Virus record (IMG/VR): IMGVR_UViG_3300029319_000232
Span: 1-33,604 of that record
DNA from: a virus
Direction: 5' to 3' (one strand)
Length of the DNA stretch: 33,604 nucleotides
Under the pieces are notes generated by a model. The model did no database searches. It was not told the origin of the DNA and was given only the letters and a program-made list of their open reading frames with translations. A program made the position numbers and the translations under genes. Of this stretch, positions 1-33,604 are shown in pieces (the first letter of the stretch is position 1; each line of letters opens with the position of its first letter).

Positions 1-1
1 A

Positions 2-556
2 GTTGATCCTGATCCAGACCCAACATATGCTCCAAGCTACATACCACAGCTTATGAAACAGTTGCAGGAAGATAGAGAAGCACTAAGAGCAGGTAGAGAT
101 CAGGACATGGGTCTAGCATTAATGACCGCAGGATTAAACATAGCAGACAGAGGTCAGCTATCAGCAGGTGTTGCAGGTGTAGAACAACTAGCACAGGCTA
201 ATCAGGCATACAGAGAGAACCTCAGAAACCTATCTGGTCTAGGTGTACAGGCAGGTGTAGCAGGAGATACATTAATGCAGAAAGCAATGCAGGCTAGAAT
301 GAGCTACGATAAGTCCATAGAGCTTGCTAAGATGCTAGGAGCAGGAGATTTGATAAAAGGTATCGGAACAATAGGTGATCAGTTGGCTTTAATAGAGCAG
401 TCAATACAGCTTGGTGTAGATGAAAACGAAATGCCATTGTCACCAGAAAAAACAGCAATGCTAAATGCAAAGAAAGATGCTCTATCAGAAATTTACAGTA
501 TGTTGATAGCAAGGACACAAGGAGAACTTGGTAAAAACGTGATTGCGAGTCCGTAA
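2..556 (+). CDS. Helical virion-associated protein, 5' end missing
   Basis: The reading frame is open from base 2, and the first ATG at 53 has no ribosome binding site, so that Met is internal and the gene starts before the window. The visible 184 residues are mostly predicted helix. They are rich in Ala, Gly and Gln and carry no motif I recognise. A stretch around residues 55-95 of the visible part (small residues plus Leu/Val) could be amphipathic. The stop codon overlaps the next start as TAATG at 554-558, so translation is coupled to the giant gene. By position, at the end of a structural block and next to a polyvalent protein, it may be an internal virion or tail-associated protein. That is inference; no family is assigned. 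Confidence 0.75.
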   Translation, partial: VDPDPDPTYAPSYIPQLMKQLQEDREALRAGRDQDMGLALMTAGLNIADRGQLSAGVAGVEQLAQANQAYRENLRNLSGLGVQAGVAGDTLMQKAMQARMSYDKSIELAKMLGAGDLIKGIGTIGDQLALIEQSIQLGVDENEMPLSPEKTAMLNAKKDALSEIYSMLIARTQGELGKNVIASP

Positions 557-3500
557 TGCCGTTAAAGTTAATTAGAAGCCCTGTGACTGGAGAATACTAT
601 CCAGTAAATATTGCAGGTGATACACCCACACCAGAAGAAAGAGAAAGAATAAGGCAATATCTTCTTATGAAAGAAAGAGAAGTGCCTGCTGTTCAAGAGG
701 AGATACAGAAGAACTACGCTCCTAAATCTGGTTTTGGTGCTTTAGGTGTAGGTGTAGATCAGGCAAAACATCTTGGTTTAAGCTTCTTGCAAGGCGTGAA
801 TAGGATGGTTGGCGATGACGAAGATGCTGACGAATATCAAGAAATGCTAAATAAGTTAGGCAGAAAAATACGTCAGGAAAGTGCAGGATTACAGAAATTT
901 AAAGAGATAGACAGCATTGGTGATGCGGCTCGATTTGCAGGTGAAACAATCTTACAAACAATACCTTCTACAGCCGTAGCTCTAACAGGTGCTGCAGCAG
1001 GTGTAGCAACATTACCTTTTTCAGGAACAGTATTAGGGGTTGGTGTAAGCGGTGCGTTAGGTGGTGCAGCAGCAAGCCTACCTTTATTTATGGGTGGAAA
1101 CAGAGAAGCACAAAAAGAAAGTTTAAGAAGACAAGGAAAGCCAGTAGAAGTGGACGAAGGTGCTGCGTTCTTTACTGCCTTACCCCAAGCGTTACTAGAA
1201 TCATGGGGAACAATTTTTATAACGTCTATAAAAAAAGCAGGATTGAAGGTAAACCCAAAAGCTTTTGAGAGCGGTGGTTTGTTTACTAGATTAGTAGATA
1301 AAGCCACAGGCACAGCACCAAGACGGATAGGTGGGGCTATCGGTACAGGTGCAATAGCAGAATCAGTAACAGAAGTAGGGCAATTGTTACTAGAAAGACA
1401 GCAAGCAGGTATGTCTATAGATTTTAACAACCCAGAGGTATTAGACCAGGTGATAGAGGCAGCCGTAGCAGGGGGTCTAGTTGGTGGTGTATTCAAAGGC
1501 GGTGTGACAGGTGTTAGTGAGTTTAGCGAAAGAAAGAAAAAAGCAGATAAACAAACAGAGCTAAACAATGATCTAGAAGAAGAATATAGACAAAATGTTG
1601 AAACGCAAAAAAATGCACAGCAATCATTTACAAATAACCCTGCATTACTTATGGCAGCAGAGGGGTCACCGATTACCGATGGTCTTACCAAAGCAGGAGA
1701 TGTACTGGCATCAGAAACGAGAGAGCCTAGACCTGTAAGACCAGAAGAACTAACAGCAAAACAAATATCAGTCATAAGAAATGAGAGAACAAAGAGAGGT
1801 GTATCTCTGGATGAAACGCAGTTTCCTATTACACTAGAGGAGATAAGAGCAACGCTAGGACCTAGAGAAGCAAGGAGACTAGCATCAAAACAAGGCATAC
1901 CAGTAAAAGATATTAACACCGCTACAGTTAATAAGTTTAGCTATGATCAATATAAGAAGGTATTAGAAAGCATCAGAAAAAATAAAGACAGAGATTTTTC
2001 TGAAGACAAGATTAATAAAATAATACAAAAGACAACAGGCTTTAAGTCAGGGGAACTGACACAAGCCATAAGAAACGAGCTTGTTGGTAGGGGTCATTTA
2101 AGAGCCACACAGGATCGTGCTTACCGAATGGAGACAGGTATGTCTATCCCTGTTGGTGAGGTCGAGTTCCAAAAAGCCAGAGAGTTTACAGAGGGAAGAC
2201 TAGCAAAAGAATCCAAACAGCTAGACGACAGAATAATAGAAGCAGAGAAGCAACTAGAGACAGGTCAGGTAGAGGGCAGAAAAGAAAGAGGCAAGAAAAG
2301 ATTCACGATGCCAACTCTGGCACAACAGTTACAGGACAAGATAGAACTAGCTAACAAGCTAGATACCATGAAAGACAATGTTACAGAGTCCGTAATACCT
2401 GCCATAAACAAACTTATAAAACCTTACATAGCAAACAAGACAGTCAAGCCTTTTAAGACACCGCTAGATGTGTTCAAAGGTATCAACACAATATTAGGTA
2501 GTGCTACAAGCAATAACTCTAGAGGTGTTCCTTATGGTCTTAGAAAAGAAATAAGAGACCTACAGGAAGAGGTTGCAAGAACAGAAAGAGGCATAGAAGC
2601 AGATAAGCAATCACATATGTTCTTACAGACAAGCGATTTTAGTGTGGACAATGTAAAGTTTGGAATGCGAGGATCAGATCAGGCTAATGATCCAGAAATG
2701 CTTTTTAGAAGACAGCAACAGAAAGAAGATCAGTTAGAGAAAAAAGAGAACGAATTAAACGAACAACAAAGCATAGAAAGAGAACAAAAGAAAGCTATAA
2801 AACAAAAGGCATCTGTAGCAAGAACATTAGAAGAGCAGGAAAAGTATGAAGCACAGGTGGATAAAGTTAAAGGTATACAAGAAGAAGTACAAAAACTAAG
2901 AAGAGATATAAAAGAACTTGAAGACATTAGAAGAAAGCCAACAGCTAGTGTTACACAAAATCAAGGTCAGAACCAATCAAACCAGATGAATGCCACAGCT
3001 AGTCTGGGTGCAAAAAATCCTTTTGTTAATGAGTATCAACAGAACCTAAATGAAGTAGGCGATAGATTAAGAAGCTATCTAAAAGATGATCTAAAGCTAA
3101 ACCCAGACAGGGTAGAGCTTATAACAAAGAACTACATACAGAAAGATGGCTTTGTTTTTGGTCAGGAGCAGAGAGCAGGACACAACAAAAGAGCTATAAC
3201 CCTAGCCATGCAGTTGTTTGATCGTGATACTATCGCTGATCCTGCAAAGCAGGACATGATCCTAGACAGGATTAAAGGTACGCTAAATCACGAAGTGCTA
3301 CACTCCCTCAGAGCGTTAGGATTGTTTACAGAACAGGAGTTCCAAACCCTTGTAAAAGCAGCGAATACGAGAAAGAAAGTCTTATGGCGTGAGGGTAAGG
3401 TTGTAGAAAGACAGTATACATATCTCGACAGGGTAAAAAGAATATACAGAAGAGATAGATTTCCTGACATGGGCGAGAAAGCATTTAATGACATGGTGCA

Positions 3501-6500
3501 GGAAGAGGCAGTGGCTGACCTATTCCAAGACGCTATGGATGGCAAGCTAAAGCTAGGTGGCGTACAAAAGACATTGCTACAAAGAATAATAGATTTCTTC
3601 AAAGCTATATACAAAGCTAATATCGATAATGAGTTTGATGACATCAGCCAGATTATAGAGGACGTTAAGTCTGGTAAAATAGGTATGAGAAAACCACAAG
3701 AACTTAGCTCTGATGATCAGGTTAGGTTCTCACTTGGAGAAGACACATACGAAAAAGCTAAAAGGCAAGGCATAAGTGCAGAAGAACTAGATGTATACTC
3801 TAGAGTCGAAGGGGCGAATGCTAACAAAAATATAACATCATTGGTTTTTGGCATGAGACAAATGACTGGTGGAGAAAACTTTGGAATAAACCCAGTTGGA
3901 TTTAGTCAAAGAGTAGACATAAACAATCCAAGCAACAACTATTTGCGAACAGTTATTGTGCCAATGGCAGAAGCAAAAAAGATACTTAACTTTTATCAAT
4001 ATTCGCCAACAGACCTTAAAGCTTATGATAATAACGATATAAATTCTCTAGTTGAGGGTATAAGAGACAATGATGTAAAGATATCGCCTATGCCAATTAG
4101 AGTAGCACCATCGGAAGATGGTAAATCTATTGCTAAGATTAATCATGCAAGATTTGTTTTTGATAAAGCATCAGGTGGCAACTCAAGATTAGCGGCTTTA
4201 GATAGACTTGGCTACAAGCACGTTGTAATGGATTTATTTCTTGATAAAGATTACGCAAGAACTCTTGATAAAACCAACAATGAAATTGAAGAACCAGACA
4301 GACAAAAAATAAATAAAGCAAATAACTTGGTAGTGAAAGGTTTCTCTGATCCTGGCGATATACTTACACCAGAAAACATAGAGGGTGCGGTATTTTCTAT
4401 AAATGGAAACAACTACGTTAGTGAGCAAAGAGTTAAAAATCTTAGTCCTCTAGGATTTGTCTCAAAAGCTCAAAAAGAAATAGAGCTAATGCCTCAAACC
4501 AAAGGAACAGGCGATCAATTTTTAGGTTACCTCCGTAAAAAAGATGTTAAAGAACAAGAGCTATACTGGACAGGTGTGCAAAGTTATCTAGAGGATAATA
4601 AAGAGGTAACAAAAGATGAGTTAGTTGCATTAATTAGAGCGAATAGAATAGATGTGCGAGAGGTCGAGATGACGGCTCGTGGTGACGCATCACAAAAGAC
4701 ATTTCCGATAAACTATCCAGAATATAAAAACCTGCTAAAGACAAAAGTAGAAGACCAAGATAGATTGGCAGATGAAATTATTACATTTAGCAACACGGGA
4801 AGCTTCTTAGACGGATCAGGGGCGAAGTTTATGCTAGAATATTATTCTAAACCAAGCGAAGCAGGAGCATACAGGCTTGCAAGAGGTGATTTAATTACAA
4901 GAAATGCTATACAATCATTTGGAACGCCTCATTTTGCAGAGTCAATAAAAATGGATTCTCTTGTTCGTTCTTCATCATTAAAGAAAACAATAGCATACGA
5001 AATAATAATTATTGAAAATATGAATAATTATCCTGACCAACCTTATTATTCTTTCGATTTTGATGAAAACGCTTCTAATACTACATTAGAGCAAACAGGG
5101 GGAGCCTATACAGAGAGTAATGATGTTATAGAAGGAGGTTTAGGAAAATCAGAACAAAGAAACAAAAAAGCATATCTTATGAGATACAACACTCTAGAAG
5201 ATATAAAAAATCAAAGTTTTGATATCCAAGATTTAGAGAGAGATGCGATAGTTAAGCTTGAATCCACAGGTCAAGATAGAGACACTGATAAAGACCTCAT
5301 CGAAGACATTACAGAGGAGGCAAAAAATCATTCTATTTACAAAGCAGAGGACTTTGGAGACTTGTCAGAGAGGGAAAATCTAATAAGAAAAAATAAATTA
5401 GATAATGAAAAGATAGCCAAAGAAAATGTTCAGATAAAAAGATTTAACGACAAAGTAGATCAAGAGATAGCAAGAATAGAAGAAAGTAACAGAAGTCTTG
5501 ACCCTGCTAGTTATGAAGAAAACACATTTAAAGGAGGAACTAATTTCAGGGTTATTGAAATAGAGCTTCCCTCTGAAATATTTCCAGATATTAAAGTTAA
5601 GCCTGCCCATTTTCAAGGGAAAAGACAGCTAGTATTTGCCCTTGTAAAAGAGCGTATCTATCCAGATGGCAAAAGAGTTTTATACGTTGATCAACTGCAA
5701 AGTGACTGGGGGCAAAGAGGAAGAGAAAGTGGTTTTGTAGATGCTGTAACGAACAAAGAAGTCGATGCGTTTAAGAAAAACATAGATATATTTTACAAAG
5801 GTTTATTAAATGCTCTAGACGATGCAGATGTGTCCTCAATAAATACTGCTTCTAATCTTAACATAGAAGATCAAATAATAAGAAAAAAGACAGCGATTAA
5901 TAAATTTAGAAAGGAAGCTTTAGAGCAGATAGAAAGATCAAGACGTAGATACACAGGGAGAGTATATCGTGAGGGCATAGATGCAGATACAAAGTTTCGC
6001 ACAGCACATAATTTATTCAGTAGGATGCAGAGGTCATTAGAGGTAAGTGACGTTGAAAAGGCTGCCTCTCACGATATTACGGGAGGGTTTTTGGCTACAA
6101 ATATGCCTGACTCTTCAAAAAAAGCATATGAAGAAGTAAGAACAAGCAAGCTTTTACAAAAAGGTGTTTATCCAGATGCTCCTTTTATAAGCAATACAAA
6201 AGCGTGGTCGGAGTTGATGGTCAAAAGACTGTTAAAGAAAGCATCAGATGAAGGATTTGATTATGTAACTTTCCCAGACGGAGAGCTTGTGCAGAACTTG
6301 GTTGGCATGAGAAATGAAGGAAAAGATTATTATGATAATCAGCTAAAGAATTATGTAAAAGGAATTGTAAATCCAATTGATAAAGATGCCTATATTGGAA
6401 CGTATCAAGATGCCGTAATAAAACTTCTTGGCAAAGCAGGTAAAGAATTGCCACTTAGATCAAGAGAGTTGTTGGGGGTATTACAAACTAAAGAAGCAAG

Positions 6501-9500
6501 ACAAACAGCAAGTGAATTAGATAGGTTAGGGTTTGAACTAGCAAAACAAGAATTAACAAAAACAGAGGGATTTAAAAGAGCCTTATTATTTGATACTGCT
6601 GCGGTTCAACAAGGAAATCCATCTGTGCAGAGAGGTAATATACCTGACGAATTTGGAGCGAAGCTATTATCAAAGTTGCCCATGAAAGAACAGCTTGAGT
6701 TTAAACAATTTCAAGATGCACAAAAAACAACATGGCTTCAGCACGTTAAAACAAGAGGAGGCTTTAGCCCAGTAGAGGAGCAGGGCTTTCTATTTCAGAA
6801 AAAGTACTATGATACTTATTTTGATCAAGACGGAAATTTTAAATCTAATGAGGAGCTAGGATTAAGATTTGGCGTGGAGGATCAAGGTCTTAATGTTCCC
6901 ACACCCTCTGGTGGAGCAGATGATGTATTAGCAACTGTAAACAATATTGCATCTGCTGATCATATTGCTTTAAGCAAAGGATACACAGTACGCCTTACAC
7001 CAAAACTTAAAGTAACATTAAATCAGGGTCAGTTATCTTTTTCTCTTGGATACACACCTGAAGGAGACAATGTTACTGGAATAGATAAGACTCTTATGGA
7101 GAGGGTTATATCAACTCTCACAGAGAACCAGTATCTCATATCCTCACTGCCAGAACTAGAAGATGACCCAAAGGGCGATCCGACACTTAACTTTAGAAAT
7201 CTAATACCGTCCACAGGAAGACGTAATGTTCCTGTAGTGATGAGAGACTACCTGACACACAGACAGAACAGAGCAGGTGACTTTAGAATAAATCTAGATG
7301 ACGTAACGGATGCTGATAAAGATAACATTTCTACGATAATGGCAGCCGAAGCAGAGGTTGCACTAGCCAGAGATGGCAACGCAATAGGATGGTATGATGC
7401 TAAATTTAGAGCGGCTAAAAGTTTAATTGGTCTCATACGTCCAGAGATACTCAATAACCCTGAACATGATGCAGTGTTTGATTATGCGTTGGCAGTTACA
7501 TCTAACGGTATAGCAGTCAATCAAAACTTTGATTACGCATTAAGACAATATGATTATTGGGTAGAGAACGGTAAGTTTGAAGAGGTAGGTTATGGGCAGT
7601 CAGCAAAGGCTATGGAAGCTCACTTTGCCTTGTACAATACGCTCACTGACCTAATGAAGTCTGGTGACTATAAGAGACCAAAGAGACTAGACAATTACCC
7701 ACCAGAAGCCATAGGCGTAGACATAGAACATTTCCTCGACAGAGATATAAAAATCAGAGACCTGATAAATGACCCTGTATTGAGCGGTATAGCAGAGAGA
7801 AGTGGGGTAAGTCTTTCATCACTAGGATCACAGGAGAAGAAAGACACTGTGGTTAAGATGTCAACGATTATAGGGTCGAAGATAGGTGGTGGATTCTATC
7901 AGAACCTCAGAGGTAACTATGATCCTTTGACTATGGATAAATGGTGGATGCGTTTCTTTAATAGAATTACAGGAAATCCATTTAAGGTACCTCAGGATAA
8001 AACACAGCTAAAAAATTATAACGATTTTCTACAAGAGATAACTGTTAACAAAGCTAATCTAAAGCCAATAGAAAAACAGCTTCTCAAGCAAGCTAGGAAC
8101 ATGATAGGAAACGTGCCTCTGCGTAGAGACATGACAGCTAGAACAAACCAAAGAATGGATCAGCGAGTTATTGATTTAGCTATAGAGTATTCAATTCTAA
8201 GAAATGCCTATTACAATAGAATGTCTGACGGTGCTATAGAGGGCTTTCCAGATGGTGTGGTTGGTAAAGGTCCTAACAAAACAACGCCAGAGGAAAACAT
8301 ACTTATAAGGTCTACAAACAGAGATAGATATGACCTTAATCAAAAACCGCAGTCTGTTTTACTAGCGGATAGCATAAAGAGAAATTTTAAAGACTTTCCT
8401 GCTGACTCACCAAGAAGTGCGACAGATCGTGAGTTGATGAGAGAAACAACAGAGATGGCTATAAAAAAATTAGAGCAACGTGGTGTAGTTGCCAGAGGTG
8501 CTTTAACAAACTCTGACTTTCAAGCATTAATGTGGTTCCATGAAAAAGAACTTATGGACAAGTTAGGAGCTAAACTAGGGAGCGGAGAGCAAAATGATTT
8601 TGTAGATAGTGCCATACAAGCACTAAGAGAGAGAGGTATAGACGATGACACGATTAAGGAAACACTCCCCATTGCTGAACGAGGAAGGATCGTTGGTGCA
8701 GGAGATGCCGAAAGAAGAGTTGCCGAACCTAGCGAAGGCTCTATTGCGGCTAGGCAACAACTCGCAACTTTCAAAAGCGTTAAAGAAAAGAACGACATTA
8801 CAAGAAAACAAGCAGAAGACATCAAGAAAGAGCTAGATCAAGATCGACAGAAGTACTACAGCTTGGGATACATTCCAGAAGAAAGAGAAAGAGACAGAGC
8901 AAACTTTGAAAGCACACTAAGAGCTAACGTGCAGGACTTCCAACATAAATGGAACTACAGTGCATCATCAGACTTTGTCGCTAAAATACTAGGTGGCATC
9001 AAGATAGGGCAAAGCTTTCAGCTAGGATACAGTGATGAAAAAGCCAAAGCATTATCTGATCTCTTTATTAGAAAGTTCCAAGACAGAATGATACCTGTGT
9101 CTAGAATGGTGGATGAGTTACAGGAGAAAGGATTTAAACTAACAGATGCTCTCAATCCTATTATGCAGGCTAGACTATCACAGGGTAAAGCAAACGAAGA
9201 GATACGAGACAAGAGAGAGACAATCCACAAGGATGTAGTTGAAGCTGTAGCAAAGCTTAACTTTACAGACGCAGATTTTGAGCAACTCAAGAGTGTATCG
9301 AATGCCGCTACTGACCCTGACCAAGGAGGAGAGGGCTACATAGAGGTGGTCATGAAAGATTTTATGCCATCGTTCTGGAGAAGGATGTTGTTTGGCACAC
9401 CAAGCAAGAAGTTGGTCATGGCAGAAACATATCTCTATGCTCTACACGCTAAAGAGAGAAACAACTATGTCAGAGAGATTGATGTAAACAACATCAATCA

Positions 9501-11967
9501 ATTTAAGGACAGAGGTTCTGGTATGTCTGACAGAGAAGCAGATGCCATATTGAACTGGTTTAGAAACCAGGAGAGAGAACTAGAAAACTTAAACGACATA
9601 CGCACAAAGATACAAAGAGTAATAGACGATACCAACGAAGTGAGAAGAAACTCTGGTCTACAGGCTATGTTCTTACGAGGGTCAAACTGGACGAACTATA
9701 TACCTTTGAGAGGTGCTTTCGATCCAGAAGATGAGACCGTTGACTTTAACAATGCAGGTCAGCGTAAAGCCCCACTGTTTGGTAGTAAAGGTAGAGAAGA
9801 CCCTGTAGTCAAAGGCAGAATAGATTATGCTCCTAATCTAATTGTAAACGCATTAACACAGAACGCTAACTCCATCATGAGGGCGGCTCAGAATAACGTG
9901 GGTCGTGTGGTGTTGGACATGATCAGAGAAGACCCTGTGATGCTTCAAGAGTTTGCAACCATACAGGACACAGTGCCAGAAAGAATGTTTGTGGATGCAC
10001 GAACAGGGGTTCTAAGCAAGAGACCTGCCACAAGGGATGATGTTGCTAAAGACAAGCACATATTAATTGTAAAAGAAAACGGCAACGAAGTTGTCATACG
10101 GTTTAACAGTGCTGTGGTTGCAGGGGCGTTTAGAGGTGATACTGGTGCAGGAGATGCGGCAAGCAACTCTTACTTGATGATGGCTAACAAGTTCAACAGA
10201 TATTTGTCTAGTATTAACACCACGTTTAACCCAGAATTTATTATTCCTAACTTTGTCCGTGACGTACAAACAGCAGCGGTTAACATTGATCAGTACGAGG
10301 GTGAAAGACTAAAGACACTAGTGGTAAAAAGGTCACCTGCTATGGCTAGAGGTATATATAGAGCCGTACAGAAGAACGATATGTCCTCACCAGAAGCCCA
10401 GATGTACGAAGCTTTTGTAAAAGCAGGTGGTAAGAACGTAACCAACCAGATGACTACACTTGGTGATCAGGTTGCTGATATACAAAACACCTTGAATGCC
10501 ATATCCGAAGGCGGAGCTAGAGGTGGGTTAGCCAAAATGAAAGATAATTTTGTAGGTAAAAAGGTTGGCTCTTTAATAAACTGGATAGAGAATACCAACA
10601 CTGCTATGGAAAACGCAGTTCGTGTATCCACATTTGAAGCTTTGTTAAACACAGGTCGATACACAGAGCAACAGGCAGCCCTAGCCGCTAGAGAGATTAC
10701 AGTGAACTTTGCTAGAGGTGGTGAGTATAAAACATTCCTAAACTCTCTGTATCTGTTCTTCAACGCATCATTACAGGGAACATTTGCCCTAGCAGAAGCC
10801 GCTACAAGATCAAAGAATGTAAGACGTTTGTGGGTGGGCATAGTCGTAGCAGGTATATTGTCTGATCAAATCAATGCATTCTTTTCTGATGAAGATGAAG
10901 ATGGCATACTAATCTACGACAAAACAACAGACTTTACATTAGAGCATAATTTTCTCATACCTAATTTAGCAGGCAAGGCTATGGATGCTGTAAGAGATGA
11001 AGAGGATAATGTCCTCCAGAAAAACTCTTTCTCTATCCCACTGCCCTACGGAATAAACTTAGCGTTCAATGTGGGTCGTTCTCTCAGCAGAAGAATGAGA
11101 GGGGCATACACTCCTGCACAGGCAACAAGCTCTATAATGTCCACGACATTTGAAGCTCTTAATCCTTTAGGTGGTTCCGAAAGCATTGCTAATATGGCAG
11201 CTCCTACGATTGGTGATCCATTAGTTAGTCTTTGGCAAAACATAAACTACGATAAAACACCCATAACAAAACAAGTATCGCAGTTTGCGGTGGGTACGCC
11301 AGATAGTCAGACATATTGGAATAGTGCAAGTCCTATGTCTATAAGCATCGCTCAGTTTTTAAACAGAGCATTAGGTGGGAACGAAGTAAAGAGCGGAATG
11401 ATAGATGTCAGTCCAGATACGTTGGACTTCTTGTTCAACTATTTTACAGGTGGTGCAGGTATGTTTGTCCAAAGGACAGCCACATTTGGATATGACTTGT
11501 CTACAGGAAATGTCTTTGAAGCATTTGAAGATGGTCTCACGGGAGAAGCGGTTAGGGAACAGATTAGGAAAACACCAATACTTAGAAAAGCTATTACGTC
11601 CGTATCAGAAAGAGAAGATACAGGTAAGTTTATACAGAAAAGAAACGTCATATTCGGTGCGAAGAAAGAACTAAAAGAAGCCATAGCCACTAGAGATATG
11701 GACGAGATTAGAAGAGTTAGAAATAAGTTTCCTAAAGAGTTAAGGATATATGGAATAATCAGAGCCATAAACACGAAGAGACAGAAGCTTACATCACTCA
11801 GAAACAAACTGATCAGAGCAGAGAAGACAGCGAAGAACAAAGATGTATACGAAGCTAGGATAAAGAGACTAGATAAGCAGATACAGGCTTTGATAGGTAG
11901 AGGTAATTCTCTAATGAAAAATATCGAACTCGACTTCTTTACAGAGTATGGCTTAACAGGGTATTGA
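556..11967 (+). CDS. Giant polyvalent virion-type protein (3803 aa)
   Basis: A single uninterrupted frame fills a third of the window. Features in order: a Gly/Ala-rich hydrophobic stretch at about 130-180 (possible membrane insertion); charged coiled coil at about 720-795; HEVLH zincin motif at 912-916; a segment at about 1150-1225 ending in SGGNSRLAAL (1206-1215) that resembles ParB-like folds; the QSDW motif at 1715-1718, followed by an AW...K helix and FDYVTFPDGE from 1883, a pairing recurrent in polyvalent proteins; GWYD at 2278-2281 with a downstream AVTSNG/NF signature; an AETYLYALHAKERN...GSGMSD block near 2956-2995; NPEFIIPNFVRD at 3225-3236, as in the LPD38-type domain; a C-terminal coiled coil after about 3690. 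Family knowledge: such proteins are packaged in virions and injected with the DNA to protect or process it. The exact activities here are inferred from motifs; only the zincin motif is a clear catalytic signature. The gene may also supply the T7-like internal core function. Confidence 0.85.
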   Translation: MPLKLIRSPVTGEYYPVNIAGDTPTPEERERIRQYLLMKEREVPAVQEEIQKNYAPKSGFGALGVGVDQAKHLGLSFLQGVNRMVGDDEDADEYQEMLNKLGRKIRQESAGLQKFKEIDSIGDAARFAGETILQTIPSTAVALTGAAAGVATLPFSGTVLGVGVSGALGGAAASLPLFMGGNREAQKESLRRQGKPVEVDEGAAFFTALPQALLESWGTIFITSIKKAGLKVNPKAFESGGLFTRLVDKATGTAPRRIGGAIGTGAIAESVTEVGQLLLERQQAGMSIDFNNPEVLDQVIEAAVAGGLVGGVFKGGVTGVSEFSERKKKADKQTELNNDLEEEYRQNVETQKNAQQSFTNNPALLMAAEGSPITDGLTKAGDVLASETREPRPVRPEELTAKQISVIRNERTKRGVSLDETQFPITLEEIRATLGPREARRLASKQGIPVKDINTATVNKFSYDQYKKVLESIRKNKDRDFSEDKINKIIQKTTGFKSGELTQAIRNELVGRGHLRATQDRAYRMETGMSIPVGEVEFQKAREFTEGRLAKESKQLDDRIIEAEKQLETGQVEGRKERGKKRFTMPTLAQQLQDKIELANKLDTMKDNVTESVIPAINKLIKPYIANKTVKPFKTPLDVFKGINTILGSATSNNSRGVPYGLRKEIRDLQEEVARTERGIEADKQSHMFLQTSDFSVDNVKFGMRGSDQANDPEMLFRRQQQKEDQLEKKENELNEQQSIEREQKKAIKQKASVARTLEEQEKYEAQVDKVKGIQEEVQKLRRDIKELEDIRRKPTASVTQNQGQNQSNQMNATASLGAKNPFVNEYQQNLNEVGDRLRSYLKDDLKLNPDRVELITKNYIQKDGFVFGQEQRAGHNKRAITLAMQLFDRDTIADPAKQDMILDRIKGTLNHEVLHSLRALGLFTEQEFQTLVKAANTRKKVLWREGKVVERQYTYLDRVKRIYRRDRFPDMGEKAFNDMVQEEAVADLFQDAMDGKLKLGGVQKTLLQRIIDFFKAIYKANIDNEFDDISQIIEDVKSGKIGMRKPQELSSDDQVRFSLGEDTYEKAKRQGISAEELDVYSRVEGANANKNITSLVFGMRQMTGGENFGINPVGFSQRVDINNPSNNYLRTVIVPMAEAKKILNFYQYSPTDLKAYDNNDINSLVEGIRDNDVKISPMPIRVAPSEDGKSIAKINHARFVFDKASGGNSRLAALDRLGYKHVVMDLFLDKDYARTLDKTNNEIEEPDRQKINKANNLVVKGFSDPGDILTPENIEGAVFSINGNNYVSEQRVKNLSPLGFVSKAQKEIELMPQTKGTGDQFLGYLRKKDVKEQELYWTGVQSYLEDNKEVTKDELVALIRANRIDVREVEMTARGDASQKTFPINYPEYKNLLKTKVEDQDRLADEIITFSNTGSFLDGSGAKFMLEYYSKPSEAGAYRLARGDLITRNAIQSFGTPHFAESIKMDSLVRSSSLKKTIAYEIIIIENMNNYPDQPYYSFDFDENASNTTLEQTGGAYTESNDVIEGGLGKSEQRNKKAYLMRYNTLEDIKNQSFDIQDLERDAIVKLESTGQDRDTDKDLIEDITEEAKNHSIYKAEDFGDLSERENLIRKNKLDNEKIAKENVQIKRFNDKVDQEIARIEESNRSLDPASYEENTFKGGTNFRVIEIELPSEIFPDIKVKPAHFQGKRQLVFALVKERIYPDGKRVLYVDQLQSDWGQRGRESGFVDAVTNKEVDAFKKNIDIFYKGLLNALDDADVSSINTASNLNIEDQIIRKKTAINKFRKEALEQIERSRRRYTGRVYREGIDADTKFRTAHNLFSRMQRSLEVSDVEKAASHDITGGFLATNMPDSSKKAYEEVRTSKLLQKGVYPDAPFISNTKAWSELMVKRLLKKASDEGFDYVTFPDGELVQNLVGMRNEGKDYYDNQLKNYVKGIVNPIDKDAYIGTYQDAVIKLLGKAGKELPLRSRELLGVLQTKEARQTASELDRLGFELAKQELTKTEGFKRALLFDTAAVQQGNPSVQRGNIPDEFGAKLLSKLPMKEQLEFKQFQDAQKTTWLQHVKTRGGFSPVEEQGFLFQKKYYDTYFDQDGNFKSNEELGLRFGVEDQGLNVPTPSGGADDVLATVNNIASADHIALSKGYTVRLTPKLKVTLNQGQLSFSLGYTPEGDNVTGIDKTLMERVISTLTENQYLISSLPELEDDPKGDPTLNFRNLIPSTGRRNVPVVMRDYLTHRQNRAGDFRINLDDVTDADKDNISTIMAAEAEVALARDGNAIGWYDAKFRAAKSLIGLIRPEILNNPEHDAVFDYALAVTSNGIAVNQNFDYALRQYDYWVENGKFEEVGYGQSAKAMEAHFALYNTLTDLMKSGDYKRPKRLDNYPPEAIGVDIEHFLDRDIKIRDLINDPVLSGIAERSGVSLSSLGSQEKKDTVVKMSTIIGSKIGGGFYQNLRGNYDPLTMDKWWMRFFNRITGNPFKVPQDKTQLKNYNDFLQEITVNKANLKPIEKQLLKQARNMIGNVPLRRDMTARTNQRMDQRVIDLAIEYSILRNAYYNRMSDGAIEGFPDGVVGKGPNKTTPEENILIRSTNRDRYDLNQKPQSVLLADSIKRNFKDFPADSPRSATDRELMRETTEMAIKKLEQRGVVARGALTNSDFQALMWFHEKELMDKLGAKLGSGEQNDFVDSAIQALRERGIDDDTIKETLPIAERGRIVGAGDAERRVAEPSEGSIAARQQLATFKSVKEKNDITRKQAEDIKKELDQDRQKYYSLGYIPEERERDRANFESTLRANVQDFQHKWNYSASSDFVAKILGGIKIGQSFQLGYSDEKAKALSDLFIRKFQDRMIPVSRMVDELQEKGFKLTDALNPIMQARLSQGKANEEIRDKRETIHKDVVEAVAKLNFTDADFEQLKSVSNAATDPDQGGEGYIEVVMKDFMPSFWRRMLFGTPSKKLVMAETYLYALHAKERNNYVREIDVNNINQFKDRGSGMSDREADAILNWFRNQERELENLNDIRTKIQRVIDDTNEVRRNSGLQAMFLRGSNWTNYIPLRGAFDPEDETVDFNNAGQRKAPLFGSKGREDPVVKGRIDYAPNLIVNALTQNANSIMRAAQNNVGRVVLDMIREDPVMLQEFATIQDTVPERMFVDARTGVLSKRPATRDDVAKDKHILIVKENGNEVVIRFNSAVVAGAFRGDTGAGDAASNSYLMMANKFNRYLSSINTTFNPEFIIPNFVRDVQTAAVNIDQYEGERLKTLVVKRSPAMARGIYRAVQKNDMSSPEAQMYEAFVKAGGKNVTNQMTTLGDQVADIQNTLNAISEGGARGGLAKMKDNFVGKKVGSLINWIENTNTAMENAVRVSTFEALLNTGRYTEQQAALAAREITVNFARGGEYKTFLNSLYLFFNASLQGTFALAEAATRSKNVRRLWVGIVVAGILSDQINAFFSDEDEDGILIYDKTTDFTLEHNFLIPNLAGKAMDAVRDEEDNVLQKNSFSIPLPYGINLAFNVGRSLSRRMRGAYTPAQATSSIMSTTFEALNPLGGSESIANMAAPTIGDPLVSLWQNINYDKTPITKQVSQFAVGTPDSQTYWNSASPMSISIAQFLNRALGGNEVKSGMIDVSPDTLDFLFNYFTGGAGMFVQRTATFGYDLSTGNVFEAFEDGLTGEAVREQIRKTPILRKAITSVSEREDTGKFIQKRNVIFGAKKELKEAIATRDMDEIRRVRNKFPKELRIYGIIRAINTKRQKLTSLRNKLIRAEKTAKNKDVYEARIKRLDKQIQALIGRGNSLMKNIELDFFTEYGLTGY
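6799..6820. repeat. Dispersed 22-bp palindrome, intragenic copy
   Basis: AAAAAGTAC, TATG, ATACTTATT: two mismatches from the consensus arms. It lies within the giant gene, where it encodes part of a KKYYDTY stretch. It is one of ten copies in the window and could have arisen partly by chance in coding sequence. Confidence 0.5.
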
Positions 11968-11990
11968 TATGCTTGATATGATTGATATAT
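11964..11990. repeat. Three tandem 9-bp repeats at the end of the giant gene
   Basis: TTGATATGC, TTGATATGA and TTGATATAT follow one another. The first contains the TGA stop of the giant gene, and the last forms the palindrome TTGATATATCAA with the next bases. The array directly abuts a copy of the dispersed 22-bp palindrome. The function is unknown; it lies at the convergent junction between the giant gene and the leftward operon. Confidence 0.7.
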
Positions 11991-11991
11991 C

Positions 11992-12013
11992 AAAAAGTAT
12001 TATGGTACTTTCT
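11992..12013. repeat. Dispersed 22-bp palindrome at a convergent junction
   Basis: AAAAAGTAT, TATG, GTACTTTCT. It overlaps the stop codon of the leftward 68-aa gene and lies 25 bp after the stop of the giant gene, so it sits exactly between two converging transcription units. Confidence 0.75.
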
Positions 12014-12206
12014 TTGTTTTTGGATAACAAATAGTGTGTTGTTTGCGTAATTCTTTTTTCATATCTGCAATAGCATCAATTAAGTAATCAATTTTCATAA
12101 CAACAGGCAAGTCATCATACAACTCAGTAAACTCAGCTTTTAGTTCTTCTGAGTCCATATCGTATTTGTGTTTAATTAAAACTGATTTATTTTTCATTCT
12201 AGTCAT
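12000..12206 (-). CDS. Small hypothetical protein (68 aa), last gene of the leftward operon
   Basis: This is a charged, mostly helical protein with an acidic middle and a basic C-terminus (KTKK). I recognise no family. Its ATG overlaps the methyltransferase stop as ATGA (12203-12206), which supports translation by coupling and a real gene. A second Met at residue 4 is an alternative start. The last codons lie in the dispersed palindrome. It could be a small accessory protein of the methyltransferase, but only the gene order suggests this. Confidence 0.65.
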   Translation of the reverse strand: MTRMKNKSVLIKHKYDMDSEELKAEFTELYDDLPVVMKIDYLIDAIADMKKELRKQHTICYPKTKKVP

Positions 12207-13279
12207 TTTACATTAACCTTTGTAAAGAGAGGTGTCTCACCCATAAGTCTGTCTTCAGCTATCTCAACATAGTCTTTATTAAGTTCTATAATAGTAGCGT
12301 TCCTATTTAATCTGTCTGCCACCAACCCTGTGGTTCCCGATCCGCCAAAGGGGTCAAGAACGTGTCCGTCCTTTGGACAGCCTGCCTTGATACAGGGTTC
12401 TATTAGATCAGTAGGGAACACAGCAAAGTGTGCTTCTTTGTATGGTCTTGTATTTATTGTCCAGACAGACCGTTTGTTTCTGGTGTCATACATTTTATTA
12501 TCGCCACCAAAATTATTTTGCTCGTACCTGTTTGTTGAACCACCTCTCATAACATCCTTGTATGTGGCTTCTTCCTGTATAGCCTCATGGTCAAAGTAGT
12601 AATGTGAGTTCTTGCTCAATAGAAAGATATACTCATGTGCTTTAGTGCATCTATCTTTTACTGATTCGGGCATAGGGTTTGGCTTATGCCATATTATATC
12701 CTGCCGTAGATACCATCCGTCTTCCTGTAGAGCGAATGCCACTCGCCAAGGTATGCCCATCAAATCTTTCTCTTTTAGTCCTTGTATCTTGTTTGCCCTG
12801 TTCGGACTCACCTCTGGCTGATCATGTTTGTCTTTATGGAGTGTTTGCTTAACATTTAACCCATCTGCACGATAGTTGTGATATGTGTCGCCCAAATTTA
12901 GCCATACAGTGCCGTCTTCTTTTAGGGTATCTCTTACTCCACGGAACACCTCTACAAGCCGTCTGACGTAATCCTGGGGGGTCAATTCTAAGCCAATTTG
13001 CGAATCTTGACGCTCTGCACCGCATATTGGACACTTTTGCCTGTAAATGGCATCTCCTACTACATCTCCGTGGTCATACATATTTGCATGACCTGTAGCT
13101 GTATCTTTGGATATCTTGGTTAGTCTTTTGTGAGGACAGTTTGGGTCACCACCCACCCACGTTCCTGTATTGTAGTCACGGAGTCCGTAGTAGGGCGGTG
13201 AAGTAACAACAGTATCAAAGTGATTCTTTGGTAATGTCTTTAGAACCTCTAGGCAATCACCTATCTTTATGTTGATCAT
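12203..13279 (-). CDS. Site-specific DNA methyltransferase, beta class (N6-adenine or N4-cytosine)
   Basis: It transfers a methyl group from S-adenosylmethionine to an exocyclic amine of A or C in DNA. The catalytic motif TSPPY is at 26-30 and the AdoMet-binding motif DPFGGSGTTG at 309-318. This order (motif IV before motif I) is that of the beta class. Residues 48-86 carry CPH and CPIC, an inserted zinc-ribbon-like element that may help read the target. The 358-aa length is normal. No restriction endonuclease is adjacent, so it looks like an orphan phage enzyme, which usually protects phage DNA from host restriction or regulates transcription. Its first 23 bases overlap the preceding gene. 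The target sequence cannot be read from the protein. Confidence 0.92.
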   Translation of the reverse strand: MINIKIGDCLEVLKTLPKNHFDTVVTSPPYYGLRDYNTGTWVGGDPNCPHKRLTKISKDTATGHANMYDHGDVVGDAIYRQKCPICGAERQDSQIGLELTPQDYVRRLVEVFRGVRDTLKEDGTVWLNLGDTYHNYRADGLNVKQTLHKDKHDQPEVSPNRANKIQGLKEKDLMGIPWRVAFALQEDGWYLRQDIIWHKPNPMPESVKDRCTKAHEYIFLLSKNSHYYFDHEAIQEEATYKDVMRGGSTNRYEQNNFGGDNKMYDTRNKRSVWTINTRPYKEAHFAVFPTDLIEPCIKAGCPKDGHVLDPFGGSGTTGLVADRLNRNATIIELNKDYVEIAEDRLMGETPLFTKVNVK

Positions 13280-13745
13280 TCTTTATTTCCCAAGCTGCTT
13301 TTCTTATCTTTTTGAACTTTGTTTGTGCCAACGTGTCAGTGGCTAATTCTTTTCTTGATTGTATATGTAAAAATCGTTTTAGAAATCTTGTACAAAGTTC
13401 TTCACTATTAATACCCTCTGACATTAAATGATAATCATGTGCATAGAAGTTTGACTCATCTATTGCGTCCATCAATGCTTCCCAAAACTCTGGCTCTTTA
13501 CAGGACATAATGGCACTCTTAACAAGACGTTGACCCTCTAGTTCGGTTGGTTTTATGTCTACCTCTTCATGCTCGTTTATCCTAACCATAGCTACACCAT
13601 ATCTAGAACCCACCCAATCTCTGAGCAATCCGTCTGGAACATCATCAGGGTGTATGCACAAGCGTAAATTAAAACCATTCTTATCTTTGTTCATTGATAC
13701 CTGCACAGCTTCAAACTGATACGCTACATCTTTTACATTAGTCAT
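13257..13745 (-). CDS. Conserved phage protein of unknown function (162 aa)
   Basis: I chose the ATG at 13745 rather than the longer upstream frame because GGGGAG lies about 8 bases before it and it overlaps the preceding stop by 8 bases. The protein has a recognisable core around residues 25-60, IHPDDVPDGLLRDWVGSRYGVAMV, here split as IHPDDVPDGLL and RDWVGSRYGVAMV, resembling a family I recall from marine phages without a known function. The C-terminus is basic. It is embedded in the recombination operon between the HNH/81-aa genes and the methyltransferase, so a role in DNA metabolism is plausible but not shown. Confidence 0.75.
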   Translation of the reverse strand: MTNVKDVAYQFEAVQVSMNKDKNGFNLRLCIHPDDVPDGLLRDWVGSRYGVAMVRINEHEEVDIKPTELEGQRLVKSAIMSCKEPEFWEALMDAIDESNFYAHDYHLMSEGINSEELCTRFLKRFLHIQSRKELATDTLAQTKFKKIRKAAWEIKNDQHKDR

Positions 13746-13983
13746 TTGCTTTCTCCCCAGAAGGTGTGGCTTTGATTGCACTAACATTCTTAACTTCATA
13801 CGCTATCTTATTCATCTTATCGTATCTTTTGCTTGCAACATTTAACTCTCTATCTCTTGCCATCTCTTTGGCTTCAAGTTTGTTCCTTGCTCTGATTCGT
13901 CTTGTTCTTCGATATACAACTTCGACAACGACATCAAACGACATCGCTCTAAGATAATCAGTTGTTCCTCTGTCTAGTTTCAT
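13738..13983 (-). CDS. Small basic hypothetical protein (81 aa)
   Basis: The start at 13983 is preferred over an upstream in-frame start because GGAG stands 9 bases before this ATG and the ORF then overlaps the HNH gene by 26 bases, as is usual in this operon. It has an Arg-rich middle (YRRTRRIRARNK) that may bind nucleic acid, then a helical segment. No family is recognised. Its stop overlaps the next start by 8 bases. Confidence 0.65.
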   Translation of the reverse strand: MKLDRGTTDYLRAMSFDVVVEVVYRRTRRIRARNKLEAKEMARDRELNVASKRYDKMNKIAYEVKNVSAIKATPSGEKAND

Positions 13984-14239
13984 TGTACTTTCTCCAATTT
14001 TCTTCTGCCCATTCGATTGGGTCAACTCCTTGGAATATCCACCATCGCTTCTCGTTACCGTCATGATGTATTTCCATATGGTGGGTATGGCAGATAGGCA
14101 CTACCCAATTGTCGCCCACTTTCAATGCAACACCTCTAGGTTCTGCATACATAATGTGATGAGCCTCACTCTCTCTTCCACAGATCAAGCAAGGCTCTTT
14201 TCTAACTAAGGATAAATATTTTTTATCCCTTATCTTCAA
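13958..14239 (-). CDS. HNH endonuclease, Ref/DUF968-like (93 aa)
   Basis: This is a metal-dependent nuclease of the HNH fold. CLIC at 17-20 and CHTHH near 50-54 supply the zinc ligands; AHHI (26-29) and HHMEIHHDG supply the HNH catalytic core. The pattern, with W-rich C-terminal helix, resembles the recombination-associated Ref/DUF968 group. The start is TTG at 14239, which overlaps the upstream TGA as TTGA; no ATG precedes the first cysteine pair, so a TTG start with translational coupling is the best reading. Its place next to ERF and a possible ssDNA-binding protein fits a role in resolving or trimming recombination intermediates. Confidence 0.85.
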   Translation of the reverse strand: MKIRDKKYLSLVRKEPCLICGRESEAHHIMYAEPRGVALKVGDNWVVPICHTHHMEIHHDGNEKRWWIFQGVDPIEWAEENWRKYNETRQRNN

Positions 14240-14580
14240 GACAACAAGTCATCCAGAGTTGTTGTTTGTTGTGCAGGTTTACTTGGGATAGGCTGTTCGC
14301 CATCTTTCCTATCCTTGTGAACACTCGCCCTAACCGTGATGTACTTCTGCTGTTTAGAGCCATCATCCCTTGGCTTGCTGAGATTAACCCACCCTGCAAT
14401 GCTGATCTTAGGCTTTGGGTCATCATTGCTGTGTATGTTATCTTTGTATAAAAGATATTGCTTGTGGATGTTCTCACACAAATCTAAGGGAAGTTCTAAG
14501 TCACCAATCATATCTGGTTGACCGTCTTTCTGCTTAAACCTGTTTGAGTTTAAGATACCATTGAAATAGATTTTATTCAT
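14236..14580 (-). CDS. Possible ssDNA-binding protein (114 aa)
   Basis: The N-terminal two thirds look beta-rich (FNGILN, ISIAGWVNLS, YITVRASVH), compatible with an OB fold. The C-terminus is a flexible Pro/Gln/Thr stretch ending in TLDDLLS, an acidic tip like that of SSB proteins. The gene follows ERF directly, sharing TAATG at the junction, where phages often place their SSB. I cannot confirm the family from sequence alone; a structural role in the same recombination complex is the alternative. Confidence 0.6.
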   Translation of the reverse strand: MNKIYFNGILNSNRFKQKDGQPDMIGDLELPLDLCENIHKQYLLYKDNIHSNDDPKPKISIAGWVNLSKPRDDGSKQQKYITVRASVHKDRKDGEQPIPSKPAQQTTTLDDLLS

Positions 14581-15308
14581 TAGCTTGCTCCTTGTAAGTT
14601 ATCTAATTTGGTTTTGGTTTCTTGTTTAAATTTAGCCATCAAATCTGCATCGTCTTTAAATGTGTTTATGGCTTCTTGGTTTACCGAAATAAACTCCTTT
14701 AGATGGTTCACAGACCCTTGATCTTGCATGAAGTGTTTTAGTATTCTAAACACCGCTTGCGGATGGGTCTCACCCTCATTCTTCTTTACTTCGTTATTCT
14801 TACCAGACAATTCTTTCACCACAGTTTTAATCTCTTCCTGTTTGCTGCCTGGCGGCGGAGTAGTTGTATTTTGTACCATAGTACTTTTTGGTTCTACCGT
14901 AGTAGAATTACCATCGTCATCTGTTTCTGGATCACATTCTAGGTTCAACATGGATTGAAGTAGATATCTTCTCATGTAGGTGATGCCACTACCGATTGCT
15001 TGGCTACCCTTTTTCGTATCGTCAAGACAGCTAACTTTACTTTCTAGTTTCTCACCAGAGGGCAGGTGGTACAGGGTACAAACCAATATGTTTTCTATTC
15101 TGTCACTCATATTCACCACCTCTGTGGTAAAAGATATGTGTATACCATTCTCCTCTAGAGGTTTCTTGCAAGAGTCAAACACATCCATAAGAGTGGAGTA
15201 TTTGCTTGAGAATGCAGGATTTTTACCAGACTTCTTTAGTTCTGAGAAACCCTCTCCTCTTGCTTTCTCTATCGCTTCAAATATTTTTTCTTTAAGTGGC
15301 TCAACCAT
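14580..15308 (-). CDS. erf: ERF-family single-strand annealing protein (242 aa)
   Basis: It anneals complementary single strands during phage recombination and genome circularisation. The ERF signature is visible: KSGKNPAFSSKYSTL near 26-40, and GSGITYMRRYLLQSMLNLE near 107-125, followed by DPETDDDGN. The C-terminal half is a low-complexity linker (KSTMVQNTTTPPPG) and a helical tail. The start at 15308 is preceded by GGAAAAG and overlaps the upstream gene. Partners in the operon are the PD-(D/E)XK nuclease, the HNH nuclease and the possible SSB, a typical exonuclease-recombinase arrangement. One copy of the dispersed palindrome is embedded in the linker. Confidence 0.9.
   Translation of the reverse strand: MVEPLKEKIFEAIEKARGEGFSELKKSGKNPAFSSKYSTLMDVFDSCKKPLEENGIHISFTTEVVNMSDRIENILVCTLYHLPSGEKLESKVSCLDDTKKGSQAIGSGITYMRRYLLQSMLNLECDPETDDDGNSTTVEPKSTMVQNTTTPPPGSKQEEIKTVVKELSGKNNEVKKNEGETHPQAVFRILKHFMQDQGSVNHLKEFISVNQEAINTFKDDADLMAKFKQETKTKLDNLQGAS
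14868..14889. repeat. Dispersed 22-bp palindrome, inside erf
   Basis: ATTTTGTAC, CATA, GTACTTTTT: one perfect arm; the other keeps only GTAC of the inner core. It encodes the KSTMVQN linker between the ERF core and the C-terminal tail, where amino-acid constraint is probably weak. Confidence 0.6.
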
Positions 15309-15486
15309 TTTCTTTTCCTTTCATGTATGATTCAAATATCGAGTCTATTACTGCTTTGTATTGGCTCTGTGTTGTGAACTGAGAAATCATTAATTCACCT
15401 ACCAATTTCTGAAGATGCTTCACATCTTTCTGACTTATATTCCACATTATCTTATCGCTATAAGGGAATGTTTTTTTCTCATTCAT
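15301..15486 (-). CDS. Small hypothetical protein (61 aa)
   Basis: The start at 15486 is chosen because GGAGAG lies 6 bases upstream and the upstream in-frame extension would be entirely inside the preceding gene. The protein is helical and soluble, beginning MNEKKTFPYSDKIMW. No family is recognised. It overlaps erf by 8 bases and the upstream gene by 8 bases, so it is co-translated with the recombination set. Confidence 0.65.
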   Translation of the reverse strand: MNEKKTFPYSDKIMWNISQKDVKHLQKLVGELMISQFTTQSQYKAVIDSIFESYMKGKENG

Positions 15487-15787
15487 GATTCTCTCCATAT
15501 ATAGTTTTGGTTTTAAAAAACCCCTTATGTTGGGGGTATCTATGCATGAAGTACCTTGCATACATAGAAATAAAATCGTTACTAATCTTAAATGGGTTGC
15601 CGTAAGTTACCACGCTAGTCTCCCATCGTACTCTATTTATAATCATCCACGCTGACATCTTCTTGTGACCTCTCTTGATTGCATGGAAAGTAAACTTGTC
15701 AAACAACTCGCATACCTCTGGATTTTTTAAATGCCATGCCCACCACTTTTCTTTGAGGTGTTCGTAATGATTGAAATATTCGGTCAT
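15479..15787 (-). CDS. Conserved phage protein of unknown function (102 aa)
   Basis: It resembles a phage family I recall, with aromatic-rich pattern WWAWHLKNPEV, then a SAWMIINRVRWET segment, FKISNDF, and a C-terminal RYFMHRYPQHKGFF. The function of that family is unknown to me. The many Trp, Tyr, His and Arg residues suggest a compact nucleic-acid-associated fold, which is inference. Its ATG overlaps the upstream stop as ATGA. Confidence 0.8.
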   Translation of the reverse strand: MTEYFNHYEHLKEKWWAWHLKNPEVCELFDKFTFHAIKRGHKKMSAWMIINRVRWETSVVTYGNPFKISNDFISMYARYFMHRYPQHKGFFKTKTIYGENHE

Positions 15788-15981
15788 CGCTTTCTGCCCT
15801 TATTGTTAAAAAGGTCTGGTTTTATAAAACTTTTGCTCATGTCTTCATGTATTTCTTTCATGATCTTTGCCTTACGCTTTCCTATCGCAGAAAGTTTCTG
15901 ACTTTTCTTCTGCTCTGGTGTGATTGGCTTTAGCTTTAATGCATCCCAATCTATGTAAACTGACTTCTTTTTATCGTTCAT
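15784..15981 (-). CDS. Small basic hypothetical protein (65 aa)
   Basis: It is Lys-rich throughout, with no cysteine and no membrane segment. The N-terminus reads MNDKKKSVYIDWDALKLKP; the rest is helical and ends NNKGRKR. No family is recognised. ATGA overlaps at both ends tie it to the operon. Confidence 0.65.
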   Translation of the reverse strand: MNDKKKSVYIDWDALKLKPITPEQKKSQKLSAIGKRKAKIMKEIHEDMSKSFIKPDLFNNKGRKR

Positions 15982-16208
15982 AGCATTCCCTCTGGTTTTC
16001 TAAGTGGTATTCTTACTTCTATGTCAAAGTTTTCTACTTCAACACAGTTAGGCTTGCCGACAATTGGGTCTCTCAGTTGGCTAAGTGCTTGAGCAAACTC
16101 AATGCAATCCTGTTTGTAGCTAAAGACCATCCTGTGTACGGCATGATCATCTTTCTGAATGTCTGGTAAAGTTATTAAAAACAATACAAAATACGTCACG
16201 GGGTTCAT
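15978..16208 (-). CDS. Small protein with hydrophobic N-terminus (76 aa)
   Basis: Residues 3-14 (PVTYFVLFLITL) form a short hydrophobic segment that could be a signal sequence or membrane anchor. It is followed by a soluble domain with Cys at about 35 and 55 that could form a disulphide outside the cytoplasm. The ribosome binding site AAAGGAG directly adjoins the palindrome copy at 16216-16237, so a protein on that site could affect its expression. No family is recognised; I recall similar small exported proteins in marine phages but cannot name one. Confidence 0.65.
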   Translation of the reverse strand: MNPVTYFVLFLITLPDIQKDDHAVHRMVFSYKQDCIEFAQALSQLRDPIVGKPNCVEVENFDIEVRIPLRKPEGML

Positions 16209-16215
16209 AGGTTCT

Positions 16216-16237
16216 CCTTTGTACTATGGTACTTTTT
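16216..16237. repeat. Dispersed 22-bp palindrome overlapping a stop and a ribosome binding site
   Basis: CCTTTGTAC, TATG, GTACTTTTT. One arm supplies the TAA stop of the nuclease gene; the degenerate other arm has become the AAAGG of the next gene's ribosome binding site. Confidence 0.75.
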
Positions 16238-17123
16238 AGTTATCGTTGTATTGGGAACAGAAATCAGCGACAGCACAATAATTTGATTTACATCGTGTGT
16301 ACTCACCTTTACGAAACTCAATGTCGTGATTTCTTTTATGTACGTCTACATCTATCTTATCGGAAAGATCGTAAACTAAATCTTCTGCATCTTGTTGATT
16401 GTCAAAAACTCTAAACGCTTTCTTGTTACCTTTTTTAATAACTGCCCACTTATCTTCTTTTGCCCATCTCTCTTTGTCGGTGCATAAGACAAACTGATCT
16501 TCTAGATCAAACAACTGTCGAGCATCTTGATGTACAGTAACTCTCTCGTTTACATACTTGATTCGCTCTTTCATAGACCACAAAGGTATATCTATGTAGG
16601 CTACAGGATGCTGTGGGTAGTCTGGTTTTAATTTAGCTTGTGTCCTGTTCCAATCTCTAAGTATTGCACATATCTTTATATTCGTTACAGGTCTCTTCTT
16701 GTTCTTCTCAAGCAGGTAAGCATAAACATTTAACTGATTGACCCATTCTTGCTTATCAAACATTACTGACCAAACAGATGTGACCTTGTAATCCGTAATT
16801 ATTAATTGATCATCTTTTGATTCGTATTGATCTATTGCACCAGATATTTTCCAACCTCTCACCGTGTCATATAATCTTTGCTCTTTGGTAACATTTTCAG
16901 ATTCGCCACTCTCCAAAACAGAGTGAACTGCCGTACCAAACAAGGCAAAAGTCATGTCCATAACATCAGTTGATATCTCTTCCTTATGTTGCTCTCGTAA
17001 CAAAAGAACTCTGGGCGAATCAATAAGTTGAGTGACCGATATATCAGCATCACCTTTACTGTATTTATCTGATGTTGCGTAATTTAAAAAAGACTCTGGA
17101 AGACCATATTTATTAGTAATCAT
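16236..17123 (-). CDS. PD-(D/E)XK nuclease, RecB/Cas4-like exonuclease (295 aa)
   Basis: It probably degrades one strand of double-stranded DNA to feed the ERF annealing protein. Motifs: GTAVHSVLE with His67, ISGAIDQYE with Asp98, ITDYKV with Asp111 and Lys113, and QLNVYAYLL as the downstream Q-Y helix. Together they form the PD-(D/E)XK core. The C-terminus has three cysteines, C-x4-C-x5-C, like the C-terminal trio of the Fe-S cluster in Cas4/AddB, but no clear fourth cysteine precedes the core, so an Fe-S cluster is uncertain. It is the first gene of the leftward operon, starting at the AT-rich divergent region. Context favours phage recombination over CRISPR adaptation; no cas genes are present. 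Confidence 0.85.
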   Translation of the reverse strand: MITNKYGLPESFLNYATSDKYSKGDADISVTQLIDSPRVLLLREQHKEEISTDVMDMTFALFGTAVHSVLESGESENVTKEQRLYDTVRGWKISGAIDQYESKDDQLIITDYKVTSVWSVMFDKQEWVNQLNVYAYLLEKNKKRPVTNIKICAILRDWNRTQAKLKPDYPQHPVAYIDIPLWSMKERIKYVNERVTVHQDARQLFDLEDQFVLCTDKERWAKEDKWAVIKKGNKKAFRVFDNQQDAEDLVYDLSDKIDVDVHKRNHDIEFRKGEYTRCKSNYCAVADFCSQYNDN

Positions 17124-17206
17124 TTTATACCTATGCTTTATTATTATTATATTACTATAATATTATTATTGATTATTTTTTAATTATATAATAATTAATA
17201 CAATAT
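17124..17206. promoter_or_regulatory. AT-rich divergent intergenic region
   Basis: The 83 bp are almost pure A/T and separate the leftward nuclease operon from the rightward RusA/primase operon. TATAAT-like hexamers occur on both strands, so divergent promoters are likely, but no unique -35/-10 pair can be chosen. Bases 17144-17169 closely match a stretch in the other divergent AT-rich region at 26493-26516. A replication origin is an alternative. Confidence 0.5.
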
Positions 17207-17617
17207 ATGTCAACTCAAAATAGAATAAAAGTTTTGTTTAATATAATTTTTACAATCGAAGGCGAACCTGCAAGCAAAGCGAATCAGCGAAAATTAGTTT
17301 TGATTAAAGGTCGAATGGTTCCAATAAAGTCTAAGAAAGCATTGGATTATGTGAAAGAATTTCAGAGACAAATTCCAAAGATTGACCCTCTCACAGAGGA
17401 CTATGTCAAGGTGGAGATGATGATTTATTACGCATCCAGAAGACCAGACTTAGACGAATCACTAATCTTAGATTGTATGCAAAATTATGTGTACTACAAC
17501 GACAGGCAAGTAAAAGAGAAGCATATCTATTGGGGTCTAGATAAAGAAAGACCTCGTACAATAATAAGAGTGTCTGAGTATAGAAAGGAGGATACGCCAG
17601 ACTACTTGACAAACTAA
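17207..17617 (+). CDS. rusA: RusA-like Holliday junction resolvase (136 aa)
   Basis: It cuts four-way DNA junctions symmetrically as a dimer. The signature RRPDLDESLILDCMQN holds Asp81 and Asp83, and NDRQV supplies Asp99. These match the three metal-binding aspartates of the RusA family. The N-terminal IEGEPASKANQRK fits the family start. Length is close to the usual 120 residues. No good ribosome binding site precedes the ATG at 17207, so the transcript may be leaderless or weakly translated. Being paired with the primase-helicase and opposite the ERF operon, it probably resolves recombination intermediates before packaging. Confidence 0.88.
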   Translation: MSTQNRIKVLFNIIFTIEGEPASKANQRKLVLIKGRMVPIKSKKALDYVKEFQRQIPKIDPLTEDYVKVEMMIYYASRRPDLDESLILDCMQNYVYYNDRQVKEKHIYWGLDKERPRTIIRVSEYRKEDTPDYLTN

Positions 17618-17657
17618 CTAAATAAAAAAATAATACAAACTTCATAGTGGAGATATC

Positions 17658-19406
17658 ATGCTAAACTCAAACATGAGCAACATGGTACTCAGTTTAGGTA
17701 AAGGGCAACATAAACTACAATGCCCATCGACAGAGTGCCAACAGCGAAAAAAGAAAAATCTTAAAACATTATCCGTTAAGGTGGATATGGATGGGGCAGT
17801 TTACTATTGCCACCATTGTAATCTTAGTGGTCAAGAATTTTATAATAAACATAGGGAAACTAAAATGACTTCAATACCAAAGATAGAGAAAAAACCATTG
17901 AGTATCAATGGGTTAGAGTGGCTTAACAAAAGAGGTATCAGCGAATCAACTGCCGATAAGTTGGGCATTACAACTTGCACACATTACATTCAAGGAGTTG
18001 GAAACGAGACAGAATGTGTGATGTTTCCCTACACAAACAGAGGTCAGGTATACGCATCTAAAATTAGATCGATAACTGAAAAAGGGTTTGCTTGTTCTGG
18101 TTCACCACAAAGTTTTTTTAACTTGGATAGGGTGGACACTACCAAGCCACTAATAATATGCGAGGGGGAGTTGGATGCATTGTCATTTATTGAGTGTGGT
18201 GCAGAGGATATTGCTTCCGTTGTCAGCGTACCGAATGGAGCGGTTATGAAAGTAGTTGATGAAGAGTTTGCAAAGAAAGACGATAGTAAGTTTCGTTTCC
18301 TGACAAATGCAGAAGAGATGCTAGAAGAAGTGGAGAAAGTAATCATAGCAACTGATTCGGATACAGCAGGGCAGGCTATGGCAGAGGAAATGGCTAGGAG
18401 AATAGGTAAGCATAAATGTTTTAAGATAAACTATCCGAAGGATTGCAAGGATGCTAACGATGTTATTCTTAAAAAAAGTACCATAGCACTTTTTGAATTG
18501 ATCGATCTTGCCTCCGCCTATCCAGTATCAGGATTGTATGATGCATCTCAGTTTTACAAAAACTTAGATAGTTTATATTCAGACGGCTTTGGGAAGGGGG
18601 AAAGTACAGGGTTCGACAATGTTGATGAGTTATACACAGTTGTTAAGTCGCAACTCACTATCGTTACAGGTCATCCGTCAAGTGGTAAGTCAGAGTTTAT
18701 AGATCAACTGATGGTTAACCTTGCCGTCAATAAGGGATGGAAGTTTGCTGTAGCAAGTTTTGAGAATCAACCAGAGATACATTTAGCTAAGATTATATCC
18801 AAGTATAAAAAGAAACCTTTCTTTGATGGACTGAACCCAAGACTTACAAAAGAGGAATTGGATGATGGTAAAGACTTCATAAAGAAGCACTTTTACTTTG
18901 TGCATCAGAGGGATGGTAGCTTGAGTTCAATTGATTCCCTGTTAGAAAGGATCAGGATTAGTGTATTACGTTATGGTACAAACGCTGTCGTCATAGACCC
19001 CTACAACTATATCATGCGACCGACAGATGAACAGGAGACAGCATTTGTGTCTAGTCTGCTAAGTAAGATACGAGTGTTTGCTCAGACCTATGATATCCAC
19101 GTTTGGCTCGTTGCTCATCCTACTAAGATGATGCGAGATAGTTCTGGTAAAGTGCCACCGCCTATGGCTTACGATATCTCTGGCTCTGCTCACTTCTTCT
19201 CTAAGACCGATTGTGGTCTCACCATACACAGACCAGACCCTGCTAACAGCAATATTACAGAGGTGCATTGTTGGAAGTGTCGATACTCATGGGTGGGCAA
19301 ACAAGGACAAACCATACTAAGCTACGATGGGTTGACATCTACATACAAACCTTTTGAGCCTTACAAGGGCATAGACGAGTTGTTTTCTGATGTTCCAGAC
19401 TTTTAG
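17658..19406 (+). CDS. Bifunctional primase-helicase, T7 gp4 type (582 aa)
   Basis: It makes RNA primers and unwinds the fork. A zinc ribbon uses Cys22, Cys27, Cys51 and Cys54. The Toprim primase core has Glu169 in CEGELDAL and Asp233/Asp235 in IIATDSDTAGQA. A linker near 270-290 leads to the DnaB/gp4-type helicase, with Walker A GHPSSGKS (338-345), Walker B VVIDPYN (Asp447) and a LVAHP motif (484-488). The length is near the 566 aa of T7 gp4. GGAG 7 bases before the ATG supports the start. A copy of the dispersed palindrome lies exactly in the primase-helicase linker. No DNA polymerase gene accompanies it in this window. Confidence 0.93.
   Translation: MLNSNMSNMVLSLGKGQHKLQCPSTECQQRKKKNLKTLSVKVDMDGAVYYCHHCNLSGQEFYNKHRETKMTSIPKIEKKPLSINGLEWLNKRGISESTADKLGITTCTHYIQGVGNETECVMFPYTNRGQVYASKIRSITEKGFACSGSPQSFFNLDRVDTTKPLIICEGELDALSFIECGAEDIASVVSVPNGAVMKVVDEEFAKKDDSKFRFLTNAEEMLEEVEKVIIATDSDTAGQAMAEEMARRIGKHKCFKINYPKDCKDANDVILKKSTIALFELIDLASAYPVSGLYDASQFYKNLDSLYSDGFGKGESTGFDNVDELYTVVKSQLTIVTGHPSSGKSEFIDQLMVNLAVNKGWKFAVASFENQPEIHLAKIISKYKKKPFFDGLNPRLTKEELDDGKDFIKKHFYFVHQRDGSLSSIDSLLERIRISVLRYGTNAVVIDPYNYIMRPTDEQETAFVSSLLSKIRVFAQTYDIHVWLVAHPTKMMRDSSGKVPPPMAYDISGSAHFFSKTDCGLTIHRPDPANSNITEVHCWKCRYSWVGKQGQTILSYDGLTSTYKPFEPYKGIDELFSDVPDF
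18473..18494. repeat. Dispersed 22-bp palindrome, inside the primase-helicase gene
   Basis: AAAAAGTAC, CATA, GCACTTTTT: one mismatch in an otherwise perfect palindrome. It encodes KKSTIALF at the junction between the Toprim and helicase domains. Confidence 0.7.
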
Positions 19407-19477
19407 TTGGACATGGTGGACATGATGATAAGTGGCATATCCTGTGGCTGAAAAACCACAAACCACAAAATATAGCA

Positions 19478-19507
19478 TTGACAACAAGCCAAAATCGTCC
19501 GTATATT
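19478..19507 (+). promoter_or_regulatory. Sigma70-type promoter candidate
   Basis: TTGACA at 19478-19483 is a perfect -35 box, and TATATT at 19502-19507 is a good -10 at 18-bp spacing. It lies in the gap after the primase gene, and a strong terminator follows about 50 bp downstream, so the only product is a short RNA. Confidence 0.55.
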
Positions 19508-19513
19508 ATCGAA

Positions 19514-19584
19514 TGTGAATAGCACTACCTATGCGAAATCACTTCACTATGAAACCTTGGGTCTCTTCGGAGACCCTTTTTTTT
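19514..19584 (+). ncRNA. Candidate small RNA of about 70 nt
   Basis: The transcript is defined by a consensus-like promoter upstream and an intrinsic terminator at its 3' end. Inside, GTGAA (19515-19519) can pair with TTCAC (19543-19547), with ATAG/CTAT pairing nested within it, before the terminator stem. No ribosome binding site precedes the ATG at 19531. It fits an antisense-type or sponge RNA in layout; targets are unknown. It could instead be a coincidental promoter within the 3' UTR of the primase transcript. Confidence 0.4.
19559..19584 (+). terminator. Intrinsic terminator with UUCG loop
   Basis: GGGTCTC pairs with GAGACCC around a TTCG tetraloop, followed by eight T. It ends the rightward RusA/primase transcription unit and the candidate small RNA. 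Confidence 0.92.
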
Positions 19585-19636
19585 ACATCAGCAAAAAATA
19601 AACCGCTGGCTTCGATCCGCTGGGAGACCAGGATTC

Positions 19637-19658
19637 AAAAAGTATCATGGTACTTTTT
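19637..19658. repeat. Dispersed 22-bp palindrome in a convergent intergenic region
   Basis: AAAAAGTAT, CATG, GTACTTTTT. It lies between the rightward terminator (19559-19584) and the leftward terminator (19704-19738). CAGGATT just before it can pair with AATCCTG at 19685-19691, enclosing it together with an ATTTAAAT-GCTG-ATTTAAAT hairpin. The rest of the 440-bp gap between the primase gene and the 67-aa gene holds the small RNA, the terminators and no gene I can support. Confidence 0.75.
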
Positions 19659-19703
19659 ATAGGATGAGATTTAAATGCTGATTTAAATCCTGTTCGATTA
19701 AGC

Positions 19704-19738
19704 AAAAAAAAGCCCCCAGACATTTCTGTCTAGGGGCT
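19704..19738 (-). terminator. Strong leftward intrinsic terminator
   Basis: Read on the minus strand, a 12-bp stem (AGCCCCTAGACA with TGTCTGGGGGCT, one U-G pair) closes a GAAA tetraloop, followed by eight U. It ends the MoxR/VWA operon. Confidence 0.93.
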
Positions 19739-19761
19739 GAGTTGGGAGGAAAGTACCTGCT

Positions 19762-19798
19762 AAAAAATGGGGCGGTGAAAGGAATATAAAACCGCCCC
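19762..19798 (-). terminator. Second leftward terminator, in tandem
   Basis: On the minus strand GGGGCGGT pairs with ACCGCCCC around a 14-nt loop, followed by A and six U. It lies upstream of the stronger terminator, so leftward transcripts meet two in a row. A further 7-bp hairpin (AATAACC/GGTTATT at 19807-19830) precedes it. Confidence 0.7.
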
Positions 19799-19845
19799 AA
19801 GTACACAATAACCCACAGGTAAAGGTTATTGGTGTTCATGTTAAA

Positions 19846-20049
19846 TTATTCTGGTAATAATCCAAGAATTTTTAATACAGCATCGGCTAATTCCTTTCTG
19901 CCTATCAATACACCATGATCATGTAAAGAAGAAGCATTCAAAATATCGTCTTTGTATTTATTAAAATGCTTGATCTCATCTTTACACAGGTCAATGATCT
20001 CACCTAACTTAGATGTATCTTCGATGACCTCATCTTTTAATCTAGTCAT
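19846..20049 (-). CDS. Small helical hypothetical protein (67 aa)
   Basis: It is a soluble, charged protein, probably a helical hairpin or short coiled coil (residues 1-35), with a C-terminal helix ending VLKILGLLPE. No family is recognised. It is the last gene of the MoxR/VWA operon, 2 bases after the previous stop; AAAGGA precedes its ATG. The tandem terminators follow. Confidence 0.65.
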   Translation of the reverse strand: MTRLKDEVIEDTSKLGEIIDLCKDEIKHFNKYKDDILNASSLHDHGVLIGRKELADAVLKILGLLPE

Positions 20050-20051
20050 AT

Positions 20052-20219
20052 CTAATCCTTTCTATCTAAAATATAACCAACGATAATTCCAAATGTCGCT
20101 ACTGACATAAGGGATGAATATGCGGATAATAATTCTTTGTCATTATCCGCAAGTGCGGATGTACTCAATAAGCAGAGTACACCCATAAAAATTGATGAAC
20201 CTATGAATAAAATTCTCAT
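20052..20219 (-). CDS. Small secreted or membrane protein with signal peptide (55 aa)
   Basis: I chose the ATG at 20219, which overlaps the upstream stop as ATGA, over an in-frame start 10 codons earlier. With this start the protein begins MRILFIGSSIFMG, followed by a hydrophobic core and an ALA cleavage motif before DNDKE (residues about 1-24), a good signal peptide. A second hydrophobic segment (VATFGIIVGYIL) is near the C-terminus. If the signal is not cleaved it has two membrane segments with a short periplasmic loop. A lysis role (holin or spanin-like) is possible, but no endolysin is seen beside it. Confidence 0.65.
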   Translation of the reverse strand: MRILFIGSSIFMGVLCLLSTSALADNDKELLSAYSSLMSVATFGIIVGYILDRKD

Positions 20220-20332
20220 GGTGCGTACCATAAAACTACAAGTATCCATAAACCCACGATGCCACCTAAAAGAAGTACAAGTGATACCGCATCAACAATT
20301 GTCTTTAAGACTTCTAACCAATTGATCTTCAT
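20216..20332 (-). CDS. Single-span membrane micro-protein (38 aa)
   Basis: A 38-codon gene lies between two others with ATGA overlaps at both ends, which is the main reason to accept it. The N-terminus MKINWLEVLKTIVDA is amphipathic, followed by a membrane span from about residue 16 to 36 (VSLVLLLGGIVGLWILVVLW). It could be a pinholin, a regulator of the neighbouring membrane protein, or an inhibitor of a host membrane complex; sequence does not decide. Confidence 0.6.
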   Translation of the reverse strand: MKINWLEVLKTIVDAVSLVLLLGGIVGLWILVVLWYAP

Positions 20333-21615
20333 GACGTTATCTCCAACTCGTTAGCAATCCTAGTGACAAGCTTCTTGTCTAGGTCTCTGTTAGCCTTACC
20401 TATGTCCTCATGAACTGCGTGAAGAACATCACCGCTTGGCAAAGTCTTAGCCATAAGGAAAAGGTTAGGTATCACATTAGGAGTAAACTCATAGCCTTTA
20501 TGCATTCCCTCTTTGTCAGTATACCCATTAGCTTCAGTTCTTTTAGTGAAAGCAAAGTCAACAAAGTTACCCTTGTATAACTTCTTGCCCTCTTTCTTGA
20601 CCCAATCCAATTCAACATAAGAGCCTTTCTTTTCATCGTACTTTTTATAAACAGTAAGGCTCATAGGAAACAAAGGTCTGTTGCCCATGTATGATTTGCC
20701 AAAGTAAGAACACCGCTCGTTCCACATAGGTGAAACCTGCAATGTCCATTCTTTGTTGCTATAGGATTTAGTAGTCATCTGGCAGGTACGCTTCAAGAAT
20801 GCTTTGGTAGAGTACTTGACCTTATCCTCTGGGTTCCAATCATACTTTGTTTTTTCACCAAAAAATGACATGGGCAAGTGAACCTGTACATCTGAATTAT
20901 TCTTAGCATCTTCTAGCAGACCCTTAGACTTTCTCAGCAAATCAACATACGTTGCTCCACTCTCAGATTCTATGTAAGTGTTACATTGTACATCTAGATG
21001 TTCATATGCTTTTGGAAATTCACTAGCTAGTGATCTATCAGCTCCATATCTAGCACTACCTAAACGACTATCTATTTTAGAAAAATATGAAGTGTTTTGA
21101 GAATCGTATCTAAGGTCTTTCAAAGACTCCAACTGATGAACAAAACCCATAAGATTAGCACCAACATCACCACTAGAATAATCTCTAGAGAAGTTACCAA
21201 AATTTTCAGCAAAGACATAAGCTTGTCTGATATCTCCGCCTGCGGTGTTCTCCTTTTTAATAGTTACTGACTTAGAACCTAACCGCCTGCCTGTGCTATG
21301 TTGTGTGTGATACGTTCTATTCTTTTCATTAGAAACATCAGCAATAAAGTCTTTTGGAATGTCTAATGTCTCTCTCTGAAAGTTTACACATTGTGCAAGT
21401 TTTATCTTTGCAAGATATTGTTTAACAGCAGTTTCTCTTTTCCTACCTGCTTTATCTTGGGCGGTCTTCCAATACCATCTAGGTCTCTTGTTATAGATAT
21501 AGTCTTTAGCTTCCTGCTTAGTGTCAAATATCTTTCCATCTGGCATAACCGTCCATGTGTATTCTGGCGGTTCACCTACAGACGTAGCCTGCTTTATGAT
21601 TGTGCGTTTTTCCAT
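20329..21615 (-). CDS. Large hypothetical protein (428 aa) in the MoxR/VWA operon
   Basis: I recognise no family. It is soluble, with no signal peptide or membrane span. The N-terminal 60 residues (YTWTVMPDGKIFDTKQEAKDYI) look like a small alpha/beta element; a basic, Ser/Asn-rich middle (residues about 95-190) follows, and a beta-rich C-terminal half. Cysteines are scattered, not paired as in zinc sites. AAAAGGAA precedes the ATG. A long hairpin carrying the dispersed palindrome fills the 115-bp gap upstream, so its expression may be set apart from the ATPase and VWA genes. By gene order it could be the substrate or effector of that pair. Confidence 0.8.
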   Translation of the reverse strand: MEKRTIIKQATSVGEPPEYTWTVMPDGKIFDTKQEAKDYIYNKRPRWYWKTAQDKAGRKRETAVKQYLAKIKLAQCVNFQRETLDIPKDFIADVSNEKNRTYHTQHSTGRRLGSKSVTIKKENTAGGDIRQAYVFAENFGNFSRDYSSGDVGANLMGFVHQLESLKDLRYDSQNTSYFSKIDSRLGSARYGADRSLASEFPKAYEHLDVQCNTYIESESGATYVDLLRKSKGLLEDAKNNSDVQVHLPMSFFGEKTKYDWNPEDKVKYSTKAFLKRTCQMTTKSYSNKEWTLQVSPMWNERCSYFGKSYMGNRPLFPMSLTVYKKYDEKKGSYVELDWVKKEGKKLYKGNFVDFAFTKRTEANGYTDKEGMHKGYEFTPNVIPNLFLMAKTLPSGDVLHAVHEDIGKANRDLDKKLVTRIANELEITS

Positions 21616-21650
21616 TTTTGATTCCTTTTCTTAAATGGTGTTTCTCTAGG

Positions 21651-21709
21651 GCAACCCTAAAGAGAATACAAAAAGTACCATAGTATTTTTGCATTCTCAC
21701 AAAGGTTGC
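21651..21709 (-). promoter_or_regulatory. Long intercistronic hairpin with the palindrome at its tip
   Basis: GCAACC (21651-21656) pairs with GGTTGC (21704-21709) and GAGAAT (21662-21667) with ATTCTC (21693-21698), in the same register. The tip is the dispersed palindrome at 21670-21691 (AAAAAGTAC, CATA, GTATTTTTG). A 5x5 internal loop separates the stems. It lies 36 bases before the 428-aa start. It may be a processing site, an mRNA stabiliser, an attenuator or a DNA cruciform. Confidence 0.75.
21670..21691. repeat. Dispersed 22-bp palindrome upstream of the 428-aa gene
   Basis: AAAAAGTAC, CATA, GTATTTTTG: one perfect arm. It is centred about 65 bp before the start codon, like the copies before the MoxR and GroES-like genes. 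Confidence 0.8.
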
Positions 21710-21726
21710 AGGGGGCAATGCCCCCT
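21710..21726 (-). terminator. GC-rich hairpin just after the VWA gene
   Basis: AGGGGGCA and TGCCCCCT form an 8-bp inverted repeat with a single central base, starting 5 bases after the VWA stop. No U-tract follows, so it is at best a weak terminator; an RNA stabiliser is as likely. It stacks directly on the long hairpin at 21651-21709. Confidence 0.45.
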
Positions 21727-21730
21727 ACAA

Positions 21731-22972
21731 TTAGTCATCGATGAATATTGTTGTGCCATAAGGTGGCAGGTAATAACTGCCAAGCTTTTCTTTAGATTGG
21801 CAACATACCCAGATAATGTCACAAGGCTCATCGAACTGCGGTTCGTCACCGTAGTCACTGATCTCGCAATCAGTAAAGATAACAAGCTTCTTGAAATTAA
21901 AGTCCTGCCAATTCTCATCGATGTATTGAAAAGCAGGTCTGATCTTAGTACCACCTGTACCATTGATCTTGAGAGACTCTATCTCCTCGCCCTGTTCAAA
22001 CCGCTTGATACCATCAACGTCAACTCTGGATGTAAACGGTATGACAGTGATAGAGTCTGGCTTGATATCTTTAGACAAAGCATTCATCTCTGAGAAACCT
22101 CTATCTCTTTGCTTCTTATCGACAGAAGCAGAGGTATCTTGAAGCACTCCGATATCACCGCATGACATACCTACAATGGTAGGTGTAATAGCATCCCATG
22201 TAAGGTGCTTCTTATTAAGCTTCCTATATGTATAGGTAGAGTCATTGTCACCGCCCTGCCAATGGAAAGTAAGTGCTTCCTGCCATTCAACCTTAGACTC
22301 TTCAACTCTGTTTAGAACGTCTTGAATCTCTTGATTGATTGCACCTACCTGCTTTGCTTTGATACCTGCTTGAACAATTTTTCTATCAATAGACTTGCTG
22401 AGTTTTTCTAACTGCTCTTGGTTCATCTCAGAGCCGTCTTCATTAGTAGGCTTCTCTATCTCACCGCCCCAAGGCTGTTGCGGTTCATCCTTAACAGCGT
22501 CCTTGTTCTGCTCAAGCACCGCATATATTTCCTCTGCGGTCATCTTCCTGCACTTGTCTCTATCAAGACCTAAGTCTCTCATTTCAACAAGACCGCCTTT
22601 AGGTAACTGTAACCGTAGGTCTGGTTTACGAAACGATGCCATACCAAAGAAACGGTCTCTCTGATAGTCGTAGGTCTCTATCGTATTGTTGACCTTTAGG
22701 TCACAGGCAAAGTTCCATAACTTAGGGTCTCTGTTTCCCATGCGGATATGGTGCTTGTCTACTATGTGCATAATCTCATGCACAAGTACGGTTGCATTTT
22801 CTATAACAGTTAAAGTCTCAACAAACGGTAAAGAATAGAAAATGTTTTTGCCATCAGTACACATTGTCTCAATGTCATTGCGCTCTGTTGGGTTGCCTGC
22901 AATCATCACTCCACCGTAAAAGGTGAAGTGATTTGATACGATTGACTTGGCTAATGCTATTTTGTTTTCCAT
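21731..22972 (-). CDS. Zincin metallopeptidase-like protein with VWA domain (413 aa)
   Basis: The N-terminal domain carries HEIMH at 65-69 with His74/His75 following and CDLKVN (Asp91) downstream, as in the putative metallopeptidase domain found with DUF2201 VWA-like proteins. The C-terminal domain is a von Willebrand A fold. DTSAS at 279-283 matches the MIDAS DxSxS metal site, and LVIFTDCEISD is the later strand-loop. Residues about 150-200 are a charged helical linker. Members of this family pair with MoxR-type AAA+ ATPases, the upstream gene here, only 8 bases away, with GGAG in the gap. Together they probably remodel or insert metal into a target complex; protease activity is possible but unproven. 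Confidence 0.88.
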   Translation of the reverse strand: MENKIALAKSIVSNHFTFYGGVMIAGNPTERNDIETMCTDGKNIFYSLPFVETLTVIENATVLVHEIMHIVDKHHIRMGNRDPKLWNFACDLKVNNTIETYDYQRDRFFGMASFRKPDLRLQLPKGGLVEMRDLGLDRDKCRKMTAEEIYAVLEQNKDAVKDEPQQPWGGEIEKPTNEDGSEMNQEQLEKLSKSIDRKIVQAGIKAKQVGAINQEIQDVLNRVEESKVEWQEALTFHWQGGDNDSTYTYRKLNKKHLTWDAITPTIVGMSCGDIGVLQDTSASVDKKQRDRGFSEMNALSKDIKPDSITVIPFTSRVDVDGIKRFEQGEEIESLKINGTGGTKIRPAFQYIDENWQDFNFKKLVIFTDCEISDYGDEPQFDEPCDIIWVCCQSKEKLGSYYLPPYGTTIFIDD

Positions 22973-22980
22973 GTTAACTC

Positions 22981-24081
22981 CTAAACATAAATATCATTTA
23001 AATGTCCATCAGCGACTAACTGCTTGAAAGTATCTGATGATCGAACACCGCTACAAACTGCCATGCAATCCTGCATACAAACCTGCAATAGGTCTCTGTT
23101 ATCTAATCGCACACAATATTCCGCAATAGCAGGGAACGTGTCTAATGTGCAACGTGCAGATAAAGAGCCTAACAATACGAACAGTATGTCCGCTCTATCG
23201 CAGATCGGAGCATTAGCAGGGTCATCCAGAATAGCATCCAAGTTAGTTAACTCTGGAGCGGTCTGAACTACCTCTAGGAATGCCATGAAGCTGTTAGTCG
23301 TAGCTTCCCCTATTGTACCAGATAGCAAAGCCTGTAAGCAGGTTAGATCGCCCTCAAGACCCATATTCAATATATTGTCTGCTCTTTCCCATGCTCTAGG
23401 TGTAGAGGTTGAGTCCTGCGTTGGGTCAGAGTGACAGAAGACCGTAGAGTCTTCCTTGCCTTTGAACCGCATGAAAGCAGGAATATAGGGAGACCATCCT
23501 CTCTTAGTGGCAAGTTCACAAAATTCATCTAGGTCTGGTTCAACATAGATGAATGTAACCCTGTCCTTAATATGCGTAGGAATGCGGTTAGTACCTGCCT
23601 TATCTTTTAGGCGGTTACCTGCACACATAAAGAACCAACCGTCTGGAAGCTTGTATTCACCTACCATGCCATCATTCATAAGAGGAGCGATAGCGTTCTG
23701 AGTGGGAATAGGTGCTTGCGGAAATTCATCGCCAAAAACCCAACCTACTTCAATACCTGCGGTCTTCTTAGCAACTACATCTAGATACCAATGAGACTTT
23801 AAAACTTTTGTTTTATCGTTGGCTAAGTCTGGCATCTGGATACCATTAACCTCTGTAGGGTCTTTCTGTGCTAGAGCAATCTCAACCATACCCATATCTA
23901 GACCATTGTAAGGCTCTCTAACTGATTGCCTTGCACAATCTGTTTTACCAATTCCCTGCATCCCCATGAGCATAGGAACAATTGGTTTTGCTCCTGTACC
24001 TGCTTTCTGGTTTTCGTAGTTAGAAATTAGGCAATGTCTTAATATCTTGCCTGCTTGTTTTATGCTTACTGTTTGTGTCAT
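22981..24081 (-). CDS. MoxR-type AAA+ ATPase (366 aa)
   Basis: It is a chaperone-like ATPase. Walker A GMQGIGKT is at 40-47, Walker B VFGDEF at 115-120 with Asp118/Glu119, sensor-1 Asn in CAGN (156), and a conserved arginine in THIKDRVTF (about 173). The motifs suit MoxR/RavA-like enzymes, which work with VWA partners to activate or assemble other proteins. The partner is the next gene. AAGGA 8 bases before the ATG supports the start. A 64-base hairpin bearing the dispersed palindrome occupies the gap upstream. The host, being a bacterium, may have its own MoxR; this copy has all key residues and is probably active. Confidence 0.9.
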   Translation of the reverse strand: MTQTVSIKQAGKILRHCLISNYENQKAGTGAKPIVPMLMGMQGIGKTDCARQSVREPYNGLDMGMVEIALAQKDPTEVNGIQMPDLANDKTKVLKSHWYLDVVAKKTAGIEVGWVFGDEFPQAPIPTQNAIAPLMNDGMVGEYKLPDGWFFMCAGNRLKDKAGTNRIPTHIKDRVTFIYVEPDLDEFCELATKRGWSPYIPAFMRFKGKEDSTVFCHSDPTQDSTSTPRAWERADNILNMGLEGDLTCLQALLSGTIGEATTNSFMAFLEVVQTAPELTNLDAILDDPANAPICDRADILFVLLGSLSARCTLDTFPAIAEYCVRLDNRDLLQVCMQDCMAVCSGVRSSDTFKQLVADGHLNDIYV

Positions 24082-24121
24082 TTTTTATTCCTTTCATAAT
24101 GACTCCATAAACTCACCATTA

Positions 24122-24185
24122 AGTTTATGAGTAGGGAGTCTCGAAAAATACTATGGTACTTTTGAAGACTCCTAACTGATAAACT
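24122..24185 (-). promoter_or_regulatory. 64-base near-perfect intercistronic hairpin
   Basis: AGTTTAT (24122-24128) pairs with ATAAACT (24179-24185), GGAGTCT (24135-24141) with AGACTCC (24166-24172), and the tip is the dispersed palindrome with TATG loop at 24152-24155. All pairs are in one register, with only a few mismatches. It begins at the base after the stop of the 234-aa gene and ends 41 bases before the MoxR start. It suits RNase III-type cleavage, attenuation or a DNA cruciform; there is no U-tract for a normal terminator. Confidence 0.8.
24143..24164. repeat. Dispersed 22-bp palindrome upstream of the MoxR gene
   Basis: GAAAAATAC, TATG, GTACTTTTG. It forms the tip of the 64-base hairpin and is centred about 72 bp before the MoxR start codon. 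Confidence 0.8.
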
Positions 24186-24890
24186 TTAGAACGATATCTT
24201 CTTTTGACCTGCAACATCAGAGACAGGTGCTAGAGCATCAGCAATTGCGGTAACCTTATTGTTAAGCTTCTTAACTTCCGCTCCTGCTTTCTTAGCCTTA
24301 GACATTTTCTTTTTGGCTTGATCTTCAAAAGATTGTCTAGTCGCTATCGCTTCTTCTAGTCTGCTCTTTAGATCGAGGACAATATCCATATCCTTACCGC
24401 CCTTGTATTTAGTTCCGCACTTGGCAGGAACACCAACAACAGAGTCGATAACTTTCTGGACAAAGTCTCTGTTAGCTTCCTTGTTAGGGTTGCATATGTC
24501 CATCAACTTAGCTTCAGAGGTGATCTTGAATTGCTCCATAACCTTTACGATATGGTCAACGCTAGTATCATTCTGACCTGCAAAAGCATCATTCTTGATC
24601 ACTAAGAACTGATGTAACCAACTAAGCTTTTCAGACTTTTTCTTTTGTTGATTATCGTTTAAGCCTGCTTCCATAAGACCTTCTCTGATAGTCGCAAGAT
24701 CATCAGATTTTAATTCTGTCTTCCTGCTTATGATCGCAGAGGTTGAAAGCATAGTCGCATAGGTCTGGCAATTTGAAAGATTTATCTTTTCAGAGTTCTT
24801 TTTGTTGTTGCCTTTTAGTCTATTGATAGAGAGATCAAGAGACTTGATAGAGGATATAGCATCCTGTGTAAGATTAATTTTAGTGTCCAT
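24186..24890 (-). CDS. Helical hypothetical protein (234 aa) in the MoxR/VWA operon
   Basis: I recognise no family. The protein is soluble and nearly all helix. The first 50 residues have a heptad-like pattern, a basic stretch lies near 85-90, and the C-terminal 70 residues form a Lys/Ala-rich coiled coil (KKKMSKAKKAGAEVKKL) before a short flexible end. Three or four cysteines are isolated. AAAGGAAC supports the ATG at 24890. It precedes the MoxR gene in the same transcript, so it may be an adaptor or substrate for the ATPase/VWA pair or a DNA-binding coiled-coil protein. The leader before it holds competing RNA structures. Confidence 0.78.
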   Translation of the reverse strand: MDTKINLTQDAISSIKSLDLSINRLKGNNKKNSEKINLSNCQTYATMLSTSAIISRKTELKSDDLATIREGLMEAGLNDNQQKKKSEKLSWLHQFLVIKNDAFAGQNDTSVDHIVKVMEQFKITSEAKLMDICNPNKEANRDFVQKVIDSVVGVPAKCGTKYKGGKDMDIVLDLKSRLEEAIATRQSFEDQAKKKMSKAKKAGAEVKKLNNKVTAIADALAPVSDVAGQKKISF

Positions 24891-24913
24891 GATTAAGTTC
24901 CTTTCATAAATGT

Positions 24914-24968
24914 TAACACTATAAACAAAGCAGGTTCATCCTGCTTTGATCACAGTGTTACCTGTGAT
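24914..24968 (-). promoter_or_regulatory. Structured leader with pseudoknot-like pairing
   Basis: On the minus strand: hairpin 1 pairs ATCACAG with CTGTGAT (24949-24968). Hairpin 2 pairs AAAGCAGG with CCTGCTTT (24927-24947). TAACACT, in the loop and first stem bases of hairpin 1, can pair with AGTGTTA (24914-24920) beyond hairpin 2. The last pairing lies some 10 bases before the ribosome binding site. This is the layout of a translation-controlling leader; no known riboswitch class is recognised. Confidence 0.45.
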
Positions 24969-25033
24969 GCACTGATAAAGATTTACGACTCTGTAAGTAT
25001 TCCAACCTACTAAGCTACCACCATTATTTTAGA

Positions 25034-25177
25034 CTAGGTGTTTAGATCAGCTATGGTCTCCACGTTAAAGGTCTGGATATCGTCAGTACGTTTTGCATCT
25101 AGGCTACAAGGGTCACAGGTTTTAACCAGAATGCCCCTAAAGGGGCAGAGCAAATTCAACCCTTGTGCGTTCCGCAT
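25034..25177 (-). CDS. Small CxxC protein (47 aa), first gene of the MoxR/VWA operon
   Basis: This 48-codon frame begins with ATG at 25177, preceded by AAGGTGA at 6 bases. The product has Cys11 and a C-DPC pair at 21-24 (KTCDPCSLDAKR), compatible with a small zinc or redox site, then an acidic amphipathic C-terminal stretch. It is shorter than the usual ORF cutoff. The composition looks like a real protein, and the gene is the only one between the leftward promoter candidate and the 234-aa gene. I do not recognise the family. A chance frame is still possible. Confidence 0.5.
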   Translation of the reverse strand: MRNAQGLNLLCPFRGILVKTCDPCSLDAKRTDDIQTFNVETIADLNT

Positions 25178-25244
25178 TGAACGTCACCTTATGTCTAATC
25201 TGAATTAATCCATGTGAACTCCTTTCTAAAAAATTATAAGTAAA

Positions 25245-25272
25245 ATTATATATGTAAGTACTTTTTCAACAA
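25245..25272 (-). promoter_or_regulatory. Leftward promoter candidate with a palindrome half-site in the spacer
   Basis: On the minus strand a perfect TATAAT (25245-25250) stands 16 bp after TTGTTG (25267-25272). The spacer contains AAAAAGTAC (25258-25266), one arm of the dispersed palindrome, so a protein reading that arm would overlap the promoter. It would drive the MoxR/VWA operon. Downstream, a strong AAAGGAG precedes a start codon that is followed by only one sense codon before TAA (25205-25213). Confidence 0.5.
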
Positions 25273-25337
25273 TTACAATAGTAGTACAAAAAAAATATTC
25301 AATAAAAGTAAACTTAATTATCTGATATCAAAAGGTT

Positions 25338-25359
25338 AAAAAGTACTATGGTATTTTTC
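25338..25359. repeat. Dispersed 22-bp palindrome in the divergent region before terS
   Basis: AAAAAGTAC, TATG, GTATTTTTC. It sits in the 283-bp divergent region between the MoxR/VWA operon and the packaging operon. The rest of that region holds the two promoter candidates, an A-rich stretch and no supported gene. Confidence 0.8.
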
Positions 25360-25429
25360 CCAGATCGAAATCTCACCTATGCCAACGGGAACGCCTGTAA
25401 GGGCTTGTAAGTATGTCAGGTATATTGGG

Positions 25430-25459
25430 TTGAAAAATGTATCAATGCCCTGTTATAAC
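25430..25459 (+). promoter_or_regulatory. Rightward promoter candidate for the packaging operon
   Basis: TTGAAA (25430-25435) and TATAAC (25454-25459) are 18 bp apart, about 37 bp before the terS start. The match is fair. The dispersed palindrome lies 70 bp upstream of the -35 box, an activator-like rather than repressor-like position. Confidence 0.4.
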
Positions 25460-25495
25460 TAATTCTGAGAGGTCAATTTTTTTGGAGTTATTAAA

Positions 25496-25990
25496 ATGGC
25501 AGGAAAGAAACCGCCCAAGTTAACATTAGTGAAAGGTCAAGAAAAAGGGAAAGACCGCCCCTTAACTGCGAAGCAGGCTAGTTTCTGTGAAAGTGTAGTA
25601 GGCATTAACGAGGATGAACCCTTAACAATAGTAGATGCATATAGAAAACATTACAGTACTGACAATATGTCTTTGAATGCTCAGTATGTAGAGAGTAGTA
25701 GATTATTTAATCACCCTATGGTTTCCCTAAGAATCGAACAGCTAAGAACTGAGCAGGAGAAAAGAAACATTGCACGAAACCAGTCGAGAAAGGAGAGGGT
25801 AATATTTAATCTGGAGTCACTTGCCTATGATAAAACTAATACAGGACATACAAGAGTTAAGAGTCTGGAACTGTTAGGTCGAATGGCAGGAGTCGATCTG
25901 TTCAGAGATAACCATGTGATAGAAGATAATAGGAATGCACAGGATATTAAGGAAGAACTAGAGAAGAAGCTAAAATCTCTATTGTCATGA
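25496..25990 (+). CDS. terS: Terminase small subunit (164 aa)
   Basis: It recognises phage DNA for packaging and regulates the large subunit. After a basic N-terminus (KKPPKLTLVKGQEKGK), residues 23-60 (LTAKQASFCESVVG... IVDAYRKHYST) form the helix-turn-helix start typical of TerS. It is followed by NAQYVESSRLFNHPMVSLRIEQL, here cited in pieces, NAQYVESSRL and NHPMVSLRIEQL, and a C-terminal coiled coil for ring assembly. GGAG 9 bases before the ATG supports the start. The large-subunit gene is 750 bp downstream with three small genes between, an unusual separation. Confidence 0.8.
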   Translation: MAGKKPPKLTLVKGQEKGKDRPLTAKQASFCESVVGINEDEPLTIVDAYRKHYSTDNMSLNAQYVESSRLFNHPMVSLRIEQLRTEQEKRNIARNQSRKERVIFNLESLAYDKTNTGHTRVKSLELLGRMAGVDLFRDNHVIEDNRNAQDIKEELEKKLKSLLS

Positions 25991-26039
25991 CCCCACCTAC
26001 CCCCACCCCCCATGATAACAGCGTTGCGTTGGTCATGAC
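25984..26039. other. C-rich tract flanked by two identical palindromes; packaging-site candidate
   Basis: The palindrome GTCATGAC occurs at 25984-25991, containing the terS stop, and at 26032-26039. Between them a tract at 25991-26011 is all C except for a few A/T; its complement is a G-run array. In an AT-rich genome this is exceptional. The position just after terS suits a pac or cos site, and a G-quadruplex on the minus strand is possible. Confidence 0.4.
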
Positions 26040-26068
26040 TATATATAGTAATCCACACAAATAATTCT

Positions 26069-26221
26069 ATGGAATTTCTATCAAGGTTCAAAGTGGGTGA
26101 ATGGATGTGGTTTAGCGTTATATTCTCTTATGTTATGGAGAGGCTTATAGAAGGCGATATAGAGGGTCTAATGGTTTGGTGGTACTTTGTGTTATATCTG
26201 GGTTCTATGTCCTCTGAGTGA
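26069..26221 (+). CDS. Small membrane protein, possibly holin-like (50 aa)
   Basis: A 50-codon frame with two hydrophobic, Trp-rich segments: EWMWFSVIFSYVMERLI (about 11-27) and GLMVWWYFVLYLGSM (about 33-47), joined by a short acidic loop. This is the two-span layout of a class II holin. There is no ribosome binding site, which lowers confidence. It converges tail to tail, 3 bases apart, with the 76-aa gene that also has a membrane segment, so the two may act together in lysis. Confidence 0.45.
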   Translation: MEFLSRFKVGEWMWFSVIFSYVMERLIEGDIEGLMVWWYFVLYLGSMSSE

Positions 26222-26224
26222 GGC

Positions 26225-26455
26225 TTATTTCTTCGCTATCAGGCTATCTAGCTTTTGTTCCAGTCTCACTAAGTGTTCGACTACCCTGTCAATGTCATCT
26301 TTATGGTCATTCTTATGCACATATTGTTCTCTGGTTTTATTAAGAAGTATCTGAACTCTTTTGAGTTCATCATTTTGAGATTTGATATACCATGCTAGTG
26401 GTGCTACTACTAGTGTGAGAATGATATTCCAGATTGTTGAGAGTTCTAAGATCAT
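26225..26455 (-). CDS. Membrane-anchored coiled-coil protein, holin- or spanin-like (76 aa)
   Basis: The N-terminal segment at about 7-23 (TIWNIILTLVVAPLAWYI) is a membrane span. The rest, KSQNDELKRVQILLNKTREQ and on, is a charged coiled coil ending in VRLEQKLDSLIAKK. A similar protein with N-terminal span and coiled coil occurs in many phages near the terminase genes. Possible roles are holin, holin partner or inner-membrane spanin (Rz-like), the last fitting the N-terminal anchor. It is the only leftward gene in the packaging block and starts in the AT-rich region at 26456-26539. Confidence 0.7.
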   Translation of the reverse strand: MILELSTIWNIILTLVVAPLAWYIKSQNDELKRVQILLNKTREQYVHKNDHKDDIDRVVEHLVRLEQKLDSLIAKK

Positions 26456-26539
26456 CTTATAATGATTCTTTTTATTTTATTATAAATATATATTATTATA
26501 ATACTAATATTATTATAATAACAAATGTAAAGGGTTAAT
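26456..26539. promoter_or_regulatory. AT-rich divergent region with a 13-bp direct repeat
   Basis: TATTATTATAATA occurs twice, at 26491-26503 and 26508-26520, separated by CTAA. Each contains a TATAAT. It separates the leftward membrane gene from the rightward HNH-like/terL operon and resembles the region at 17144-17169. Divergent promoters are likely; iteron-like protein binding sites are an alternative. Confidence 0.5.
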
Positions 26540-26746
26540 TTGAGCGAGTACAGAAGATACCATGCTTCTAAAAAGATGAAGCAAGAGAGAGCCATGCGGA
26601 ACAAGAACCGCAGGACTGCCATCAAGAAAGGTGTAGTTAAGAAGGGTGACAAGAAACACATAGACCACAGGGATGGTAACCCCAGAAATAACAAATCAAA
26701 AAACCTGCGTGTTATCTCTGCCAAGAAAAACAGAAAAAAACAGTGA
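26540..26746 (+). CDS. Small Lys/Arg-rich HNH-type protein (68 aa)
   Basis: The C-terminal half reads HIDHRDGNPRNNKSKNLRVIS, cited in pieces as HIDHRDGN and PRNNKSKNLRVIS, the HNH_3-type core (H-x-D-G-N-x-x-NN-x-x-NLR). The N-terminal half is a basic helix that would bind DNA. It starts with TTG at 26540 after AAAGGG; the only ATGs are inside the basic helix. It ends in GTGA, overlapping the terL start. HNH proteins beside terminase genes assist DNA cutting at packaging in several phages; the same could hold here. Confidence 0.75.
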   Translation: MSEYRRYHASKKMKQERAMRNKNRRTAIKKGVVKKGDKKHIDHRDGNPRNNKSKNLRVISAKKNRKKQ

Positions 26747-28254
26747 ACCTCCAATCAAAAGATATCAAAAAGAAAATAGGTATGCTCCCATTGGAGCAAC
26801 AAAAAGAAGTATTAGCTCTCCTAGAACAATACGAGCAGGTTAAAAGCAAAGAAGAATCACAAAAAGAGTTTATTCCTTTTGTTCGGGCTATGTGGTCAGA
26901 GTTCATAGGAGGTGAGCATCATGAGATTATGGCAGAAGCTTTTGAAAAAGTGGCAAACGGTGAGCTAAAAAGACTGATAATCAATATGCCACCCCGTCAT
27001 ACCAAGTCAGAATTTGCATCGTATCTCTTTCCTGCGTGGTTTTTAGGACAATATCCAGAAAAGAAAGTCATCCAGACAGCCCACACAGCGGAGTTGGCAG
27101 TTGGTTTTGGCAGAAAGGTGCGTAACCTCATACAGTCAGAGGAGTATCAAAAGGTATTTAGCGGTATAGAACTGTCTACAGACAGTAAGGCTGCAGGTAG
27201 ATGGAACACAAACAAGGGCGGAGACTACTTTGCTATCGGTGTTGGTGGGGCAGTAACAGGAAAAGGTGCGGATGTTTTGATAATTGATGACCCACACTCC
27301 GAACAGGACGCACAGGCAGGGCAGTATAACCCAGAAGTATTCGATAAAGTGTACGAATGGTACACATCAGGACCTCGTCAGCGTCTACAACCAGGAGGTG
27401 CTATCATACTTGTGATGACCAGATGGGCAAAAAGAGACCTAACAGGTCAAATTTTAAAAAGTATGACCGAAAGAGAGGGTGCAGATGACTGGGAAGTCAT
27501 ACAATTACCTGCAATTATGCCCTCTGGTAGCCCTTTATGGGGCGAATACTGGCGATTAGAGGAATTAGAGAGCCTAAAAGCGGAATTACCTCTGTCAAAA
27601 TGGAATGCACAGTACCAACAAGACCCCACATCGGAAGAAGGAGCGTTAATTAAGCGTGAATGGTGGCAAGAATGGACAGAACATGAGCTACCACCCTGTG
27701 AATGCATCATACAATCGTGGGATACAGCGTTTTTAAAGACACAAAGGAGCGATTATAGTGCCTGCACCACATGGGGCGTGTTCTATCACGCCAGAGATGT
27801 GGATCAAAGCCGTCCTCACCTAATTCTTTTAGATGCATACAAGGAAAAACTAGAGTTTCCAGAGCTAAAACGTGCGGCATACGATAAATATTGGGAATGG
27901 GAGCCAGATCAGATGATTGTAGAAGCAAAAGCTTCTGGTGCGCCGCTTGTATTTGAGCTTAGAGCTATGGGAATACCTGTTACAGAGTTCACCCCCACTA
28001 GGGGTAACGATAAAATTGCTAGAGTAAACGCAGTTACGGACTTGTTTTCTAGTGGAAGTGTATGGTACTATTCGTCTAGATGGTCTGAAGAGGTAATTGA
28101 AGAATGTGCATCATTTCCCACAGGTGATCATGACGACTTAGTAGATAGTACAACCCAAGCTCTTTTAAGGTTTCGTCAAGGAGGATGGGTCAGAGCAGAA
28201 AGAGATGATTGGGATGACGAACCTAAATACAGAAGACCAGTGGAGTACTACTGA
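26743..28254 (+). CDS. terL: Terminase large subunit (503 aa)
   Basis: It is the packaging motor and nuclease. The start is GTG at 26743, overlapping the preceding TGA. Atypical Walker A MPPRHTKS is at 82-89 and Walker B VLIIDD at 177-182. The RNase H-like nuclease domain has Asp327 in QSWDTAF, Glu395 in IVEAKASG and the aspartates of GDHDDLVD (461-468). Length is normal for the family. The C-terminus is rich in Arg and acidic residues (DDWDDEPKYRR). Walker A lacks the classical GxxGxGKS form, as in many terminases of this group, and need not imply loss. Confidence 0.95.
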   Translation: MNLQSKDIKKKIGMLPLEQQKEVLALLEQYEQVKSKEESQKEFIPFVRAMWSEFIGGEHHEIMAEAFEKVANGELKRLIINMPPRHTKSEFASYLFPAWFLGQYPEKKVIQTAHTAELAVGFGRKVRNLIQSEEYQKVFSGIELSTDSKAAGRWNTNKGGDYFAIGVGGAVTGKGADVLIIDDPHSEQDAQAGQYNPEVFDKVYEWYTSGPRQRLQPGGAIILVMTRWAKRDLTGQILKSMTEREGADDWEVIQLPAIMPSGSPLWGEYWRLEELESLKAELPLSKWNAQYQQDPTSEEGALIKREWWQEWTEHELPPCECIIQSWDTAFLKTQRSDYSACTTWGVFYHARDVDQSRPHLILLDAYKEKLEFPELKRAAYDKYWEWEPDQMIVEAKASGAPLVFELRAMGIPVTEFTPTRGNDKIARVNAVTDLFSSGSVWYYSSRWSEEVIEECASFPTGDHDDLVDSTTQALLRFRQGGWVRAERDDWDDEPKYRRPVEYY

Positions 28255-28352
28255 TGACCATATCTAGAGCCAGTATGAAATCACAACTGGTTAGAGGTAA
28301 GAAGAAGTTCGTAAAGGCTAAAAAGAAAAAATATAAAAAGAAGAAAAAATAA
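28254..28352 (+). CDS. Lysine-rich micro-protein (32 aa)
   Basis: A 33-codon frame overlaps the terL stop as ATGA and the next start as TAATG, both typical of coupled genes. About half of its residues after position 15 are Lys (VRGKKKFVKAKKKKYKKKKK). It would bind nucleic acid or acidic protein surfaces non-specifically. Its size and double coupling suggest a real gene, but I know no family. The alternative is a translational bridge whose product is irrelevant. Confidence 0.55.
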   Translation: MTISRASMKSQLVRGKKKFVKAKKKKYKKKKK

Positions 28353-28594
28353 TGGCAGCCTTTAGCTCAGATGAACTTAAATACATGAAAGCCATAGCTG
28401 ACTATAGAGCAAAGAAGATAAGCTATTCAGACTTCCTCGACATAACTCTAAAGCTGAGAGACATAAGAAGACACATTAAAGATAGCCACACTATGACAGG
28501 CAGAAAGTTTTCCCCTAGGTATAAAAAAGGTGGTAGAATAAAAATGCGTGGCGGCGGTGCTGTCCAAAAACAATTGACATACAGGATTCGATAA
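28352..28594 (+). CDS. Small protein with Gly-Arg-rich tail (80 aa)
   Basis: Residues 1-48 are helical (DELKYMKAIADYRAKKISY). The tail is KKGGRIKMRGGGAVQKQLTYRI, split here as KKGGRIKMRGGG and AVQKQLTYRIR. The tail matches that of the following 291-aa protein (KMRGGGLATRGTSFTIK), so the two share a C-terminal module. The function is unknown. By position, between terminase and portal, it may be a minor virion or packaging-associated protein. Confidence 0.7.
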   Translation: MAAFSSDELKYMKAIADYRAKKISYSDFLDITLKLRDIRRHIKDSHTMTGRKFSPRYKKGGRIKMRGGGAVQKQLTYRIR

Positions 28595-28621
28595 ACATAA
28601 TAACCTTAGAGGAGTACAGCT

Positions 28622-29497
28622 ATGGCAGAAGATAAAGACAAGAAACGAAAAGAAATTCGTGAAAGACTAAAAAAGTCTAGAGAGAGTGGTGGAATAGATC
28701 GGAGTATAAACCGACTTACTGTCAGTTCGCCAGGTGGTGATCCAACCAATAGAAACAAAGACGGCAGTATCAAAAGAACAAAACAAATAAGAAAAGAATT
28801 TTCTACGAAAGAAAGTGTTCTTCCTAAAAAGAGAGTTGTTAAGAAAACAACAGTTAAAGCAGACCCTGCTAAAAAGACAACAAAGAAAGGCTCACCAAAA
28901 GGTCAAGCAGGAAAAGGTGCATCTCCATTAGAGGGTAAGCCAAGAAGTATAGCAGAAGCAAAGAGAAGAGGTGAAGTATACTTCTTTGATAGCAAGGGTG
29001 TTAAGAAGATAGCGGCTACTGCGGCAGACTTGAAAAGAACAGGACTGACACTTAGACAGTACGCTAATAAGTTTGCGCCTAAAAAACAAACTAAGAAACA
29101 CGCAGAATCATTAAAAGGTTTTGCCGCCATTAAAAAGAAAAGAGCAGGCGGTATGATGAAGAAAAAAGGCATGGCTCGTGGTGGCATGATGATGAAAAAG
29201 AAGGGCATGGCTAAAGGCGGTGCTATGAAGAAGAAAGGAATGGCTGCAGGCGGTAAGCTTAAAATGGTCATGAAAGATGGTAAGAAAGTACCTTTCTTTG
29301 CCGCAGACGGTAAAGGTAAAATGCGTGGCGGTGGCATGATGAAGAAGAAGGGCTACGCTATGGGTGGAGCCATGAAGAAAAAGGGTATGGCAAAAGGCGG
29401 AGCCATGAAAAAGAAGGGCTACAAAAAAGGCGGTAAAGTTCTTAAAATGAGAGGTGGAGGTCTAGCCACAAGGGGTACGAGCTTCACAATTAAATAA
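28622..29497 (+). CDS. Lys/Gly/Met-repeat protein (291 aa)
   Basis: GAGGAG before the ATG supports the start. The N-terminal half is very basic with alternating Lys and Thr/Pro, and contains GEVYFFDSKGVKKIAATAAD and LKRTGLTLRQYANK (about 119-150), a pattern I recall in marine phage proteins. From residue 178 come six 11-residue repeats of the form MMKKKGMAxGG, interrupted by KLKMVMKDGKKVPFFAADG, and the protein ends with the KMRGGG tail shared with the previous gene. It is likely a DNA- or capsid-binding virion component, by composition and place. TAATG couples it to the portal gene. Confidence 0.75.
   Translation: MAEDKDKKRKEIRERLKKSRESGGIDRSINRLTVSSPGGDPTNRNKDGSIKRTKQIRKEFSTKESVLPKKRVVKKTTVKADPAKKTTKKGSPKGQAGKGASPLEGKPRSIAEAKRRGEVYFFDSKGVKKIAATAADLKRTGLTLRQYANKFAPKKQTKKHAESLKGFAAIKKKRAGGMMKKKGMARGGMMMKKKGMAKGGAMKKKGMAAGGKLKMVMKDGKKVPFFAADGKGKMRGGGMMKKKGYAMGGAMKKKGMAKGGAMKKKGYKKGGKVLKMRGGGLATRGTSFTIK
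29153..29463 (+). repeat. Six 33-bp coding repeats
   Basis: Six copies of an 11-codon unit (x-M-K-K-K-G-[MY]-A/K-x-G-G) lie in two blocks of three, separated by a 27-residue spacer ending KMRGGG. Codon differences between copies show that they have diverged and are maintained at the protein level rather than freshly duplicated. Confidence 0.85.
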
Positions 29498-31905
29498 TGG
29501 CAGTAGACAAAACTCTAGAACCCTTTGAAGTAGAAGCAGAGGGTAACCCAGAAGAATCAGAACTTAAAGTATCTGTAGTAAATCCTGATGCTGTTGCAGT
29601 TGAGACAGAGGACGGAAGTGTTGTGGTTGATTTCGATGGGGGCATCACACAGGATGCAGAGGGTATAGGTCACAACGATAATCTAGCAGAGCATATAGAA
29701 GAACAAGACCTAGAGGAGATGGCATCAAATCTAGTCGATGACTTTGAGTCTGATAGAACATCCAGAAAAGAATGGTCACGATCTTACATGAAAGGTCTTG
29801 ATTTACTTGGCATGAAGATAGAAGAAAGAACGCAACCTTGGGAGGGTGCGTCAGGTGTATTCCATCCTTTATTGTCAGAAGCCATTGTACGATTTCAAGC
29901 ACAAGCTATGGGAGAGATATTTCCTGCATCAGGTCCTGTTAGGACAAAGGTTGTTGGAAAAATGTCAAAAGAAAAGACAGCACAGTCTCAGCGTGTAGAG
30001 AACGAGATGAACTATATGCTGACAGAAGAAATGACAGAATACCGTGACGAGATGGAGCAAATGTTGTTCCGACTCCCCCTTGCAGGATCAGCGTTTAAAA
30101 AGGTATATTACGATCCGATTATGGAAAGACCATGTTCGATGTTTGTGCCTGCTGAAGATTTTGTAGTGTCATACGGTGCTTCTGATCTCATGTCTTGTTC
30201 ACGGTATACACATATTATGAAGAAGACAGAAAACCAGATTAGAGAGTTAATGGTTAATGGTTTCTACAGTGACGTTGATTTACCAGAACCTCATCAAGAT
30301 CAGTCAGAGATACAAGAAAAGTATGATGAGATGGAGGGAAACGAATCAGTTTATGAAGACGATGAGAGATATACAATATTAGAGATGCACGTTGATCTGG
30401 AAATGCCAGAGCCTTTTAACGATAAAGATGGTTTGGCAAGACCATACATTGTGACGATAGATAAGTCGTCAAAGACAATTTTATCAATAAGAAAGAACTG
30501 GTACGAGAATGATGAAAAGAAAACTAAAAGACAGCACTTTGTTCATTATAGATATCTTCCTAGCCTTGGCTTTTATGGTACAGGACTTATTCATCTTATT
30601 GGTGGGTTGGCTAAATCGGCTACGTCCATACTGCGTCAGCTTATTGATGCAGGTACTCTATCGAATCTACCTGCTGGTCTTAAAGCTCGTGGTCTTAGGA
30701 TTAAAGGGGATGAGTCGCCTCTTATGCCTGGTGAGTTCAGAGATGTCGATGTGCCTGGTGGTGCGATACGAGATTCCATTACGTTTATACCTTATAAAGA
30801 ACCATCCTCAGTACTGTACCAGTTGTTGGGAAATATTGTCGAAGAGGGAAGACGAATTGGGTCGATAGCAGATGTGCAAGTGGGTAACATGAACCCTAAT
30901 GCTCCTGTGGGTACAACCCTAGCGTTATTAGAGCGATCCATGAAAGTTATGTCTGGTGTGCAAGCTAGACTACACGCATCTCTTAAAAAAGAGTTACGCA
31001 TACTAGCTAAGTGTATTCACGACTTTATGCCTGCACAATATTCCTATGAAATGGATGGTGAGTTTTCACGAACAAAAGATTTTGATAACAGGGTTGATGT
31101 TATACCAGTGTCTGATCCTAATGCATCAACAATGGCACAGAGGGTAACGCAGTATCAGTCAGCCTTGCAGTTAGCCCAACAAGCACCACAGTTATACGAT
31201 ATGGGTAAGCTACACAGACAAATGCTAGAAGTGTTAGGAATACAAGATGCTGAAAGCATAATAAAACTACCAGATGACATAGCCCCTAAAGACCCTGTAA
31301 CGGAGAATATGGCTATAATGAAACAAGAACCTGTCAAGGCGTTCAAGTACCAAGACCATGAAGCTCACATTGCTGTACATACTGCTGCTGCTCAAGACCC
31401 GAAGATACAGCAAATCATTGGTCAATCGCCATTTGCGTCTGCTATCCAGAATGCCTTGGCAGCCCACATCACGGAACACGTTGCCTTCCAATATAGAAAA
31501 GAGATAGAAGACAGGTTGGGTGTTCCTATGCCTAGTGAGGATGAGCCTTTGCCAGATGATGTGGAAGAGCAGTTGTCTAAGTTGACAGCACAGGCAGCAG
31601 GACAAGTCCTGACTAAGAGTCAGGCAGAGATGGCAGAACAGGAAGCACAAAAGAAAGCAGAAGACCCACTTACACAACTTCAGCAAAGAGAGATGGCTCT
31701 AAAAGAAGCAGAGTTTGAGCATAAGAAACAAATGGATATGGCAAAGATACAGGTAGATACTGACCTTAAAAAGAAAGACCAAGAGATAGAAGTTACCAAG
31801 GTAGCGACTAATGCTATTCTTAATGAGGCAAAATCTAAAAGAGATGAAAAGAGAAAAGGCTTTCAAGAGGGTGTCAATCTAGCAAGAGAGTTTGTAGATG
31901 AGTGA
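29497..31905 (+). CDS. Portal protein, P22-like (802 aa)
   Basis: It forms the twelve-subunit ring through which DNA enters and leaves. After an acidic N-terminus (residues 1-70), the portal core begins about SRKEWSRSYMKGLDLLG; the clip/stem region and a long C-terminal coiled coil (about 690-800, Lys/Gln/Glu-rich, AEMAEQEAQKKAEDPLTQL) follow. Length and the C-terminal barrel-like helix are like P22-type portals. The gene lies between terminase and scaffold genes, as usual. Its stop overlaps the next start by 8 bases. The identification rests on these patterns and context, not on a unique motif. Confidence 0.85.
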   Translation: MAVDKTLEPFEVEAEGNPEESELKVSVVNPDAVAVETEDGSVVVDFDGGITQDAEGIGHNDNLAEHIEEQDLEEMASNLVDDFESDRTSRKEWSRSYMKGLDLLGMKIEERTQPWEGASGVFHPLLSEAIVRFQAQAMGEIFPASGPVRTKVVGKMSKEKTAQSQRVENEMNYMLTEEMTEYRDEMEQMLFRLPLAGSAFKKVYYDPIMERPCSMFVPAEDFVVSYGASDLMSCSRYTHIMKKTENQIRELMVNGFYSDVDLPEPHQDQSEIQEKYDEMEGNESVYEDDERYTILEMHVDLEMPEPFNDKDGLARPYIVTIDKSSKTILSIRKNWYENDEKKTKRQHFVHYRYLPSLGFYGTGLIHLIGGLAKSATSILRQLIDAGTLSNLPAGLKARGLRIKGDESPLMPGEFRDVDVPGGAIRDSITFIPYKEPSSVLYQLLGNIVEEGRRIGSIADVQVGNMNPNAPVGTTLALLERSMKVMSGVQARLHASLKKELRILAKCIHDFMPAQYSYEMDGEFSRTKDFDNRVDVIPVSDPNASTMAQRVTQYQSALQLAQQAPQLYDMGKLHRQMLEVLGIQDAESIIKLPDDIAPKDPVTENMAIMKQEPVKAFKYQDHEAHIAVHTAAAQDPKIQQIIGQSPFASAIQNALAAHITEHVAFQYRKEIEDRLGVPMPSEDEPLPDDVEEQLSKLTAQAAGQVLTKSQAEMAEQEAQKKAEDPLTQLQQREMALKEAEFEHKKQMDMAKIQVDTDLKKKDQEIEVTKVATNAILNEAKSKRDEKRKGFQEGVNLAREFVDE

Positions 31906-32086
31906 GACAGCCTACACTCCCATATTAAAAAGAATTACAGATTATAAAGAAGACCTAAAAGAACACCTCGCAGGAGGTGGAGCTAAAACTATAGAGGAGT
32001 ATGCTCGTTGTGTAGGTGAGTATAAGTGTCTCAAGAAATTACAGGAGGATATACTTGACATAGAGAAAAGATTTATAGATGATTAA
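31898..32086 (+). CDS. Small helical hypothetical protein (62 aa)
   Basis: It is soluble and helical with a Gly triplet (AGGGAKTIEEYARCVGEYKCL) between two helices, a hairpin-like build. It is coupled to the portal gene by an 8-base overlap. Two cysteines at about 38 and 44 could form a pair. The stop codon is followed directly by a dispersed palindrome. No family is recognised; a portal- or head-associated role is plausible only by position. Confidence 0.7.
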   Translation: MSETAYTPILKRITDYKEDLKEHLAGGGAKTIEEYARCVGEYKCLKKLQEDILDIEKRFIDD

Positions 32087-32108
32087 AAAAAGTACTATGG
32101 TGCTTTTC
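32087..32108. repeat. Dispersed 22-bp palindrome before the co-chaperonin gene
   Basis: AAAAAGTAC, TATG, GTGCTTTTC. It starts at the base after the TAA of the 62-aa gene and ends 47 bases before the next ATG. Two short, mutually exclusive hairpins (AAGGA/TCCTT and GTGAT/ATCAC, 32119-32140) lie between it and the start codon. Confidence 0.75.
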
Positions 32109-32155
32109 GTATTAACGCAAGGAACTGTGATCCTTAATCACTGCATGAGGTAAAA

Positions 32156-32527
32156 ATGTATCAAGCTGTAAAGAAGGAAGGAGACCCAAAGGTCGCTTCC
32201 AAAATGCCTGAACCAAAGGGCTACAAACTCCTAATATCCCCAGTAGAAGTAGACGAGAAAACAGAAGGCGGTCTGTATATGCCTGACCAGATAAGAGATG
32301 CTGAAGGTATAGCGTCAATTATAGGGTTTGTGGTTAGTATGGGTGCTGATGCCTACAAGGATAAAGACAAGTTTCCAAATGGTGCGTACTGCAAAGTAGG
32401 TGATTTTGTGATATTTCGATCCTATTCAGGAACCCGTTTTAAAATACACACACAGGAATTTAGATTAATTAACGATGACACGGTTGAAGCCGTTGTCGAT
32501 GACCCAAGAGGATATAAGAGAATATGA
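32156..32527 (+). CDS. GroES-like co-chaperonin (123 aa)
   Basis: It probably caps host GroEL during folding of head proteins, as T4 gp31 does. The GroES beta-barrel is visible: PKGYKLLISPVEV, the mobile-loop region TEGGLYMPDQIRDAEG (about 37-52), a GFVVSMGADAY strand, then KVGDFVIFRSYSG. The C-terminal part ends with RLINDDTVEAVVDDP. GAGGTAAAA before the ATG supports the start. Its place before the scaffold and capsid genes fits a folding helper for the major capsid protein. The preceding 70-bp gap with a palindrome and small hairpins suggests that its expression is set apart from the portal gene. Confidence 0.88.
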   Translation: MYQAVKKEGDPKVASKMPEPKGYKLLISPVEVDEKTEGGLYMPDQIRDAEGIASIIGFVVSMGADAYKDKDKFPNGAYCKVGDFVIFRSYSGTRFKIHTQEFRLINDDTVEAVVDDPRGYKRI

Positions 32528-33450
32528 ACGATACAGCAGAAAAGTTAGAAGAGAACATCGAAGACAGCAATCAGGCAGTTGAGCAAGATGATTTTGAAGT
32601 AGAAGTGGTTGATGACAGACCTGAAGAAGACAGGGTGGCAAAAAGAAACGAATCAGTAGAAACTTCTGTTGACGATGAAAGTCAAGAGGAAGTCAGAAAC
32701 TATAGCCAGAACGCTCAAAAAAGAATATCTCAATTAAAATATGAGTATCATGAGGAGCGTAGAGCTAAAGAAGAAGCTGCCAGATTAAGGGAAGAAGCGT
32801 TAAAATACGCAGAAAACCTTAAAAAAGATAACGAAAAGCTAAGAAAAACCCTAGCTGAAGGTGAAAATATGCTGATAGATCAAGCCAAAGGCAGGGTCGA
32901 TGCACAGCTAGAGCAGGCTAAAAGTGATTACAAAGAGGCTTATGAGTCAGGTGATCCAGATAAATTAGTGGAAGCCCAAGAAAAATTATCACAGTTACAC
33001 AATGAAAAATTTAGAGTGGCTGAGTATCAGCCTAAGAAAGAGGAGCTACAAGAAACACAAGCTCCACAACCGCAAAAACAACAGCCCTCCTTGTCAGACA
33101 GAGGTATTGAGTGGCAAAAAAAGAACGATTGGTTTGATAAAGATATGCGTATGACAGGATTTGCTTTAGGTCTGCATGAAGAATTAAAGCGAAAAGGTGT
33201 TGTACCAGACAGCGAACAGTATTATAAAGAGATAGATGAGGAAATGCGTAGAGCTTTCCCTGACAAGTTTGAGACTGAGACAGAAGCACCTCAGTTACAA
33301 AATGGAACCGTGGTAGCCCCCGTTGAGAGAAGCGGAAAAAAATCACGCACAGTGCGTCTAACAAGAACCCAAGTGGCACTCGCAAAGCGACTTGGACTCA
33401 GCAATGAGCAGTATGCAGCGCAATTAATGAAGGAACAATCCAATGGCTAA
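32524..33450 (+). CDS. Scaffold-like head assembly protein (308 aa)
   Basis: It is a strongly charged, helical protein: an acidic N-terminus (1-60), a long coiled coil (about 65-165), a Pro/Gln linker (KPQPQKQQP-like, about 177-192), and a basic C-terminal domain (RSGKKSRTVRLTRTQVALAKRL) that would contact the capsid shell. This organisation is typical of scaffolding proteins. ATGA couples it to the co-chaperonin gene. The family has little sequence conservation, so the call rests on composition and position between portal and the expected capsid gene. Confidence 0.75.
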   Translation: MNDTAEKLEENIEDSNQAVEQDDFEVEVVDDRPEEDRVAKRNESVETSVDDESQEEVRNYSQNAQKRISQLKYEYHEERRAKEEAARLREEALKYAENLKKDNEKLRKTLAEGENMLIDQAKGRVDAQLEQAKSDYKEAYESGDPDKLVEAQEKLSQLHNEKFRVAEYQPKKEELQETQAPQPQKQQPSLSDRGIEWQKKNDWFDKDMRMTGFALGLHEELKRKGVVPDSEQYYKEIDEEMRRAFPDKFETETEAPQLQNGTVVAPVERSGKKSRTVRLTRTQVALAKRLGLSNEQYAAQLMKEQSNG

Positions 33451-33604
33451 TAGAGAACCAAGAGACACGCAAACCCGTGAAACAGAGATGAAGAAGAAAA
33501 CTTGGGAAAGACCCACTCTTCTTCCTACACCGACTCCAAGAGAAGGTGTTAAGTTTCGTTGGATAGCGACAGCAGTTATGGGGCAACCTATGACTCCTAA
33601 CGTA
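33443..33604 (+). CDS. Head-associated phage protein, 3' end missing
   Basis: The first 54 codons of a gene that runs off the window. It starts MANREPRDTQTRETEMKKK and continues to KFRWIATAVMGQPM, and closely resembles a short conserved marine phage protein I recall lying just upstream of the capsid gene. The start overlaps the scaffold stop by 8 bases. The function is unknown; a minor virion or head role is likely by position. Confidence 0.7.
   Translation, partial: MANREPRDTQTRETEMKKKTWERPTLLPTPTPREGVKFRWIATAVMGQPMTPNV

Follow-up and report, generated by a model that had tools for sequence, protein, structure and literature searches.

A giant phage polyvalent protein with an exchangeable block behind its peptidase-like domain

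Giant proteins that phages eject into their hosts are known, but their cargo has been identified in few cases. A gene for a protein of 3803 residues lies at positions 556-11967 (+) of the window, by which we mean the whole stretch of 33,604 bases analysed here, a single IMG/VR record with a GC content of 39.6%. The question raised by this locus is what so long a chain carries, and which parts of it are cargo and which delivery machine.

The frame runs uninterrupted from an ATG to a single terminal stop. When the bases of the window were shuffled 20 times, no open frame exceeded 200 codons, and a frame of 3803 codons is therefore not a product of chance. Comparison with a related locus, L002, gave a dN of 0.008 and a dS of 0.19 over residues 1-400, a dN of 0.002 and a dS of 0.125 over residues 2760-3200, and dN/dS ratios of about 0.015-0.1 in most regions of the conserved part of the protein, hereafter the chassis; the gene thus encodes a real, constrained protein under strong purifying selection. 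The frame had been singled out in the original prediction together with five motifs, HEVLH (residues 912-916), QSDW (1715-1718), GWYD (2278-2281), GSGMSD (2987-2992) and NPEFIIPNFVRD (3225-3236), and all of them were found exactly as placed. The share of one-third ascribed to the gene applies to the window only: as the contigs of relatives reach 50-52 kb and the genomes of known relatives 52-65 kb, the window is a genome fragment, and the gene makes up about one-fifth of the genome instead of a third.

By terminase and portal, the nearest phages are HTVC027P, HTVC023P, Pag-Yong1, DSL-LC04 and CRP-901 (about 52-65 kb). Three phage records (OQ594354, OL906435 and PP438419), with Synechococcus, Planktothrix and Planktothricoides given as hosts, are each exactly 65,014 bp long with identical match scores, and probably represent a single phage that was named three times. 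Elsewhere in the window, a gene for a GroES co-chaperonin (32156-32527, +; phrog_3188 at 1.2e-13) lies downstream of the portal gene, and HTVC027P and CRP-901 likewise have an annotated GroES among their head genes. A DNA methyltransferase gene (12203-13279, -; phrog_67 at 1e-73) faces the end of the giant gene from the opposite strand, and PHROG matches were absent or weak for ORFs of 428 residues (20329-21615, -) and 291 residues (28622-29497, +).

Polyvalent identity and conserved chassis

The only Pfam domain above its cut-off was LPD38, at residues 3454-3643 (10915-11484, +), with 107 bits against a cut-off of 27 and an E-value of 1.5e-30; the scores of NCBIfam Endoglyc_H and Pfam rve_3 fell under their cut-offs and were taken as chance. 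In the excerpted text of PMC5512222, LPD38 is reported from phage-type polyvalent proteins only, and the match supports the assignment of the giant ORF to the large polyvalent proteins of phage type, as originally predicted. Three giant PHROG families of unknown function span residues 2847-3772. The C-terminal 1203 residues matched 128 phage records, mostly of Vibrio phages, but also of Burkholderia phages, Ruegeria phage 45A6, Stx-converting phages and a Pelagibacter phage, whereas the first 1300 residues matched no phage record. A sequence search of the whole chain against solved structures returned no match.

The bounds of the regions N1, N2, PEP, MID and C1-C2 were taken from profiles built on the closest relatives. 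The most widely conserved of them in profile comparison was C1-C2, at residues 2770-3790 (8863-11925, +), which contains GSGMSD and NPEFIIPNFVRD; these roughly 1020 C-terminal residues are kept in the giant genes of many podophages. The C-terminal profile was found in 112 loci, which came from scans of IMG/VR and GTDB and from two individual records; 88 remained after removal of near-identical tails, and both C1 and C2 were recovered in 86 of these 88. The structure alignment (n = 65) left out near-duplicates, two loci fetched by annotation (L011 and L012) and one with ambiguous residues (L044). The predicted structure of C1-C2 was good (pLDDT 80.8, pTM 0.80) and had 63 matches among predicted viral proteins at E<=0.001, many named polyvalent and some named after transglycosylase, RelA/SpoT or restriction-methylase regions; in the PDB, Foldseek gave none at E<=0.001. 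The best VIA-align likeness to a PDB entry, a helical bundle at Z 9.2, was uninformative, with the rows lying mainly on the C-terminal helices.

At the other end of the chain, N1 (residues 1-332; 556-1551, +) has a glycine-rich hydrophobic stretch near residues 159-177, which is possibly membrane-active; a 19-mer with a mean hydropathy above 1.5 was present within the first 350 residues in 23 of 31 N1 members. The following N2 (residues 331-716; 1546-2703, +) was found in the closest relatives only, and weakly in L033. Further on, MID (residues 2195-2757; 7138-8826, +) contains GWYD and recurs in Limnohabitans phage DC33, within its giant gene. The record of this phage (PQ492659) is filed under Inoviridae and is probably misclassified; its 39-kb genome includes tail genes as well as a 3125-residue polyvalent gene with LPD22 and ART-PolyVal. 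Ten selected ORFs in total were compared across HTVC027P, Pag-Yong1, CRP-901 and DC33, and no chassis match was obtained among those of HTVC027P and CRP-901; the chassis may be absent from some known relatives.

Between N2 and MID, PEP (residues 800-1060; 2953-3735, +) holds the HEVLH motif (3289-3303, +). Residues H912, E913, H916, E983 and E984 were each conserved in 49 of 49 relatives, fitting, at motif level, a zincin-like HExxH site of the kind described for polyvalent proteins in the available portion of PMC5512222. The protease-like module of the original prediction is supported by the invariant HExxH and EE pair, but not by the Pfam MPTase-PolyVal profile (PF18818), which had no match at E<=10 in the records of the window, L002 or L008.

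The link to the virion comes from homologues. In Burkholderia phage JC1, residues 3608-4514 of gp69 (4515 residues) matched the C-terminal profile at E=6e-156, and gp69 was detected by mass spectrometry in CsCl-purified virions, with gp67 (196 residues) and gp68 (510 residues) also virion-associated, according to the excerpted text of PMC9144972. The small, mid-size and giant order of gp67, gp68 and gp69 was confirmed. In close relatives of the window, the gene immediately preceding the giant one usually encodes about 420-800 residues and follows a gene for about 300 residues; in the window, the 3' part of the former is present at positions 2-556 (+), cut by the window edge and corresponding to residues 235-418 of a 418-residue ORF of L002. 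The 301-residue upstream gene of L008 matched phrog_4287, a DNA ejection protein, at 2.5e-20, and the small upstream gene of DC33 matched phrog_418, an internal virion protein. Across phage groups, the mid-size genes had no BLAST match to one another or to N4 gp51, except those of L005, L008 and L048, and the parallel among them is therefore one of order and size, not of demonstrated homology. That the giant protein would be virion-borne and ejected is well supported at the level of homology, its virion location being deduced from these homologues.

Exchange of the block after the peptidase-like domain

When the giant proteins of the window and L002 were compared, identity over aligned residues was 95% before PEP, 99% in PEP, 85% in the MID part and 99% in C1-C2, whereas only 40% of residues were identical in a block at residues ~1061-2165 (3736-7050, +), hereafter the slot. 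Its edges are sharp: nucleotide identity was 100% at residues 1050-1059, had dropped to about 50% by residue 1090 and was back above 90% at residue 2170. The dS was 1.6-1.8 or saturated (not computable) within the slot, compared to 0.11-0.28 in the flanks that are conserved. Because dS is raised alongside dN, positive selection was rejected as the chief source of the divergence; the pattern corresponds to replacement by a distant allele rather than to fast selection in one lineage. Patches of raised dS were also found in the flanks, at residues 701-850 (0.50), 2190-2540 (0.74), 2541-2620 (1.7) and 2621-2760 (0.40), and those across 2190-2760 imply that MID takes part in some of the exchange. 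The GC content of the payload, that is, the content of the slot, was 35.6%, against 40-41% outside it, in both the window and L002. The contig of L003, which is 93% identical to the window, begins at query residue 2162, on the right-hand slot boundary; such a start would be expected in a sample where one chassis is combined with several payloads.

The same region varies in other lineages. L048 and L049 are set apart by about 500 residues in the slot at a C1-C2 dS of 0.24, and L024 and L025 by an indel of about 250 residues that begins where PEP ends; the segment inserted in L024 is also present immediately behind PEP in L029, L059, L061, L064 and L084. The reverse was found between L048 and L051, with a dS of 0.11 in the slot, yet 0.88 in C1-C2 and 1.0 in the N terminus. 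A hand tally over 49 proteins gave 34 pairs with a C1-C2 identity of at least 80%, pairs that share members and so are not independent; in 15 the slot trailed PEP and C1-C2 alike by 15 points or more, 18 had no such drop (the slot being conserved in groups such as L067/L068/L070/L073), and in one, L048/L051, the slot was the more conserved part. In proteins without MID, the whole span from PEP to C1 was taken as the slot. Pfam matches in the slots of 46 relatives were to DUF7178 (15), PBECR5 (5), ART-PolyVal (4) and Phage_L5_gp82 (4), with single LPD23, NUDIX and HATPase domains and weak matches besides. A conserved chassis with an exchangeable block directly after the peptidase-like domain is one of two new observations of this work, the other being the QSDW unit described next.

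The QSDW unit in the payload

The window payload had no Pfam or NCBIfam match. Most of it is occupied by the QSDW unit (residues ~1295-2165; 4438-7050, +), which is discontinuous, with large helical insertions, and has a predicted GNAT-like core. This unit was found in at least 512 viral loci, where it mostly follows a segment termed P2; it also occurs in separate proteins, some 700-830 residues long. From 81 distinct ORFs, 62 rows were retained, namely the window and those that also hold the P2 segment, and the Q, S and D of the QSDW motif (5698-5709, +) were invariant in all 62. No GNAT family was among the Pfam matches of these 62 members, and neither the window record nor that of L002 was matched by the Pfam Acetyltransf_1 profile. 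A family labelled endolysin (phrog_7348) matched 36 of the 62 proteins; the label, which probably stems from a fused domain, was not used as a function. A ParB-like (DdrB-like ParB) domain at residues ~1140-1245 was suggested by eye and rejected, as ParB_N gave no match at E<=10 and local pLDDT was about 31-46.

The AlphaFold model of the payload was weak overall (pLDDT 59.6, pTM 0.56), with many core blocks at 80-98. VIA-align placed GNAT acetyltransferases in 44 of the 50 matches listed, at Z 7.2-9.3 over 116-173 aligned residues, the other six being helical bundles on one insertion. Five of the 44 were M. tuberculosis ICL2 or Rv1916, the C-terminal domain of which is GNAT-like. Foldseek alone gave no match below E=0.1, with GNATs among its top rows, and the GNAT-like fold of the QSDW unit is therefore considered likely rather than established. 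An independent precedent is the giant protein of phage 45A6, in which a Pfam-recognised GNAT lies just before the peptidase-like region, and GNATs are listed among polyvalent domains in the accessible text of Iyer et al. 2017 (PMC5512222). The host-countering modules of the original prediction are supported in part: in relatives they are represented by PBECR5 and ART-PolyVal in the slot; for the window payload, what stands is a fold prediction, the GNAT-like one.

Residues E1666, R1696 and E1713 were kept in 60 of the 62 rows and replaced only in the window and L002; H1694, kept in 55, is F in these two. Since the window and L002 share these changes at about 40% identity, and dN is below dS where computable, the block seems to be maintained, and its function would appear to have been altered rather than lost.

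Proposed role, alternatives and known systems

Taken together, we consider it probable that the gene encodes a podophage polyvalent protein that is packaged in the virion and ejected, composed of a conserved chassis, a peptidase-like domain and a recombining payload slot, here filled with a GNAT-like QSDW payload. The chassis, with its hydrophobic N-terminal region, its HExxH domain and C1-C2 with LPD38, would bring the protein into the capsid and pass the cell envelope together with the DNA. The zincin-like domain would then probably cleave the chain near itself, releasing what follows, while recombination would replace, insert or delete the content of the slot and leave the chassis in place. 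The QSDW payload could plausibly be a protein modifier, or a non-catalytic derivative of one, acting early on a host target. The frame, the homology, the mosaicism and the conserved motif are computed results; virion location is deduced from homologues, and ejection, cleavage, acetyltransferase-like action and the target are inferences. A bolder version, put forward tentatively, is that the virion gene is a cargo bay, in which a fixed docking point behind a self-processing peptidase receives anti-host modules by recombination; QSDW would then stand for a sizeable family, so far unrecognised, of GNAT-fold modifiers that are injected, and the window copy either a non-catalytic binder or an enzyme of changed chemistry.

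A protein with a mainly structural or ejectosome role, comparable to T7 gp16 or to the parts of N4 gp50 other than the polymerase and assisting DNA passage through the envelope with its entire chain, would also be expected to follow ejection-type genes, to have a hydrophobic N terminus and to be most widely conserved in C1-C2, and the replacement of near-invariant residues in the window payload would suit a variable block that is host-adapted structure and not effector. However, the slots of relatives hold effector-type enzymes (PBECR5, ART-PolyVal and NUDIX), the QSDW unit is also found in separate proteins, and the swapping of entire enzymatic modules is more in keeping with cargo than with a structural part; we consider this explanation unlikely. 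Much less probable is that the swap is an artefact of metagenome assembly, even though the loci are mostly metagenomic contigs and L003 starts at the slot edge, where strain mixtures break assemblies. Near-identical payloads are present in L002 and L004, from differently numbered datasets, the window frame is intact over both junctions, the payload differs in GC content from its flanks in the window and L002 alike, and in three separate lineages it is between one and the same pair of domains that exchange or indels occurred. That the protein is a virion RNA polymerase like N4 gp50 is scarcely credible: in spite of a similar size, a hydrophobic N terminus, an HExxH domain (HELVH at 2228 in gp50), a large helical C-terminal part and a weak match of the CC profile to gp50 residues 3164-3289, the CC, PEP, MID and N1 profiles gave nothing convincing against gp50 in hmmsearch or hhalign, polymerase domain included, and the C-terminal regions of eight schitoviruses reached a best hhalign probability of 1.7%, that of a match of about 81 columns at the gp50 end that looked suggestive by eye.

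The reading of a virion-borne chassis with a recombining slot makes the choice between cargo and delivery machine directly testable, and with defined slot edges, cargo can be found by comparing near-identical chassis. If true, the GNAT-like assignment would supply an initial hypothesis for a phage module that is very common and has no Pfam or NCBIfam model. In the titles and abstracts of the literature searched, neither a defined exchange slot nor a GNAT-like reading of QSDW was found, and other papers may differ.

Among known systems, the closest framework is that of the polyvalent proteins of Iyer et al. 2017 (PMC5512222), with which the giant protein shares a multidomain chain of giant size, LPD38, a zincin-like HExxH domain, effector domains (present in the slots of relatives and putative in the window copy) and a neighbourhood of structural genes. 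Many activities in one injected chain, processing by the peptidase (proposed) and extensive mosaicism (noted in some of these proteins) are thus already in print; compared to the excerpted text of that paper, the exchange is mapped here to a slot beside the peptidase-like domain, with dS on both sides, and the payload has a QSDW unit without a Pfam or NCBIfam match. The 'DarB-like' proteins of Burkholderia phages, JC1 gp69 and Bcep22 gp75, share the C-terminal ~900 residues and the small, mid-size and giant gene order, but gp69 differs in its length and in its transglycosylase-like and helicase-type regions, as far as the consulted sections of PMC9144972 describe it, and was not matched by the PEP, MID, N1 or QSDW profiles. 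N4 gp50, in the portion of PMC12633501 available, is an ejected giant, as the window protein probably is, and shares with it a similar size, a membrane-like N terminus, an HExxH motif and ejection-protein neighbours, but differs in its RNA polymerase, which was not detectable in the giant protein by the N1, PEP, MID and CC profiles. The 'large polyvalent protein' of Planktothrix phage Pag-Yong1, a relative by terminase and portal, is shorter (2772 residues) and was unmatched by the PEP, MID and QSDW profiles, but shares C-terminal homology (4e-35) and N1 (8e-9) with the protein of the window.

Follow-up and report, generated by a model that had tools for sequence, protein, structure and literature searches.

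Two hairpins that interrupt an operon encoding a MoxR-like ATPase and a VWA protein carry one palindromic tip on different outer stems; the question they raise is whether selection maintains them as RNA, as DNA, or as both. They lie in a 33.6-kb virus contig (the window, meaning the whole 33,604-nucleotide stretch analyzed) that comes from an uncultivated, probably marine phage. Family scans identified genes for terminase, portal, GroES, primase-helicase, ERF, exonuclease, RusA, a DNA methyltransferase, and a giant LPD38 protein; integrase, repressor, and RNA polymerase were absent among the matches listed for the window and a near-complete relative, G001 (in one scan, the first 25 of 81 PHROGs), and the lifestyle is apparently lytic. 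A search for tRNAs returned none. The nearest annotated phages by terminase (56–59%) are 023Pt_psg01, Pelagibacter phage HTVC027P, and phage DSL-LC04, and the operon region has no relatives among annotated phages at the DNA level. Elsewhere in the contig, the gene at 28622–29497 contains a repetitive Gly/Met/Lys-rich tract (29147–29416) made of imperfect 33–54-nt repeats. The following operon genes, with starts set by Shine-Dalgarno score, frame the gaps:

24186 to 24890, minus strand: 234-aa gene with no assigned function (sister-clade homolog at 28% identity)
22981 to 24081, minus strand: MoxR-like ATPase gene, PHROG 1297 (family scan)
21731 to 22972, minus strand: VWA/DUF2201 gene, PHROG 1314 (family scan)
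20329 to 21615, minus strand: 428-aa gene with no assigned function

The operon is also present in four contigs (L004–L007) with a MoxR identity of 92–93%; their gaps are 94–99% identical, so that hardly any covariation is available within the window's clade. A scan for the tip pattern led to a sister clade, represented by G013 and, starting from it, by G014–G020. All of these relatives are assembled metagenomes and comprise few independent lineages. Terminase and portal proteins of the sister clade are 85–88% identical to those of the window and the primase-helicase 64%, whereas the 234-aa, MoxR, and VWA proteins are just 28–33% identical (window 20329–24890; L048 15801–18911); the operon therefore stands out as a divergent island, the genomes being similar elsewhere.

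The two hairpins of the original prediction are present with all of their arms, accompanied by two further structures:

24120 to 24185, minus strand: gap-1 hairpin, between the 234-aa gene (stop at 24186) and MoxR (start at 24081), conserved in L004–L007
21651 to 21709, minus strand: gap-2 hairpin, between the VWA gene (stop at 21731) and the 428-aa gene (start at 21615)
21710 to 21726, minus strand: GC-rich hairpin AGGGGGCATTGCCCCCT adjoining the gap-2 hairpin, with no U-run after it
24914 to 24960, minus strand: long hairpin lacking the tip, in the operon leader gap (24891–25495) upstream of the 234-aa gene

In gap 1, the outer stems AAGTTTAT/ATAAACTT and GGAGTCT/AGACTCC enclose the tip in a 66-nt near-palindrome of a single register, with about 28 pairs possible and Watson-Crick pairing at 18 of 23 outer positions; no other center in the window scores so high. 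The gap-2 stems are GCAACC (21651–21656)/GGTTGC (21704–21709) and GAGAAT (21662–21667)/ATTCTC (21693–21698). Fold z-scores are −4.2 for gap 1 and −4.0 for gap 2, with none of 200 shuffles equally stable; the values for the transcribed strand only (−7.2 and −5.5) refer to tighter or slightly different stretches. Both hairpins are conserved in the four close relatives. The gap-1 hairpin begins at the upstream stop codon and the gap-2 hairpin follows the GC-rich one, and sister-clade gap hairpins begin no more than about 20 nt from the stop before them. The operon leader gap has a long hairpin too, so that the two gaps are not the only structured long ones. Neither hairpin appears in a list of rho-independent terminator-like structures that does include 19738–19711 and 19559–19576, and the outer stems are not followed by a U-run, which tells against the attenuator once suggested for them. 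Rfam returned no family match for the hairpins at gathering or relaxed thresholds, and weak, sub-threshold sRNA-like matches on the operon 3′UTR.

The tip has a distribution of its own. In the window's clade it is a palindrome of about 20 bp, AAAAGTAC-YATR-GTACTTTT. The sister clade's version, AAAAGTT-N6-AACTTTT, often occupies homologous positions. Allowing up to three mismatches to the 20-nt tip, ten matches were found in a search of both strands (some being one site read both ways) where 0.01 would be expected by chance. There are about 10 copies in the window, about 11 in the 52-kb G001, and 10–14 in G013, G017, and G020, and a reversed-pattern control gave 0–1, so that the palindrome recurs across the genome beyond chance, without orientation. 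The copies in the window are:

24144 to 24163, no strand: gap 1, AAAAATACTATGGTACTTTT on the plus strand (tip-pattern match)
21671 to 21690, no strand: gap 2 (tip-pattern match)
18474 to 18493, no strand: within the primase-helicase gene, kept in relatives
19638 to 19657, no strand: convergent region between primase-helicase and operon end
25339 to 25358, no strand: divergent region between operon start and the terminase small subunit gene
32088 to 32107, no strand: between portal and GroES; the homologous sister-clade site has that clade's version
11993 to 12012, no strand: directly after the giant LPD38 gene
6800 to 6819, no strand: degenerate copy within the giant LPD38 gene
14873 to 14884, no strand: tip core GTACCATAGTAC within the ERF gene
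16221 to 16232, no strand: tip core GTACTATGGTAC directly after the exonuclease gene

Pair-breaking transitions in the tips, read on the transcribed strand at 47 distinct directional sites, comprise 20 G.U and 27 A.C. The tip shows no sign of selection as RNA, and because there is no RNA-strand preference it is interpreted as a DNA site, probably one that a dimeric protein would bind; that it acts at the DNA level is fairly well supported. The portal/GroES site and similar homologous places carry each clade's own version while the flanks align, which suggests a trans-acting recognizer. As for a cognate binding protein, family scans turned up neither a repressor nor an integrase nor any clear helix-turn-helix protein. 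Two G013 copies, at 2339 and 49718 (L048:2339 and L050:9718), have the GTAC version of the other clade and the remaining G013 copies GTT, perhaps through recombination. The strand test rules out the tip as an RNA hairpin, and its AT-rich composition and several copies within genes rule it out as a terminator. N4-type hairpin promoters, with the giant gene as a virion RNA polymerase, were also considered and rejected; family scans of its product gave an LPD38 domain and unknown PHROGs, and no polymerase.

The palindrome families of HTVC027P and 023Pt_psg01 include none of the tip type. The closest known case appears to be the 17-bp dyad repeats of Cluster O mycobacteriophages such as Corndog, which are likewise many copies of one short palindrome in the absence of an integrase; many are intergenic, about a third lie in coding sequence, and they are unoriented with respect to transcription and of unknown function (PMC4351075). 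The Corndog sequence is different (TGTTCGG-N3-CCGAACA) and has more than 30 copies, against 10–14 here; unlike Corndog, the present phage has two clade-specific half-site versions in corresponding places, and loops of selected RNA hairpins enclose some of its copies. Cluster A mycobacteriophage stoperators resemble the tips in being protein-binding sites that occur many times across a phage genome (predicted, for the tips). According to PMC4351075, stoperators lack symmetry and follow the direction of transcription, whereas the tips are symmetric and unoriented, in a phage for which family scans found neither integrase nor repressor.

Outer stems give a different result from tips. On the transcribed strand their deviations are nine G.U and one A.C (Fisher p 0.007 against the 20:27 of the tips, with hand-picked stem registers and both kinds of deviation counted alike). 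In 14 of 16 comparisons (four genomes, 3′UTRs counted) the transcribed strand folds into more structure than its complement does. Sister gap 1 is homologous to gap 1 of the window (flanking genes 28–32% identical) and holds a stem, CAGGGCAGT/ACTGCCTTG, that has no sequence in common with GGAGTCT/AGACTCC; sister gaps 2 and 3 have stems GATGGGGATT/AATCCCTATC and GGGACACTA/TAGTGTCCC around the tip. Other copies of the tip had been said to lack long stems, which is accurate for the window; the sister clade departs from it, with three copies in the same operon on long stems of unrelated sequence. Long stems are confined to the long gaps of this one operon, and tip sites elsewhere lack long arms. 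Compensatory changes were sought in homologous gaps and two were found: a C-G to G-C swap in gap 3 between sister subclades (GGGACACTA/TAGTGTCCC vs GGGAGACTA/TAGTCTCCC), and a T-A to C-G swap in gap 2 of G020. Taken by itself, the gap-2 count lacks significance relative to shuffled controls (128/500). The case for stem selection thus includes two swaps from few independent sequences. In gap 3 of G016, G017, and G020 the stem is retained with nine pairs, a GCGA tetraloop as its cap, and no tip; the tip is present in G013, G014, and G015. Because of the swaps, the G.U bias, and the tip-less stem, the stems look selected as mRNA, and the tip looks like a DNA site within the loop. Selection of the outer stems as mRNA structure is well supported by these comparisons, and the tip is separate from them, happening to lie in the loop and sometimes absent from it. 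The proposal that structure and not primary sequence is selected therefore applies to the outer stems, with their swaps, sense G.U bias, and unrelated stem in the homologous sister gap, and does not extend to the tip, whose sequence is conserved and free of RNA-strand bias.

The same observations bear on three explanations at the DNA level. The whole hairpin could work as an extended DNA operator, either a cruciform or an inverted-repeat binding site of greater length, as the dyad character of the tip and the single register across 66 bp of gap 1 would allow; the outer-stem deviations are sense G.U and not A.C, the arms are unequally spaced around the tip in sister hairpins, and a stem persists when the tip is gone, which makes this very unlikely. 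A mobile palindromic element inserting into hairpin loops, one of the possibilities first raised, would account for gap 3, where some relatives have the tip and others GCGA alone. This is one clean presence/absence case in total; a second absent copy is a replacement and not a clean empty site, almost all other copies occupy homologous positions in all relatives, and neither a mobility gene nor a target duplication was seen, leaving mobility with slightly poorer prospects still. The arms could also be a neutral by-product of template switching seeded by a selected operator and lengthening its inverted repeats, for which the perfect register in gap 1 is suggestive. Compensatory swaps, tip-less stems, and the restriction of long stems to one operon's long gaps argue against it, and it is further weakened by the sites outside the operon, which have no long arms and hence no spread of arm lengths; we give it hardly any credence.

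If the stems are RNA, they may be RNase III processing signals, cut to give monocistronic mRNAs with defined ends, as RNase III processing does in T7. Their intercistronic position, the roughly 28 pairs of gap 1, and selection of structure over sequence are compatible with this. The nine-pair gap-3 hairpin with its GCGA cap is short for RNase III, however, and internal loops break the gap-1 and gap-2 helices of G013, so that we consider such processing unlikely, if not negligibly so. RNA processing or stabilization, as originally proposed, is nevertheless the best class for the hairpins, and their function is most likely to protect 3′ ends, by analogy with the bacterial operons discussed below.

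Genes directly behind long gaps share an extended leader (GAAAGGAA in the window's clade, GGAGTGAAAA in the sister clade) that closely coupled genes lack. Leaders behind a long gap have 8–11 nt complementary to a loop in the operon 3′UTR or to a second candidate RNA (sRNA2), against 4–7 nt for the closely coupled VWA and 146-aa genes; the match is absent for a G013 ORF behind a 128-nt gap. The elements concerned are:

24082 to 24097, minus strand: MoxR leader TGAAAGGAATAAAAA before ATG, 10-nt complement to the 3′UTR loop
24891 to 24906, minus strand: 234-aa gene leader GAAAGGAACTTAATC before ATG, 8-nt complement to the 3′UTR loop
21616 to 21630, minus strand: 428-aa gene leader GAAAAGGAATCAAAA before ATG, 8-nt complement to the 3′UTR loop
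19704 to 19845, minus strand: structured operon 3′UTR (z −6.2, transcribed strand), ending in a rho-independent terminator (19738–19711)
19768 to 19799, minus strand: 3′UTR hairpin with arms TGGGGCGGT and ACCGCCCCA and anti-leader loop TTTATATTCCTTTC
19478 to 19584, plus strand: candidate small RNA gene sRNA2, about 70 nt, adjoining primase-helicase, with promoter and terminator

The operon 3′UTR is strongly structured (z about −6 to −7). The window loop TTTATATTCCTTTC sits on a GC stem, and its four best duplexes in the genome are with MoxR, the 234-aa gene, a small operon gene, and ERF. The sister 3′UTR has a mini-loop GGGTTCACTCCC in a covarying stem (CCGATAGGC vs CCAATGGGCA); with this short, GC-rich loop some unrelated leaders reach equally good duplex energies. 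Long-range pairing of the first hairpin loop with the stretch after the second hairpin is also possible in these 3′UTRs (window 19704–19845; L059, L056, L062), through TACCTG/CAGGTA in the window, CCTGCTATA/TATAGCAGG in G013, and CTGCTAA/TTAGCAG in G017.

The putative sRNA2 gene has a sigma-70-like promoter (TTGACA-18-TATATT, 19478–19507) and a terminator with a TTCG tetraloop (19559–19576) followed by T8; its G013 counterpart lies at about 21547–21625 on the minus strand. In the window its sequence is complementary to the primase-helicase (TTCATAGTG) and exonuclease (GCATAGGTA) leaders, which, with their orthologs in G017 and G020, give the longest sRNA2 complements through differing seeds; in G013 the leader of the exonuclease gene falls outside the best matches. 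In the sister clade, operon leaders are complementary to sRNA2 as well. Five G013 leaders have at least 9 nt of complement (null mean 0.5, maximum 4, 300 shuffles), and just two in the window (null mean 0.17, maximum 3). Leader and seed change jointly between the clades (TTCATAGTG vs GTCAGAGTG for primase-helicase, GCATAGGTA vs AAAATTACAT for exonuclease), and operon leaders (GAAAGGAATA vs GAGTGAAAA) change alongside the loop sequence. Distant primase-helicase relatives (44–46% identity), used as a negative control, have no MoxR/VWA match; the circuit is not seen there, since the leader complement downstream of primase is just 5–8 nt and there is no promoter. Complementarity to the operon's own leaders, as in a 3′UTR-derived autoregulatory sRNA, was thus found, post hoc. 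The anti-leader loops were noticed on reading the sequence and not predicted beforehand, which makes a chance level hard to give, and each leader match is partly the Shine-Dalgarno sequence; we regard the complementarity as a strong lead and not as a planned test.

A ribosome-controlled switch would use the same region differently, the 3′ arm having two alternative partners, the 5′ arm and a repeat directly ahead of the next leader (CATAAACTTAATGGTGAGTTTATG in gap 1, TCTCTTTAGGGTTGCCCTAGAGA in gap 2), so that a ribosome at the stop covers the 5′ arm, flips the fold, and couples translation of the neighbors. Both window gaps have this 1-2/2-3 arrangement, and the 5′ arm of gap 1 begins at the stop codon. 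The second pairing leaves the Shine-Dalgarno sequence uncovered and forms no terminator, and sister gap 1 has an additional, independent hairpin in place of the alternative pairing; a switch is accordingly improbable.

The best reading, to which we assign a probability of about 0.5, is that of protective hairpins ahead of sRNA-targeted leaders, with an operator in the loop. Each long gap of the operon contains an mRNA hairpin near the upstream stop (within about 20 nt of it, or beside another hairpin that is) and then the extended leader of the next gene. The leaders would be targets of base-pairing phage RNAs from the operon's own 3′UTR and from sRNA2; pairing would bring about cleavage or Rho termination in the leader, as in gal and iscRSUA, and the hairpin would cap and protect the upstream cistron at its 3′ end once the message is cut or transcription stops there. 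Levels of neighboring cistrons would be uncoupled in this way, and a DNA operator would sit in the spare loop.

Known bacterial systems offer parallels. RyhB drives discoordination of iscRSUA with a protective hairpin, as cited in PMC3896431; a hairpin at the galE 3′ end blocks exonuclease (PMC11925234), and Spot 42 acts at a cistron junction of the gal operon (PMC8577784). The phage operon resembles these systems (PMC3896431, PMC8577784, PMC11925234) in having a hairpin close to where the upstream cistron ends, without an intrinsic terminator, and the start of its next cistron is likewise sRNA-complementary. Unlike iscRSUA and gal, it has hairpins in successive gaps and a palindromic DNA site in the loop, and its hairpin function is a prediction. 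The 3′UTR sRNAs OppZ and CarZ act on their own operon (PMC7398697), and the candidate RNA from the phage operon's 3′ end similarly complements its own operon's translation starts; it differs from them in that several leaders share the target motif, in that the loop varies alongside between clades, and in being a candidate.

A wider RNA regulon is a tentative proposal that we hold as possible, with the odds somewhat against it: the 3′UTR RNA and sRNA2 would pair with shared leader motifs of MoxR/VWA and replication genes, the hairpins insulating neighboring cistrons and a genome-wide DNA operator being nested in their loops. If so, one locus would be read both as RNA and as DNA. The G.U/A.C strand test sets apart two signals that resemble one, a family of DNA sites and a selected RNA hairpin with a shared center. 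If the leaders are sRNA targets, the phage would encode a post-transcriptional circuit coevolving in trans, and a role would emerge for the long gaps that flank MoxR/VWA genes, which are widespread in phages but obscure.
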